Source: Candidatus Nitrosopelagicus sp. (GTDB taxonomy: Archaea; Thermoproteota; Nitrososphaeria; Nitrososphaerales; Nitrosopumilaceae). Taken from it: DNA of 55,453 bases. The notes under the pieces are model-generated. The model did no database searches and was not told the DNA's origin. It saw only the letters and a list, made by a program, of their open reading frames with translations. Of the stretch, positions 1 to 55,453 are shown one piece after another. The stretch lies in the NCBI GenBank assembly GCA_028345575.1, contig JAOMDR010000006.1, positions 1 to 55,453 of the forward strand, written 5' to 3'. The number at the start of each line of letters is the position of its first letter. Position 1 is the first letter of the stretch. The position numbers and the translations under genes are program-made.

Positions 1-347
1 AGTTTGAATATCATGTTCCATACAAAAATGTAGGTTCAGAAAATGAGGTTTGTGGAACACTGTTGGGTGTTGTTGATGATTTTGAAGAATCATCATTAAT
101 CAAAGATGAAATTTCTGCAATAAAATGGATTTCACCTGAGGAATTAAAACAAGAACTCGAAAATAACGTAGACATCTATTGTCCATGGATGGTCATTGCA
201 TTATACTATCTTGCAGAATGTGAATCAGAAACAAAAGAGAAATTTTCTTCAATGATTTCTAATTGGACAAAAGATGAATTAATGCAAAATTATGAAAAAG
301 CAATTAAACATTACATACCTGAGAATAATTGGAGATTGGTAAATTGA
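1..347 (+). CDS. idi: Isopentenyl-diphosphate delta-isomerase type 1, C-terminal part (5' truncated)
   Basis: The open frame enters from before base 1 (first full codon at base 3), so only the C-terminal 114 or so residues are present. Seen: an ENEVC motif near the window edge and CPWM near residue 75 of the visible part. Type 1 Nudix-fold IPP isomerases carry ENE(V/Y)C, with metal-binding glutamates, and SPWM at these places. The enzyme interconverts IPP and DMAPP in the cytosol. The next gene is a GGPP synthase, which uses both products, and the stop codon overlaps its proposed TTG start, so the two are probably co-translated. Confidence 0.85.
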   Translation, partial: FEYHVPYKNVGSENEVCGTLLGVVDDFEESSLIKDEISAIKWISPEELKQELENNVDIYCPWMVIALYYLAECESETKEKFSSMISNWTKDELMQNYEKAIKHYIPENNWRLVN

Positions 348-1327
348 ATCCATCAGAATCAATAAAGAAGAATGCTATATTTGTAAACAAATTCCTGAAA
401 AAAGAATTGACTGGAGATCCTAAACAACTGTACGATGCAGCTGCACATCTCATAATCCATGGTGGTAAAAGATTACGACCATATCTGGTCTTGAAAAGCT
501 GTAAGGTTTTAGGGGGAAAACAAGCAGATGCAATTGCTGCTGCAAGTTCAGTAGAGATGATTCATAATTTTACACTAGTACATGACGACATTATGGATAA
601 TGACGAAATGAGACATGGTGTTCCAACTACTCACAATAAATTTGATATGCCGCTAGCAATTTTAGCTGGAGACGTTCTATACTCTAAAGCATATCATACA
701 ATCTCATCAAAATCAAAACTTTCTCCAAATCATACTACTCAATTAGTTACTAAACTATCAAAAGCATGTGTAGAGATTTGTGAAGGACAAGTAGATGATG
801 TAAAACTTGCAGAAAATAAAAGAATTCCAACTGAAAAGGAATACATCAAAATGATTGAGAAAAAAACTGCAGTACTTTTTGAGGTATCTTGTGCAATGGG
901 TGCAATTTGTGCAAAAAGAAAAGAAAAAGATGTAAAGAATCTATCAACATTTGGACGAAATCTTGGAATTGCTTTTCAAATAACAGATGATTTAATTGGA
1001 ATTATGGGAGATAGTAAAGTAACAAAAAAACCGGTAGGAAATGACATTAGAGAAGGTAAGAAATCACTTCCAATTCTTTTAGCAATTAGAAAAGCAAGAG
1101 GAAATGACAAGAAGAAAATTCTAAAAGTTTTTGGTAAATCAAACGCTGCAAAAAAAGATGTACAAACTGCGGTCAATACAATTCGTTCTTTAGGAATTGA
1201 GGAAGAAGTTCGTAAAAAAGCGTTACAGTATGCTACAAAGGCAACAAAATCACTTGATAGTTATTCAGGAAATGATAAAAAAGAAATGGTTAGTCTTTTA
1301 GATTTTGTTGTAAAAAGAAGCATCTAA
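344..1327 (+). CDS. Geranylgeranyl diphosphate synthase (polyprenyl synthetase family)
   Basis: Trans-prenyltransferase making the C20 chain of archaeal ether lipids. Seen: GGKRLRP near residue 40, first Asp-rich motif DDIMD at about 81-85, second motif DDLIG at about 215-219. A Phe five residues before the first motif matches archaeal short-chain GGPP synthases, where an aromatic residue there stops elongation near C20. The start is chosen as TTG at 344 because GGAG at 331-334 sits about 10 nt upstream; an in-frame TTG at 329 is the alternative. The start overlaps the idi stop, giving a two-gene isoprenoid operon. Family is certain; exact chain length is inferred. Confidence 0.9.
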   Translation: MNPSESIKKNAIFVNKFLKKELTGDPKQLYDAAAHLIIHGGKRLRPYLVLKSCKVLGGKQADAIAAASSVEMIHNFTLVHDDIMDNDEMRHGVPTTHNKFDMPLAILAGDVLYSKAYHTISSKSKLSPNHTTQLVTKLSKACVEICEGQVDDVKLAENKRIPTEKEYIKMIEKKTAVLFEVSCAMGAICAKRKEKDVKNLSTFGRNLGIAFQITDDLIGIMGDSKVTKKPVGNDIREGKKSLPILLAIRKARGNDKKKILKVFGKSNAAKKDVQTAVNTIRSLGIEEEVRKKALQYATKATKSLDSYSGNDKKEMVSLLDFVVKRSI

Positions 1328-1331
1328 TGAA

Positions 1332-1565
1332 TTAGATTTCTAAACTTTCAACATCAAGTATGAATTGTTTCACACATTCATTTACTTGAGAAGGGTTATG
1401 ATCTAACATCTTTTTTTCACATTCCGGACATGTTCTTGAATTAATAGCAGCAAATGCAACTGGATTCCTTGCTTCTCGGACAAATGTCCATAAACATTTT
1501 TCAATTTGAGTTTTTTTGTGTTCATCCATTTGTTTATCACATAATGGACAAGGAGTCTTTATCAT
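1332..1565 (-). CDS. Small duplicated zinc-binding protein (77 aa)
   Basis: Not a family I can name. Seen: two copies of a CPxC..(K)M..H..(S/T)Q...EC unit, at about residues 6-24 and 46-64. Each offers two Cys in CxxC, one His and a further Cys, the ligand set of a small zinc site. The linker contains W and R/N-rich sequence. It starts at ATG 1565. It lies 78 nt downstream of the TPR gene that ends the metal-uptake cluster, so it could be the last gene of that operon or independent. A metal-binding role is inferred from ligand spacing only. Confidence 0.6.
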   Translation of the reverse strand: MIKTPCPLCDKQMDEHKKTQIEKCLWTFVREARNPVAFAAINSRTCPECEKKMLDHNPSQVNECVKQFILDVESLEI

Positions 1566-1643
1566 ACTGTTTTAGATGAAAAACCAGCTGTTTTAACAAT
1601 TTCAGTAGACGTGATTAGAAAATAGGAGGGAATTTTTTGAATT

Positions 1644-2714
1644 TTAGTTATGTTTCAACAGGAACAAGAAATTAGCATTTGTTCTCATCCGTTTAAAGTC
1701 AGAATCTTTTTGAATTTTTTCTATCAAGTGTACCTGTTTATGGTCATGGTCATGGTCATGGTCATGGTCATGGTCAAGGTCAAGGTCAAGGTCATTGATG
1801 AATTGTAGCTTCAATAGTTTAGAAATCAGCTCACATGTTTGTTTTGCATCATTTTGTCTTGCAGTTGATTTAGACATGTAGTATATTGCATTAATCTCAT
1901 CTGGATCTTGTTTTAAAACTTGTTTGTAACAAAGTATAGCACGTCCATATTTCCCCATAAGATGTAATGAGTATCCTTTGTTGATTAGTACATCAACATT
2001 GTTTTTATCACGACTAAGTAGTTTGTTAAAATAGATTAATGCTTTGGCGGGCATCTTCAAATTGTTACAGGTAATACCTAGACGAAAAGTTGCATCAAAG
2101 TCTGTTGGATCTAATTTGACTACTTGTCTAAAACACTCGTATGCTAACTTGTAATTTTCAATTTCTAACAAAGAATTACCAAGATTACTTAGTGAATCAG
2201 TATCATCTTTTTTCTTGTCAATAGCAGACTCAAAGTATTTTATTGCCTTTTTATGTTGTTTTTGTCCTGCATACACAATACCAACATTATTTAGAATTTC
2301 AATATCTTTCGGGTCTATTTGTAAGGCACGATTATACACAGATAATGCATCATCATGTCTTCCTAATGCAACAAGGACATTTGCCTTGTTACAAAGTGCT
2401 TTAGAACTTTTTGGATTTATTTTCAATGCAATGTCAAATGTAACTAATGCTTCCTCATGTCGATCCATGTCATAGAGAGTTGTTGCTTTATTGTATAATG
2501 CATCAAAATCATTTGGATTTTTCTTAAGAAAAATTTCTAGTTGATCTATAGAGTCATCATATTTTCCAATCTCTGCAAGACACGATGATTTGTTAATTAT
2601 TGCTTCAGAATTTTCAGGATCTAATTTTAGAATCTTTTCAAACTGTTGTATTGCTTTTGTAAAATTTTCATTCTCAAAATTTTTCATTGCAAGATCTAAA
2701 AGTGAATCCTTCAA
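1644..2714 (-). CDS. TPR-repeat protein with Asp-His tail
   Basis: About nine tetratricopeptide repeats fill residues 1-300 (repeated A/G..Y....EA...F..AL..DP..A pattern), predicting a cytosolic superhelical scaffold. Near the C-terminus is a low-complexity run of three Asp-Leu then six Asp-His dipeptides, encoded by nine 6-nt repeats at 1741-1794, followed by a short basic tail. The start is TTG 2714, with an AGGATGG-like Shine-Dalgarno upstream; ATG ten codons in is an alternative. The start is 12 nt after the metal permease stop, so this is probably the last gene of the znu-like operon. Metal buffering or handover by the Asp-His tail is inference. Confidence 0.8.
   Translation of the reverse strand: MKDSLLDLAMKNFENENFTKAIQQFEKILKLDPENSEAIINKSSCLAEIGKYDDSIDQLEIFLKKNPNDFDALYNKATTLYDMDRHEEALVTFDIALKINPKSSKALCNKANVLVALGRHDDALSVYNRALQIDPKDIEILNNVGIVYAGQKQHKKAIKYFESAIDKKKDDTDSLSNLGNSLLEIENYKLAYECFRQVVKLDPTDFDATFRLGITCNNLKMPAKALIYFNKLLSRDKNNVDVLINKGYSLHLMGKYGRAILCYKQVLKQDPDEINAIYYMSKSTARQNDAKQTCELISKLLKLQFINDLDLDLDHDHDHDHDHDHKQVHLIEKIQKDSDFKRMRTNANFLFLLKHN
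1741..1794. repeat. Nine tandem 6-nt repeats, TGGTCA x6 then AGGTCA x3
   Basis: A perfect 6-nt tandem array in frame within the TPR gene. Read on the minus strand it encodes (Asp-Leu)3 then (Asp-His)6. Because the unit is two codons, slippage would change the number of His residues without breaking the frame. Confidence 0.95.
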
Positions 2715-2726
2715 ATCAGTTCCATC

Positions 2727-3581
2727 CTAGCTGTTATGTGTTAATTTTGATGGATTCTTAATGTCAATTTTTCCCAGTATGCCTGTAGATTTTAAAAGAA
2801 GAGTACCTATTAGGATTCCAACTGCTATAACAACTATAGTTCCTGATGGTGCAACGTTGAGTGAATAAGATAGAAGTATTCCACTAACTACAGAGATAAC
2901 TGAAATACTCATTGATATGAAAACTGTTTTTTTAAATCCCTTACCAAACTGCATTGCGGTAATATTTGGAATCACGATAAGTGCAGAGATTAACAGTATT
3001 CCAACTAGCCTCATAGAAGTTACAACTGTAATAGATGCAAGAACAACAAAAGCATAGTTTAACAAAGTTGTTCTCATACCTGCAAGTTTAGCTTGTTCTT
3101 CGTTGAATGTTAGATGAAGAAATTGTTTTTGCATAATGGTTAGTGTGGCAATGATTCCTGCACTAAGAGCAAGAATCATTATAGTATCTTCCTGACTTAT
3201 CAAAAGAATACTTCCAAACAAAAAGCTAAAGAGATCTACTGAAAATCCACCAGAAGAACTCACCAGAATCACACCTACGGCTAGTCCAGAAACCAAGACT
3301 ACAGCAACTGCCGAATCACCAGATATTTTGGTACTTTGTCTTAATTTTTGGAGTCCTAATCCACCAAATATTGATACGATAAACGCGGTCCATAATGGAA
3401 AAACTCCTAAGAATAAACCAACCGAGATACCGCCAAATGCAACATGCGCAATCCCATCACCAAATAAAGAATAACGTCGTAGCACTAGAAAGGTTCCCAT
3501 AAATGAACAAATCAAACCAACTGCAATACCTGCAATCAGTGCTTTTTGCATAAATCCATAAGAGAGAGCTTCGAGAATCAT
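2727..3581 (-). CDS. znuB: Metal ABC transporter permease (ZnuB/MntB family)
   Basis: Membrane subunit of an ABC-3 family importer for zinc or manganese. Seen: 284 residues with about eight hydrophobic segments, an N-terminal GxxxGLICSFMGTFLVLRR segment and the GDG(I/L)AH..(F/L)GG motif near residues 41-50 typical of ZnuB-type permeases. It starts at ATG 3581, 16 nt after the ATPase stop, and is followed after 12 nt by the TPR gene. With the ATPase and the His-rich binding protein upstream it forms a complete importer. Zinc is favoured over manganese by the His-rich context, but specificity is inferred. Confidence 0.9.
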   Translation of the reverse strand: MILEALSYGFMQKALIAGIAVGLICSFMGTFLVLRRYSLFGDGIAHVAFGGISVGLFLGVFPLWTAFIVSIFGGLGLQKLRQSTKISGDSAVAVVLVSGLAVGVILVSSSGGFSVDLFSFLFGSILLISQEDTIMILALSAGIIATLTIMQKQFLHLTFNEEQAKLAGMRTTLLNYAFVVLASITVVTSMRLVGILLISALIVIPNITAMQFGKGFKKTVFISMSISVISVVSGILLSYSLNVAPSGTIVVIAVGILIGTLLLKSTGILGKIDIKNPSKLTHNS

Positions 3582-3597
3582 TTTTTCATCCTATTCA

Positions 3598-4404
3598 TTA
3601 ATGCTCATGATCATGCATGTGCATTTGCATTGATGATTCAGTGTACATTTTAAGAAGTTCTTTGTCTGAAAAGAATTTTTCTTTTTCTCCATGGAAAAAG
3701 ATTTTCTTGTTCATGCATGCAACTCTGTTTGCATATTTTGAAATTGCATCGAGGTCGTGTGAAGACCAGATTACAGTTATGTTATTTTGTTCATTGATTG
3801 TTTTAATTACATTATAGAATTTTGTTTGTGATTCAACGTCAACACTAGCAACAGGTTCGTCTAGAATCAACAACAAAGGATCTTTTACTAAGGCTTTTGC
3901 AATGAAGACACGTTGCAATTCTCCTCCTGAAAGTTCACCGATTCTTCTATTCCTGAGAGATTCTAATCCTACAGTATGTAGAGCTTGAGTTATTTTATCA
4001 TCGTTCTTTTCTATTGATTGGTATATTCTGTTCCAGCAACAATCACATTGTTGAATTAGTTTTACTCCCTGTACTATACGTTTGTCAGAAATTAATCCCA
4101 TTGAGACAACATCATAAACAGTTGCAGGGAAATTTGGTTCGAATGTTACTTTTTGTGGTACATAACCAATTAGTGGAACAATTGAATCATACTTTGAATC
4201 TTCATATCCAAATAATTTGATGTTGCCAGAATATGGTTGTAATCCTAAGATTGCTCTGAATAATGTAGTCTTGCCAGCACCATTAGGTCCAATAATTCCT
4301 AAACAATCACCTTGTTTTACATCAAAACTGATGTTATCCACTGCAGGAAGATTATCATAATTTACTGTAAGATCTTTTACATCAAGTACATTAGTTACTG
4401 ACAT
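3598..4404 (-). CDS. znuC: Metal ABC transporter ATP-binding protein (ZnuC-like)
   Basis: Cytoplasmic ATPase of the importer. Seen: Walker A GPNGAGKTT near residue 39, signature LSGGELQR near 158, Walker B LLILDEP near 178 and the H-loop SSHD. At 268 residues it has an extra C-terminal tail of alternating Met/His/Asp (QMHMHDHEH). Between Q-loop and signature there is an unusual Cys pair (CDCCW, about residue 113). It starts at ATG 4404, and its first codons overlap the stop of a 46-residue ORF, with GGTGAT, complementary to the archaeal 16S 3' end, 5 nt before the ATG. Confidence 0.92.
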   Translation of the reverse strand: MSVTNVLDVKDLTVNYDNLPAVDNISFDVKQGDCLGIIGPNGAGKTTLFRAILGLQPYSGNIKLFGYEDSKYDSIVPLIGYVPQKVTFEPNFPATVYDVVSMGLISDKRIVQGVKLIQQCDCCWNRIYQSIEKNDDKITQALHTVGLESLRNRRIGELSGGELQRVFIAKALVKDPLLLILDEPVASVDVESQTKFYNVIKTINEQNNITVIWSSHDLDAISKYANRVACMNKKIFFHGEKEKFFSDKELLKMYTESSMQMHMHDHEH

Positions 4405-4535
4405 TCAGTATCACCTTTAGAGTGCCAGGTATTATTACCATAATTAATTGCAAATTTTTCTAAATTATGAAGTCTTATTTCTATCTCTTCAATTTTATCT
4501 ACTAACATTTGCATTACTTGAGAATTATCAACCAT
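4395..4535 (-). CDS. 46-residue ORF overlapping znuC start
   Basis: Read directly on the minus strand: ATG at 4535, 46 codons, TAA at 4395-4397 inside the first codons of znuC (10-nt overlap). The product is polar, with a heptad-like N-terminal half (VDKIEEIEIRLHNLEKF) suggesting a short coiled coil, and ends in CQ. It fills the only gap in the znu operon, and its last codons carry the znuC ribosome-binding sequence, so translation coupling is likely. No family recognised. It may be a real small subunit or a translated leader for znuC. Confidence 0.55.
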   Translation of the reverse strand: MVDNSQVMQMLVDKIEEIEIRLHNLEKFAINYGNNTWHSKGDTECQ

Positions 4536-4548
4536 TATAACCATATGG

Positions 4549-4767
4549 TCAGACGCCTTGCCAGGCCTTTTCTTTATGTTCCTTTATCCACTGTTTTGCC
4601 ATAGGAAGTAGTTTATCAACATCTACATTTTTTGACTTTAGTGAGATTGCAAAATTATTGTTATGACTTGAAGATGAATCATTTATTTCAATTTGAATCT
4701 CATTTACTCCTGCATCAGCACTTTCTTTAGTACTTGAAGGGTCAGTCTTACATTGTTTTATTGACAT
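4549..4767 (-). CDS. 72-residue protein in the znu operon, unknown
   Basis: It starts with ATG 4767 inside the end of znuA (10-nt overlap, GAATGTCA(A)TAA), so it is translationally coupled. Seen: a Ser-rich SSSSHNNN stretch mid-protein, a predicted beta-strand pair (EIQIEIND / FAISLKSK), then an amphipathic helix (VDKLLPMAKQWIKEHKEKAW). No signal peptide. The fold resembles a small alpha/beta domain, but I do not recognise the family. Position between the binding protein and the ATPase suggests an accessory part of metal uptake. Confidence 0.65.
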   Translation of the reverse strand: MSIKQCKTDPSSTKESADAGVNEIQIEINDSSSSHNNNFAISLKSKNVDVDKLLPMAKQWIKEHKEKAWQGV

Positions 4768-6119
4768 TCAAGAGCCACCTTTAGAGAGTTGAGATTTTCT
4801 TCCATCTTATCGATGTAAGATACGTTTGATCTTGCCTCTTCTTGACTCAATGCTTCAAGTGGGCTGAATAACATGACTTGAGCATTTGCTTCATCTGCAA
4901 TTACCTCTGCAAGTCTTGGATCAACTAAGTCTTCTGAAAAGATTACCTTGATGTCATTATCCTTAACAAAATCTACAAATTCAGCAATTTCAGCAGCTGA
5001 GGCTTCTGCATCAGGTGCCGTTCCACCTAGAGACATAATATGTATGTCATATCGTTCTCCAAGATAGGTAAACGCATTATGATATGGAACAATTGTGTCT
5101 TTCTGACATGAGGATAAAGCAGTGCCTATTTTCATATCTAATGCATCCAGTTTATTATTGTAAATACGAGCATTCTCTTCATAGTGCTCTTTGTTTTCAG
5201 GATCTGCTTGAATCAATCCATCGCGGATAACATTAACTTGTTGTTTTACTAAAATTGGATCTAACCAAATGTGTGGATCAAATTCATAATCATGATCATG
5301 TCCATCGTGTCCTCCTTCTTCATGTTCATCGTGATCATCATGGTCATCGTCTTTTGCATGTTCGTCATGTACATCTTCACCAGAAACTAAGTGGTGAATT
5401 TCTTCTAAACCTTCTGGACCTGTAATGTGACCATCTTCAATTTCATGTAACATATGCTCAATGTCTTCAATTATACGTGCTCCATGTTCATGTCCGTCAC
5501 CTTCATGTTCATGAAGTATTTCTTCTATAGCTTCAATAGATTGTGATTCAGTCATATGTCCTTCTTCAAATTCTTCAATTACTAGTGCAATTTCTTCATG
5601 GAATTCTTCAGCATGAGAATCATCATGGTCATCATCTTTTGCATGTTCATCGTGATCATCATGGTCATCATCTTTTGCATGTTCATCGTGATCATCATGG
5701 TCATCTTCAAATTTTAATAGTTCAACGCCGTCAGACGCTTTAACAAATAAAATATTGTCAAACTCTCCTGATTCAATTATATTTTCAAGATAAGGTTCCA
5801 TTCCTAATCCATTGTATACAAAAACGTCAGCATCTTTCAAAGACTGAATCTCTTGGGCTCGTGGTTCCCAATCATGAGCTTCAACTCCAGATGGCATAAA
5901 TTGTTTAACATCAGCAAAGTCACCGGCTACATTTTTTGTAAACTCATGGTATGGATAAAATGATGTAATGATAGATATTTTTTCTTCTTGTGGTGCAGTT
6001 ACAGGTGTATCCATAGGTGCGGAGTCATTTGAAATTCCACTAAACGCAAAAACAGACCCAATTACAGCTATTGCAATAGCAACACCAGCTACGATAGCAA
6101 TTGATGAATTCTTATTCAT
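4758..6119 (-). CDS. znuA: Zinc-binding ABC transporter solute-binding protein (ZnuA-like) with long His-rich insert
   Basis: Extracytoplasmic metal capture protein of cluster A-I. Seen: an N-terminal membrane anchor at about residues 7-28, then the two ZnuA lobes with candidate ligands H58 (YPYHEF), H82 (EAHDWEP), H283 (DPHIWLDP), H347 (PYHNAF) and a C-terminal SEDLVDPRLAE segment. Residues 140-278 are an insert of His/Asp/Glu-rich blocks (DDHDEHAKDD, three copies) flanking two helical stretches. At 453 residues it is about 150 longer than usual ZnuA because of this insert. First gene of the leftward operon; divergent from a NikR-like regulator. Confidence 0.93.
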   Translation of the reverse strand: MNKNSSIAIVAGVAIAIAVIGSVFAFSGISNDSAPMDTPVTAPQEEKISIITSFYPYHEFTKNVAGDFADVKQFMPSGVEAHDWEPRAQEIQSLKDADVFVYNGLGMEPYLENIIESGEFDNILFVKASDGVELLKFEDDHDDHDEHAKDDDHDDHDEHAKDDDHDDSHAEEFHEEIALVIEEFEEGHMTESQSIEAIEEILHEHEGDGHEHGARIIEDIEHMLHEIEDGHITGPEGLEEIHHLVSGEDVHDEHAKDDDHDDHDEHEEGGHDGHDHDYEFDPHIWLDPILVKQQVNVIRDGLIQADPENKEHYEENARIYNNKLDALDMKIGTALSSCQKDTIVPYHNAFTYLGERYDIHIMSLGGTAPDAEASAAEIAEFVDFVKDNDIKVIFSEDLVDPRLAEVIADEANAQVMLFSPLEALSQEEARSNVSYIDKMEENLNSLKVALECQ

Positions 6120-6297
6120 AGATAATCAACCCGGGTGAAAACAAGGCAAGATTGAATGTACGACTGAAGCATGCGGTTGCTTTCGTGCAGACTTACCCTG
6201 TTTCCCATAAAATAAAGCAAAAAATCTTATTAATAAATGTGTAAAAAGTTAATAACAATTTGTTAATATTTTTATGTTTCTTAATAACAACGAGCAT
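6120..6297. promoter_or_regulatory. Divergent promoter region between znuA and nikR-like gene, with candidate operators
   Basis: 178 nt between divergent genes. Seen: a perfect 6-1-6 inverted repeat TAACAA-T-TTGTTA at 6253-6265, and the 10-mer TTAATAACAA at both 6249-6258 and 6281-6290 (32 nt apart, about three helical turns). AT-rich candidate TATA sequence lies near 6210-6240. A regulator of the ribbon-helix-helix type encoded alongside could bind these repeats. A GAAGCA...TGCTTTC hairpin at about 6166-6184 is weak. Operator function is inferred. Confidence 0.4.
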
Positions 6298-6681
6298 ATG
6301 CCAATTGTCTCCATTTCATTAAATGATGAGATTCTAAAACAGATTGATAATTTGCAAAAGAGTCTTGGATTTTCAGGTAGGTCAGATGCAATTAGAGCAG
6401 GAATTCGAAGCTTTGTTTCAGAAGAAAAACAAAAAGAAGATCTTTCAGGAAATGTCAACGCCATTTTGTTAGTTGTCCATAATGACGAATATGACAATCA
6501 GGTAACCGGAATCAAACATTCCTACGAAGACCTCATCACGACACATTTACACAGTAAGATTGAAGGTGACAAATGCATGGAACTTTTCATGTTAAAAGGA
6601 GAAGCAAACTTGGTTACGGATATAACAAAAGATTTTCAGACTAACAAAAAAATGGATACCGTAAAGTTAGTGACATTATAA
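6298..6681 (+). CDS. NikR-like metal-responsive transcription regulator
   Basis: Seen: an N-terminal ribbon-helix-helix (PIVSISLNDEILKQIDNLQ, then GRSDAIRAGIRSF) and a C-terminal ACT-like domain with His in KHSYED, HLH and a nearby KC. NikR uses three His and one Cys at matching places to bind Ni(II). Spacing differs: the HxH to Cys gap is longer than in E. coli NikR. The start is chosen at ATG 6298, which gives the usual NikR N-terminus; ATG 6274 would add eight residues and overlap one candidate operator. Divergent from znuA, so it may control it. Nickel versus zinc sensing cannot be decided here. Confidence 0.8.
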   Translation: MPIVSISLNDEILKQIDNLQKSLGFSGRSDAIRAGIRSFVSEEKQKEDLSGNVNAILLVVHNDEYDNQVTGIKHSYEDLITTHLHSKIEGDKCMELFMLKGEANLVTDITKDFQTNKKMDTVKLVTL

Positions 6682-6682
6682 A

Positions 6683-8398
6683 ATGAATGACGAAGAAATA
6701 AAAGATGAGATTAGAAAATTTGCATTACAAAATGCTGCAGAACATGAAGGTCAAACAAGAGATAAAACAATTCTTGCAAAAATAATGGGAAATGTACCAG
6801 AGCTAAGACAAAAAGCAAAAGAGATATCACCAATAATTACTGAAATTGTTTCAGAAATAAATCAAATTCCACTTGAAGAACAGCAAAAGGAAATACAAGA
6901 AAAATATCCAGAGTTATTAGAGATAAAAAAAGAAAAACCACAAAAAGAAAGTCTTTTGCCAGCTTTAAAAAATATAGAAGGAAAAGAGATCATTACAAGA
7001 TTTCCTCCTGCACCAAATGGTTATCCACACATAGGTCATGCAAAGGCTGCAGTAATCAGTGAAGAATATGCAAAGATGCACGGTGGAAAAATGATCTTAA
7101 GGTTTGAAGATACAAATCCAGGAACTGAACGATTAGAATATTATGCTGCAATTAAAGTTGGAATGGATTGGTTGGGAATAAAATATGATAATGTAGAATA
7201 TGTTTCAGATAGTTTAGATGTACTTTACAAAAAAGCAGATCAAATTATAAAATCAAATGATGCGTATGTTTGTACATGTAGTCAAGATAGTATTAGTAAA
7301 GATAGACGGGAAATGATTGAATGTAGATGTACGAAACAAAGTTTAGAAGAAAATGAAAAACTATGGCACAAGATGTTTGATGAAAAAGGCTTCAAAGAAG
7401 GACAGGCATTATTGCGATTTAGAGGAAATATGCAATCTGGAAATACAACTATGCGAGATCCTGCACTATTCAGAATTAACACAAAAAGACATGCAAGACA
7501 GGAACAAAAATACAAAGTTTGGCCAACATATGATTTTGCAGGCATAATTTTTGACAGTATAAGCAATGTTTCACATGCCATGAGGTCAAAGGAGTTTGAA
7601 TTAAGAAAAGAGCTCCATCATACAATTTTAGATAAATTAGGAATGGAAAAATCTGAATTCATCTTTTTTGGCAGATTAGATTTGGAGGGAATGCCGGTAT
7701 CAAAGAGTGCATTAAAACCGTTAATTGAAAACGGTAAGGTTCCATGGTATGACGACCCAAGATTACCAACTCTTGAGGGATTACGAAGAAGAGGAATCAG
7801 ACCAGAAGCGGTAAAGAAATTTGTCTTGTCTTTGGGTTTAACAAAAAATGATACTGTTTCACCATTTGCAACGCTAGAGGCGTTTAACAAGAAAATCATT
7901 GATTCTGAGAGTGTTAGACTTCACATGGTTCGAAATCCAAAGGAACTGAAAATTACGAATCTTCCATCAAGTGAATTTCATTTACCAAATCACCCTACAG
8001 TTGATTTAGGAAAACGAACTGTCATTGTTGATGATTCAGTGATGATTGAAGGTGAGGATGCAAAAGATTTGAAGAATGGAGAATCTATTAGACTCTTAGG
8101 AATTGGAATTGTGAAGATTACAGATAGTTCAGAACTTACTGCAGAATTTATTTCAGAAAATGCTGAAAATATTGAAAAAAAAATACAATGGGTTGCAGGA
8201 GAACCAATAAAAATCAAAATTATAGTTCCTGATCAGTTATTTTTTGGTGAGAAATTTAATGATGATAGTCTAAAAGAAGTAGAAGGTTTTGTGGAACAGG
8301 CGTACTTAGAGTTAAAAGACGGTGATGAAATCCAATTCATAAGATTTGGTTATTGTAGAAAAGAATCAACACACCAAGTCATATTTACACACAAGTGA
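6683..8398 (+). CDS. gltX: Glutamyl-tRNA synthetase (archaeal, GlnRS-like)
   Basis: Class I synthetase charging tRNA-Glu (non-discriminating in most archaea, also loading tRNA-Gln for later amidation). Seen: an N-terminal helical extension (1-100), HIGH at 116-119 after PPAPNGYP, a CxC...CRC cysteine set at about 197-216 that may bind zinc, and KMSKS-type VSKS at 339-342. The beta-barrel anticodon domain at the C-terminus is the archaeal/eukaryotic type. Length of 571 is normal. Starts 1 nt after the regulator stop and is followed by an FAH-family gene after 6 nt. Confidence 0.95.
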   Translation: MNDEEIKDEIRKFALQNAAEHEGQTRDKTILAKIMGNVPELRQKAKEISPIITEIVSEINQIPLEEQQKEIQEKYPELLEIKKEKPQKESLLPALKNIEGKEIITRFPPAPNGYPHIGHAKAAVISEEYAKMHGGKMILRFEDTNPGTERLEYYAAIKVGMDWLGIKYDNVEYVSDSLDVLYKKADQIIKSNDAYVCTCSQDSISKDRREMIECRCTKQSLEENEKLWHKMFDEKGFKEGQALLRFRGNMQSGNTTMRDPALFRINTKRHARQEQKYKVWPTYDFAGIIFDSISNVSHAMRSKEFELRKELHHTILDKLGMEKSEFIFFGRLDLEGMPVSKSALKPLIENGKVPWYDDPRLPTLEGLRRRGIRPEAVKKFVLSLGLTKNDTVSPFATLEAFNKKIIDSESVRLHMVRNPKELKITNLPSSEFHLPNHPTVDLGKRTVIVDDSVMIEGEDAKDLKNGESIRLLGIGIVKITDSSELTAEFISENAENIEKKIQWVAGEPIKIKIIVPDQLFFGEKFNDDSLKEVEGFVEQAYLELKDGDEIQFIRFGYCRKESTHQVIFTHK

Positions 8399-8404
8399 GA
8401 AAAA

Positions 8405-9268
8405 ATGAAAATTGCAAGAGTAGTAAAATCAGGTAAAGAGACTTTTGGACTAGTTAAAGATGGAAAAATTGCCACAAAAGATGACATTACCCAATCAACT
8501 GGAATACCAATTCCAATGAATGTTAGAGATTTTTTGTTTGATGGTTGGTTTGAAGAAATTTTACCAAAGATTAGCGAAATTGAGTTTAAACATGAATTAT
8601 CAGAATTTGATGTTCTGGCACCAATTCCTAATCCTAACAAAATAATTTGCTTGGCATTTAATTACAAAGATCATGCAGAAGAACAAAAATTGACACCTCC
8701 TAAGGAACCAGCAATTGTAAACAAACCAAGAACCGCGCTTAATGGAACAAATTCAGAGATAGTTTGTCCAAATTTTGTCAAAGAGTTAGATTATGAAGTA
8801 GAACTTGCCTTAATAATCGGAAAAAAATGTAAGAATATTTCTGAAGAAGAGGCAATGGATAAAATTTTTGGATATATGATACTAAATGATGTATCAGCAA
8901 GAGACATTCAAGCCATGGATAAACAATTTACAAGAGCAAAGTCATTTGATACGTTTGCTCCATGTGGTCCATGGATTACAACAAAAGATGAGATTGATGA
9001 TCCTCAAAATCTCAAACTTTTAACAAAAGTTAATGGAACTATTAGACAAAATTCTACAACATCAAATATGTTCATAAAAATTCCATCAATAATATCCATA
9101 CTAAGTAAATCCATGACACTAGAACCAGGAGATATAATTTCTACCGGAACTGCTGCAGGAGTTGCATTGAACAATCCAAATATTCCATATCTAAAAGATG
9201 GGGATTTGATAGAGATGGAAATAGAAAAGTTGGGCTCAATTACAAATACAGTCAAATTTGTAGATTAG
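8405..9268 (+). CDS. Fumarylacetoacetate hydrolase-family enzyme
   Basis: 287 residues. N-terminal cap domain (about 1-75), then the FAH catalytic beta-fold with FNYKDHA at about 85, a metal-binding ELDYEVELALIIG stretch near 120, NDVSARDIQ near 163, and the C-terminal GDIISTGTAAGV motif. Family members are Mg-dependent C-C hydrolases, decarboxylases or isomerases of 2-oxo acids (oxaloacetate decarboxylase, 5-oxopent-3-ene tricarboxylate decarboxylase). Substrate cannot be assigned. Starts 6 nt after gltX. Ends convergent with and overlapping the GNAT gene by 4 nt. Confidence 0.88.
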   Translation: MKIARVVKSGKETFGLVKDGKIATKDDITQSTGIPIPMNVRDFLFDGWFEEILPKISEIEFKHELSEFDVLAPIPNPNKIICLAFNYKDHAEEQKLTPPKEPAIVNKPRTALNGTNSEIVCPNFVKELDYEVELALIIGKKCKNISEEEAMDKIFGYMILNDVSARDIQAMDKQFTRAKSFDTFAPCGPWITTKDEIDDPQNLKLLTKVNGTIRQNSTTSNMFIKIPSIISILSKSMTLEPGDIISTGTAAGVALNNPNIPYLKDGDLIEMEIEKLGSITNTVKFVD

Positions 9269-10074
9269 AGTTTTTTCTGCATTAAATAAAATGGAAATTT
9301 ATTTTCTAGATTTTTGATTTGTGGTAATGATTCAAGCTCAGTTAGTATTCTAATCTTTGAATAATTTTTTTCATATGCAAGATTTTGTACAAATTTTATC
9401 ATATTTTCAGGTTCGATGCCAGAAAGAATTTCTAAAATTATTGTATTTTCAAATGATTCAGACTCAGTGATTATACCTAAAGCGATTGTTTTGTTATTAA
9501 TTTTTTGGCAGAATATTTTATTTTCAGAGTTTAATTTGTTTATTCGTTCATTAGTTAATGGAATCCATCTCCAAGATTCAATAAAATGATGATTTTGTGT
9601 ATCTAGTTCTTTACATTCATCCAAACATGAATTGGACATATCAATATTCTGTTGAGAAATTTGTTTAGATTCTAAAGAATAGTAATTCCATTGGGAAATT
9701 ATTTCATATCCAAGTTTTTTAGCCAAGGTAAGAGAAGGAATATTTTCAGATGCAATGAGCATTCTAGATATTTCAAATTCTTGTGACTTTGCATTTATTT
9801 CAAAATGATTAATCATTTTTTCTGCTATGCCTTTTTTTCTAAAATCTTCACTCACACGAATTCCTTCAATCCAAATCATTTTTTCCATAGGATAAAATCC
9901 AGCATGTGCCATGGAAATAGGAATTTTTTCATTTTCAACGACAATTAGATTTCCTTCAGTAATCCAATTGTCCCATACCTCATGTATGTAATCACCCCAT
10001 GAGAATGTGTTTTTGCAAAAATTCAAGACATCTTTTTTATCAGAAATTTGAGCTAGTCGAGGAGGATTATCCAT
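9265..10074 (-). CDS. GNAT-family N-acetyltransferase
   Basis: 269 residues. The N-terminal half has the GNAT acetyl-CoA signature (RVSEDFRKKGIAEKMINHF, about 75-93), followed by SLTLAKKLGYE, the usual beta5-beta6 region. The C-terminal half (about 150-269) is a second domain without recognisable motif, possibly a degenerate GNAT fold as in tandem acetyltransferases. Substrate unknown. Start ATG 10074, divergent from the Rieske gene at 10117. Confidence 0.8.
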   Translation of the reverse strand: MDNPPRLAQISDKKDVLNFCKNTFSWGDYIHEVWDNWITEGNLIVVENEKIPISMAHAGFYPMEKMIWIEGIRVSEDFRKKGIAEKMINHFEINAKSQEFEISRMLIASENIPSLTLAKKLGYEIISQWNYYSLESKQISQQNIDMSNSCLDECKELDTQNHHFIESWRWIPLTNERINKLNSENKIFCQKINNKTIALGIITESESFENTIILEILSGIEPENMIKFVQNLAYEKNYSKIRILTELESLPQIKNLENKFPFYLMQKKL

Positions 10075-10116
10075 AAAATAAGAAAAATTATTAAGAATAT
10101 AAAATCGATTTAGTTC

Positions 10117-10425
10117 ATGGGACGAATAATTGCGTGTAAATCATCAGAGTTAGAATCTGGAAAAATGAAAAAAGTTTCTGTAGATAGTAAAGAGATTCTA
10201 ATTGCAAATGTAAATGGAAATTATTTTGCATGTGATGATACATGTACACACTCAGGTGCAAGTTTATCAGAAGGAAAATTAGAAAATTCAACAGTTACGT
10301 GCGGATGGCACGCAGCGGAATTTAATTGCGAGACAGGTAAAATGGAAAAATTTCCTGCAAAAATTAACGATTTAAACTCATATACAGTGGTAATAGAATC
10401 AGAAGATGTATTCATAGAGATTTGA
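10117..10425 (+). CDS. Rieske-type [2Fe-2S] ferredoxin
   Basis: 102-residue cytosolic single-domain protein. Seen: cluster-binding CTHSGASLSEG (Cys-x-His, about 44-46) and CGWHAAEFNCETG (Cys-x2-His, about 63-66), the two-Cys two-His set of Rieske clusters. It resembles ferredoxin subunits of dioxygenases and NirD, but no partner oxygenase lies nearby. Starts at ATG 10117 in the short divergent region with the GNAT gene and is followed after 3 nt by the UPF0147 gene. Confidence 0.92.
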   Translation: MGRIIACKSSELESGKMKKVSVDSKEILIANVNGNYFACDDTCTHSGASLSEGKLENSTVTCGWHAAEFNCETGKMEKFPAKINDLNSYTVVIESEDVFIEI

Positions 10426-10428
10426 GAG

Positions 10429-10692
10429 ATGAGCGAAGAAAATAAACAAGCAATGGAGAGTGCAATTCAAACACTCAATCAACTAGCAACTAGCCATTCT
10501 ACACCAAAAAATTTCAAGAAAACAATTTCAGACTTGATTATAGAGTTACAGACAGAAGAATATTCAATATCAGTAAGAGCAGCCAATGCAATTAGTAGTT
10601 TAGATGATATCACACAAGACCCAAATGTACCCTCATTTGTGAGAACCACATTATGGCAAGCAGTATCAGTTTTAGAGAGCATAAGAGAATAA
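10429..10692 (+). CDS. UPF0147 family protein
   Basis: 87-residue all-helical protein matching the archaeal UPF0147 family in length and pattern (TLNQLATSHSTPKNFKK, then SISVRAANAISSLDDITQDPN and SFVRTTLW). Function unknown in all members. Co-directional and 3 nt after the Rieske gene, so probably co-transcribed. Confidence 0.85.
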   Translation: MSEENKQAMESAIQTLNQLATSHSTPKNFKKTISDLIIELQTEEYSISVRAANAISSLDDITQDPNVPSFVRTTLWQAVSVLESIRE

Positions 10693-10717
10693 ATTCCCTT
10701 AAAACTTTAGCAGTACA

Positions 10718-11479
10718 ATGAAAATTGAAGAATATCTGTCTACATTACCAAAATCTATCATATCAGGTGAAGAAATTCAAATTCCTCCAGATACAATAAG
10801 AGAAATTTTCAGATTTACAAATTTAGAAAAAAATGATACATTCTATCACCTAGGATGTGGGGATGGAACAAGTCTTGCAATTGCAAGACAAGAATTTAAT
10901 GTGAAAAATGCTATTGGAATAGATAATTCAGAGAAAATGATTACTGCCGCAAAGAAAATGATTGGTGAAAAAAATATTTCCAATATCAAAGTAATTGAAC
11001 AAGATGTACGTAAAGCAGAGTTTAATGATGCAGATGTAATTTTATGTTGGTTTATGGATGCAGAAATTTTAGAAGATTTAATTGAGAAATTTAAAAAATT
11101 AAAAAGTAATGTTAGAATAATTACAATTTGGGCTCCATTACCAGGATGTTTACCACAAAAAGTTGATTTTCCATACATCATGAATGAAACTCCATTTAAT
11201 GAAACAGATGATTTGAAAAAGCAATTGATGGCAGTATTTGATACAGAATGTATTGGATTTGTAACTGCATGGGAATATGCAGAACGATACACAAAGTCAA
11301 TAGGTCGAGATAATCCAGAAAATGATAGATTTCTTGTTATAATTCAAGCATTAACAATTTGGATAAATGCAAAGAATCTTGGAGTTGCCTGCGGAGAAGA
11401 AATACCAGTTTCAATCAAATCATACATTGCAATTCTTAAGGAATATTTTGGAATTGAAGTTGAGCACTTGTTAAAATAA
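10718..11479 (+). CDS. Class I SAM-dependent methyltransferase, unknown substrate
   Basis: 253 residues. SAM-binding motif I LGCGDGTSLAIA near residues 45-56, motif II IGIDNSEKM near 68, motif III IEQDVRKAEF near 94, then DVILCWFMD at motif IV. The N-terminal lead (PPDTIREIF) and motif order resemble the small archaeal methyltransferases related to protein lysine methyltransferases, but the substrate is not assignable. A C-terminal helical extension (about 180-253) is extra. Confidence 0.8.
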   Translation: MKIEEYLSTLPKSIISGEEIQIPPDTIREIFRFTNLEKNDTFYHLGCGDGTSLAIARQEFNVKNAIGIDNSEKMITAAKKMIGEKNISNIKVIEQDVRKAEFNDADVILCWFMDAEILEDLIEKFKKLKSNVRIITIWAPLPGCLPQKVDFPYIMNETPFNETDDLKKQLMAVFDTECIGFVTAWEYAERYTKSIGRDNPENDRFLVIIQALTIWINAKNLGVACGEEIPVSIKSYIAILKEYFGIEVEHLLK

Positions 11480-11490
11480 TCAAGTCAACC

Positions 11491-11497
11491 TTTTATT
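11491..11497 (+). promoter_or_regulatory. Candidate TATA box for a leaderless transcript
   Basis: TTTTATT centred about 24 nt before the ATG at 11518. This spacing fits an archaeal leaderless mRNA whose transcription start is at the start codon. No Shine-Dalgarno is seen in front of that ATG. Confidence 0.4.
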
Positions 11498-11517
11498 TCC
11501 AAAAATCAACCAATAGT

Positions 11518-11865
11518 ATGGAAGAGAGAATAAACATCAATGTTTCTGCAACAGAATATGATAAAACTAGCAAGGAAATCAAAAGAGTACTAGGCAGAAT
11601 GGAAGAAATGGTTCACGGCCAAGAAGATTTCTTGATAACTGATTCTGAGTTTGCATTTGGTTGGCACTTCTTTGTAGCTTCTGTGAACAGAGAGATGGTC
11701 ATTAAACTCGCAGATATGATGGGAGATGAATTTAACAAATACAAAGGAAAAGGATTAGATAAAAAATTCATTTCATTATTGTCTGAAAAAATGGATGGAA
11801 AAGATGTGAAAATAAAATTTGCTTTAAAAGAAGAAATGGAATCAAGCAAATTTGGAATATTTTAA
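11518..11865 (+). CDS. Conserved small protein, unknown (115 aa)
   Basis: Soluble alpha/beta protein: two helices at about 12-35 (YDKTSKEIKRVLGRMEEMVHG), a central strand pair (FGWHFFVASVN), another helix (MVIKLADMMGDEFNKYKG) and a C-terminal strand. No Cys pairs, signal or membrane segment. I do not recognise a named family. The start is supported by a TATA-like box 24 nt upstream. The next feature is tRNA-His on the other strand. Confidence 0.7.
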   Translation: MEERININVSATEYDKTSKEIKRVLGRMEEMVHGQEDFLITDSEFAFGWHFFVASVNREMVIKLADMMGDEFNKYKGKGLDKKFISLLSEKMDGKDVKIKFALKEEMESSKFGIF

Positions 11866-11874
11866 AAATTAAGG

Positions 11875-11947
11875 GGCCTCTGGGGGGAATCGAACACCCA
11901 TCCGGGGATCCACAATCCCCTATCCTAGCCATTGGACGACAGAGGCC
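11875..11947 (-). tRNA. tRNA-His(GTG)
   Basis: Cloverleaf read on the minus strand: G(-1) encoded, acceptor GCCTCTG/CAGAGGC, anticodon stem GGGGA/TCCCC with loop TTGTGGA (anticodon GTG), T-loop TTCGATT, discriminator C73 opposite G(-1), as expected for tRNA-His. CCA is not encoded. Oddity: the T stem GGGTG/CCCCC contains a T52-C62 mismatch. No intron. Confidence 0.93.
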
Positions 11948-12006
11948 ACAAAGAAACTAATTTTTTTTGTTGTATTAATCTTATAGCTCACATGTGTTAA
12001 TTGCGA

Positions 12007-13080
12007 CTATTTTTTGAATTTTCGCTTTATGCGTTTCAGTTTTGACGAACCAAATGGTAAAATTCTATATTGCTTAGTCCATCTAAATGTGATAATTGAT
12101 GAAAGAGCTGTAGCAAATATTAATACAGGAATTACCCATACGTAAGAAAATTCAAGATCTGGAATTCCAAATATAGTTGCAAGTGTATTAGGTACTAGAA
12201 CAGCAGTAGCGGCTACAGTTAACCAAACTATCAATTTGGTTAATTGATTTGTAGATTCTGTTTGAATTACAGTAATGCCGGTAGAAATAATTTCCATTAC
12301 ATTTTCTGCCATCTGAATTTGTCTATCTAGAGTTGCAAGAACAACTTCGAATTTTTCTAATATATCATCATCGTCAGTTAACATATCAGGATCACCATAC
12401 TTTAGATTTCTTACAGTGTCATGAGTTGCCCAAACAGCATTAAGAAAAGACAAAAGTGATCTTTTCATATTAGATAGTTCAGTAGACAAATCTCGATGTA
12501 TCTGACGAGAACCTGCAAGATCAATTTCAATTTGTTCTGCACGCTCTATTATTGTTCTAAGAGCAGAGAAATTTGTTTCACTAACCTCATCAAGTAATCT
12601 AAAGAGTAGCATTGTTTGTCTATCAGCCCAATTCTCTGGAGTTTGTGGGAGCTTTCTCATTAGAGAGCTAGAATAATTATATAATTTTGTAATTTTTCCA
12701 CCATAGTCATCATGTATTGTAACAATTAGATCCTTTTTTATGAAAATTAAACATGGTGAAGTTTGTGTTCTATTTTCACCAGTAAAGATGAAAGGAACCA
12801 TGATTCCCAGAGTGTCACCAACGTCTTCATATTCAGTTAGATAACCAGAAAGTAATGTACTAGAATCCATATTGATATTTAATTTCTCAAGAATTTTTGG
12901 AGTTTCACTAGCTATATCATCAACTACACATTCGATCCAAGTTAAATTACCAATAGAAACATGTTGTGTTGCTTCATCTAAACTGGTACTTTCTTTTTTG
13001 AATGGAACTCCTTGCTCCTCAATTCCTGCAATACTTACTGTCTTTAGCATGGCAAAAACACTTTTTTCATCTATATACAC
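12007..13080 (-). CDS. CorA-like divalent cation transporter without GMN motif
   Basis: 357 residues. A large cytosolic alpha/beta plus long-helix domain (1-295) and two C-terminal membrane segments (about 297-317 and 325-345) with a basic tail, the CorA/MIT layout. The first membrane helix ends TIFGIPDLEF where CorA has (Y)GMN. The GMN selectivity loop is thus replaced by GIP. Such variants may move other ions or be regulated differently. Downstream in the same direction of a secreted CARDB-like protein, 15 nt apart, so probably co-transcribed. Confidence 0.82.
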   Translation of the reverse strand: MYIDEKSVFAMLKTVSIAGIEEQGVPFKKESTSLDEATQHVSIGNLTWIECVVDDIASETPKILEKLNINMDSSTLLSGYLTEYEDVGDTLGIMVPFIFTGENRTQTSPCLIFIKKDLIVTIHDDYGGKITKLYNYSSSLMRKLPQTPENWADRQTMLLFRLLDEVSETNFSALRTIIERAEQIEIDLAGSRQIHRDLSTELSNMKRSLLSFLNAVWATHDTVRNLKYGDPDMLTDDDDILEKFEVVLATLDRQIQMAENVMEIISTGITVIQTESTNQLTKLIVWLTVAATAVLVPNTLATIFGIPDLEFSYVWVIPVLIFATALSSIITFRWTKQYRILPFGSSKLKRIKRKFKK

Positions 13081-13095
13081 TTTTTTTTCTGTATA

Positions 13096-14034
13096 TTATT
13101 CAGAAGATTCTTTCTTTTTATTTTGTGAACGACGAATAATTAGAGACAGTATAGCACCTGCAGGAATACCAACTATAGTACCTATACTCACATAAGGTGC
13201 AATAAAGAAATCTCCAATCCAAATTCCACCATCATTTGTTAATTCCATGAATGTTTTTGGTCTCAATAATAGAGGCATTGATTGTGTGGAAGTATTAGTC
13301 TCTCCTAGATCATCAGTATATGTTAATACAACTTTAACAGGAATTGTATATTCTGTTGTAACATTTTCAACAGGAGTAATTAATTCTGCAGAAATTGTAT
13401 AAGGAGTTTGTTTTTCCAATGATGATAATTTGTAAAAAGTATCACCTCTGAATTCAATGTCAGGTGCAATTATTTCCAGAGTGATATTTTCAAGATCAAT
13501 ATCTTGTGAAGTTATGGTAGCTTGTATTGAAAATTCTGATTCTGTAAATATAGATTCAGGAGTTATGGTTTCTATAATTATTTGAGGTCTGTTTTGCACC
13601 TCAATTGGTATTGCAAAATTCATTTCAGTTAGAGGCATTGGATCAACATTATTGCTCAATAGTATTTGGGAATAATCAATATTGATGAAATGTGTTCCTT
13701 CAGTAGCATTTTCATGAACAATATAATCAAGCGTAGTACCAAATGAGCTAGACGATGTCAATTCATCAATTTGTATATTTTCTTGTGTTACTGGTACAAA
13801 TGCATCATCAGGATTTGTTAGTTTCAGAATAATATCTTGTTTACTTTCCCAACCATTATTTTGTATCAAAAATGAAATGGAAAATATTCTATCAATCAAT
13901 ACAGAATCAGGATAAATAATTTGTATTTCCATTCCACCATCTGGAGATAATGTTGTAGTTTCAGAATAAGCATGTCCAGAATTTGCAAAAAATAGAAGAG
14001 GAAATAATGAAAAAATCACTAGGTTTTTTTTCAT
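13096..14034 (-). CDS. Membrane-anchored extracellular protein with CARDB-like domains
   Basis: 312 residues: signal peptide at 1-24 (hydrophobic, then GHAYS), two immunoglobulin-like beta domains at about 30-145 and 150-255 (FSISFLIQNNGWESKQDIILKL-type pattern typical of CARDB/NEW3 surface domains), and one C-terminal membrane helix (about 280-300) followed by RRSQNKKK. Predicted outside the cell with a short cytosolic tail. Upstream of the CorA-like gene by 15 nt, so the two may work together at the membrane. Function unknown. Confidence 0.75.
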   Translation of the reverse strand: MKKNLVIFSLFPLLFFANSGHAYSETTTLSPDGGMEIQIIYPDSVLIDRIFSISFLIQNNGWESKQDIILKLTNPDDAFVPVTQENIQIDELTSSSSFGTTLDYIVHENATEGTHFINIDYSQILLSNNVDPMPLTEMNFAIPIEVQNRPQIIIETITPESIFTESEFSIQATITSQDIDLENITLEIIAPDIEFRGDTFYKLSSLEKQTPYTISAELITPVENVTTEYTIPVKVVLTYTDDLGETNTSTQSMPLLLRPKTFMELTNDGGIWIGDFFIAPYVSIGTIVGIPAGAILSLIIRRSQNKKKESSE

Positions 14035-14127
14035 GATCGTATAAAGTGGAGATCAAAATAAAGTTTCAGTAGTAAATCGTTAATTAAAAAATGTATAACT
14101 TAAGTAAAACAATTATAAAATAATCTC

Positions 14128-15147
14128 ATGAGTTGTTCAGGCGAAATTGTAGATAAAGATGAACAATTAATACAGATTAAACCAAATATTTCTCAACAAT
14201 TAAAAAAAGCAAAATATGGTGTGGCTGATCATTCAACTGTCGAGATATGTCATTGGACAAAAAAATCATTTAGAAATGAAGGTAGTTGCTATAAACATAA
14301 ATTTTATGGAATAAGCACACACAGATGCATGGAATTTTCCCCTGCAGGAATGCATTGTGAAAATAGATGTGTGTATTGTTGGAGACCAATGGAATTTTAT
14401 GATTCATTGAAAATGGATGAAGAAAAAGTTGCCGAACCAAAAGACATTATGACAAAATTAATGGAGGAACGAAGAAAACTAATCGTAGGGCATTTTGGAG
14501 ATCCTAGTCAAGATAAACAAAAAATTGAAGAATCACTTACTCCTAGTCACTATGCAATATCACTATCTGGTGAACCAACTATGTATCCAAAATTACCTGA
14601 TTTGATAAAATATCTAAAATCGTTGGAGGCCACAAAATCAATATTCCTAGTAACAAATGGTCAGGAACCAGAAATGATTCAGAGACTTGCAGATGAGAAT
14701 GCATTACCAACTCAACTTTATCTTTCAACAAATGCATCAGATTATGATACATTTCTTAAGATTAACAGACCCAAGTATGATGACTCATGGGAAAGATGGA
14801 ACAAAACTTTAGAGATGCTTGCAGATTTAGATACAAGAACAGTACTACGCGTTACGTTAATCAGAAATTGGAATGATTCTAAAAAAATGATATCTGGTTT
14901 TAAATCAATATTTGAAAAATCAAATGCACATTTTGTAGAGTTAAAATCCTATATGCATATTGGACGTTCAACTAATCGTTTAGAATATGAAAATATGGTT
15001 GAAATGAATGATGTGAGAAAGTTTTCAGAACAAATAGCAGATAAATCAGATAGATTTGATATAATGGATGAAAGTGAAATATCAAAAATAGTAGTGTTAC
15101 AAAATAAAAAAAGATTTACAGACCGCTATCTAACTGCGTATGCATGA
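14128..15147 (+). CDS. taw1: 4-demethylwyosine synthase (Taw1/TYW1), radical SAM
   Basis: Makes the tricyclic wyosine base at G37 of tRNA-Phe from m1G and pyruvate. Seen: CENRCVYCW (CX3CX2C cluster motif) at about residues 77-84, a second conserved ISTHRCMEFSPAG segment just before it, and SLSGEPTMYP (the GGE-like SAM motif) near 150. Length of 339 is normal for archaeal Taw1. Its 3' end overlaps the convergent XTPase gene by 32 nt. Preceded by a 93-nt divergent intergenic region. Confidence 0.94.
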   Translation: MSCSGEIVDKDEQLIQIKPNISQQLKKAKYGVADHSTVEICHWTKKSFRNEGSCYKHKFYGISTHRCMEFSPAGMHCENRCVYCWRPMEFYDSLKMDEEKVAEPKDIMTKLMEERRKLIVGHFGDPSQDKQKIEESLTPSHYAISLSGEPTMYPKLPDLIKYLKSLEATKSIFLVTNGQEPEMIQRLADENALPTQLYLSTNASDYDTFLKINRPKYDDSWERWNKTLEMLADLDTRTVLRVTLIRNWNDSKKMISGFKSIFEKSNAHFVELKSYMHIGRSTNRLEYENMVEMNDVRKFSEQIADKSDRFDIMDESEISKIVVLQNKKRFTDRYLTAYA

Positions 15148-15691
15148 ACCAATCTGAGAATTTTTTTAGAGATGCAGAACGATGAGAAAATTTATCTTTA
15201 TCTGAAACATTTGCGTATGTTTTTGATTCTCCATCAGGAATAAATATTGGATCATAACCCCAACCACCGTCTTCAATGGATAGTGAAATTTTTCCAAGGA
15301 TACTAGATTCAAACAATTGAACATCATCATCTCCGTTACAATAAGCAATAATTGCTACAAATTTTGCAGTTCTTAATTCAATTTTTTCTAATAAACTCAT
15401 GATTCCTTTATTCCCAATTGTGTCATAAACATAAGATGAGTATGGACCAGGAAACCCGTCAAGTGAATCAATGAAGAGACCATCATCTTCAATAATTACA
15501 GGTTTTTGAACTTTAGAATATGCATCCAATGCTTTTCGTTTTGCGATTTCACAAAGAGAATTAGACTGAATTTCTTCAAGTGTTGTTTTAAACAGACTAA
15601 TCTCTAATCCTAAATTAGATAGAATTCTTTCTGCTTCTGTGAATTTATGATTATTTGATGATACAAAAAATAATTCAGACGACTGTCGCAT
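15116..15691 (-). CDS. rdgB: XTP/dITP diphosphatase (HAM1/RdgB family)
   Basis: Cleans non-canonical purine NTPs from the pool. Seen: FFVSSNNHKFTEAERIL (substrate-binding SxNxxK motif) at the N-terminus, VIIEDDGLFIDSLDGFPGPYS at about 60-80 and GWGYDPIFIPDG near 150, all hallmark HAM1 motifs. The start is taken at ATG 15691, preceded by GAGGT; ATG 15709 would add six residues. Overlaps the end of bud32 upstream (by 17 nt) and the convergent taw1 end. Confidence 0.93.
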   Translation of the reverse strand: MRQSSELFFVSSNNHKFTEAERILSNLGLEISLFKTTLEEIQSNSLCEIAKRKALDAYSKVQKPVIIEDDGLFIDSLDGFPGPYSSYVYDTIGNKGIMSLLEKIELRTAKFVAIIAYCNGDDDVQLFESSILGKISLSIEDGGWGYDPIFIPDGESKTYANVSDKDKFSHRSASLKKFSDWFMHTQLDSGL

Positions 15692-16295
15692 ATCTACCTC
15701 GACTTTCAATTACAGCAACTAATTCAAGAATTTTCTTGCATCGTTTTTTACCAACAGAATTTTCATATCCAGAGATAAAATTTTTCCAAGATTTTTCCAT
15801 CACATTAGCATGAGCGCTATTCAATATTTCTTTAAACAAGCGTAGATCAACTGCATGATCATCAGGTTTTTCAGTTCTATTTGCTAATCCAAAATCAATA
15901 AGAAATAGATTTTTTTTAGTAAGTATGAAATTTGAAGTTGTAAGATCACCATGCATTACACCATTTGTATGAAGTTTGCCAACAATTTTTCCTATTTGTA
16001 AGCATGTTTTAGGAATAGATTTTTCATCCATATCACGAATTAATTTTCCATTCACATATTGCATGTATATTGAGAATTTTTTGTAATCTACAAAATGAAT
16101 TAACGGTGTTGAAATACCAAAAGATTTTACATCAGATAGTAGCTGTGCTTCTCTAATTGTCCTTTGTTTTCTAATTCTAATATCAAGTGATGGATTTCTA
16201 TATTTTTTCTCTTTTCTAATTTTCAATACTGATTTTTTTCCATTCCATGAGGAAAGGTACACATCAGCCTCGGCTCCTTTTTTAAGGATCTTCAT
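15675..16295 (-). CDS. Bud32/KEOPS complex protein kinase
   Basis: Small atypical kinase/ATPase of the KEOPS complex, which makes t6A37 in tRNA. Seen: glycine-rich GAEADVYL at 7-14, HGDLTTSN catalytic loop at about 115-122 and DFGLA at about 134-138, exactly the Bud32 versions. Here it is a free protein, not fused to Kae1 as in some archaea. Starts at ATG 16295 (a TTG at 16310 is unneeded). Overlaps rdgB, forming a two-gene unit of nucleotide and tRNA quality control. Confidence 0.93.
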   Translation of the reverse strand: MKILKKGAEADVYLSSWNGKKSVLKIRKEKKYRNPSLDIRIRKQRTIREAQLLSDVKSFGISTPLIHFVDYKKFSIYMQYVNGKLIRDMDEKSIPKTCLQIGKIVGKLHTNGVMHGDLTTSNFILTKKNLFLIDFGLANRTEKPDDHAVDLRLFKEILNSAHANVMEKSWKNFISGYENSVGKKRCKKILELVAVIESRGRYATVV

Positions 16296-16331
16296 TAAGA
16301 TTATAACCAATTCTTGTAATTAATAGATATA

Positions 16332-17213
16332 ATGATGTTGAATTACGATGCACCACTTTACAGACCACCATCAGAAGCAAATTCATTAATTTTTCAGGTG
16401 ACATTAGGCTGTTCATTTAATCAATGTTCATTTTGTGATATGTATAGATCAAAAGAATATTCTGAAAGAACATGGGATGAAGTGAAAGGAGAAATTGATA
16501 TGATGGCAAAAATTATGCCAGATACACAAAGAGTGTTTTTGGCAGACGGTGATGCAATTAATTTATCAACAGAATATATGGTAAAAATTCTCAAATATAT
16601 CCGAGAAAAATTTTCTTCAATCGAAAGAATTTCATGTTATGCAATGCCAATGAATCTGTTGAAAAAAACTCCTGAAGATTTACAAGAATTACATGATGCA
16701 GGATTGAATATGTTATATCTTGGAATAGAAAGTGGTTCAGACATAGTACTTAGAAAAGTAACAAAAGGTGCAACATCAAAAACTATCATCAAAGCATGCA
16801 ATAAAGCTAAAGATGTTGGATTCAAACTATCATGTATGGTTATTTTAGGATTAGGAGGAAAAAAATATTCAAAAGAAAATGCAATAGAAACTGGCAAAGT
16901 AATCAGTGCATCTAAGCCAGATTTTGTTGGGGCATTAACATTGTATTTAGAAAATGGAATTAAAGATGAATTCATTACAAAATGGGGAGGCGAATTTGTC
17001 AAAATAGATGATAATGAATCACTAGAAGAATTAGAATTACTTGTTTCCAATATTAATGCAGAAAATCAAATAGTTTTTCGTGCAAATCATGGTTCAAATG
17101 CATATAATATTGCAGGAACATTTCCTCAAGACAAAGATGAGATGCTTGAAAAAATTGGTTGGTTAAATAAACATCCTGAAAATGTAAGACCTGAAGGATT
17201 AAGAGGATTTTAG
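16332..17213 (+). CDS. Radical SAM protein with CX4CX2C cluster motif
   Basis: 293 residues. Seen: GCSFNQCSFCDMY at about 27-39, giving CX4CX2C rather than the standard CX3CX2C, a known variant in archaeal and bacterial Fe-S oxidoreductases of the COG1032 type, followed by FLADGDAIN (SAM contact) and LYLGIESGSD near 140. No B12-binding domain. The substrate is unknown. Starts 36 nt from the divergent bud32 start. Confidence 0.85.
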   Translation: MMLNYDAPLYRPPSEANSLIFQVTLGCSFNQCSFCDMYRSKEYSERTWDEVKGEIDMMAKIMPDTQRVFLADGDAINLSTEYMVKILKYIREKFSSIERISCYAMPMNLLKKTPEDLQELHDAGLNMLYLGIESGSDIVLRKVTKGATSKTIIKACNKAKDVGFKLSCMVILGLGGKKYSKENAIETGKVISASKPDFVGALTLYLENGIKDEFITKWGGEFVKIDDNESLEELELLVSNINAENQIVFRANHGSNAYNIAGTFPQDKDEMLEKIGWLNKHPENVRPEGLRGF

Positions 17214-17215
17214 AA

Positions 17216-17467
17216 TTAAATTTTATCTAATAGTTCTTTAACATTATCTGGCAACTCTGGTAACTCAGTATGACTGGTATTATTTTGAATTATTTCAGGA
17301 CCTATTCTTCTAACTTTCTGAGTTCCTATCAAAGTATCCAAACTTCTTTGGATATCTTTTTCAGGTAATACAGAAGAAAGTTTTGAGATTAATTCCTCCT
17401 CATTTTCATATTTTTCAATGGAATATTGAACTAGAGTCATTTTATCATTCATAGAAAGATCTGACAT
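17216..17467 (-). CDS. Small helical protein, unknown (83 aa)
   Basis: Acidic, soluble, mostly helical: KMTLVQYSIEKYENEEELISKLSSVL then KDIQRSLDTLIGTQKVRRIGPEII, reading like a winged-helix or UBA-sized fold with a short C-terminal helix (DNVKELLDKI). No Cys, no membrane segment. Not recognised. Lies 2 nt from the convergent radical SAM gene and upstream of tRNA-Val. Confidence 0.6.
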   Translation of the reverse strand: MSDLSMNDKMTLVQYSIEKYENEEELISKLSSVLPEKDIQRSLDTLIGTQKVRRIGPEIIQNNTSHTELPELPDNVKELLDKI

Positions 17468-17508
17468 GTATTTTTTGTAATTTTAACGAATTAAAAAATA
17501 TTCGGTAG

Positions 17509-17583
17509 TGGGCCCGCGGTGATTTGAACACCGGATCTTCGCCATGTAAAGGCGACGTCATAACCGAGCTAGACTACGAGCCC
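17509..17583 (-). tRNA. tRNA-Val(TAC)
   Basis: Minus-strand cloverleaf: acceptor GGGCTCG/CGGGCCC (one T-G wobble), anticodon stem TCGCC/GGCGA with loop TTTACAT (anticodon TAC), T-arm CGGTG/CACCG with loop TTCAAAT, discriminator A73, CCA not encoded. No intron. Confidence 0.94.
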
Positions 17584-17642
17584 GCCAAAAAGTTCTTCGT
17601 TAAAATCCATTTAAATCTTTGACAAGAAAAAATAATCATAAT

Positions 17643-18677
17643 ATGACAGAAATTGTGTTTTTTTGTAGTCCAATAGGATTAGGACATGCAACAAGAGATC
17701 TAGCCATAATTAATGAATTGAAACTAGAATCTTGTAAAATTTATTCTGGTAGTTCAGCCATTGAATTTTTTCAAAAAAATAATGTTCAAGTATATGATGT
17801 TTATTCACCCCCAAGATTTGAGGTGCAGAATGGAAAATTAGAAAAATCGTTGAGATGGCTTTGGGATTACTACAAATATTATAAAAAATGTAAAGAAATT
17901 TCAAATCAGATCATTAATGACGAAAAACCAAATTTGATTATTAGTGATGAGGATTTTGCATCAATAGCAATAGCACAAGAAAAAGGAATTTCAAATATAA
18001 TCATCACAGATATACTTGAAACAAAATTTACTAGTGGATTTGGTGGAATGGTTGAAAAAAAGATGAATAAAACAATGCAGGAAATGTTGAACAAATCTAA
18101 CAGAGTTATAATTCCAGAGCTAGGAGAAAATAAAAATAACATAGTACGGACAGGTCCAATTGTAAGAAAAATAGAAAAAAATCGTGACGAAATTAGAAAT
18201 AATTTAGATTTTAAAAAGAAAACAATTGTTCTTAGTGTGGGAGGTACAGATGCAGGAATATTTTTAATTAAACAAACAATTGATGCAGTAAAAAAAATTC
18301 AATCAGATGTTGAATTAGTATTAGTTGCGGGGCCAAAAATTAAAGAAGAATTTGGAAATAGTTTAAGAAATTTAGGATTTGTAGAAAATCTTCATGAAGT
18401 AATCTTTGCATCTGATCTAGTAATTTCTCTTGCAGGAAAATCTACAATTGATGAATCAGTTGTGTATGGAACACCAGGAATTTTTATACCGATAAAAGAT
18501 CATTTTGAACAAGAAGATAATGCCAGAGAAATGGGATTTAATTTTGAAGATATTTTTAATTTGGAAAATCTCATTAGAGAAAAACTTAACGTAAATAGAA
18601 ATGAACAGCAACAAAATGGAGTTAGTTTGGCAGGCATGGAAATTTCAAAAATTCTTTTAAATAAAAATAACGATTAA
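17643..18677 (+). CDS. MurG-like glycosyltransferase (GT-B fold)
   Basis: 344 residues. N-terminal CSPIGLGHATRDLAI has the glycine-rich acceptor loop of MurG/MGDG-synthase-type enzymes, and the C-terminal half has VLSVGGTDAG, then DLVISLAGKSTIDESVVYGTPGIFIP, the nucleotide-sugar binding region. Cytosolic face of the membrane in related enzymes. Donor and acceptor unknown. The start is ATG 17643; the longer TTG form (17619) would begin inside the tRNA-proximal leader. Followed after 26 nt by aspartate kinase. Confidence 0.82.
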   Translation: MTEIVFFCSPIGLGHATRDLAIINELKLESCKIYSGSSAIEFFQKNNVQVYDVYSPPRFEVQNGKLEKSLRWLWDYYKYYKKCKEISNQIINDEKPNLIISDEDFASIAIAQEKGISNIIITDILETKFTSGFGGMVEKKMNKTMQEMLNKSNRVIIPELGENKNNIVRTGPIVRKIEKNRDEIRNNLDFKKKTIVLSVGGTDAGIFLIKQTIDAVKKIQSDVELVLVAGPKIKEEFGNSLRNLGFVENLHEVIFASDLVISLAGKSTIDESVVYGTPGIFIPIKDHFEQEDNAREMGFNFEDIFNLENLIREKLNVNRNEQQQNGVSLAGMEISKILLNKNND

Positions 18678-18703
18678 TACTGTAATAATATTTTGAATTA
18701 ATC

Positions 18704-20119
18704 ATGAGTAAACTAACAATTGCAAAATTTGGAGGAAGTGCAATAGGAATTGATGGGGAGGGAATACCTCAAATCATTAAAAGAATTAAAGAAATTCAAA
18801 AAAATGGTAAACTAGTCGTAGTTTGTTCCGCACCACTCACAATGGTAGATGGTAAAAAAAAATCACTTACAGATGTAGTGTTAGGTATAGGAAGTAATGT
18901 AGTAAATGGAAATAGTTTTGATTTTTCAACAATTGAAAAATCATATTCGAAAATTTTGGAATATCTAAGTGGTGAATCTAAAAAGTTAGGTAAGGAAACA
19001 ATTGACGGATTTTTGAAGAATTCAAAAGATGCGATTGATCTAGCATCATCCAAAAAAGAGTTTTTAGATGAAATTCGTTCAAAAGCACTAGCATTTTCTG
19101 GAGAAGTCTTAATGTCACACATTTTAAATTTAATTTTAAAGAATAATGAAATTAAATCAGATACAATTTCACTTGAGGATTGGCCGATAATTACAGACAA
19201 TAATATTGAATCAACAAATTTTCTTTTCTCAGAATCAGTTTCAAGAATGGGTAAACTGGAACAAATTCTAGATGAAAATGATGTAATATGTGTTGGAGGT
19301 TTTATTGGAAAAACAAAAGATGGAATTATTACAACATATGAAAGGGGCGGTTCAGACAGAACTGCAGCAGATTTAGGAATTTTATTTCATAAAAAATATG
19401 ATACAGTTATAGATCTTGAAAAAGACAGCTCTGTTGTTTCTGCAGATCCAAAAATTGTCAAAAATGATCTTGAACGAGTCAATGAATTATCATACAATGA
19501 AGCTAGATTAGCAGGAATGTTTGGTATGAAAATTGTAGATCCTATTGCAATTAAAGAAATTCTTGAAAATGGAGTAGAAATACCACTTACAATTACAAAT
19601 ATGAAATCACCTGAAATGATTACAAAAATTCAAAGAAAACCAGATGATAAAAGTGGTCATCCATTGAAGATTGTAACGGGTAAGAAAAATTGTGCAATCT
19701 TACGAATAGAATCAGAAATGATTAGGGACTTACTTGTATCATTAGAGAAAGATAAGAGATATAGTGAATTTATTGTCTTATCACCATTTACAAAAGATGG
19801 AATTGAATTTAGTCGAATTTTATTTTTAGATGGAGATTATGTCAAACGAAATGAAAAATACATTCTAAGTTTTGATGCACTTGCAACAGTTGCATATGAA
19901 AGAGGTGTAGTTACATTGATCGGTGACGAAATGTGGAGAGTCCAACAAATTGCATCAAAGGCTAGTTCTAAAATAGGTGATGCAGGATTAAACATCTTAA
20001 ACATGGATGCACAAGAGGAAACTTCCAGAATTATTATCGTTATAGAAGATGTAGAAGATAGTGTTGCAAAAGCAATTGAATCAATACATTCTGAAAGATT
20101 AAAGATTAAATTTATTTAA
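18704..20119 (+). CDS. lysC: Aspartate kinase
   Basis: First step of the aspartate-family pathway (Thr, Met, Lys). Seen: AKFGGSAIG at residues 7-15, the kinase start motif, RGGSDRTAADL near 215 and two C-terminal ACT domains (about 320-471) with VTLIGDEMW and a GLNILNMDAQEET segment that bind regulatory amino acids. 471 residues is normal. Followed by a structured RNA candidate and by ilvE. Confidence 0.93.
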   Translation: MSKLTIAKFGGSAIGIDGEGIPQIIKRIKEIQKNGKLVVVCSAPLTMVDGKKKSLTDVVLGIGSNVVNGNSFDFSTIEKSYSKILEYLSGESKKLGKETIDGFLKNSKDAIDLASSKKEFLDEIRSKALAFSGEVLMSHILNLILKNNEIKSDTISLEDWPIITDNNIESTNFLFSESVSRMGKLEQILDENDVICVGGFIGKTKDGIITTYERGGSDRTAADLGILFHKKYDTVIDLEKDSSVVSADPKIVKNDLERVNELSYNEARLAGMFGMKIVDPIAIKEILENGVEIPLTITNMKSPEMITKIQRKPDDKSGHPLKIVTGKKNCAILRIESEMIRDLLVSLEKDKRYSEFIVLSPFTKDGIEFSRILFLDGDYVKRNEKYILSFDALATVAYERGVVTLIGDEMWRVQQIASKASSKIGDAGLNILNMDAQEETSRIIIVIEDVEDSVAKAIESIHSERLKIKFI

Positions 20120-20121
20120 AA

Positions 20122-20219
20122 CCAGTTTGGCGCTAAAGGTCGTGTGACCAGTAGTGCCAAGGTGGGTTTGTTCTTGGACCATCTTCTAGAATCAGTCCGG
20201 CGTTACCCAAAACACGCTT
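20122..20219 (+). ncRNA. Candidate structured RNA, two hairpins, function unknown
   Basis: A GC-richer block in an AT-rich intergenic region, directly after lysC. Seen on the plus strand: stem TTGGCGCT (20127-20134) with AGTGCCAA (20153-20160), capped by GGTC-GTGT-GACC (20138-20149); second stem TGGGT (20163-20167) with ACCCA (20205-20209) enclosing TTGGAC (20174-20179) with GTCCGG (20195-20200). Several pairs are G-T wobbles that would become A-C mismatches on the minus strand, so the plus strand is favoured. ACA occurs at 20212-20214, three bases after the last stem, as in H/ACA guide RNAs. No match to 5S, SRP or RNase P recognised. Confidence 0.5.
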
Positions 20220-20286
20220 GATCATAATAGAACATGAAGATTATTTAATATGATCTATGTATAGTGTAGGGATTCAGGCGTGATTG

Positions 20287-20293
20287 TTTAAAT
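20287..20293 (+). promoter_or_regulatory. TATA box of ilvE (leaderless)
   Basis: TTTAAAT centred about 26 nt before ATG 20316. No Shine-Dalgarno precedes the ATG, so transcription probably begins at the start codon. This supports ATG 20316 over the in-frame TTG at 20307. Confidence 0.5.
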
Positions 20294-20315
20294 TACGAGA
20301 CGAGTTTTGCCCGAT

Positions 20316-21230
20316 ATGAAAGAAACAGGCAAGATTTGGATGAATGGAAAATTAGTTCCTTTCAAAAATGCCAAAGTACATGTTTTAACACATGCATTAC
20401 ACTATTCAACTTCAATATTTGAAGGGATTAGATGTTATGATACCCCAGAGGGTTCAGCAATTTTTCGATTACCAGAACATGTTGACAGATTTTTTAATTC
20501 TGCAAAAATGTATTCTATGAAAATGCCATATTCAAATAAAAAAATTAATGACGGAATAATAAAAACGGTAAAAGCAAATAAACTGAAACAATGCTACATC
20601 AGACCATTAGCATATTATGGATATGGAACAATGGGACTTACTCCAACAAATAACAAAGTTGATGTTTCCATTTCATGTTGGGAATGGAAAATGGGAGAAT
20701 CAAAGGCAGGAAAATATTCAGGTGCAAAATGTAAAATTTCAAAATGGATAAGAATTGATTCAAAATCACAACCTATGCAAGCAAAATCTGCAGCAAATTA
20801 TTCAAATGCTGCATTGGCTAGAATGGAGGCACTAAATGCAGGATATGATGAAGCAATCATGCTTAACAACAAAGGATACGTTGCGGAAGGAAGTGCAGAA
20901 AATATTTTTGTAGTTAAAAATGGAAAAATTACTACACCGCCATTGGATGCAGACATACTAGACGGAATAACAAGAGATTCAGCAATAAAACTTCTCAAAT
21001 CAAAGAAAAATAAAGTTGTTGAAAAAAATCTAAAAATTAATGATCTTCTAAAAGCTGATGAAATTTTTATGACAGGAACTGCTGCAGAAGTAAAGTCAGT
21101 TACTCGTGTGAATAAGACAAAAATTGGAAATGGGAAAATTGGTGAATTTACAAAAGAATTACAAGAATTATTCATGGATACAGTAATGGGTGAAAATAAG
21201 AAATTCCGCTCATGGTTAAAATTCATCTAA
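20316..21230 (+). CDS. ilvE: Branched-chain amino acid aminotransferase (fold type IV)
   Basis: PLP enzyme for the last step of Val, Ile and Leu synthesis. Seen: KIWMNGKLVPFKNAKVHV at the N-terminus, HYSTSIFEGIRCY near 28-40, AKSAANYSNAALA with the PLP lysine near 153, and GYVAEGSAENIFVV near 190. About 304 residues, normal length. Start chosen by the TATA spacing and by the family N-terminus. Confidence 0.94.
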   Translation: MKETGKIWMNGKLVPFKNAKVHVLTHALHYSTSIFEGIRCYDTPEGSAIFRLPEHVDRFFNSAKMYSMKMPYSNKKINDGIIKTVKANKLKQCYIRPLAYYGYGTMGLTPTNNKVDVSISCWEWKMGESKAGKYSGAKCKISKWIRIDSKSQPMQAKSAANYSNAALARMEALNAGYDEAIMLNNKGYVAEGSAENIFVVKNGKITTPPLDADILDGITRDSAIKLLKSKKNKVVEKNLKINDLLKADEIFMTGTAAEVKSVTRVNKTKIGNGKIGEFTKELQELFMDTVMGENKKFRSWLKFI

Positions 21231-21262
21231 AATTAGATATATCTTAAAAGTTTACAGAACAT

Positions 21263-21433
21263 ATGGAAGATTGCTCAGTATCAGATGAGATATCCGAGAT
21301 ATGTTGGTTTTGTAAAAAAGGTAGACATGAAGAATGTATGAAAGAAATGCCAGTTAATGCAAAATCTGAAGGACCACACGAGTGTACATTTGATACAAAG
21401 TTGATTTCATGCAAATGTTCTCATGGAAAGTGA
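21263..21433 (+). CDS. 56-residue Cys/His-rich protein
   Basis: Read directly from the sequence: ATG 21263 to TGA 21431-21433. The product has seven Cys and four His in 56 residues, including CWFC (14-17), RHEEC (21-25), HEC (39-41) and CKC followed by SH (50-55), a pattern suited to one or two zinc sites. No membrane segment. Starts 33 nt after ilvE and ends 6 nt before a methyltransferase start, so it sits in a possible operon. Family not recognised. Confidence 0.6.
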   Translation: MEDCSVSDEISEICWFCKKGRHEECMKEMPVNAKSEGPHECTFDTKLISCKCSHGK

Positions 21434-21439
21434 AATAAA

Positions 21440-21997
21440 TTGAATTATGATAAAGAATTTTGGAACAAATATGCTGATGAAAATGAATCACGTAACAATG
21501 AAGAATTTACAAAATTTTTAACAGATCTTGCAAGATCATTACATTGTACAAGTATTTTAGAAATTGGTTGTGGGACAGGAGTTGATTTGAGAAAATTTGA
21601 TGATTCGTTTGAGATACATGGAGTTGATTTGAATGAACATGCATTAGACTTAGCTAGAAAAAATATCCCTAGCGGGAAATTTCACAAAGAAAATATTACA
21701 AAATTACCTTTTGAAGATGCATCAGTTGATTTTATTTTTACACATAAGTTATTGAATTATCTTGATGACGATACGCTGGATAAGGGTGTTAGTGAGATGT
21801 TTCGTGTAGCCAAAAAATATATTGTAAATTGTGAATTATTTGGAGAAACTGAAGATGTGATAAATGATGAAATGAAATTTAGAAACATGCTAAAGAGATG
21901 GTTGAATTACAAAGTAAAAGTTGTAAGCAATGTCAACATGCATGAAGAGATAGAACCTGAACAAGTTAGATTTACTTTATTGCGGAAATTACAATAG
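21440..21997 (+). CDS. SAM-dependent methyltransferase, unknown substrate
   Basis: 185 residues. Motif I LEIGCGTGVDLRKF at about 39-52, motif II IHGVDLNEHALDLA near 58, acidic motif and FEDASVDFIFTHKLLNYL near 95-110. The start is TTG 21440. The stop codon TAG (21995-21997) touches the leftmost tRNA-Lys 3'-end copy, so this gene marks the left border of the island and its C-terminus may have been altered by insertion. Substrate unknown. Confidence 0.8.
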   Translation: MNYDKEFWNKYADENESRNNEEFTKFLTDLARSLHCTSILEIGCGTGVDLRKFDDSFEIHGVDLNEHALDLARKNIPSGKFHKENITKLPFEDASVDFIFTHKLLNYLDDDTLDKGVSEMFRVAKKYIVNCELFGETEDVINDEMKFRNMLKRWLNYKVKVVSNVNMHEEIEPEQVRFTLLRKLQ

Positions 21998-22066
21998 CGG
22001 GTCTAGTGGGACTCATGGCTGATTAGCCTGTGGGTCTCGGTAAAAGGGGGTCATTTTGGGCTTCTT
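21997..22066. repeat. Left boundary repeat: tRNA-Lys 3'-end copy 1 plus left-end sequence
   Basis: Bases 21997-22014 match the 3' end of tRNA-Lys(CTT) (acceptor and T-arm), as does 24170-24187. After a 14-nt spacer (22015-22028) that differs between the two copies, 22029-22066 is identical to 24202-24239 (38 nt). The second part includes the last codons of the CFI-box gene. GTGGGWCTC occurs twice in each copy, 24 nt apart. Confidence 0.85.
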
Positions 22067-24093
22067 TCAAATATCGATTTCTTTATGGAAATAATCAATA
22101 CTGCTGGCATTACAAAGTACATTCCGATGTTAAGTAGGATTATACTAATTCCGTATCCCAACATTTCTTCTTCAGTGTCAACCTCAACATAGTTGAGTAG
22201 TGTCAACGATGTTAGCATTGGTGTCAATGTTACTTTGACTGCTTCTTTGAAGACTGGATTTTCTCTTTCATAATCAGCAACTGCTGGTGAGAATGAGTAG
22301 TAGAATTGGTTGAATCCTGTCATGAATGCAGTTCCTGACTGTGTTGTCATTACTGTGTTATCTCTAATCTCTCTTAGGAATTGAACTTGTGGTGCCATCT
22401 CGGAACCAAATGCTGCAGTTGCAATTAGACAACCACCACCTTCTGAATTATTATTTTTTGGTGATTGTTCAACTTGTGATTCAAAGGAAAATGTATTTAC
22501 TGATTTTGTAAATTCAGGTTCAAATCTATCATATTCTGAAGATTCTGCCGAGTAGATGTAATAATATATCAATCCATCTTCAAACATCCATCCATGAAAA
22601 TCCATTTTTATCGGAAATAATTTTGTCAGACCTAAATTCATCAGTACGTCTGATTTAGCTTCTATATGAATTCCTCCAGGCATTTTTTCCATATTTGATG
22701 AAACAAGTTCACCTTGATGACCACTAGATCTCATCCCATCAAGAAATCCCTCCGCTATTGATTCTTTCGACAAATTATCATCACTAAGATTCCATGCTCT
22801 TTGTGAATCTACAATCATAACAACCATTGTAGGTGGATTATATTCTGCAATGGAATTTGTATATGTATAACGAACTATAGGTTGCATCATTCCTTTGATG
22901 GATCTTGTTTCTACTTCAACTTCATCCCATGATTCAAAATTTTCTATATTCCATCCTTTTGGCGGTGTAAATGAGAATCCATACTTTTCATTTACATAAT
23001 CGGATGATTCAGGATTTTTAGATTCTAAAATTGATTTTGTAATTTTTATGGAATTTACAATATTTACTATGTCTTTGTAAAATCTGCTGTTTTCATTTGT
23101 AGTTGATAAAATAGTCATTCCTTTATTGTCAATTGGATCATCCCACACCTTTGCAAATGCAATTGTTGAATAGACATATTGTGAATCAACATAGTCTAAC
23201 GTAAAGTAGATTTCAGTTGCATCTAATTCTCCAATATTTCCTTTTTGTGCTTTAACCAATTCCAAATTTTCACATATTCCTCCATCTATTTCAATACTCA
23301 TTTCATCACATCCTTCAGATAATGCTAAAAGAAAATTATTGGCGGTTTGTCTTGGTATATTGTGGTTATACGCAAGCTGAGTAAGTTTACTTTCTTTAAT
23401 AATTACGATTGAATCGCCATCATACGAAGCAAAACTAACAATGAATATTGCCTCCCCATCATCGTAATCCATCTCTTCAATTTCCCATGTGGAAGGAATG
23501 TCAATAGAGAATCCATACTTTTGATTTGTGTATGTGGTGTACTCAGAAATTCTCTGTTCTGGAATCCATAATGGAACAGTTCCATCGGAATTCATATTTG
23601 GATGAACATAATTTTTAGCCTCGAGCCATAAACGTTCAGAAGCAATTAACGAACGTTGAACTTTTGTAAGCGCTTGTTCAATTTCATTTAATGTGTCTTC
23701 AGCCTCAACACTGTAATTTTTGACTTGTACTGATGCAAAAATAAGCAAGCCGTCACTTTCAAACCAATAATTTTCTGCTTCAAAAAGATGATCCCAAGAT
23801 TTGGTAAATTTATCCGCTACAATATCTACGCCTGCACCAGCATTTCCGTGTTCATTTACCTGATCGTAAGTTAATTGATGTGTTTGTTCCATGATTCTTT
23901 TCTGTAATTCCTCATGCAAAAATTCTAATTCTGAAAATTTAGTTTTCAAATCTTCTGATGACATTCTCGGCATATTCTCCATCTCTGCTTTTCTAATCAC
24001 CTCTTTCCATTCTTCATCAGTTAGTCCTTCTACACTTGGTACCATTACTCCAATCATGGCAACTATCAGTATGGAAACAAAAATTATTTTCAT
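22051..24093 (-). CDS. Secreted CFI-box protein, 680 aa
   Basis: Signal peptide at 1-23 (IIFVSILIVAMIGVMVPSVEG), then an N-terminal helical region, two related beta-rich domains of the KYGFSFTPPKGWNIENF type (about 190-340 and 365-545), and at about 560-680 a C-terminal module starting GGGCLIATAAFGSEMAPQV, the conserved CFI-box-CTERM pattern, ending with a membrane helix and basic tail. Predicted at the cell surface. The same module is nearly repeated in the protein at 24632. The start codon and promoter lie within the 103-nt repeat 24086-24188. It fills unit 1 of the island. Confidence 0.82.
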   Translation of the reverse strand: MKIIFVSILIVAMIGVMVPSVEGLTDEEWKEVIRKAEMENMPRMSSEDLKTKFSELEFLHEELQKRIMEQTHQLTYDQVNEHGNAGAGVDIVADKFTKSWDHLFEAENYWFESDGLLIFASVQVKNYSVEAEDTLNEIEQALTKVQRSLIASERLWLEAKNYVHPNMNSDGTVPLWIPEQRISEYTTYTNQKYGFSIDIPSTWEIEEMDYDDGEAIFIVSFASYDGDSIVIIKESKLTQLAYNHNIPRQTANNFLLALSEGCDEMSIEIDGGICENLELVKAQKGNIGELDATEIYFTLDYVDSQYVYSTIAFAKVWDDPIDNKGMTILSTTNENSRFYKDIVNIVNSIKITKSILESKNPESSDYVNEKYGFSFTPPKGWNIENFESWDEVEVETRSIKGMMQPIVRYTYTNSIAEYNPPTMVVMIVDSQRAWNLSDDNLSKESIAEGFLDGMRSSGHQGELVSSNMEKMPGGIHIEAKSDVLMNLGLTKLFPIKMDFHGWMFEDGLIYYYIYSAESSEYDRFEPEFTKSVNTFSFESQVEQSPKNNNSEGGGCLIATAAFGSEMAPQVQFLREIRDNTVMTTQSGTAFMTGFNQFYYSFSPAVADYERENPVFKEAVKVTLTPMLTSLTLLNYVEVDTEEEMLGYGISIILLNIGMYFVMPAVLIISIKKSIFERSPK

Positions 24094-24188
24094 TAATCAT
24101 GTATCAATTACATAATGATAAAATTTTCTTTGATGTGAATTGGGGTCTAGTTACAGTATATGATCATAGGCGGGTCTAGTGGGACTCG
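24086..24188. repeat. Direct repeat A: tRNA-Lys 3' end plus flanking promoter sequence
   Basis: 103 nt matching 30540-30641 with one single-base indel and about four substitutions. The right 18-19 bases are the 3' end of tRNA-Lys (CGGGTCTAGTGGGACTCG against the intact CGGGTCTAGTGGGATTCG). The left part is the sequence just 3' of the tRNA, ending in ATGAAAAT on the minus strand, the start of the 680-residue gene. Confidence 0.92.
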
Positions 24189-24201
24189 TATTGAAAGCAA
24201 G

Positions 24202-24345
24202 TGTGGGTCTCGGTAAAAGGGGGTCATTTTGGGCTTCTTACAATATCATTTTCTTATAGAAATGACCAAAAATGCAGTTACAAAGCCATTCAATATTAAC
24301 AATATTACAAAAAATAAAATATTTTTTAATAACTCTTGTAACTAG
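24202..24345 (-). pseudogene. Left-end repeat and remnant of a third CFI-box C-terminus
   Basis: 24202-24239 is identical to 22029-22066. Beyond it, one minus-strand frame from about 24345 to a TGA near 24258 reads VILLILNGFVTAFLVISIRK, alignable with the end of the 680-residue protein (IILLNIGMYFV...LIISIKK). An in-frame stop lies just upstream and the CFI-box itself is absent, so only the terminal membrane helix survives. It overlaps the 5' part of the opposite-strand reading frame at 24272. Confidence 0.55.
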
Positions 24346-24349
24346 TAAT

Positions 24350-24643
24350 GTGGCACTTTGGAAAGCCTATCTCATTGGATTAGGGATATTCACTATTTTT
24401 GGTGCGATAATGGTATTTGTATTTCCTCTTTCATCAGAGATTGCAGAATTCCCTATGTATTATCTTGGAACTATTGTGGGTGAATATTTTTTGTATGGTT
24501 CCATGGCATTTGTAATCTATTGGGGTGTCAGTCGATTCATTGATAATAAAGGATTGGCAATAATTATAGCATTAATTCCTGTCATTATTCTAAGATTTGT
24601 AGTGTCTGCTGGGGCTATGCTTCCAACATTGCTACGACCTTAA
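24350..24643 (+). CDS. Small membrane protein, unknown (97 aa)
   Basis: Three hydrophobic segments (AYLIGLGIFTIFGAIMVFVF, YLGTIVGEYFLYGSMAFVIYW, LAIIIALIPVIILRFVVSAG). The start is proposed at GTG 24350 because the longer frame from ATG 24272 runs through the remnant on the other strand. Its 3' end overlaps the convergent CFI-box gene by 12 nt. Family unknown. In unit 2 of the island. Confidence 0.55.
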   Translation: MALWKAYLIGLGIFTIFGAIMVFVFPLSSEIAEFPMYYLGTIVGEYFLYGSMAFVIYWGVSRFIDNKGLAIIIALIPVIILRFVVSAGAMLPTLLRP

Positions 24644-25639
24644 AAAAAATCGTTTCTTTAAGGAATTAATTAATACTGCAGGTGCTACGAAATACATTCC
24701 GATGTTTAGTAGAATGATTCCAATACCATAACCTAACATTTCCTCTTCAGTGTCAACTTGTACATAGTTGAGTAGTGTTAGTGATGTTAACATTGGTGTT
24801 AGTGTTACCTTGATTATTTCTTTGAAGACTGGATTTTCTCGTTCATAATCTGCTACATATGGTGAAAATAAATAATAGAATTGGTTGAATGCTGTCATAA
24901 ATGAAGTTCCAGATTGTGTTTGGAGTACTGTGTTGTCTCTAATCTCTCTCAGTAATTGAACTTGTGGAGCCATTTCAGAACCAAATGCTGCAGTTGCAAT
25001 TAGACATCCACCTTTTTCGGCAGTACTTGTAGTACCGGTGTTTGAAAGAACATTTGTTTTTAAAGTATTTGCCATATGTCGATAAGCATCAGTATAGTAC
25101 AAATCCCCATAAGAATCACGTGACGAAGCAATCTGTTGAATAGATAATATATCATCATTCTGTACTCCAGTCAAACGCATATTGGTTGTTACATAATGAT
25201 CAAAATTTTCATAATGTCTTACAACTTTCACTCTAATATCCATGACAGCTGGACCCCCTTGTTGGGGAAAAGAAGAATTTCCATCTGATGAAATAACATC
25301 ACAATTTCTTTCTTTGTTACATGAATTTGTTAAGCTTAATTTCATAACATTAACCAGTTCTTCTGCTGTGAATCCCTTTATCTCACTTCCATCTAACACT
25401 ATCACATTGTATGAGACTCCTTCAAATTGATTAAACAAGTCCATATGTTGCTGCCACATTTTTTGAGACTCAACTAAAGCCACATTTTTCCAAATCAGTT
25501 TGTTAGGCGGATCACTAATTGGATGATTAACTACTTCGGGATATTCAAAGCTAAATCCGTAACGCGTATTTTTGTATATCTTGTAATCTTCTGCAAAAAC
25601 TTGAGGTAAAGTTGGTATCCCAATAGAGAGAATTAACAA
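24632..25639 (-). CDS. Secreted CFI-box protein, about 335 aa
   Basis: One beta-rich domain beginning YGFSFEYP (about 28-200), a linker, and the C-terminal CFI-box module GGCLIATAAFGSEMAPQVQ near 210, largely identical to that of the 680-residue protein, with a terminal membrane helix. The frame continues upstream of the TTG start as ACGAAAATC followed by hydrophobic codons, giving a full signal peptide if translation began there. The paralogue has ATGAAAAT at that place, so the original ATG seems mutated to ACG. Expression from TTG 25639 would leave a shortened signal. Confidence 0.72.
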   Translation of the reverse strand: MLILSIGIPTLPQVFAEDYKIYKNTRYGFSFEYPEVVNHPISDPPNKLIWKNVALVESQKMWQQHMDLFNQFEGVSYNVIVLDGSEIKGFTAEELVNVMKLSLTNSCNKERNCDVISSDGNSSFPQQGGPAVMDIRVKVVRHYENFDHYVTTNMRLTGVQNDDILSIQQIASSRDSYGDLYYTDAYRHMANTLKTNVLSNTGTTSTAEKGGCLIATAAFGSEMAPQVQLLREIRDNTVLQTQSGTSFMTAFNQFYYLFSPYVADYERENPVFKEIIKVTLTPMLTSLTLLNYVQVDTEEEMLGYGIGIILLNIGMYFVAPAVLINSLKKRFFLRS

Positions 25640-25816
25640 AAGTGAAAATATTATTATGATTTTCGTATGTTATTGTGGTAAAAGAAATTAATAAATTTTT
25701 AGGAATTTTGATTAGACTTTCGGATTTTGTGACTGCCGTAAAATTATAAAATTTTGATCATGTTTGTAATAACATAATGACCAATTTCTTTTTTAACAGA
25801 AAAAACAATCATTTCC

Positions 25817-26506
25817 GTGGATTTTAAAAACAAGAAATGGGATGAGCTTGAAAGGCTCAGGGATGAGGTCAATGAATTATCCAAGTCCAAAAACGTCGAT
25901 CATAAGATGATAAGAATGAAAACAAGATTAGAAAGAATAGTAGAGCTTGATCCTACAGATAAAATTGCATTATTTTGGTTGGGAGATTTTTGGTTCCAAT
26001 GCGAATTGTATGAAAAGGCGCTTGGTTACTTTGAGAAAACCATCAAGTTGGATGAAAATCATACGTATGCGTGGTTTTACAAAGGCATGATATTACTCGA
26101 GACTGAAAAATACAAAGACGCAATCAAAATCTTTGATAAAATAATGTTAATGGATGAGCCTCCAGATGAAACATGGTTTAACAAAGGTGTTGCATTACAT
26201 AATTTAGAAAAATACAAACAAGCGCTCGAGTGTTATGAACAATACCTCAAATACGATGAGAAAAACCAAAATGATCCTAAGGCTTTGATTTACAAATCAG
26301 AAGTATTACTAGAGTTGGGGAAAAATGATGATGCAATAATTTGTTATGATCGTGCCGTCAAACTTGACAGTTCTCTAAAAAAATACATGGAACGTCCAAA
26401 ACCAAAGATGGGATTAGGGAAACGTGCACTACGTCAGATAGGAATAGGAATTGCTTGTTGGGGAATGTTTCACGGCATTATTGTAGTAACACGTCTTATT
26501 TTATAG
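25817..26506 (+). CDS. Tail-anchored TPR protein (paralogue 1)
   Basis: 229 residues, start GTG 25817. N-terminal FKNKKWDELERL, then about four TPRs (LFWLGDFWFQCELYEKALGYFEKTIKLD and following, 50-190), and a single C-terminal hydrophobic helix (about 207-227) with nothing after it, predicting a tail-anchored cytosolic scaffold. Closely resembles the protein at 28033 in N-terminus, repeats (PPDE.W) and tail. Opposite strand to the rest of the cassette. Confidence 0.78.
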   Translation: MDFKNKKWDELERLRDEVNELSKSKNVDHKMIRMKTRLERIVELDPTDKIALFWLGDFWFQCELYEKALGYFEKTIKLDENHTYAWFYKGMILLETEKYKDAIKIFDKIMLMDEPPDETWFNKGVALHNLEKYKQALECYEQYLKYDEKNQNDPKALIYKSEVLLELGKNDDAIICYDRAVKLDSSLKKYMERPKPKMGLGKRALRQIGIGIACWGMFHGIIVVTRLIL

Positions 26507-26531
26507 ATTAGGTACCTGTTGATGACATTTA

Positions 26532-26783
26532 CTAGTAGTCATCTTCGTCATCATCAGAGCAACTAGAGTCTACCTCTGATTGCCAAATTTCATCTCTTCT
26601 ATCCTGAAGATGTTCAATTCGTTCTTCTAATTCAAATTCACGATTTTGTGCATCTTCATCATATGGATGTGCCTCAAGATGACCTCTGACATCTCTCAAT
26701 TCTCGATGGTTATTTTTTATTCTCTCTTTATTTAGATCAAGATCATCATTTTCATCATTAGAAAATCCATCAAAGAATCCCAT
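26532..26783 (-). CDS. Small acidic coiled-coil protein (83 aa)
   Basis: Seen: an N-terminal MGFFDGFSND, a long charged helix (about 18-72, ELEERIEHLQDRRDEIW) likely to form a coiled coil, and an acidic tail of Ser/Asp/Glu ending DDDEDDY. No family recognised. 49 nt downstream of the pentapeptide-repeat gene in the same direction, so possibly the last gene of that operon. Confidence 0.6.
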   Translation of the reverse strand: MGFFDGFSNDENDDLDLNKERIKNNHRELRDVRGHLEAHPYDEDAQNREFELEERIEHLQDRRDEIWQSEVDSSCSDDDEDDY

Positions 26784-26832
26784 GTTCGTGTATACTCATA
26801 CTAGAATAAAAAAATTCTATTGTATTGTTTCA

Positions 26833-27984
26833 TTAGATTCTTGCTCCTCTTCTCTTAAAATCCTCAAACTCCTCATCTGTAAGATTGTAATCATCTAATC
26901 GAAATAGGTCTGCGTTTAGCAAATTTGCTCCTCCAAAGTACACATTTGTCAGGAAAGCTTCGTTGATTGTTGCATTACGCAAATCTGCACCTTCAAAGTC
27001 AATTTGAGTCATAGATGCCCATGAAAAATCCGCACCAACCAGACTTGCATACGAAAAGTTGGCCCTAAACAGATTCGCATTTAGAAATACCGCACCATCT
27101 AACATAGCATTTGAAAAATCAGCTTTTCTAATATTTGCACCCTCAAAATCCGCTTGACGTAGTTTGGCTCCTCTAAAATCTGCACCTGTTAAATCTGCTC
27201 CAATGAAAATTGCCCCTCTACAATCTTTTTTTCGGAAATCAACGTTTGACAAATCCTGTCCGGTAAAGTCTTTTTCAACTAAATTCGTGGTTGCAAATAC
27301 TTTTTCTAACTTTTCATGATGGATGGGCTCGGTGAAGGAAAAATTATCGCTCAAAACCTCATGGTTTAACAAATTATTATTTGCACCACACTTTTCACAT
27401 TCCCAAATATCTTCAGTAGGACCAAAGGCCGGAAGATAATCTGCAATATCCAGTTCCTCATCATGACCGAATGTTTCAATCTCTTTTACAAACCCACATT
27501 CAGAACATACAACTTTTGTAATACCCCGACGATTTCCTGTTTCTGTAAATTTCTGTAAGTATTCATCAGCATCTACTGCTTCTGTAAACTCTTGTTTATT
27601 TTCACCCAAGTGTGCCTTCCATGAATCATCCCATGTGTAATAAATGTGAAATTCAGATATCTCCTTTTTGTCTTCATACCTTTCATTAACAATTCTTATT
27701 GTATTTTGAAGCAATTCTGCATACTCTTCAATTTCATAATACGGGATAAGATCACCAAGTACTTCATAGGGAGTTTCACAGCCCAAATTTTCCAAATATT
27801 TTTTGTTAGGAGAGGGAATCGTTCCTTTCTCTAAAGGCTCCATCAAATGTTTGATAAATCTGTCAGCCCAGTCTTTTGCGCGTTCATCGTCTGTAATATT
27901 GATATCATCATGAACTAAGACCTTCTTAACAAGAATATGCCATAAAAGATCCTCAAATTCTCCATCTTGGTATTTGTATGTCAT
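26833..27984 (-). CDS. Zinc-ribbon and pentapeptide-repeat protein
   Basis: 383 residues in three parts: an N-terminal helical domain (1-150) not recognised, a zinc ribbon with C160, C163, C196 and C199, and about 12-14 pentapeptide repeats (ADLTGADFRGAKLRQADFEGAN pattern, A(D/N)LXX) at about 232-365, forming a right-handed quadrilateral beta-helix. Pentapeptide proteins in bacteria include DNA mimics, but here the role is unknown. Same strand as the TPR, DUF6745-like and partner genes upstream (48-nt gap). Confidence 0.85.
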   Translation of the reverse strand: MTYKYQDGEFEDLLWHILVKKVLVHDDINITDDERAKDWADRFIKHLMEPLEKGTIPSPNKKYLENLGCETPYEVLGDLIPYYEIEEYAELLQNTIRIVNERYEDKKEISEFHIYYTWDDSWKAHLGENKQEFTEAVDADEYLQKFTETGNRRGITKVVCSECGFVKEIETFGHDEELDIADYLPAFGPTEDIWECEKCGANNNLLNHEVLSDNFSFTEPIHHEKLEKVFATTNLVEKDFTGQDLSNVDFRKKDCRGAIFIGADLTGADFRGAKLRQADFEGANIRKADFSNAMLDGAVFLNANLFRANFSYASLVGADFSWASMTQIDFEGADLRNATINEAFLTNVYFGGANLLNADLFRLDDYNLTDEEFEDFKRRGARI

Positions 27985-28032
27985 CTAACCTAGCATGATT
28001 TGTTTGTCTTAATCTTAAATTTTTCTAGATGA

Positions 28033-28695
28033 TTAGAAGAAAATTCTTATCACAAAACTTACCGCCACATATGCAATACCAAATGATAATCCAAAAATCC
28101 CCAAAGAGTGTAGAATCTTACTAAATGATTCTGAACTTTGAGAACCTTCTCCATAAACCACTTTTTGAAACTCTTTGACCTCTTTTTTTCTACCCAGCAA
28201 CTTCAAACATTCAATTTTTCTTTCCAAAACAGAAAAATCATTTTGGTTTTCAGGATCAAGACTCATGAAAAAGTCATAATCTTTTATTGCATCCTGATGT
28301 CTACCGAGCAATTCTAATACCCATCCTCTATCTAACCATAATTCATCTGGCGGTTCATGCATTCTTGAAATTTCATCATAACACTCAACCGCTTCTTCTA
28401 ATTCACCTAAACAAATCAAATTTTCTGCCTTTCCATACATTGCGCGCATGTTTTCGGGATTGATTAGTAAAACTTGCTCAAAGCATTCTACAGAAGCATC
28501 ACATTCACTCATATCGTATAATATCTCTCCCTTTCGAGCTAGTGCATATTGTTCATCTGGTTCTAATTGTAAAATTTTCTCCAAGATCCTAATTTTTTCT
28601 CTATTTCTCGATGGCACAATCTGCTGTTTATCCAAAGTGAGAAACTTTTCCTTTAACCTTTCCAATTCGTCCCATTTTTCATTCTTAAAACTCAT
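28033..28695 (-). CDS. Tail-anchored TPR protein (paralogue 2)
   Basis: 220 residues. Starts FKNEKWDELERL like its paralogue at 25817, has about four TPRs (EKILQLEPDEQYALARKGEIL onward) and ends in one hydrophobic helix (about 196-219) with no following residues. Starts 5 nt after the DUF6745-like gene stop, so translation is probably coupled. With its paralogue it could anchor a complex at the membrane. Partner unknown. Confidence 0.8.
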   Translation of the reverse strand: MSFKNEKWDELERLKEKFLTLDKQQIVPSRNREKIRILEKILQLEPDEQYALARKGEILYDMSECDASVECFEQVLLINPENMRAMYGKAENLICLGELEEAVECYDEISRMHEPPDELWLDRGWVLELLGRHQDAIKDYDFFMSLDPENQNDFSVLERKIECLKLLGRKKEVKEFQKVVYGEGSQSSESFSKILHSLGIFGLSFGIAYVAVSFVIRIFF

Positions 28696-28700
28696 CTTTA

Positions 28701-29561
28701 CTACGCCTCAATAGTCAACCTCGAGTATTCTTCTTCAGACAAGCCAAACTTCCATGCCATTGCTTGATCTGCTGATTTGATTCTTTGTTCATTATTGTCA
28801 ACCTCGGGTATTCCTGAAAAGTAAATTCGACCAGTTGATGGACAAGAATATTTCAAAACCAATCCAGTAAATTTTATTCCCTTCCACCACCATTCGGGTC
28901 TTGTTCCCAAGTCAATTTCGTACAATTCATTACCTCTAGAGGATCTATCAATGAGTTTCTTGTTTAGAGATGTCATCAAAAGTTCGATTCCGTAAATCTG
29001 TGTTGCAACTCTTCTCTGTTCAATGTTTGTTAGTTGAATTATAATTTCAGGAGGCATTGTTCTATTTACAATCTTCCAGAATTCTTTACTCTCAAATTTA
29101 ATCCCGTGGATACAATAGAATTTTTCTCTAGTCCATGAAACTGCTGCAGAATTGGTTGAATGTAGCCTAAATTCATCATCATGTCTTATTTTTGGAGTTT
29201 TTAATACGTGAATGCTATGACCAGTATCTACAAAATATGCCATAATTCCAGGAATAAATGTAATAACTTTTGCGAAACCAACATGAACAATTTCGGTCAT
29301 ATCGAGTATAGTTTCATAATCCATCTCACAATCCTCACGTTCAAAGTTATCATGCTTAATGAAAATGTCATCAGTGTAAAACGAATCTCTTTTCAAAACG
29401 TTGTCGTATGCTAATGAAAATACAGAGGGTTCAGTATGAAAAATAATGGAAAGATTCTGAAATTTAGAATTTAGCCACATTCTTATTTCTTTAATTTTGC
29501 GTTTTTCCTCTTTGTATTGTTCCAACATTTCATTACTTTTGTAGTATCGACCTGCAAACAT
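28701..29561 (-). CDS. DUF6745-like protein
   Basis: 286 residues from ATG 29561, which lies just after the stop of the small partner gene; a longer frame to 29639 overlaps that gene. Seen: LHSTNSAAVSW...FYCIHGIKF, then EIIIQLTNIEQRRVATQIYG, and the end CPSTGRIYFSGIPEV...AMAWKFGLSEEEY, which I recall as the conserved layout of the bacterial DUF6745 domain. Function unknown in the family. Forms an operon with the small HGD protein and TPR protein. Assignment is from memory of the pattern. Confidence 0.7.
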   Translation of the reverse strand: MFAGRYYKSNEMLEQYKEEKRKIKEIRMWLNSKFQNLSIIFHTEPSVFSLAYDNVLKRDSFYTDDIFIKHDNFEREDCEMDYETILDMTEIVHVGFAKVITFIPGIMAYFVDTGHSIHVLKTPKIRHDDEFRLHSTNSAAVSWTREKFYCIHGIKFESKEFWKIVNRTMPPEIIIQLTNIEQRRVATQIYGIELLMTSLNKKLIDRSSRGNELYEIDLGTRPEWWWKGIKFTGLVLKYSCPSTGRIYFSGIPEVDNNEQRIKSADQAMAWKFGLSEEEYSRLTIEA

Positions 29562-29565
29562 TTTG

Positions 29566-29862
29566 CTAGTCACGTACCTCCTGAAACACTTGTTCAAATA
29601 TGTCAAATTCCCTTTCTTGTACAAGCACATACATTCCAATTGGTATTTGGATGGTGTTGTGTTCTTCGTGGATAAGTTCTAGTTGTGACTTTGCATTGAC
29701 AAACTTTTGATCATTTTGAGAAAGAATCTCAAAATCCCCTTGTAGTCTATGCCTATGACCTGTTACTTCCCCTTCCTGGAGCGTATCAGTGTGTATTTTT
29801 TTTGCATTTTTTGGAAGAGTTGCGATTGTTTTCAGTAACAGATCGCCGTGCCTTAGCAGCAC
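29566..29862 (-). CDS. Small partner of the DUF6745-like protein (98 aa)
   Basis: Start GTG 29862. Seen: RHGDLLLKTI at the N-terminus, GEVTGHRHRL near 32-41 with clustered His, HEEHNTIQIP near 69 and a C-terminal EREFDIFEQV. This pattern (HGD, EGEVTGHxHR, HEEH...P.G.Y.V..QRE) is one I associate with short genes next to DUF6745 genes in bacteria. The several His suggest a metal site. Ends 4 nt before the DUF6745-like start. Confidence 0.65.
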   Translation of the reverse strand: MLLRHGDLLLKTIATLPKNAKKIHTDTLQEGEVTGHRHRLQGDFEILSQNDQKFVNAKSQLELIHEEHNTIQIPIGMYVLVQEREFDIFEQVFQEVRD

Positions 29863-29941
29863 AATACGCCCCTAGCAAATATTTGTAGGTGAAACATGCG
29901 AAATACAACTACCAAATTCGTATTTATACTCAATGTTTTTT

Positions 29942-30547
29942 TCAAAGAATTCTCTTCAATTCATCCTTTCTTTGACGTAAAATCAACTCTGTGATTGAGG
30001 ACAAAAAAGCTATTTCTTTTTGTGTTCGTTTTACATTTTTTTCTTTACATGCTAAATACACTGCAGCAGCTGCTAATCCATTAGGATTTTTTCCAAATCT
30101 CTTTTTTGATTTTTTTGCTTTATTCAAAATTTTATGTGATGCACGGGAGACTAATTCTGTTTTAATTGGTGATAGATTAAGTCCATAAATGATTTTACTA
30201 ATTTTTTGTGCAGGATCAGGAATGCCAGGTTTTATCTCAATCTCAGAAAGAATCATTCGATACGATCTTTGAATATCTGTTTTTTTTTCATTAGATGCTT
30301 TTGCCAATTCATTTAGAGTTCTTGACGTGACAGGGGATCTTCTTATTGCAGCATAGATGCAGGCAATCATCATTTTTTTTGTGGATTTAGAAGGGATATT
30401 GTGTTTGATAACTTTTTTGTAAATCCAAATTGCATCATCTGTGATTACTTTAGGTAAACTCATTTTATTTGTAAGATCTTTAATTATTATGGTGCCTTTT
30501 GGGAGGTATCTATTGCCTGGTGCTTTGATTATTTTGTCGATTTTCAT
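29942..30547 (-). CDS. Transcription factor B lacking its N-terminal zinc ribbon
   Basis: 201 residues. Two cyclin folds typical of TFB: about 30-105 (LPKVITDDAIWIYKKV...GVAA-like IACIYAAIRR) and 112-201 (NPNGLAAAAVYLACKEKN is the signature of the second repeat). Normal archaeal TFB is about 300 residues with a zinc ribbon and B-finger in front; here only about 25 residues precede the first cyclin fold. The start codon lies in direct repeat B. Without the ribbon it should bind TBP and DNA but not recruit RNA polymerase normally; an anti-activator role is inference. Confidence 0.85.
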   Translation of the reverse strand: MKIDKIIKAPGNRYLPKGTIIIKDLTNKMSLPKVITDDAIWIYKKVIKHNIPSKSTKKMMIACIYAAIRRSPVTSRTLNELAKASNEKKTDIQRSYRMILSEIEIKPGIPDPAQKISKIIYGLNLSPIKTELVSRASHKILNKAKKSKKRFGKNPNGLAAAAVYLACKEKNVKRTQKEIAFLSSITELILRQRKDELKRIL

Positions 30548-30641
30548 TAATCATGTATCAATTACATAATGATAAAATTTTCTTTGTGTGAATTGGGGTC
30601 TAGTTATAGTATATGATCATAAACGGGTCTAGTGGGATTCG
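30540..30641. repeat. Direct repeat B: end of tRNA-Lys gene plus flanking promoter sequence
   Basis: 102 nt matching repeat A (24086-24188). It covers the 3' 18 bases of the intact tRNA-Lys(CTT) gene and the following 80 or so bases up to and including the TFB start codon. Confidence 0.92.
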
Positions 30642-30697
30642 AACCCACGACAACCGGATTAAGAGTCCGGTGCGCTACCTGGCTGCGCCATAGACCC
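30624..30697 (-). tRNA. tRNA-Lys(CTT)
   Basis: Minus-strand cloverleaf: acceptor GGGTCTA/TAGACCC, anticodon stem CCGGA/TCCGG with loop CTCTTAA (anticodon CTT), T-arm GTGGG/CCCAC with loop TTCGAAT, discriminator G73, CCA not encoded. Its 3' end is repeated at 24170 and 21997, marking it as the integration target of the island. Confidence 0.95.
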
Positions 30698-30745
30698 ACA
30701 CAAAGATATGAAAAAATGATGTTATTATTTAAACTTGGGATATGA

Positions 30746-31348
30746 TTAGTTTTTGAGTTCTGGTTCTTGTTCGAACTTCTCAAGAATTGCAGTAAGTACA
30801 GTTGAAACTGGAACATTATTCATCTTTTTCTTTTCTGCTAGGAGTTTTTGGTATGCATCTAATGTGATGTAAACCGGAATTGAACCATTTCCTTCTAAGA
30901 GACCTCTTACTTTGAAAAGTGCTGTTTCAAGTCCATTTTCAGCAGATTTTGCAAACTTTACTTTGTCTAAAATATTGCCTAGTGGACCTAGTGGCATTTC
31001 ATAGTCAACAGTCATGCTAACATTTGTAAGATTATCAGAGAGTTCTTTGAATTCGGTTGTAATTTCCCATCTCTTGAATTTACCTTTAATTTGTTTTGCA
31101 GAGATTTTTTCACCTCTAACAAATTCGGTTGTTTCACAATCCCATTCTAGTCTTTTTCCGCTAAAGTCACCAATTACTCTGAATGTTGTTCCTACACCCA
31201 TTCCTGCTTTAATATCCATAGGAATGACAGTCATGCCAACGCCTTTTTCAGACATTTGATCAGAAACGTGTTCTGGTCTTGCAAAATAGGTAAACACAGT
31301 GTCTACTGGTGCTTTGATGTCGATTGATTTCTTAACTACAGTCAACAT
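30746..31348 (-). CDS. SRPBCC-fold protein with C-terminal ribbon-helix-helix-like segment
   Basis: 200 residues. Residues 1-145 follow the START/polyketide-cyclase pattern (VKKSIDIKAPVDTVFTYFARPEH at the start, VSMTVDYEMPLGPLGNIL near 110-130). Residues about 155-190 (IPVYITLDAYQKLLAEKKK...VSTVLTAILEKF) look like a ribbon-helix-helix DNA-binding or dimerisation element. Ligand unknown. Cytosolic. Divergent from the oxidase-side gene at 31439. Confidence 0.75.
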   Translation of the reverse strand: MLTVVKKSIDIKAPVDTVFTYFARPEHVSDQMSEKGVGMTVIPMDIKAGMGVGTTFRVIGDFSGKRLEWDCETTEFVRGEKISAKQIKGKFKRWEITTEFKELSDNLTNVSMTVDYEMPLGPLGNILDKVKFAKSAENGLETALFKVRGLLEGNGSIPVYITLDAYQKLLAEKKKMNNVPVSTVLTAILEKFEQEPELKN

Positions 31349-31438
31349 TTGTGACTCTTTTCAGAGAGCATTTAAAGCTTTACACGATTTTCAACAAAGT
31401 TTTTGATTTACAATATATTGATCGGAGGACAATCAATT

Positions 31439-31966
31439 ATGATGAATGAAAGTTTAAGGATCCTTTTTATTTTACCATTACTTTTTGTGTCGATCACAGC
31501 AACAACTGATGCATATGGACATTCATTGTTTAATTCATCTGAACAAACATTAGGTGATTATCGAGTTCAGATCGCAACTCAACCAGAATTTCCACAAATT
31601 GGTGAGAGATCACAAATTTTGATCAGGGTAACAGATCAAGATGGTCAAGAGGTTGATCGATTTATGATGGGAAACAGAATTTTTTACAATGATGAGCAAA
31701 TAATCACATGGAGACCAGAATCTTATGATAGCGGACATATGGAAAAAGATTTTTTCTTTGAAGAGTCAGGAAATCATATATTTCGTATAGACTTGTATGA
31801 TGTTGCAGAAGACGGAGGAGTTTTGACATTTACATTCAACATAAGCACACAATCACCATTTGGTTATGTTTTCATAGGAGCAATTGCTGCAGGTGGATTA
31901 ATTTTTGGAGGAGTTGTAGGTATTGTTTATTTTCCTAGAATACTAAAAAAACGATCTAAACTTTAG
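31439..31966 (+). CDS. Membrane-anchored extracellular protein next to terminal oxidase genes
   Basis: About 175 residues: signal peptide (LRILFILPLLFVSITATTDAYG), one beta-sandwich domain (about 30-135), and a C-terminal membrane helix (FGYVFIGAIAAGGLIFGGVVGIVYF) with a basic tail. The start ATG 31439 is supported by GGAGG at 31424-31428. Overlaps the convergent ctaA-like gene by 11 nt. The YGHSLF mature N-terminus and nearby copper genes suggest a copper or oxidase assembly role, but this is only context. Confidence 0.65.
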   Translation: MMNESLRILFILPLLFVSITATTDAYGHSLFNSSEQTLGDYRVQIATQPEFPQIGERSQILIRVTDQDGQEVDRFMMGNRIFYNDEQIITWRPESYDSGHMEKDFFFEESGNHIFRIDLYDVAEDGGVLTFTFNISTQSPFGYVFIGAIAAGGLIFGGVVGIVYFPRILKKRSKL

Positions 31967-32399
31967 TTTCTATTACTTGCTTTCCAAGTCTAAATACAAA
32001 TAATACAGTGAGTAGAGTCATTGCAAATAGCAGTATTCCAATACCTAGATGAACTGCAACTAGTACTGCATGCAATTGAGTATCAATTACAAGAGCACCA
32101 AGTGTGATTTGAGTGACTACTAGAGCGCTTGCAAATCCGCTTGTAAACTTGACTTTTCTTCCTGCATCCTTATTTATCCAAACACCAATTGTGGTTGCTA
32201 AAATTAAGAGACCTGTTGTTGCTGCAACTGTTCTATGAATCCATTCAATGAAATATTCATCATTTGGCATTACACCATTAGGACATAATGGCCATTCAGG
32301 ACATGTCAGACCTAGTCCTGCTGCAGAAATGTATCCACCAACAAACATGAGTGAGTATAAAATTACAAGAGATGTTAATGCGAGATATTTTAGAATCAA
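31956..32399 (-). CDS. ctaA: Half-size heme A synthase (CtaA/COX15 family)
   Basis: 147 residues with four membrane helices. Seen: GLGLTCPEWPLCPNG at about 28-42 (the conserved Cys pair of extracellular loop 1), EWIHRTVA near 52 and LHAVLVAVHLGIG near 112, the heme-ligand His positions. Archaeal CtaA proteins are often four-helix half-size forms of the eight-helix bacterial enzyme and act as homodimers. Supplies heme A to the neighbouring oxidase. Starts 1 nt after the double cupredoxin gene stop. Confidence 0.88.
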   Translation of the reverse strand: MILKYLALTSLVILYSLMFVGGYISAAGLGLTCPEWPLCPNGVMPNDEYFIEWIHRTVAATTGLLILATTIGVWINKDAGRKVKFTSGFASALVVTQITLGALVIDTQLHAVLVAVHLGIGILLFAMTLLTVLFVFRLGKQVIETKV

Positions 32400-32400
32400 A

Positions 32401-33384
32401 TTACTCTACAATGAATAAACCTTGCATACCTTGTAATGCATGTCCTGGAACTGTACAGATGTAGTAGTATGTACCAGGTGCACCTGCTAGGAATGTTACC
32501 GAGCCAGATTCACCAGGTTTTAGAGGGTTGGTTGCTGCTGCAATAGCAGAATCAAAAATAATACTATTGAAATCATCAGGGTTTGAAACAACACCAAATG
32601 CGTGGAAAGATTTTCCTACATTATTTGTGGTAATTGTTACTTCATCACCAGAGTTTACACGGACTTCAGGATTGCTACCTTCTTCTCCAGGTAATGCGTC
32701 AAATGCTAGAGTTCTAAAGTCACTACTTTCTACAAAGTCAAATGTTATGTCATGAGATACACCAGTTGGTGGGGCTGCAGCTGCTGGTGCACCTGCACCA
32801 GTTACAATAATTTCGCCAACCATTCCTTGCATTCTGTGACCTGGAACTGTACAGATGTAGTAGTATGTACCAGGTTCGGTTGGAATGAATTCTGAGACTC
32901 CACCTTCACCAGGTTTTAGAGGTTCGTTCATAGATGCAACTTCAGAACCTGGATAGAGATTTCCAAATCCTTCTTCATCTGAAGTAACACCAAATGCATG
33001 GAAAGATTTACCATCATTTACTATATCAAAGATGATTTTATCACCAACGTTTGCGTTGATAGTTGGGTTTGCACCTTCTTCTCCGGGCAGTGCATTAAAC
33101 GCTAAAACTCGAAAGTCACTACTTTCAATAAATGCTAATGATGAATTGATTTCTACTCCAGTTAGAACTACTGAACCTGAGCCTTTATCAGAACCACCAT
33201 GATCATCTCCAACATCTCCAGTTAAGAGACCTGCTGGTGGAGGCATGGAAATCCAATAATCCCACATTCCAAAGAAAATTCCACCACCTGCGATACAGAT
33301 TCCCAACATGATAACCATCATCTTGGTTGTACGTTCAGGTGTTGTTCTGTAAATTGGATCGTGTTGTTGTTGTTCTTGTGTCAT
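32401..33384 (-). CDS. Membrane-anchored double cupredoxin
   Basis: 327 residues: N-terminal membrane helix (about 21-41), Gly/Ser linker, then two plastocyanin-like domains. Type 1 copper ligands in each: H129, C178, H183, M188 and H261, C310, H315, M320 (YYYICTVPGH motif twice). The domains are clearly tandem duplicates (SSDFR.LAF.ALPGEEG in both). Predicted outer-face electron carrier, replacing cytochrome c. Lies between oxidase subunit I and CtaA, in the same operon. Confidence 0.92.
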   Translation of the reverse strand: MTQEQQQHDPIYRTTPERTTKMMVIMLGICIAGGGIFFGMWDYWISMPPPAGLLTGDVGDDHGGSDKGSGSVVLTGVEINSSLAFIESSDFRVLAFNALPGEEGANPTINANVGDKIIFDIVNDGKSFHAFGVTSDEEGFGNLYPGSEVASMNEPLKPGEGGVSEFIPTEPGTYYYICTVPGHRMQGMVGEIIVTGAGAPAAAAPPTGVSHDITFDFVESSDFRTLAFDALPGEEGSNPEVRVNSGDEVTITTNNVGKSFHAFGVVSNPDDFNSIIFDSAIAAATNPLKPGESGSVTFLAGAPGTYYYICTVPGHALQGMQGLFIVE

Positions 33385-33393
33385 TTTGTTATC

Positions 33394-34920
33394 CTAATGT
33401 GATGGGTTCTTTGCCTGATATGGGAAGTAATATTTTCCGCCTAAGCCAAATGGATCATCCATATCTGCTGGTTTTCCTTTTGCAGAACTCCAAATTAAGT
33501 TCACAAGGAAGATTGCCATACCGATACCGATGATGAATGCGCCAATTGAAATTATTATGTTCATTTGGACCCATTCCGGAATTGGGGGATAATCATAAAT
33601 TCTTCTTGGCATTCCAAAGAGTCCCAAGATGTGTTGAGTAAAGAATACAAGAACGGTTCCTACGAAAGATAAGATAAAGTGGACTTTGCCCAAAACCTCG
33701 CTGTACATTCTTCCAGTTACGTATGGGAAGAAGTAGTAGACGAATCCTACTGTGCCAAAGAGGATTGTACCCATTACAAATAGGTGGAAGTGTCCAACTA
33801 CCCAGTAAGAGTCGTGAGTGATAAAGTCTAATGGCATTGCACTGTTTACTACACCACCTGCTCCAGCCGAGAAGAATAGTGCAATTCCGCCTACAGCCCA
33901 CATAATTGGGGTTGCAAACTTGATTCTTCCACCCCACATGGTGGCTAAGAAGTTGAATGTGTGCATTGCAGATGCTGGAACTGCTGCTAGAGTTCCAACC
34001 ATGAATACAGTCTTTTCTGTAAATGACATTCCGGTTGCATACATGTGATGAGCCCATGATGCAAATCCTACAATTGTTAGTAAAGTAAATGCGGCTACTC
34101 CAGAGCTATGACTGAAAATTGGTTTTCTTGAGAAACGCGGGAATATTTCATACATGAAACCAATCGCAGGAATTACCAAAATGTATACTTCCGGATGGAA
34201 TGTAAACCAAAACAAATGTTGGTAAGCAATTGGATCTCCACCCATTGCAGGATTGAAAAATCCTGATGCACCTAGTCTGTCTGTAAGTAACATCAACAAC
34301 GCCGCTGCAAATGTTGGAACTGCAACTAAAGTGATTAATGAAGATGTGAGATATGCCCAAGCTAATAGCGGCATTTTACTTAATGGTAAATCAGGATGTT
34401 TACATTTCATTATTGTAACTACAAAGTTAATTGAACCAAGTATTGAAGACACACCTAAAATTTTCAGTCCAAATATCCACATGTCTGCTGCAGGACCTGG
34501 TGCACTGATTACAGAATATGTTGGATATGCATACCAAGTGAAGTCTGCAAATCCTAACCAGATTAGTGCACCTGCTGGTGGTATCATCCAAAATGCTACT
34601 GCATTTAATTTTGGATATGCCATGTCTTTGAATCGAACCATGATTGGGACAAGATAATTTCCAAATGCAGATGCAGATGGTAAGATGAATAAGAAAATCA
34701 GAGTAGTTCCATGAACTGTAAAGATTCTGTTGTATGTCATAGAGTCAGCGATTATTTGAACACCTGGGCTGAATAATTCAACTCTAAGTAACAAAGCAAG
34801 TGCTCCACCCATGAACATGAATGCTAGAGATGTAATTAGGTAAAGAAGACCAACATCAGTATGATGCGTTGAAAACATAATTTGCCAGATTGGTCTTGGT
34901 TTTTGTAATTCTAATACCAT
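33394..34920 (-). CDS. coxA: Heme-copper oxidase subunit I
   Basis: 508 residues, about 12 membrane helices. Seen: H70 (heme ligand), HPEVY at 242-246 (CuB His and the cross-linked Tyr of A-type oxidases), HH at 291-292 (CuB), H377 and H379 (heme a3 and a). The terminal O2 reductase of the ammonia-oxidising respiratory chain, pumping protons. Located between the double cupredoxin gene (9 nt downstream) and subunit II (6 nt upstream). Confidence 0.96.
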   Translation of the reverse strand: MVLELQKPRPIWQIMFSTHHTDVGLLYLITSLAFMFMGGALALLLRVELFSPGVQIIADSMTYNRIFTVHGTTLIFLFILPSASAFGNYLVPIMVRFKDMAYPKLNAVAFWMIPPAGALIWLGFADFTWYAYPTYSVISAPGPAADMWIFGLKILGVSSILGSINFVVTIMKCKHPDLPLSKMPLLAWAYLTSSLITLVAVPTFAAALLMLLTDRLGASGFFNPAMGGDPIAYQHLFWFTFHPEVYILVIPAIGFMYEIFPRFSRKPIFSHSSGVAAFTLLTIVGFASWAHHMYATGMSFTEKTVFMVGTLAAVPASAMHTFNFLATMWGGRIKFATPIMWAVGGIALFFSAGAGGVVNSAMPLDFITHDSYWVVGHFHLFVMGTILFGTVGFVYYFFPYVTGRMYSEVLGKVHFILSFVGTVLVFFTQHILGLFGMPRRIYDYPPIPEWVQMNIIISIGAFIIGIGMAIFLVNLIWSSAKGKPADMDDPFGLGGKYYFPYQAKNPSH

Positions 34921-34926
34921 ATCAAA

Positions 34927-35358
34927 TCAGGCTCCTTTATCCTCCACAATAAGTGTTCCACGCATGTTGTAATGAATTAATCCACAATATTCTCTACATT
35001 GAATATCAAATTCTCCAACATCTGTTGGTGAAAACCAAACCGTGTTAACTCTTCCAGGTACTGCGTCCAACAAAACAACATAATCATGAATGTTAAATGA
35101 ATGTATAACATCTTTCGACGTTATCTCAAACTTGTACGCTTTTCCTTTTTCGACATGTAATTCTCCTATTTCTTTAGTTCCATCTTCATGTTCAAAGGTC
35201 CATATCCATTGTTGACCAGTAACTTTGATAATTTCTGCATCTTCTGGAACATGCTCAATAATTCTTTCAATATTCCAAGCTTCTGCACCTACATAACAAA
35301 GTAATGCGATTACAACGCCAACGTAAACCCATTCTGGCCAAGTAGAGTGTCCGCTCAT
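34927..35358 (-). CDS. coxB: Heme-copper oxidase subunit II, CuA domain part
   Basis: 143 residues: one membrane helix (about 10-26), then the cupredoxin domain with all six CuA ligands H86, C121, E123, C125, H129, M132 (CREYCGLIHYNM) and the aromatic QQWIWTF patch. Bacterial subunit II has two helices before this domain; here only the second is present. The upstream 87-residue gene supplies the other helix and its stop lies 1 nt before this start. Confidence 0.95.
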   Translation of the reverse strand: MSGHSTWPEWVYVGVVIALLCYVGAEAWNIERIIEHVPEDAEIIKVTGQQWIWTFEHEDGTKEIGELHVEKGKAYKFEITSKDVIHSFNIHDYVVLLDAVPGRVNTVWFSPTDVGEFDIQCREYCGLIHYNMRGTLIVEDKGA

Positions 35359-35359
35359 T

Positions 35360-35623
35360 TTACCACGAACCCGATGCCTCGTAAGATGTCGGTGTTGCTT
35401 TTGGATTTGACTCTCTAAATCTCAAAACTAGCCATACTATAAGACCAGAAACTACAGTTCCTACTGTAAATGCGACAATCATTAATCTATAAAATAATCC
35501 CCAAATAACTACACGTCTATCAAGATATTCACCAGCAGAATCACCGGCTGCTAAAACATACTGAATGGAAGGAAGAATTACTAAAAGCCCTAACATTGCA
35601 CCTATACCAATTATTCCTTTCAA
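35360..35623 (-). CDS. Membrane protein equivalent to the N-terminal helix of oxidase subunit II
   Basis: 87 residues: a signal-like hydrophobic segment (3-24, ending YVLAAGD) and a second helix (about 37-68, VAFTVGTVVSGLIVWLVLRF) followed by RESNP. The order and the RFRE.NP end resemble the first helix and loop of subunit II. It is in a different frame from the CuA gene, and its stop precedes that start by 1 nt. A split subunit II is inferred from position and topology. Confidence 0.75.
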   Translation of the reverse strand: MKGIIGIGAMLGLLVILPSIQYVLAAGDSAGEYLDRRVVIWGLFYRLMIVAFTVGTVVSGLIVWLVLRFRESNPKATPTSYEASGSW

Positions 35624-35682
35624 TTTTACCTGTTAATTACGCGTGGTCGAAAATTTCTATTTAAAAGTTTGGAGGATTTATG

Positions 35683-36300
35683 TTAAAAAGTCTCATGAAA
35701 ACGTGAAGAGTTCATAGAGTTGATCGAAGAGAGGTAAAAGTTTTGATCGTCATATTTGAAAACATTGAGAGAAGCATTTGCGACAATTAATTGAAAAAGA
35801 ATCTCAGGTTTTAAAGAGAGAACTTTTCCGATCATTGCTTTTATTGGATCCATATGAGTAACTAGTACAACATTTTCTCCTTTGTGATTGTTTTTGACAA
35901 AGTCCACAATATCAAAAACTCTTTTTTGGACTTCTGAAAATGATTCAACACCATTATGACTAATTTCTAAACTGCCTTCATAGAATTTCAAGAATACGTT
36001 ACCGTGTTTTTTAAAGATTTCATCATATGGGACCATCGTAAACTTTCCCATATCCAATTCAATTAATCGATCATCTGAGATTGGTTTTACATCACAATGT
36101 TTTCCAACAATTTCTGCAGTTTGCATTGCTCTATCAATTGGACTAGAGTAAATTGCAGAGATGTTAAGAGATTTAATCATCTCACCAGCCTGTTCAGCCT
36201 GTTTTTTTCCTTCTTCAGTAAGATTAATTCCAGGAGTTCTACCTGCAAGAATTTTTTTAGTATTATTTTCTGCTTGCCCATGTCTAAGGAAGATTATCAT
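35683..36300 (-). CDS. Histidine phosphatase (phosphoglycerate mutase-like)
   Basis: 205 residues. FLRHGQAENN at 4-13 holds the phosphohistidine, and VVLVTHMDPIKAMI near 145 the second catalytic His. Family includes phosphoglycerate mutase, SixA and alpha-ribazole phosphatase; the substrate is not assigned. Divergent from the F420 reductase gene, with 57 nt between. Confidence 0.85.
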   Translation of the reverse strand: MIIFLRHGQAENNTKKILAGRTPGINLTEEGKKQAEQAGEMIKSLNISAIYSSPIDRAMQTAEIVGKHCDVKPISDDRLIELDMGKFTMVPYDEIFKKHGNVFLKFYEGSLEISHNGVESFSEVQKRVFDIVDFVKNNHKGENVVLVTHMDPIKAMIGKVLSLKPEILFQLIVANASLNVFKYDDQNFYLSSINSMNSSRFHETF

Positions 36301-36357
36301 GTTGTATTACGAATTTGTCTTCAATAGAGATAATAATAAGATTGGCAGAGCGCATTC

Positions 36358-37029
36358 ATGAAAGTTGGAATTATTGGTGGAACTGGCGGAATGGGAAAAG
36401 GTTTTGCAATCAGATGGTGTAAAGATCATAATGTTTTGATCGGTTCAAGAGATGCTGAACGTGCAAATACATCAGCTCAAGAATATACACAATTAACTAA
36501 AGAAGCATATGAAAAAATTAACGGAGATATTACAGGTACAGATAACACAACAGTTGCTAAAGAATCAGATGTTCTAGTCTTATCAATTCCATATGAGAAT
36601 ATTGATTCAATTTGTTCAGAATTATTACCTCACATTAGTGATGACTGTGTTGTTGTATCACCAATTGTTCCTATGACAAAAACAGATACAGGTTTTGAGT
36701 GTGTTGCAATAAAAGAAAATAAACCGTTTTCACATCAAACAGTTGAAAAACATATGAAAGATAAATCAAAACTTGTTTCAGCATTTCATGTAATTTCTGA
36801 GAAAAAACTAGTTAATCCAACTTTGAAATTGGATTATGACATATTTGTTGCAGGAGATAGTAAAGAATCAGTGGAAGTAGTAAACGGATTAATTAATGAA
36901 ATTGAAGGTTTGAGACCAATTTATTTGGGACCAGGTGCATTAGCATATCTTGTTGAGATGTCAACTCCATTGTTACTTAATGCAATGATAAGAAACAAGA
37001 TGAAAAATCCTGGAATTAAAATAATTTAA
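36358..37029 (+). CDS. npdG: F420-dependent NADP reductase
   Basis: 223 residues. N-terminal dinucleotide fold GIIGGTGGMGKGFAIRW at 4-20, then NVLIGSRDAERA, the NADP-binding segment, and a C-terminal F420-binding part ending ALAYLVEMSTPLLLN. Transfers hydride between coenzyme F420 and NADP in the cytosol, typical of thaumarchaea. Followed by two small genes on the same strand. Confidence 0.92.
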   Translation: MKVGIIGGTGGMGKGFAIRWCKDHNVLIGSRDAERANTSAQEYTQLTKEAYEKINGDITGTDNTTVAKESDVLVLSIPYENIDSICSELLPHISDDCVVVSPIVPMTKTDTGFECVAIKENKPFSHQTVEKHMKDKSKLVSAFHVISEKKLVNPTLKLDYDIFVAGDSKESVEVVNGLINEIEGLRPIYLGPGALAYLVEMSTPLLLNAMIRNKMKNPGIKII

Positions 37030-37053
37030 AAGAATTAAGAACAATGTTTTATC

Positions 37054-37290
37054 ATGAGTAGTGAATATTCACGTAGAGGAAGAAATTGGTTCTCTGCAAT
37101 GGGAGTCTTGTTCATCATAATGGCATCAATTGTTTTAGTTAGAAATATGATTTTATGGAGTCCTGAATTTGCACTGGATTTTTTATTGGGACCAGACATC
37201 AGTAATGAGAAAATTTCAGTTGGAATGATTGCTTTTGGATTAATTTTAATTGGTTGGGGGTATAGAAAACCAAATGTCAAAGCAAACTGA
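37054..37290 (+). CDS. Small two-helix membrane protein (78 aa)
   Basis: Two hydrophobic helices (FSAMGVLFIIMASIVLVRNM and IAFGLILIGWGY) separated by a polar loop (GPDISNEKIS), basic ends, unknown family. Starts 24 nt after npdG. Its last 17 nt overlap the start of the next gene, so translation is likely coupled. Confidence 0.65.
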   Translation: MSSEYSRRGRNWFSAMGVLFIIMASIVLVRNMILWSPEFALDFLLGPDISNEKISVGMIAFGLILIGWGYRKPNVKAN

Positions 37291-37675
37291 ATTTTTAAAA
37301 AAAGAAAAAATTCTTCATTTGGCAACCATTGATGAGAAAAATTCCCCACATATTGTTCCTGTTTGGTATTTGTATAGTACAAAGAAAATCTATGTCGGTA
37401 CAAATACTAAAACTCAAAAAGCAAAAAATATCAAAATTCATAAAAAAGTTAGCTTTTGTGTTGATGTCGGAGTTAATGCACCAAATATTTTTGGAGTAAT
37501 GGGTAAAGGAACTGCAAAATTATTAAAAGAAAAAATAATTGTAAATAAGATTGCAAAGAAAATTCTTTTACGATATTTTAAATCGTTAAACAGTAAATCT
37601 GCTAAGGAATTACTAGAAGATACAGATTGTATAATTGAAATTTTACCTAAAGAATTTTCTAATTGGAAATATTAA
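37274..37675 (+). CDS. PNPOx-fold (FMN- or F420-binding) protein
   Basis: About 133 residues. Seen: LHLATIDEKNSPHIVPVWYLY near the start, KKIYVGTNTKTQKAKNI then VSFCVDVG, the split-barrel pattern of pyridoxamine-phosphate-oxidase-like proteins, which bind FMN or F420. The start ATG 37274 fits the family N-terminus (a TTG at 37250 is unneeded). An F420 link is suggested by npdG two genes upstream. Ends convergent with the aminotransferase by a 4-nt overlap. Confidence 0.75.
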   Translation: MSKQTEFLKKEKILHLATIDEKNSPHIVPVWYLYSTKKIYVGTNTKTQKAKNIKIHKKVSFCVDVGVNAPNIFGVMGKGTAKLLKEKIIVNKIAKKILLRYFKSLNSKSAKELLEDTDCIIEILPKEFSNWKY

Positions 37676-38844
37676 CGAACAAAATCCTCAATTTTGTTCA
37701 TAGCTGATTCCAATATTTCCATTTTTGGAAGATAGACAATTCTAAAATGACCACTACCATATTGTTCACCAAAACCAGAACCATGAACTGTGAGTACACC
37801 TTTTTGTTTTAATAATTCTAGAACAAATTCTTTATCAGAATTAAATTTATTTTGTTCAATTTTTGGAAATGCATAAAATGCACCCTTTGGGTTAGAACAT
37901 GAGATACCATTCATTTCATTTAGTCGTTTTATGACATAATCTCTATGTGTTTTTAATTCAGATACAAATTTTGGAATATACTCTTGAGGACCAGTTAAAG
38001 ATTCCAGAGCAGCATATTGTACAGGAAGATTTGTTGAGATTCTCACTCTAGCAAGTTTTGGTAAATTTTCTCTAAGATTATCAAGTTGTGGTGAATTGTT
38101 AAATGCAATATATCCAATTCGCCATCCAGACATTAAATGAACTTTAGAAAAACCATTTAGAACTATCACAGGAGAATCACCAGCAACTTTTCCAATTCCA
38201 GTAAATTTTTCATCAAAAACTATTTGGTCATAAATTTCATCACAAATAATGTATAGATTATGTTCATTTGCTACATCAACAATTTGTCTTAAAGCATTTT
38301 CGTTGAATACTAAACCAGTAGGATTATTTGGACTGATTAAACAAATTGCAACAGTCTTTGGAGTAATCTTACTTTTGATGTCATCGATATCAGGAGATGA
38401 TGAATTCAAATCAACTGAGAATTCAATTGGAATTCCTCCGTGTAATCTAACGTATGAAGCATATGGAGGATAATATGGACCGGGGAGTAATACTTCATCA
38501 CCTTCTTCAACTATAGAAGAGACAACCATATCCAAACCTTCAGAAACACCATTAGTTACAAGAATATTTTCAGAGGGTATGGACAAACCTTTTGCATTTT
38601 CTTTTTTTGCAATTGCTTCAGTTAATTCAGTTAAACCTTCAGAACGAGTATAGAAATTATTTCCATTGTTTATTGCATCAATCATAGCTTGTTTAACATT
38701 TTGTGGTGGTTGAAATCCAGATTGCACAGGATCACCAATGTTAAGATAATCAACTGTTTTTCCTTGTATCTCTATTTCACGTGCTGCAGAAACAATATCT
38801 CTAATTGCATATTCCACTCCTGCGACTTTTTTTGATATTTTCAT
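37672..38844 (-). CDS. Aspartate aminotransferase-family PLP enzyme (class I/II)
   Basis: 390 residues. Seen: YLNIGDPV near 35, SPNNPTG near 172 (substrate Arg/Asn region), CDEIYD near 207, NGFSKVHLMSGWRIGY with the PLP lysine near 234-249, and FRIVYLP near 367. Matches the archaeal aspartate or alanine aminotransferase group. Substrate not certain. Confidence 0.9.
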   Translation of the reverse strand: MKISKKVAGVEYAIRDIVSAAREIEIQGKTVDYLNIGDPVQSGFQPPQNVKQAMIDAINNGNNFYTRSEGLTELTEAIAKKENAKGLSIPSENILVTNGVSEGLDMVVSSIVEEGDEVLLPGPYYPPYASYVRLHGGIPIEFSVDLNSSSPDIDDIKSKITPKTVAICLISPNNPTGLVFNENALRQIVDVANEHNLYIICDEIYDQIVFDEKFTGIGKVAGDSPVIVLNGFSKVHLMSGWRIGYIAFNNSPQLDNLRENLPKLARVRISTNLPVQYAALESLTGPQEYIPKFVSELKTHRDYVIKRLNEMNGISCSNPKGAFYAFPKIEQNKFNSDKEFVLELLKQKGVLTVHGSGFGEQYGSGHFRIVYLPKMEILESAMNKIEDFVR

Positions 38845-38886
38845 AACTGAGACAGATATTTAGACCAGTTAAATGCTTATTTTTTT

Positions 38887-38961
38887 GGACCCGTAGCTCA
38901 GCCTGGATAGAGCGGGTGGCTTCGGACCACCAGGCCATGGGTTCGAATCCCATCGGGCCCT
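38887..38961 (+). tRNA. tRNA-Arg(TCG)
   Basis: Plus-strand cloverleaf: acceptor GGACCCG/CGGGCCC, anticodon stem GGTGG/CCACC with loop CTTCGGA (anticodon TCG), T-loop TTCGAAT. Oddities: an A3-C70 mismatch in the acceptor, and a T at position 73 that is also the first base of a T run. CCA not encoded. Confidence 0.92.
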
Positions 38962-38967
38962 TTTTTT
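38961..38967 (+). terminator. T-run terminator after tRNA-Arg
   Basis: Seven consecutive T directly after the tRNA, as expected for archaeal poly-U termination. Confidence 0.6.
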
Positions 38968-39006
38968 AATAATCAAGTATATTAGAGATAATTTTCAAAT
39001 CATAGT

Positions 39007-39246
39007 ATGAGTCCTGGTATAGGTTTAATGGATAGACGATTAAAAACAGAAAAAGATGCAATATCACTTGCAATGTCAGGAATTTTGAAAGAATACAAGA
39101 TAGAATCTGAAAAAATTGAAACACTAGAAACAAAGTATGATGATGATGCAGGTGATTGGTATGTTGCATTAGGTTGGGAAGAAAAACGTGCAATAGTTAA
39201 GATGGATTCAGTATTAGCAAAGATAACAGAGATTAAAGAAATTTAG
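39007..39246 (+). CDS. Conserved small protein, unknown (79 aa)
   Basis: Soluble, charged: an N-terminal helix (RRLKTEKDAISLAMSGILKEYKI) and a beta pair (WYVALGWEEKRAIVKMD) followed by a helix. No Cys. Not recognised. Downstream of tRNA-Arg; its stop overlaps the convergent MIP18-type gene by 4 nt. Confidence 0.65.
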   Translation: MSPGIGLMDRRLKTEKDAISLAMSGILKEYKIESEKIETLETKYDDDAGDWYVALGWEEKRAIVKMDSVLAKITEIKEI

Positions 39247-39884
39247 TTTGATTTTTTGAATTCAACATTTGGAGCATCATTTTGGTTTGGAATAACTAAT
39301 AGTCCACCTTCATGAAGTTGTTTTAATAATTGCATTACTTCTTTTTCAACTTGTGTTCTTTGTAATCCAGTTTGTTGAGCAAATAGATCTACCAACTCTG
39401 TAACTTTTCTTTGTCCATTACATGATTTCCAAAAATCTATGATTGCTTGATTTACCATAAATCCTTGTTCATGTTCATTTGCAAGAACTAGAGAGCCATC
39501 TTCCTGTTTGACTAACTTTCCAACACCTTGTGGCACAGCAGTTTCATAGTTGATTGGAGCAGGAGTATTTTGAGATCCCATTGTTTTCATCATGGCCTTT
39601 GCTTCATCTGACATTTTATCCATAGTCCATGGAGGATCCCAAACAATTTCTACGTCAACGTTGTTTACACCAGAAACTTTTTTTGCATATCTTTTAACAT
39701 CATCAACCATTGTTTCATGTAATGGACAACCTTTAGTTGTCATAGTCATTTTGATATTTACATCATTATTTGCGGTTACGTCAATTCCATAAATCAGACC
39801 CATATCTACAATACTTAATGGTACTTCAGGATCCATACATTTTTTCAGTGAATCACGTACATGTTCTACATTAACGGCACTCAT
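39243..39884 (-). CDS. MIP18 (DUF59) and PqqD-like two-domain protein
   Basis: 213 residues from ATG 39884 (ATG 39899 also possible). N-terminal DUF59 domain, about 1-95 (DPEVPLSIVDMGLIYGI and TTKGCPLHETM with the conserved Cys), as in SufT/MIP18 Fe-S assembly factors. C-terminal PqqD-like winged helix at about 125-200 (GSLVLANEHEQGFMVNQAIIDFW, then LVDLFAQQTG). The combination suggests a peptide-binding Fe-S maturation factor, but that is inference. Divergent from the mtnA-like gene side by 36 nt. Confidence 0.82.
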   Translation of the reverse strand: MSAVNVEHVRDSLKKCMDPEVPLSIVDMGLIYGIDVTANNDVNIKMTMTTKGCPLHETMVDDVKRYAKKVSGVNNVDVEIVWDPPWTMDKMSDEAKAMMKTMGSQNTPAPINYETAVPQGVGKLVKQEDGSLVLANEHEQGFMVNQAIIDFWKSCNGQRKVTELVDLFAQQTGLQRTQVEKEVMQLLKQLHEGGLLVIPNQNDAPNVEFKKSN

Positions 39885-39920
39885 GAGAAAAAGTAACATG
39901 AAATGAATAAAAACTTTCTA

Positions 39921-40955
39921 TTAATTAGCTTGGAATAATTTTTTGATGGATTCTTCAAAAGGTGCTTTTGCAACACCTTTTTCGGTAATTATTCCAGTAA
40001 TTAATTCAGGAGGGGTCATGTCAAATGCAGGATTGATTACATTAATTCCATCTGGTGCAGTTTTTTTGTCACCAATTCCAGTGACTTCAGATCCTTTTCT
40101 TTGTTCAATTACTACATCTTCAGGATTACTTTTCATATCAAATGTTGAGATAGGAGCAGCAACATAAAATGGAATGTTGTGTTGGTTTGCCATGGTTGCT
40201 ACCTGATATGTTCCAATTTTATTATAAACATGACCAGTTCGTAAAATTCTATCTGCACCAACAACGATTTTATCTACAAGACCATTTGCCATTGAATAAC
40301 CAACTGCAGTATCAGGAATTAGACTAACGTCAATTCCATCATGTTTTAATTCAAATGCAGTTAGTCTTGATCCTTGTTGAATTGGTCGAGTTTCGGTAGC
40401 TATAACTTTGATATTTTTACCACTATCTCTTGTAGCACGAATAACTCCTAATGCAGTACCATAACCAACAGTTGCTAATGCACCCGCATTACAATGAGTC
40501 ATAATTGTATCATTATCGTTAAATAATTCAGAACCATTTTTTCCCATTGTCATATTGATCTGTATATCATCCTCTGCCATTTTTTTTGCAGTTTCAACAA
40601 CATTAGTTTTTATTTCATTAACATTATCGGCTTGATTTGCAACTTGCATAATTTTTTCAAGTCCCCATGCAAGATTTACAGCAGTAGGTCTAGTTTCAAA
40701 TAAAATTTTTTTTGCAGTTTCCAAATATGAGATTAAATTACTTTTTTCAGTGGCATCGCTTTGTAATGCAGCTAATGCAAGTCCAAATGCACCAGATACA
40801 CCAATTGCAGGTGCACCACGTACAACTAATGTTTTAATTGCATCAGCAACTTGATTATAATCGGTATATCTAACATATTCAAGAGTATTCGGTAATTTGG
40901 TTTGATCAATCATAATAACAGAATTATCTTTCCATTCTACGGTTTTTAGACTCAT
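39921..40955 (-). CDS. mtnA: eIF2B-like isomerase (methylthioribose-1-phosphate isomerase family)
   Basis: 344 residues. Seen: VRGAPAIGVSGAFGLALA near 40-57, THCNAGALATVGYGTALG near 150, TRPIQQGSRLTAFEL near 187, and VVGADRI...VYNKIGTY near 230-250, the active-site set with Cys and Asp of MtnA. Acts in methionine salvage; archaeal paralogues isomerise ribose-1,5-bisphosphate, so AMP metabolism is the alternative. Start ATG 40955; ATG 40979 would add eight residues. Confidence 0.88.
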   Translation of the reverse strand: MSLKTVEWKDNSVIMIDQTKLPNTLEYVRYTDYNQVADAIKTLVVRGAPAIGVSGAFGLALAALQSDATEKSNLISYLETAKKILFETRPTAVNLAWGLEKIMQVANQADNVNEIKTNVVETAKKMAEDDIQINMTMGKNGSELFNDNDTIMTHCNAGALATVGYGTALGVIRATRDSGKNIKVIATETRPIQQGSRLTAFELKHDGIDVSLIPDTAVGYSMANGLVDKIVVGADRILRTGHVYNKIGTYQVATMANQHNIPFYVAAPISTFDMKSNPEDVVIEQRKGSEVTGIGDKKTAPDGINVINPAFDMTPPELITGIITEKGVAKAPFEESIKKLFQAN

Positions 40956-41048
40956 GCAATGAATCAAAAAATGCTCCATAATAATTCTTGAGTTTAAAAG
41001 AAATTCATAGTTAAGTATTTTATAATAATGATTGATTAGAAACTAGAC

Positions 41049-42059
41049 ATGAATTTGGAACAAATAGATGAAGTAGATACAGAGAAGATGTATAGAGTAT
41101 ATGACAAGTGGTATGAAATTGCAAAACAATCTTATGAAAAAAAATTTTCAAGGCCAAATTTTAAAGAAATAGATCATGTTGTTTTTGTTGGTATGGGAGG
41201 TTCTGGTACAATAGGTGATATATTTTCATCAATATTATCAAAAAAAAATATTCATACAACGGTAGTGAAAGGTTATCTTCTACCAGAAACTGTTGATTCA
41301 AATACTTTAGTCGTCGTAACAAGTGTTTCAGGCAATACAAAGGAAACACTCACAATTCTTGAAAATTCATTAAAAACTGAAGCCAGAGTTATTGCAATGT
41401 CATCAGGAGGTAAAATGGAAGAAATGGCAAGTGGAAATAATGGTATTTTATATTTTAAAATAAATAAAATACACTCACCACGTGCATCACTTCTTGCATT
41501 TTTATATTCAACATTAAATATTTTGGAAGAATTAATTCCCATTGAAAAATCGGATATTATTGAATCATTAGAACAATTAGAAATTTTACAAAAAGAAATT
41601 TCATCTATGAATTTAAGTGAAAAGAATTCAGCTTTAGAATTAGCAAAATGGATTAATGAAATTCCAATAATATATTATCCAGCGGGTTTACATTCAGCTG
41701 CAATTAGATTTAAGAATTCCTTACAAGAAAATTCAAAGAATCATGTGATAATAGAAGATGTTATTGAAACCTGTCATAATGGGATTGTTGCATGGGAAAA
41801 ACCAAGCAAATTAAAACCAATTCTTATTCAAGGAACAAATGATTATGTTAAGACAAAAGAAAGATGGTCTATACTAGAAGAATTTTTCCAGAAAAATAAT
41901 GTTGAATATAAACAAGTTTTTTCTAACGAAGGAAATATCTTAACAAAAATTGTATGTTTGATTTATTTTTTTGATTATGTAAGTATCTATCATGCAATTT
42001 TATCAAAAATTGATCCATCACCAGTTTCTTCAATTGATTATATTAAGAAAAAACTTTAA
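41049..42059 (+). CDS. Bifunctional phosphoglucose/phosphomannose isomerase (SIS)
   Basis: 336 residues. VFVGMGGSGTIGDIFSS near 49-65, VVVTSVSGNTKETL near 92-105 and PAGLHSAAIRFKNSLQENSK near 217 are the SIS sugar-phosphate binding parts of archaeal PGI/PMI. Converts fructose-6-P to glucose-6-P and mannose-6-P, feeding sugar nucleotides for the glycan genes that follow. Confidence 0.9.
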   Translation: MNLEQIDEVDTEKMYRVYDKWYEIAKQSYEKKFSRPNFKEIDHVVFVGMGGSGTIGDIFSSILSKKNIHTTVVKGYLLPETVDSNTLVVVTSVSGNTKETLTILENSLKTEARVIAMSSGGKMEEMASGNNGILYFKINKIHSPRASLLAFLYSTLNILEELIPIEKSDIIESLEQLEILQKEISSMNLSEKNSALELAKWINEIPIIYYPAGLHSAAIRFKNSLQENSKNHVIIEDVIETCHNGIVAWEKPSKLKPILIQGTNDYVKTKERWSILEEFFQKNNVEYKQVFSNEGNILTKIVCLIYFFDYVSIYHAILSKIDPSPVSSIDYIKKKL

Positions 42060-42062
42060 TGA

Positions 42063-42593
42063 TTATTTTTCTAATGAATTTTGAAATACTTTTGCCATTT
42101 CTTTGAGTTGTTTATCTCCTATCTCTATACGGAAATTCTTGTAATGAAGATGATACCAACCATTAGGAGCATCAGATCTGGCTTTTTGTAATTCTATTTG
42201 AAAAGTAGGTTCAAAGTATAACTCCCCATTTTCAGTACGAGGGAATTTTTTAAAGTGAAATCGTGGTTTGCCGGATTTATTTTTTGGGTTATTTCTATCA
42301 TTGAATTGGAAATGATCAAAATCTTCTTCATCAGGATATTCACCATAACGTTTCATTTCAGGAAGAACTGTAGGCTTTCCGTCTTTTTTCCAATTTTCAT
42401 ATGCAGAAATAATTGATTTTGCAAAACCTTCAAAATCATCACTAGTCATTTCTATTCGTATATCAGCCCAATGAATGTGCCAATTTTCTTTTAATTCAAT
42501 TGCAAATGGAAGATTAAATTGATCTTTTTGTGGATCCCAACCTTCAGGTTCTGGGAGTTTAACCTTTCCAGTAATTTTTTCTATAAAACCCAT
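42063..42593 (-). CDS. Unknown protein with duplicated domain (176 aa)
   Basis: Two copies of a beta-beta-helix unit: NWHIHWADIRIEMTSDDFEGFAKSI (about 37-61) and GWYHLHYKNFRIEIGDKQLKEMAKV (about 145-169), joined by a Lys/Pro-rich linker with RFHFKKF. Rich in aromatic and His residues. No signal or helix. Not recognised. Convergent with the isomerase gene; first of the leftward glycan operon's trailing genes. Confidence 0.6.
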   Translation of the reverse strand: MGFIEKITGKVKLPEPEGWDPQKDQFNLPFAIELKENWHIHWADIRIEMTSDDFEGFAKSIISAYENWKKDGKPTVLPEMKRYGEYPDEEDFDHFQFNDRNNPKNKSGKPRFHFKKFPRTENGELYFEPTFQIELQKARSDAPNGWYHLHYKNFRIEIGDKQLKEMAKVFQNSLEK

Positions 42594-42611
42594 GATAATT
42601 CCTTAATTTCT

Positions 42612-43154
42612 TTACAAATATTCCTTTTCTTTGTATTTGAGATATTCTGTGTAATTTGGTATTTCAAATCCAAGAGGTTTAATTATTTTTACAGGAATAT
42701 GATTCATTTTTTTGAATAATGCAATTGCAAGTCTATGTGCGCCATCCAATAATTGATAACCCGTTATATTTTCAATTTCAGACCAAGATTTTTTATTTTT
42801 GATTATATACCGAGTTTTAATTTTTTTAGATGTATATTTTCCAATAAGTATAGGTGTGGAAATTTTGTTTTGATTAATGTCATGAAATAAATTTATGAAT
42901 GATTTTGTTGCTCTTTCAGGATTACGCGATATGCCTTTATCAGATTCTGAAATAAATTTATAATATTTTGTTTTATCTATTGCCATTTCATGATTAATTA
43001 CATCATCAAGAAATCTTATCCGAAGTTCTATGTCTTTCCTATTACTAGTATTAAGTAATTCAGGATTTAAAAAAGAAATTTTTGTAAGAATTGTCTGAAG
43101 ATTATCAATTTCCCATAAAAATCCATTACTTTGTGGTTGTCTTTCTCTTTTCAT
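42612..43154 (-). CDS. ParB/sulfiredoxin-like domain protein
   Basis: 180 residues. The C-terminal GYQLLDGAHRLAIALFKKMNHIPVKII at about 130-156 is the DGxHR motif of ParB-like nucleotidyl/phosphotransfer folds. The N-terminal half is helical and unrecognised. Start ATG overlaps the stop of gmhA-like gene by 1 nt (TAATG), so it is translationally coupled to sugar genes rather than chromosome partition. Role unknown. Confidence 0.65.
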   Translation of the reverse strand: MKRERQPQSNGFLWEIDNLQTILTKISFLNPELLNTSNRKDIELRIRFLDDVINHEMAIDKTKYYKFISESDKGISRNPERATKSFINLFHDINQNKISTPILIGKYTSKKIKTRYIIKNKKSWSEIENITGYQLLDGAHRLAIALFKKMNHIPVKIIKPLGFEIPNYTEYLKYKEKEYL

Positions 43155-43720
43155 TACTTTGTGAACTGATTTTCAACTTGTTCACAAATAATATGATAAA
43201 TTATTCTATGAACCTCTTGAATTCTAGGCGTGGATGATGAATTCACGGTTAATTGAATATCAACTATATCTTTAATTTTTCCTCCATCATTACCTAATAA
43301 TCCAATAGTTATTGCACCAAGTTTCTTAGAAGCAATTAATCCTTCAATGACATTTTTTGAATTGCCACTGGTTGATATTCCAATTACAACATCGTCTTTT
43401 TTAACAATTGACTCACATTGTCGACTAAAAATAATATCAAATGAATAATCATTACCTAATGATGATAATATACTACTATCAGTTGTTAATGCAATTGCAG
43501 GTAAACTTTCACGTTCATGACAAAACCGACCAATAAATTCTGCAGCAATATGTTGAGCATCAGCAGCACTTCCACCATTTCCAAATATAATTAATTTATT
43601 TTTATTTTTAAAACAGTTTAAAATTATTGATACTGTAGAGTCAATTTTTTCTGCTAAATCTGAAGAAGCCTGAATTGTTTCAATACTTTCATTAAAAGTA
43701 TTTTTAATATTTTCAATCAT
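43154..43720 (-). CDS. gmhA: GmhA-like SIS sugar-phosphate isomerase
   Basis: 188 residues. FGNGGSAADAQHIAAEFIGRF near 47-67, DVVIGISTSGNSKNV near 112-126 and EVHRIIYHIICEQ near 168 (metal/catalytic His and Glu) match sedoheptulose-7-phosphate isomerase. Its place with NeuB-, KdsC- and NeuA-type genes suggests it supplies a heptose- or other sugar-phosphate for a nonulosonate or heptose glycan. Substrate not certain. Confidence 0.88.
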   Translation of the reverse strand: MIENIKNTFNESIETIQASSDLAEKIDSTVSIILNCFKNKNKLIIFGNGGSAADAQHIAAEFIGRFCHERESLPAIALTTDSSILSSLGNDYSFDIIFSRQCESIVKKDDVVIGISTSGNSKNVIEGLIASKKLGAITIGLLGNDGGKIKDIVDIQLTVNSSSTPRIQEVHRIIYHIICEQVENQFTK

Positions 43721-43725
43721 TTTTT

Positions 43726-44559
43726 TTATACAAGAACTTGCCTCAATTTCTTTTGTGCAGGTAATTCAGAATCCCAAATTATTTTTTTGCCTGAACCTAA
43801 AATGGCTTGAATCAATCTAATATCACGAACCATTCTGTTCAATCCAGCTTTTTCTAATGATGCAGCTTGATCAGAACCATACATTGCACGACTAAGTGTA
43901 ATGTGTCTTTCAATAGTTGTTGCTCCTAATGTAACTGCAATTACAGGTAAAAGATAGGATCCTACTTCATGTCCACTATATCCAACATTACATTTGAATT
44001 TTTTTTGGAGTGTTTGAATAATTCTAAGATTTGCTTCTTTAACATCCATTGGATAAGCGCTATGAGAATGAAGTAATTCAAAAGGACAAGAATAAGAACG
44101 GAAAATTTTTACAGCATCATCTATATTTTTCATGGTACTCATTCCTGTAGAAATAAAAGTATGTTTTTTCTCTTTAGCAATTTCATGTAAAAGTTTTTTG
44201 TGAACTAACATTGCTGATGCAACTTTATTGTATTTTGTTTTAAACTTCCTCATCTGTATTTGACTGTCAATATCCCATGATGAAACAAACCAATCAATTT
44301 TCTTTTTTTTACAATAACTATCTATTTTTTCAAATTCTTTTTCAGAAAATTCTAAACCTAATTTTTGTTCACGTGTTGTTTTTCCCCAAGGGCTATCCCT
44401 AGCAGAGTCAAGAGTTTCTTTTGAATATACTTTTTCAACAGTTCTTTTTTGGAATTTTACAGCATCGCAACCTGCATCAACTGCCATATCAATTAACTTA
44501 TTGGCAATTTTTAGATCACCGTTATGATTTATTCCTATTTCAGCAACTATGAAAACCAA
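43726..44559 (-). CDS. NeuB-family nonulosonate synthase without SAF domain
   Basis: 277 residues. TIM barrel with IGINHNGDLKIANKLIDMA near 7-25, DAVKFQKRT near 33, STGMST near 140, GYSGHEVGS near 182 and ERHITLSR near 208 (metal His). Condenses PEP with a hexosamine-type sugar to make a nine-carbon acid. Usual NeuB is about 340 residues with a C-terminal SAF domain; this one stops at LRQVLV, where that domain begins. 5 nt upstream of the gmhA-like gene. Confidence 0.88.
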   Translation of the reverse strand: MVFIVAEIGINHNGDLKIANKLIDMAVDAGCDAVKFQKRTVEKVYSKETLDSARDSPWGKTTREQKLGLEFSEKEFEKIDSYCKKKKIDWFVSSWDIDSQIQMRKFKTKYNKVASAMLVHKKLLHEIAKEKKHTFISTGMSTMKNIDDAVKIFRSYSCPFELLHSHSAYPMDVKEANLRIIQTLQKKFKCNVGYSGHEVGSYLLPVIAVTLGATTIERHITLSRAMYGSDQAASLEKAGLNRMVRDIRLIQAILGSGKKIIWDSELPAQKKLRQVLV

Positions 44560-44593
44560 CTAAATTAAAACAATGATTTTAACTATATGAAGT

Positions 44594-45118
44594 TTAATAC
44601 CAATTTTTCTTTTTTGGAAATTTTGAAAAGAGAATAATATCGGCTAATTCACGAAAACACGCACAACCGCCTTTTTCTTGACAAATATAATCTACAATGT
44701 TTTTCATAGAAATGTTTCCATCTTGAGGACATGCAGAAAAACCAATTTTTTGAGCAAGAGATACATCATTTACATCATCACCAATGAATGCAATATTAGA
44801 TGGATTAACAGAAAATCTTTTACATATTTTTGATAATTCTTGTTCTTTTTTGTTTGTACCAGGAGATATGTAAGATACATTCATGTTTTTACCCCATTTT
44901 TTTGTTATTGTTGAATTTTCCTTAGAGAGTATTACTGTTGGAATATTATTTCGTAATAATATATTCACACCCATGCCATCACGAGCATGAAATTTTTTCA
45001 TGATTTCACCATTTTCTGAAAAATATCTTCCACCATCAGTAAGAACACCATCAACGTCTGTAACTACAAGTTTGATTTCTTGACATTTTTTCTGAATAAT
45101 TTTACCTAGTTTTTTCAT
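44594..45118 (-). CDS. KdsC-like HAD phosphatase
   Basis: 174 residues. VVTDVDGVLTDGG (nucleophile DxDG, about 19-31), HARDGMG near 44, a Lys in SKENST near 65, and FIGDDVNDVSLAQKIG near 116. C-terminal CxCF may bind metal. Dephosphorylates the nonulosonate 9-phosphate formed by the NeuB-type enzyme, by analogy with Kdo-8-P and Neu5Ac-9-P phosphatases. Confidence 0.88.
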   Translation of the reverse strand: MKKLGKIIQKKCQEIKLVVTDVDGVLTDGGRYFSENGEIMKKFHARDGMGVNILLRNNIPTVILSKENSTITKKWGKNMNVSYISPGTNKKEQELSKICKRFSVNPSNIAFIGDDVNDVSLAQKIGFSACPQDGNISMKNIVDYICQEKGGCACFRELADIILFSKFPKKKNWY

Positions 45119-45143
45119 ATCTATATTTTTATAAAAATTGTTT

Positions 45144-45869
45144 TTAAAAGGTTTTAAATTTATGTTCTCTTTGATATGATTTCCAATTTTTCATCATCAT
45201 TTCACATTGAAAAAGATCAAATGGAGTGTCTATAGTCATTGAAATTTCATTTTTTTTATAAAATAACGGAGTAATTTTTGGACAGAATACTTTTCCATAT
45301 TTTTTAAAAGATTTATACCAAAATGTGTAGATGTCTCCAGTAGGGAAATAGAGTGGCGGAAATAGTTGTCTCTGATAATATTTATCAAAATCTGACGAAA
45401 ATTTTTTTAAAAGTTTAGACTTATGCCAAAATGATCTAAATGGATGTGTCTTTATTGGCATTACTCCTAGTACCAAATCTGCTTTTGAATTTTTTAATTT
45501 AGATATTGAACGATCGAGAAGTGCAGATGTTGTGAAAGGATTAGTTGGATGTAATATTGTTATAATATCAGGTATGTATGATTCATTTTTTTCAAGATAG
45601 TTTAATGCATGAATAATTACATCTAATTGAGATGCTTTACTATGAGAATACTTCTTTGGTCTAAGAAATGGTACTTCTGCACCAGATTTTTTGGCAACAT
45701 TAGCAATTTTTTCACCATCAGTACTAACAATTATCCTATTAACAAATTTTGATTTTTTTGCACATTCTATAGGATATTGAACTAAGTATTTTCCATTTAT
45801 TTTTTGAATATTTTTATGAGGTATTCCTTTAGAGCCTGCTCTTGCTGGAATAATTGTTAGAATTTTCAC
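45144..45869 (-). CDS. CMP-nonulosonate cytidylyltransferase (NeuA/PseF-like)
   Basis: 241 residues. IIPARAGSKGIPHKNIQ near 6-22 (nucleotide-binding loop), IIVSTDGEKIA near 47 and a LHPTNPFTTSALLDRSI segment near 107, all acylneuraminate cytidylyltransferase motifs. Activates the nine-carbon acid with CTP. First gene of the leftward nonulosonate operon (NeuA, KdsC, NeuB, GmhA). Confidence 0.9.
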   Translation of the reverse strand: MKILTIIPARAGSKGIPHKNIQKINGKYLVQYPIECAKKSKFVNRIIVSTDGEKIANVAKKSGAEVPFLRPKKYSHSKASQLDVIIHALNYLEKNESYIPDIITILHPTNPFTTSALLDRSISKLKNSKADLVLGVMPIKTHPFRSFWHKSKLLKKFSSDFDKYYQRQLFPPLYFPTGDIYTFWYKSFKKYGKVFCPKITPLFYKKNEISMTIDTPFDLFQCEMMMKNWKSYQREHKFKTF

Positions 45870-45969
45870 ATTGCTTCTAAATGATGCGTGTTTATAAAAA
45901 ATACTTATGAAAAATTCTTTATTTTCTAGAATAGACCATTTTTATTGGAATAAATTTTATTTAGATTAA

Positions 45970-46836
45970 ATGGGTAAAAAGAAAATCAATATCGGTCCTA
46001 GTCCAATATGGAAAAAAGATGGATGGATAGGTTTAGATCATAAAACAAGTAAAGTGGATAATGATGCCATAATAGGTGATGCAGGAAATATTCCAGTATC
46101 TCCTGGAGATTGTTCTATTTTATTTTGTAGTCATTTAATTGAACATATTCCACATTACAAATTTGAAAAATGTTTGGTTGAATTCAATAGAGTTTTAGAA
46201 AAAGATGGTGTCATTAGAATTTTAACACCAGATTTGTATCGCATAGCAAAAGCATATGTTACAAAAGATGTGGATTTTTTAGAAAAACTTCGTCAAGAAT
46301 CGGGCAAAGTTAGAACAGATTTATCATATGGCGGAACATTTATGAATTTTGTAATTTCTGCAGGTCAAGATACAGTACTTTTTAATAATGAATTAGATGA
46401 ATTTATTGGAAGTTATGCACATATTTACCTATATGATTTTGAAATGTTAAAAATTCTGTTAGAAAAATATGGGTTCTATAAAATTGAAGAAAAAAAATTC
46501 TGTGAATCAGAAATTAAGGAATTTAGAGAACCATTACATGTAGAAGGTATGGAATCAATCTGGAATAATCTCAATCAGAAATTTTACAAAGAGAATAATC
46601 TGATAAATTTTTACAATAAAGAAACACAAACCTATGAAACAAATTTTACTTTAACAGGTTTTGATAGAAGTCCTACAATGTCTCTAATTATAGAAGCACG
46701 AAAAGAAAAAGATGTGACTGAAGTAGATATTAAAGATGATTATAATTTTGAGTATTCACAATCTCTATTAAATGATGAAACTTTTAGATCAAAAGTAAAT
46801 ATGTTAAAAAATTTTCAAAAAGATAAATCTTCATAG
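45970..46836 (+). CDS. SAM-dependent methyltransferase in glycan cluster
   Basis: 288 residues. INIGPSPIWKKDGWIGLDHK at the N-terminus, then LFCSHLIEHIPHYKFEKCLVEFNRVLEKDGVIRILTPD near 55-92, the pattern of predicted sugar methyltransferases. The C-terminal third is extra and unrecognised. Only plus-strand gene in this stretch; ends 1 nt from the next convergent gene. Confidence 0.8.
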   Translation: MGKKKINIGPSPIWKKDGWIGLDHKTSKVDNDAIIGDAGNIPVSPGDCSILFCSHLIEHIPHYKFEKCLVEFNRVLEKDGVIRILTPDLYRIAKAYVTKDVDFLEKLRQESGKVRTDLSYGGTFMNFVISAGQDTVLFNNELDEFIGSYAHIYLYDFEMLKILLEKYGFYKIEEKKFCESEIKEFREPLHVEGMESIWNNLNQKFYKENNLINFYNKETQTYETNFTLTGFDRSPTMSLIIEARKEKDVTEVDIKDDYNFEYSQSLLNDETFRSKVNMLKNFQKDKSS

Positions 46837-46837
46837 A

Positions 46838-48343
46838 TTATATTTCATTTTGATAATTTTTTATTTTCACGACATGAGCGTCTGCCAAATATTCTAATTC
46901 TGTCATATTTTCTTGTAAAAAGTTCTTCATTGACAAGGAAGTTATTTCTACATCTGCCAAATTCCCACCAAAATAGAAATGTTCATGCATTTTAGTCATA
47001 AATCCATAAAGATCAAAATCAATTGAATCTTTTTCAAGTATTTGTAAAAATTTATCCAATGTTGATGATTCAATTTTTGAAGAAAGGGATTGTTTAATTT
47101 TCGAAGGTAATTCATGAACTGAATCTACTTTGTAAATTGATGGGAGTATAGAATAATTAGTATTTGTGAATATTATTGATGGTTTTTCATAAAATACTGC
47201 TTCAAATCCACTTGTTCCACCAACAGTAATAACTAAGGAACATTTTTTGAGTAATTCATTGTTAGATACAGATGGATGAAATAATTTCACATTAGGTATT
47301 TCCATAATTTCATGATAGTCTGATGTTTTTCTCCAGTCACGTATTGAAAGAGTGTAATGTTCTTTTACGTATAATTTGTAGTTTATTGGCAAAGATTTTG
47401 CAATATGTCTAATTGTTTCAATTTGATTTGTAAAAAATGGAGCACCTATTAGCAAATTTCTTTCTTCATCCATTCCAAGTGGAAAATAGACAAATTTTTC
47501 ATTATTAGGGATTTCGAGAGATAAATTTTTGTCTATAAATTTACTACGATATTTTTTCTTTAAGGATGATAGAAGTTCATGTTTTAGTACTTTTGATTTG
47601 GTTCTACCAAAATAGGTGTAATGAGATTCAATGTTTTTGTTTTGAGAAAATAATAAAAATTCTTTTGCAGCTTTGATTTTGTCTACTCTGGAAGTTGTAA
47701 AGTTTTTTTTGAATGTTTTTAATTGATTTGAGACATTGGATGATTTTAAAATATCCAATAATTCATCAAAATTTCTATTTTTACTTTTTATGTTATCAAA
47801 ATCATGTATTGAGTCTAATTGTATAGGATCACTACTAAGGATTGACTTGTATGCCAATCTAGATTGGCCGATAAAAATACTCTTGATGTTTTTTGCCCTA
47901 CATATTTCTGAGAAAAGATGACTGTGATGATAAACTGGTTTTTCAGCAATTATGAAATTTGGAGTTACTTCATCTAAAATAGATTCAAAAAATTTACATT
48001 CTTGTTCTAAAATTGAAAGTATCTCATTATCAGAAAATGTGTAAAAATCATTGAATCTATAAAAAATTCTTTCATTAATTGCTAATTGCCAAAGATTAAT
48101 TCCATATTTTTTCTCAAATTTAGATAAATATTCAAGATCTGGTTTTTCATTTGGGCGTATTTGATCGTGATAGAACCATGATTTTTTTAGATTTACTAAT
48201 TCTTGATTTTGAAAGAAATTTTTTGGTTTATTTGAAATATCAAAAACTGCATAGTATTCTGCATCATACTTTTTTTGCATATAATGTGCAATTGAATAAT
48301 GTAAAAGGAATGCATCCATCCAAAAAATTATTTTATTTTTCAT
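46838..48343 (-). CDS. Putative GT-B-type glycan/capsule transferase
   Basis: 501 residues, no membrane segment. The C-terminal half has FVYFPLGMDEE near 290, YVKEHYT near 335 and VITVGGTSGFEAVFYEKPSIIF near 390, the nucleotide-sugar end of capsule polysaccharide transferases. N-terminal half unrecognised. Donor unknown. Start overlaps the DegT gene stop by 11 nt. Confidence 0.65.
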   Translation of the reverse strand: MKNKIIFWMDAFLLHYSIAHYMQKKYDAEYYAVFDISNKPKNFFQNQELVNLKKSWFYHDQIRPNEKPDLEYLSKFEKKYGINLWQLAINERIFYRFNDFYTFSDNEILSILEQECKFFESILDEVTPNFIIAEKPVYHHSHLFSEICRAKNIKSIFIGQSRLAYKSILSSDPIQLDSIHDFDNIKSKNRNFDELLDILKSSNVSNQLKTFKKNFTTSRVDKIKAAKEFLLFSQNKNIESHYTYFGRTKSKVLKHELLSSLKKKYRSKFIDKNLSLEIPNNEKFVYFPLGMDEERNLLIGAPFFTNQIETIRHIAKSLPINYKLYVKEHYTLSIRDWRKTSDYHEIMEIPNVKLFHPSVSNNELLKKCSLVITVGGTSGFEAVFYEKPSIIFTNTNYSILPSIYKVDSVHELPSKIKQSLSSKIESSTLDKFLQILEKDSIDFDLYGFMTKMHEHFYFGGNLADVEITSLSMKNFLQENMTELEYLADAHVVKIKNYQNEI

Positions 48344-49505
48344 GATTCACCTTATTTTTTACAGAATTAGAAATCAGGCAATTTATTACAGTATTTTGTT
48401 CTTTTTTAGAAATGTATGGATACATTGGAAGTGAGATTAATTCATTGTATAGTTTTTTAGAATTTTTTAAACTAACATATTTTTTAGCTGATTTTTTAAA
48501 TAGAGTAAATTCATGTAGAGGCGTATAATGTAAGGATGTCTGTATATTTGATTTCATAAATTTTCTAAATAATTCATCACGAGTAATACCATATTCTTTC
48601 TTTATTCGGATCATATACAAATGATTAACATCATCATTAAATTTTGAAAGTATAGGAGTATCAATTCCATCAATACTTTTTAATTTCAAATTATAGTATT
48701 GGCATGCTTTTTTTCTAAGTATGTTTAGTTTTTTAATACGTTTTAATTGGTTTATACCTAATGCCGATCTTATCTCATCTAACCTAAAATTATATCCCGG
48801 TAATTCAACATCATATGACCATGGCTTTGAATTAAATTTTTTACTAGCAATAAATCCATGATTTCTATAAGTAGTAATTTTTGTTGCTAATTTTTTAGAA
48901 TTTGTTATAATCATTCCACCTTCAATTGTAGTCATATTTTTTGTTGGATAAAATGAAAAACATCCTAGTTCACCAAATGTTCCTACATGTTTTCCATTTA
49001 TTTTGGTACCAATGGCATGTGCACAGTCTTCAATAATTTTTAGATCATGATCACGAGCAAGTTTTCTGATTTTTATTATATCACATGCCTTACCTGCAAT
49101 ATGAACAGGCATTATCGCTTTAGTTTTTTTTGTTATACTTTTTTCTATTGATTCAACAGATACATTATAACCAACATCCTCAATATCTGCAAGAACTGGA
49201 ATTGCACCATTTAGAAGAACTGCATTGGCGGTTGCAACAAAAGTTTCATCAGGTACAATTACTTCATCATTTTTTTTCAATCCAAGTGTATTTAATGATA
49301 AAATTAATGCTGCAGTTGCGTTAGTGACGCCTATTGCATATTTTGCACCAGTGAATTTTGCAAATACTTTTTCAAATTTCTGGAGATTTGGACCATTAGT
49401 GAGTATGGGTTGATTTAAGGATTCAAGAACAGCTTTTTTATCACTATTATCAATATTAGGCACGAAAAATGGAATTTTTCTTAGTTTGGCGTTATTGTTT
49501 TTCAA
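48333..49505 (-). CDS. DegT/DnrJ/EryC1 aminotransferase 1
   Basis: 390 residues, PLP-dependent sugar aminotransferase. GVTNATAALILSLNTLGL near 59-76, EDCAHAIGT near 161, CFSFYPTKNMTTIEGG with the PLP lysine near 185-200, YNFRLDEIRSALG near 240. Forms amino-deoxy sugars on nucleotide sugars. A second copy lies at 51414. Confidence 0.9.
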   Translation of the reverse strand: MKNNNAKLRKIPFFVPNIDNSDKKAVLESLNQPILTNGPNLQKFEKVFAKFTGAKYAIGVTNATAALILSLNTLGLKKNDEVIVPDETFVATANAVLLNGAIPVLADIEDVGYNVSVESIEKSITKKTKAIMPVHIAGKACDIIKIRKLARDHDLKIIEDCAHAIGTKINGKHVGTFGELGCFSFYPTKNMTTIEGGMIITNSKKLATKITTYRNHGFIASKKFNSKPWSYDVELPGYNFRLDEIRSALGINQLKRIKKLNILRKKACQYYNLKLKSIDGIDTPILSKFNDDVNHLYMIRIKKEYGITRDELFRKFMKSNIQTSLHYTPLHEFTLFKKSAKKYVSLKNSKKLYNELISLPMYPYISKKEQNTVINCLISNSVKNKVNHEK

Positions 49506-49629
49506 TAAATCAGTATTAGTTTAGAATTTTGATTAATAACTTAATCGATGTTTTGATATTAATTGGTTTTTTACTCAAAATTAAGCTAACAATAGAAAAT
49601 ATAATTAGACATTCCGTTAAGGTTTTTTT

Positions 49630-50379
49630 GTGATAATTGATGAAATTAAATCAGTTTTAGAAAAAGATGGATATGAGACAAATTCCGAAACGATATCCAG
49701 AATACAAGTTATGCTAGATTCAATACGAGATGATAATCAGATCAATAAACTGGACGAAGTTATTGAATGGTTCAATAAAAAAAGAGATGAATCAGATATG
49801 ATAGTAGAAGAGATTGCCATAAATGAACTTGATAAATGGAATGTTGATAATATTTCAGGGAACATTAATCATGAATCAGGTGGATTTTTTGAAGTAATCG
49901 GAGTTAAAGTTTCAAATACATTTGATCGTGAAGTAGGAAAAAAAGGATGGACACAGCCAATGATTGCAAAGAATCCAGGTGGCATTCTAGGCATTTTAAT
50001 GAAAAAAATTAATGATGTTCCACATTACCTACTACAAGCAAAAGCTGAACCAGGAAATATTGGAAAATTACAATTATCTCCAACTCTTCAAGCTACTACA
50101 AGTAATTTGTTAAAAGCTCATGGAGGAATTAGACCATTATTTGCAGAATATTTTGATGAACCAAAAAATGCAAAAATTATCTACGCGAAATGGCAATCTG
50201 AAGATGGAGGACGATTTCATTTAAAATCAAATTATAACATGATTGTTGAAGTGGATGAAAATGAAAGTATTGATATGCCAGACTCATTCATTTGGGTGAC
50301 ATTATATCAAATTAAACAACTTTTAAAAATTGAAAATATTGTAGGACCACATATTAGAGGAATTATTTCATACTTGTAA
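49630..50379 (+). CDS. Single-domain NDP-hexose 2,3-dehydratase
   Basis: 249 residues, start GTG 49630. Motifs of the family: DREVGKKGWTQPMI near 98-111, LLQAKAEPGNIGKLQLSPTLQAT near 137-159 and GRFHLKSNYNMI near 196. Family enzymes of deoxysugar pathways (2,3-dehydratase step) are usually about 450-480 residues made of two similar halves; this has one copy. Followed after 3 nt by a Gfo/Idh/MocA oxidoreductase, the usual next step (3-keto reduction). Confidence 0.85.
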   Translation: MIIDEIKSVLEKDGYETNSETISRIQVMLDSIRDDNQINKLDEVIEWFNKKRDESDMIVEEIAINELDKWNVDNISGNINHESGGFFEVIGVKVSNTFDREVGKKGWTQPMIAKNPGGILGILMKKINDVPHYLLQAKAEPGNIGKLQLSPTLQATTSNLLKAHGGIRPLFAEYFDEPKNAKIIYAKWQSEDGGRFHLKSNYNMIVEVDENESIDMPDSFIWVTLYQIKQLLKIENIVGPHIRGIISYL

Positions 50380-50382
50380 AAA

Positions 50383-51408
50383 ATGACTCCTTTGAAATTT
50401 GGCATTATTGGTTGTTCAAAAATTGCTAAACGTTCAGTTATTCCTGCTATCTTAGAATCAAAATTTGCTGAATTAGAGATTATAGGTAGTAGAACTAGTG
50501 AAAAAGCAAAAGAATTTGCTAATGAAATAAATTGTCAGAAATTTGGAACTTATGAGGATGTCATATCAAATGACGATGTAGATGCAGTTTACATATCAAC
50601 TCCCATAGGAACACATGAAGAGTGGGCAAACAAAGCAATGTCAGCTGGAAAGCATGTCTATTGTGAAAAATCTTCTACGTACAATTTAGAATCAGCACAT
50701 AATATGGTCGATAATTCAAAACAAAATAATGTTAGATTGATGGAAGGTTTTATGTTTAGATTTCATTCTCAACATGAAAAAGTTCTTCAATTAATTAATG
50801 ATAAAAAGATCGGAGAGATAATTTCTTTTAATAGCATTTTTGGCTTTCCAGCATTTCCTGAAAATGATATAAGATATACAGATAAAATTGGTGGTGGATT
50901 TTTGAATGATTGTGGATGCTACCCTATTTGTGCGAGTAGAATGATCTTCAATGATGAACCAATTTCTGTGTTTTATAGTAGACAGAGTAATGATCCAAAA
51001 ACAGGTGTTGATATTCGAGGAACGTCTATTATAAAATACAAAAACGATAAGATTGCCACATTAGCATATGGTAATGGAAATTTTTATCAAGCAAATTATG
51101 AAGTTTGGGGAAATAAAGGACTAATATCATTAGACAGAGCATATTCTGTCCCTCCAGAATTTGTTACCAAAGTAAATTTACAATACACAGTAGAAAATAA
51201 TTGGGATGGTAGGAGAGAACAAATGTTTGAAATAAAACCAAATAATCATTTTCTTAAAATGATTGATGCATTTTGTTTAGATATATCAGGAGAAAAGAAA
51301 TCAGTCTTCAACTTTGAAGATGAGCTCTTAAATCAAGCAAGAGTAATGGAGGCTCATAGACTTTCAGATAAAAGTCACAAAGAAGAATGGATTTCAGATA
51401 TTTCCTGA
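50383..51408 (+). CDS. Gfo/Idh/MocA-family oxidoreductase
   Basis: 341 residues. N-terminal Rossmann motif FGIIGCSKIAKRSVIPA near 5-21, YISTPIGTHEEWANKAMSAGKHVYCEKSST near 69-98 (the EK(P/S) catalytic Lys) and a C-terminal alpha/beta domain. Probably reduces the 3-keto product of the adjacent 2,3-dehydratase with NAD(P)H, giving a 2,6-dideoxy- or related sugar. Substrate inferred from context. Confidence 0.88.
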   Translation: MTPLKFGIIGCSKIAKRSVIPAILESKFAELEIIGSRTSEKAKEFANEINCQKFGTYEDVISNDDVDAVYISTPIGTHEEWANKAMSAGKHVYCEKSSTYNLESAHNMVDNSKQNNVRLMEGFMFRFHSQHEKVLQLINDKKIGEIISFNSIFGFPAFPENDIRYTDKIGGGFLNDCGCYPICASRMIFNDEPISVFYSRQSNDPKTGVDIRGTSIIKYKNDKIATLAYGNGNFYQANYEVWGNKGLISLDRAYSVPPEFVTKVNLQYTVENNWDGRREQMFEIKPNNHFLKMIDAFCLDISGEKKSVFNFEDELLNQARVMEAHRLSDKSHKEEWISDIS

Positions 51409-51413
51409 TAATA

Positions 51414-52571
51414 TTATAATGATGATTTAATTACTTTGATTACCGCATCTTGATGCTTCTTTGAAATATTTGGAAATAATGGAAGTGCTAAAATCTCATC
51501 ATAAGTTTTTGCTGTATTAACTACATTAGATTTCTTTGCAAATTTCCTATATGCGACATATTCATGAATTGGCATCCAATATACTGTTGTTCTAATTCCA
51601 TTATTTTTTAATTTCTTGTATAACTGATTTCTTGATAATTTGAAAGGTTTAGTCACACGAATTGTATACAAATGATATGAATGTGTTTTATCATTTACCA
51701 TATCAGGTAAAATTATTCCAGGAATATTTTGCAAATTCTTATAATAATAGAGTGATGCTTTTTCACGAAGTTCATTTATTTTTTTAATTCTCTTTAATTG
51801 TGTGATTCCTAATGCAGATCTAATTTCATCTAATCGATAATTATATCCTGGTTCAACAATATCAAAAACCCAAGGATATTCACTTGAATAACGATTTTTT
51901 AGAGATTTTGTCATTCCATGACTACGTAATTGTCTAATTTTTTCAGCAATTACTTTCGAATTTGTAGTAACCATTCCTCCCTCAGCAGTTGTAATATTTT
52001 TAGTTGGATAAAATGAAAAACAACCAGTGTTTCCTAGTGTTCCTACATGTTTTGATTTATGAAATGTTCCAACAGCATGTGCACAATCTTCTACAACTTT
52101 TAGATTATGATCCTTTGCAAGATCTAGAATTTCTTCAATATTACAGACCTGTCCATAAATATGAACTGGGATTATTGCTTTAGTTCTTTTCGTAATATTT
52201 TTTTTAACATTTGAAATAGATAAAAAGAAATTTTCTTTGTTAATATCAGCAACAACTGGTTTTGCATTACAAGCAAGTACTGCATTTGCATCTGCCACAA
52301 ATGTTAAATCTGGAATAATTACCTCATCATTATTTCCAATTCCTAATGCCATTAATGATAAATGAAGGGCTGCAGTACAATTTGATACAGCAACAGCATA
52401 TTTTGCTTTTGAATATTTACAAAAATCGGCTTCAAATTTTTCTAATTGAGGACCAAGCGTTAACATACTTTGTGAGAGTGTTTTATTGATGATTTTTTTA
52501 TCATCTCCAGAAATCCATGGTTCGTATGCAGGAAATTTAATTTTTGAATCTTTAAAAAAATCTTTTTTCAT
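51414..52571 (-). CDS. DegT/DnrJ/EryC1 aminotransferase 2
   Basis: 385 residues, similar to the enzyme at 48333. CTAALHLSLMALGIGNNDEVI near 64, EDCAHAVGT near 161, CFSFYPTKNITTAEGG with the PLP lysine near 183, YNYRLDEIRSALG near 240. May act on the 3-keto or 4-keto sugar of the same cluster. Followed by the GT4 gene upstream. Confidence 0.9.
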   Translation of the reverse strand: MKKDFFKDSKIKFPAYEPWISGDDKKIINKTLSQSMLTLGPQLEKFEADFCKYSKAKYAVAVSNCTAALHLSLMALGIGNNDEVIIPDLTFVADANAVLACNAKPVVADINKENFFLSISNVKKNITKRTKAIIPVHIYGQVCNIEEILDLAKDHNLKVVEDCAHAVGTFHKSKHVGTLGNTGCFSFYPTKNITTAEGGMVTTNSKVIAEKIRQLRSHGMTKSLKNRYSSEYPWVFDIVEPGYNYRLDEIRSALGITQLKRIKKINELREKASLYYYKNLQNIPGIILPDMVNDKTHSYHLYTIRVTKPFKLSRNQLYKKLKNNGIRTTVYWMPIHEYVAYRKFAKKSNVVNTAKTYDEILALPLFPNISKKHQDAVIKVIKSSL

Positions 52572-52591
52572 GTTTTCAACCTCTAAATCCT

Positions 52592-53785
52592 CTATTTATT
52601 ATCATTATTTTTCAATACCTGTTCATATAATCTCAAAGAATTTTTTGCCATAGAAATACAGTTACATTCTTCATGAACAAATTCATATCCAGATATTCCT
52701 AATCTCTCTCTAAATTTATCGTCAAGTAATAATTTTATTATTGCTTTTGCCAATTCATCTGGGTTTTCGGGTTCAACAAGAATTCCATTTTTGCCATTTT
52801 TTACCGTAAATGGAATACCATGTGATCTCGTAGAAATCACCGGTTTTTTGAATGCAAATGATTCAAGTGGAACGAGTGGTGATAACTCCCATTGTGAAGG
52901 AAGAACTAAAAATTCACTTTGTCCATAAGCTGAGATGACATCTTCACGTGGTGGATTTTTGATTACCAAAATTTTATCAGATAAATTAAATTTTTTAATT
53001 AATTCTTCCATTTCTTTTTCAAACCCAAAATCTACTCCCATTATTACTAATTTTTTGTCTGCAATTTCTTTTTTATTTTTTAGTATCTTAAATGAATGAA
53101 TTAATGTTTCAATTCCTTTACTTTTTGAAAATCTACCTACAAATAAAATAAATTTAGAATCAATTTGATATTTTTTTCTAAAATTTTGTTTACTAACTAA
53201 TGTTTGAAGATTTACGCCATTTCGAATAATTTCTATCTTTGATTCTTTATTAATTTTTAAAAAAATCTGTTTTTCATATTCATTTGCTGCACTAATTGCT
53301 GCAGAATCATTAATAATTTTCTTAATAAAATAATTCTGTATTTTATAAAGAATTTGTAAAATAATACTAGATTCAGTTAAAAATGGATGAGTTGTTAAAC
53401 CTCCTTGGTCTGAAACAATTAGAGGAATTTTTAATTTTTTAGAAGCACGCCAAGCAACAATTGATTGATAACTTCTTAATCCTATGGTATGTATTATGTC
53501 TGGCTTGTCTTTTTCAATTTGTTCAATCATTGAAGTATTAATAAAGAATAATTTTAATGAAAACCACACATGTGTTCTATTAATTTTAAATTTTCCAAAT
53601 TTTTCTAAACGTGAAAGATTTTTATTAAATTTACTAGGGCCGTTACTGAAATCTAAATCTGTAGTATAGATTGTCACATCATGACCCATTTCAGAAATTT
53701 CACGAGCTAGGTCAACTGCTAAAAATACAATTCCTCCAAATTGTGTTGCAGGTAATGAAGCTGGGCATACTAATGCGACTTTCAT
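52592..53785 (-). CDS. GT4-family glycosyltransferase
   Basis: 397 residues. N-terminal GGIVFLAVDLAREISEMGHDVTIYTT near 18-43, KFILFVGRFSKSKGIETLI near 213-231, and SPLVPLESFAFKKPVISTRSHGIPFTV near 305, the EX7E-type donor region of GT4 retaining enzymes. Cytosolic, builds the surface glycan. Donor unknown. Confidence 0.88.
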   Translation of the reverse strand: MKVALVCPASLPATQFGGIVFLAVDLAREISEMGHDVTIYTTDLDFSNGPSKFNKNLSRLEKFGKFKINRTHVWFSLKLFFINTSMIEQIEKDKPDIIHTIGLRSYQSIVAWRASKKLKIPLIVSDQGGLTTHPFLTESSIILQILYKIQNYFIKKIINDSAAISAANEYEKQIFLKINKESKIEIIRNGVNLQTLVSKQNFRKKYQIDSKFILFVGRFSKSKGIETLIHSFKILKNKKEIADKKLVIMGVDFGFEKEMEELIKKFNLSDKILVIKNPPREDVISAYGQSEFLVLPSQWELSPLVPLESFAFKKPVISTRSHGIPFTVKNGKNGILVEPENPDELAKAIIKLLLDDKFRERLGISGYEFVHEECNCISMAKNSLRLYEQVLKNNDNK

Positions 53786-53828
53786 AAATTTCTCGACCTA
53801 ATCTTCTTTTTAGAGTCTTCTACTCAAT

Positions 53829-54662
53829 TTATTTTGAATTTTGAATGAAATTGTCAAATGACGTAAATTTGAACTCTTTTAATAATTCATCCATCTTTCC
53901 GTATGCTTTGTTTAGATTATGATATGTTACAAATTCATCTTGTTTCGACATTTTTATTTTTGGCATGAATTCAGGCGTTAATTCCCATGAATGAATATAG
54001 AATACGGCAGGAAAATTATTTTTCTGGTATGATTTTATAGAGTTTTTGATTATACGTAAGGGTAATGTTCTAAGATAGAATCCACCACCAGCAGGAATTT
54101 TTTTTCCAAGAAATTTTGTCACTAATAATGGAAATTCAAGTATTTTCCCATCATCAGAATTTTTTTCTAAACATTCTTTTGTTATTCTATATGGTTTATT
54201 TTCTGCATTTGGTAATCCATATAATTTAGTTTTTGCAGGTACAACACTGCTATCATAAACATAATTATTTTTTTCTAAAATATCAATCAACCAAGATGAA
54301 TTATGATTTAATGAAAAACTTGGTGCTCTAAATCCTTTTGATTTTCCATTTGTTAGATTATCAAAATTAATAATTTCCATTTCAAATTTTTCAGGTGAAG
54401 TATAAGAATCAATTCTCGAATGTTTCATTGTGTGAAAAGCAATCTCATGTCCATTTTCAATTATCATGTCTTGTAATTCAGGTTTAAATTCTAAAAGTTC
54501 ACCTACAAGAAAAAATGTTGCGTTAGTTTCATTTTTTCTTAGTAAATCAATTATTTTTTCAATACCTTGAAAAATTTTAGGTTCATGGTTTTTTTTCTGA
54601 AGGTATTTTTGAATTAATTCTGGATGAAACCAATCTTCAAAATCTATTCCCAATATGTTCAT
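53829..54662 (-). CDS. Polysaccharide deacetylase (NodB-like)
   Basis: 277 residues. LGIDFEDWFHPE at the N-terminus, ATFFLVGELLE near 48, EIAFHTMKHSR near 73-83 (metal His), GFRAPSFSLN near 115 and YDSSVVP near 137. This layout matches exopolysaccharide-locus deacetylases of the DUF3473-containing type. Removes N-acetyl groups from a glycan or its precursor. No signal peptide seen. Confidence 0.85.
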   Translation of the reverse strand: MNILGIDFEDWFHPELIQKYLQKKNHEPKIFQGIEKIIDLLRKNETNATFFLVGELLEFKPELQDMIIENGHEIAFHTMKHSRIDSYTSPEKFEMEIINFDNLTNGKSKGFRAPSFSLNHNSSWLIDILEKNNYVYDSSVVPAKTKLYGLPNAENKPYRITKECLEKNSDDGKILEFPLLVTKFLGKKIPAGGGFYLRTLPLRIIKNSIKSYQKNNFPAVFYIHSWELTPEFMPKIKMSKQDEFVTYHNLNKAYGKMDELLKEFKFTSFDNFIQNSK

Positions 54663-54668
54663 TTTTAT

Positions 54669-55205
54669 TCAATGATCAATTTTTTTTATTACTCTAGCTG
54701 GATTGCCAACAGCAATGCAATAATCAGGAATATCTTGTGTGACAACACTTCTTGGAGAAATTATTGAATTTTCTCCAATTGTAACTCCAGCAATAATTAT
54801 TGTTCCAGGATTTATCACTGCACCAGATTTTATAACAACTTTAGATATTTTTCTAGGAAAATCACCTTGTTTGAGAAATAAATTTGCCGAAGGATTACTA
54901 TGAGCAAAAATCATTGAATTTGAACCCAATGTGACATTATTTCCTATCTCAATCATTTTTGGATAAATTAAATCAATTAACACATATGGATTAAAATGAC
55001 AATTATTTCCTATCTTTACACCTCTAGCTCTTTGCATACTAACTGAAAATCCGGATAAAGGGGAAGAATATGCTAGAGAGTGAAGAATCCAATTTCGTAA
55101 AAATTTTATTTTAATCTTAAACCTACCAAAATTACCAGAATATCCATAATAATCCATTACTTCCTTTTCATTAATTGGAAAAGCATCATCTTGTTTATCA
55201 CTCAT
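54669..55205 (-). CDS. Hexapeptide-repeat acyltransferase (WbbJ-like)
   Basis: 178 residues. Isoleucine-patch repeats at about 70-165 (IGNNCHFNPYVLID, IGNNVTLGSNSMIFAHSN, GVTIGENSIISPRSVV) predicting a left-handed beta-helix, ending GNPARVIKK. Acetylates a sugar on the glycan, substrate unknown. Followed within 6 nt by the deacetylase, in one leftward operon. Confidence 0.85.
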   Translation of the reverse strand: MSDKQDDAFPINEKEVMDYYGYSGNFGRFKIKIKFLRNWILHSLAYSSPLSGFSVSMQRARGVKIGNNCHFNPYVLIDLIYPKMIEIGNNVTLGSNSMIFAHSNPSANLFLKQGDFPRKISKVVIKSGAVINPGTIIIAGVTIGENSIISPRSVVTQDIPDYCIAVGNPARVIKKIDH

Positions 55206-55311
55206 ACAATCAAAATATTGAATTTTAATAAAATCTAAAGCTTACTGATAAAAAATAGTAGAATTCATACATAATATTTATTGTTGAATTAATCATTTTT
55301 AATATAGAAAA

Positions 55312-55453
55312 TTGGAAAAATCACTCTCAGAATATATCACAGAAGCAAAAAAAATTGATGACCTGAAATTTAATAAAAAATTGAAAGTAGCAATACTTTC
55401 TAGTTTTACCTTGAATGGTTTAGATGAAGCATTACATGTTAAGTGTTCAAAAT
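55312..55453 (+). CDS. FkbH-like protein, 5' end only (3' truncated)
   Basis: Frame from TTG 55312 runs off the window. Its first 47 residues include a helix (SEYITEAKKIDDL) and KKLKVAILSSFTLNGL, the beginning of FkbH-type proteins that load glyceryl units or acyl groups and often sit in glycan clusters. An in-frame stop lies just upstream, and no ATG precedes TTG. Identification rests on a short segment. Confidence 0.5.
   Translation, partial: MEKSLSEYITEAKKIDDLKFNKKLKVAILSSFTLNGLDEALHVKCSK

Follow-up and report, generated by a model that had tools for sequence, protein, structure and literature searches.

The window, i.e., the entire stretch of 55,453 nucleotides of the Candidatus Nitrosopelagicus sp. 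contig that was analyzed, carries an island at 22,015-30,623 that is inserted in a tRNA-Lys gene with a 17-bp repeat and encompasses a leftward run of five genes, further open reading frames and a set of repeated end sequences. These features, given in the order in which they follow from the tRNA gene towards the opposite island end, are:

30623..30698, minus strand: tRNA-Lys(CTT), the target gene
30624..30640, minus strand: att copy 1 at the tRNA 3' end, a 17-bp overlap with the empty site
30539..30641, minus strand: left terminal repeat of element 1, identical to 24086-24188 in 98 of 103 columns
29942..30547, minus strand: gene for a TFIIB-like protein (TFB), left end of element 1
29921..29928, minus strand: archaeal TATA-like box TATAAATA, about 60 nt upstream of the HGD start codon, as read from the sequence
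29566..29862, minus strand: HGD protein, 98 aa, all-beta by its model, phrog_27831
28701..29561, minus strand: DUF6745-like protein, 286 aa, with a conserved C-terminal core and a divergent N-terminus
28033..28695, minus strand: TPR protein, 5 nt after the DUF6745-like gene, with a tail-anchor-like C-terminal hydrophobic tail
26833..27984, minus strand: pentapeptide-repeat protein, two CxxC motifs and then a C-terminal pentapeptide-repeat domain, after a 48-nt gap
26532..26783, minus strand: acidic protein, 83 aa, net charge -19, after a 49-nt gap
25817..26506, plus strand: TPR paralogue of 28033-28695, with a C-terminal hydrophobic tail
24632..25639, minus strand: CFI-box-CTERM domain protein, cargo of element 1
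24272..24643, plus strand: small ORF for a hydrophobic product, right end of element 1
24202..24225, minus strand: right-end motif GACCCCCTTTTACCGAGACCCACA of element 1
24172..24188, minus strand: att copy 2, internal, at the boundary of elements 1 and 2
24086..24188, minus strand: left terminal repeat of element 2
22051..24093, minus strand: CFI-box-CTERM protein, 680 aa, the sole gene of element 2, starting within the shared leader
22029..22052, minus strand: right-end motif of element 2, identical to that of element 1
21998..22014, minus strand: att copy 3, at the right island end

A preliminary description of this DNA had reported five minus-strand open reading frames at 26532-29862, separated by gaps of 4, 5, 48 and 49 nt, and a TPR paralogue on the opposite strand, and both readings hold, provided that the DUF6745-like gene is begun at the ATG at 29561 (which has GGAGG upstream and matches the 4-nt gap to the HGD gene) rather than at the TTG at 29639 proposed by the ORF finder, which makes it too long. 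The HGD gene itself has a GTG start with an AGGGG motif before it, and the TATA-like box is likely the promoter of the HGD, DUF6745-like and TPR genes, which, being tightly packed behind it, would constitute one transcription unit; the more loosely spaced pentapeptide and acidic genes may have starts of their own (scans for sigma-70 promoters and terminators being of no informative value in archaea). The two TPR proteins are 33% identical over 171 aa, with the hydrophobic C-terminal segment of the minus-strand one starting at residue 198. The pentapeptide repeats were recovered by the family scan at E 2e-44, the N-terminal part of the same protein is without relatives in the family genomes, and no family match was returned for the acidic protein by the family scans.

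That the island is an insertion is proven by the empty sites of nine relatives, in which 22014 abuts approximately 30624, the flanks are up to 99% identical and the 17 bp of the tRNA-Lys 3' end are common to the closest relatives. The tRNA-Lys island mentioned in the preliminary description is, hence, a real mobile one, bigger than the cassette reported from it, and composite: as the 103-bp left end is repeated, the right-end motif recurs identically and a third att copy is present, two elements stand in tandem. Element 1 (24172-30623; 6.45 kb) comprises the TFB gene, the HGD-DUF6745 pair, the TPR, pentapeptide and acidic genes, the second TPR gene, a gene for a CFI-box protein and the small hydrophobic ORF, and element 2 (21998-24171; 2.2 kb) a single CFI-box protein gene. 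Since a CFI-box-CTERM protein is encoded by both, elements of this family may carry surface-type proteins as a standard part of their cargo. Family scans revealed no integrase among the island ORFs of either element, and no replication gene was found on the island, a point against the replication role proposed for the pair below.

As for the identity of the paired proteins, the window DUF6745-like protein matches PF20530 at E 3e-5 with 23.7 bits, which is about 3 bits under the gathering cut-off of 27 and is the reason for it being named DUF6745-like here; the profile assignment that had been proposed for it thus fell short of the curated Pfam threshold, and its core was confirmed by iterated profiles. 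Searches iterated from the window protein reach relatives at E values down to 1e-80, a core profile recovers the window protein and aligns along its C-terminal core, and the homology of this core to DUF6745 is, by these iterated searches, beyond doubt. The structure model of the protein folds well only from approximately residue 120 on, and a fold search with it against the PDB gave no match. DUF6745 N-termini vary, being LRR-like in Deinococcus, hydrophobic in three of the genomes (G072, G116 and G038) and made up of a tetrapeptide array in phages.

These arrays deserve a description of their own. In 22 of the 54 viral DUF6745 ORFs (the loci include L113 6182-6402, L143 7551-7870, L144 and L169 7300-8619), x-[SAQ]-V-x tetrapeptides, up to 38 units of them, are encoded by an in-frame 12-bp tandem array, inside which many viral contigs terminate and which the window protein does not have; the L143 and L144 proteins (403 and 415 aa, respectively) are identical apart from it. 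A literature search on tetrapeptide repeats in phages returned nothing useful. On another viral contig (L112, 2500-3300), the N-terminal part of the DUF6745 protein includes a low-complexity run composed of G, Y, N and D (GYGNGYGDG...), and its gene adjoins a second HGD gene.

Across 99 HGD sequences from bacteria and archaea, G6, D7, G31, T34, H36, H38, H65 and H68 are invariant, and the invariant histidine set suggests a metal, the four-histidine site (HxH...HxEH; H36, H38, H65 and H68) being probably metal-binding. The HGD structure model is confident (pLDDT 92) and all-beta, and a fold search with it against the PDB, too, gave no match; in a viral fold library it matched a Caudovirales protein that is uncharacterised and, less strongly, proteins from the rudiviruses ARV2 and SIRV1, the latter two matches being no more than suggestive (TM by query length, 0.59 and 0.44, respectively). 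Sequence-profile matches to the PDB were dismissed as chance. PHROGs lists HGD (phrog_27831) and DUF6745 (phrog_31813) as families of unknown function, and a literature search found no paper naming DUF6745.

The HGD gene is present in 7 of the 200 family genomes, six of which have a DUF6745 match as well, the seventh copy lying on a phage-like contig whose end cuts the adjoining DUF6745-type gene; HGD was also found in six further Thermoproteota genomes. In other Thermoproteota (L191-L196), a gene of 313-319 aa follows HGD, and its C-terminus appears DUF6745-like by eye, a resemblance to which the profile comparison gave only 3-7% probability. Collection scans, for which a four-row HGD alignment served as the query (a nine-row one being too divergent), returned the pair, in what was a narrow scan, at no fewer than 230 genome loci and on no fewer than 206 viral contigs, yet the pair has neither an assigned function nor a solved relative. 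The best 80 of the 230 genome loci are mostly from cyanobacteria, Obscuribacterales, Herpetosiphon, Planctomycetes and Verrucomicrobia. Among the loci kept, the core profile detected DUF6745 in 66 of 80 genome loci and 51 of 80 viral ones, and 25 of the 29 viral loci without a match have a contig end within 1.5 kb downstream. Matches in Arthrobacter phages were discarded as spurious (they are antisense to an annotated primase and contain stops).

HGD and DUF6745 genes are adjacent (less than 300 bp apart) in 69 cellular and 46 viral loci, 115 in all, which supports the earlier proposal of a DUF6745-like protein with a small partner. Their order is free, with HGD first in 58 and DUF6745 first in 11 of the cellular loci, and in 28 and 18 of the viral ones, respectively. 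The HGD and DUF6745-core similarity matrices correlate at r 0.62 over 74 non-redundant pairs (the best of 2000 shuffles reached 0.20), an agreement that would also arise from co-transfer alone. HGD-DUF6745 is a real conserved two-gene module of viruses, plasmids and bacterial chromosomes. When both members of the pair are joined for tree building, the window copy falls in with five copies from Nitrosopumilaceae (support 0.91); L111 and L136, both viral contigs, and a further two archaeal copies come next (0.99), and all of these lie within a virus-rich group. The remark that the pair is known from bacteria was correct, as it is found on bacterial chromosomes and plasmids, whereas a transfer directly from bacteria finds no support in this grouping, which does not place the window copy with the bacterial ones.

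What, then, does the pair do? Its neighbors in viruses are genes for terminase large subunits, DnaB helicases, primases, RecT, RecE and Erf; in Microcystis phage Ma-LMM01, the pair gp175-gp174 has DNA polymerase, exonuclease and dUTPase genes on one side and a uracil-DNA glycosylase gene on the other, and a provirus-like contig end of Nitrosopumilus limneticus (L036/L015, 1400-9486) carries the pair together with a terminase large subunit gene (phrog_675, E 5e-30). The latter locus also has a TPR protein gene and broken UvrD-like ORFs. The viral position suggests an accessory of DNA replication or recombination, and, because neither protein has a PDB fold match, it is from the gene neighborhood that this biochemical role is read. 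Placement on viruses, plasmids and proviruses beside early replication and recombination genes would also suit a counter-defence module shielding the DNA or the replication complex of the element, for which the length-variable tetrapeptide arrays of phage DUF6745 could be a surface under changing selection. The pair, however, is also found beside STM401x genes on bacterial chromosomes and plasmids, and HGD holds eight invariant residues across bacteria and archaea, whereas anti-defence proteins are expected to be less constrained, and we consider such a shielding role rather unlikely.

A defence-type system had been hinted at before. An anti-virus defence that consists of the pair by itself, or of the pair plus the three genes that follow it, as a scaffold-anchored sensor with an unknown effector, would be in keeping with accessory cargo on a variable tRNA island, with the tail-anchored TPR gene following the pair at 5 nt and with the patchy presence of the pair in the family. 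PADLOC, however, gave no convincing match for the island proteins and no family for the pair or its recurrent neighbors; no defence family recurs at the bacterial pair loci (any one model accounts for at most 2 of 136 neighbors), and the pair has no conserved association with a nuclease, an NTPase or a membrane-pore effector. The archaeal pair neighborhoods hold only 2 TPR genes among 67 neighbors, and no pentapeptide family is among those listed, which answers the proposed co-occurrence check in the negative. Pentapeptide and TPR searches do match most family genomes, essentially only over generic repeats, and the TPR genes at two other archaeal loci, against about 0.5 expected from some ten TPR genes per genome, are no clear excess. 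With no recurrent association of the pair with the TPR, pentapeptide or acidic gene, or with any defence partner, the suggested five-gene system finds no support, these three genes being local cargo and not part of a recurring unit. Since many viruses carry the module themselves, within the replication region, and no defence family recurs beside it, a defence role is distinctly improbable.

In Deinococcus and Methylobacterium plasmids, the pair adjoins STM4011-STM4015, a neighborhood seen in only about 8-11 loci of the set, including bacterial chromosomes, for which it suggests another role (a literature search on STM401x returned nothing useful). A protein-modification or metal-handling factor tied to this radical-SAM cluster, which mobile elements have taken up as a metabolic gene, would fit both the direct neighborhood, seen in Deinococcus and Methylobacterium and at several further bacterial loci, and the LRR-like DUF6745 N-terminus there; with the cluster being absent from the window, not seen in any archaeal or viral locus and confined to so few loci of the set, this seems very unlikely. 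A toxin-antitoxin maintaining the element, as two adjacent genes with a 4-nt gap on mobile elements might lead one to think, is hardly credible given the free gene order, the place of the pair inside a cyanophage replication gene run, the large and N-terminally variable DUF6745 proteins and the lack of any toxin-antitoxin family match in the family scans.

How the host element moves is a separate matter, on which its ends are informative. The end pattern CTAGACCC-N19-AACTAGACCCCAATTCA occurs, among the 200 family genomes, only in the two island elements and at one site in a congener (G144), where it lies at tRNA-Lys(TTT), directly before a 454-aa integrase-like gene that is followed by a primpol-helicase gene. 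AACTAGACCCCAATTCA is without differences across all three ends, and the 20 bases TAACTAGACCCCAATTCACA are equally distant from the att core in G144 and element 1. Tyrosine-recombinase boxes (R, FR and Y) can be discerned by eye in the 454-aa gene, its integrase call being a motif reading only, and its product has no match in Pfam, the PDB or PHROGs. The G144 locus (contig C7, 9876-16000) has the appearance of an autonomous element in tRNA-Lys(TTT), with integrase-like and primpol-D5 helicase genes. We infer that the island elements are satellite-type ones, moved in trans. In the genome that harbors the island, which is 86% complete, no helper was detected at this site; elsewhere, that genome has two similar integrase-type genes in alike surroundings (C13:3332-4303 and C9:27304-28071), 25-28% identical to the G144 integrase, which are possible alternative helpers.

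The reading that we favor, tentatively and at somewhat less than even confidence when taken as a whole, is that of a replication or recombination accessory of mobile elements. The linkage in 115 loci, the correlated similarity and the free gene order argue for the two proteins most likely forming one complex, in which HGD would act with the C-terminal DUF6745 core, and the exchangeable DUF6745 N-terminus (LRR-like, tetrapeptide-repeat array or hydrophobic) would place or aim it. In viruses, the pair would belong, as an accessory, to the region of replication, recombination and packaging genes, and take part in replicating or recombining the DNA of the element itself rather than in host defence. 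Here, it would be cargo of the 6.45-kb integrase-less satellite-type element, which, along with its 2.2-kb sister, would have been inserted successively into the tRNA-Lys 3' end, the integrase of the autonomous integrase-plus-primpol element, or one alike, acting in trans. A wider generalization is doubtful, albeit worth stating: HGD-DUF6745 may be an unrecognised two-protein machine of bacterial and archaeal viruses and plasmids, built from two folds not in the PDB, whose DUF6745 part varies in phages via the 12-bp tandem array, and which is spread in marine archaea on integrase-less satellites borrowing a helper integrase. Its place in viral replication regions, the invariance of four histidines in its partner and the free order of the genes make a testable complex out of a domain to which no function is assigned, and the tandem integrase-less tRNA-Lys elements offer a clean example of how satellite-type elements spread among ammonia-oxidising archaea, for which empty sites, boundaries and a candidate helper can all be named.

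Compared with known systems, Ma-LMM01 gp175-gp174 is the same gene pair in the same order as in the window, but it lies inside a phage replication gene run and is without the TPR, pentapeptide and acidic genes. Other DUF6745 proteins (PF20530; phrog_31813) have the C-terminal core and the adjacent HGD partner in common with the window protein, which, unlike them, is without the LRR-like and tetrapeptide N-termini. Thaumarchaeal att sites have a median length of 17 bp, and an integrase is part of what defines the cryptic integrated elements of these archaea (Krupovic et al. 2019; PMC6563490). The window elements resemble such cryptic elements in being small, in having integrated at the 3' end of a tRNA gene with a direct repeat that is short (here 17 bp) and in carrying unknown genes as cargo, and differ from them in having no integrase, in standing in tandem and in having their ends in common with an autonomous element elsewhere. 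Satellites and mobilisable islands that borrow the integrase of a helper are known, and it is these that the window elements are alike to in possessing the att site and end sequence of a helper-like element and no integrase of their own.
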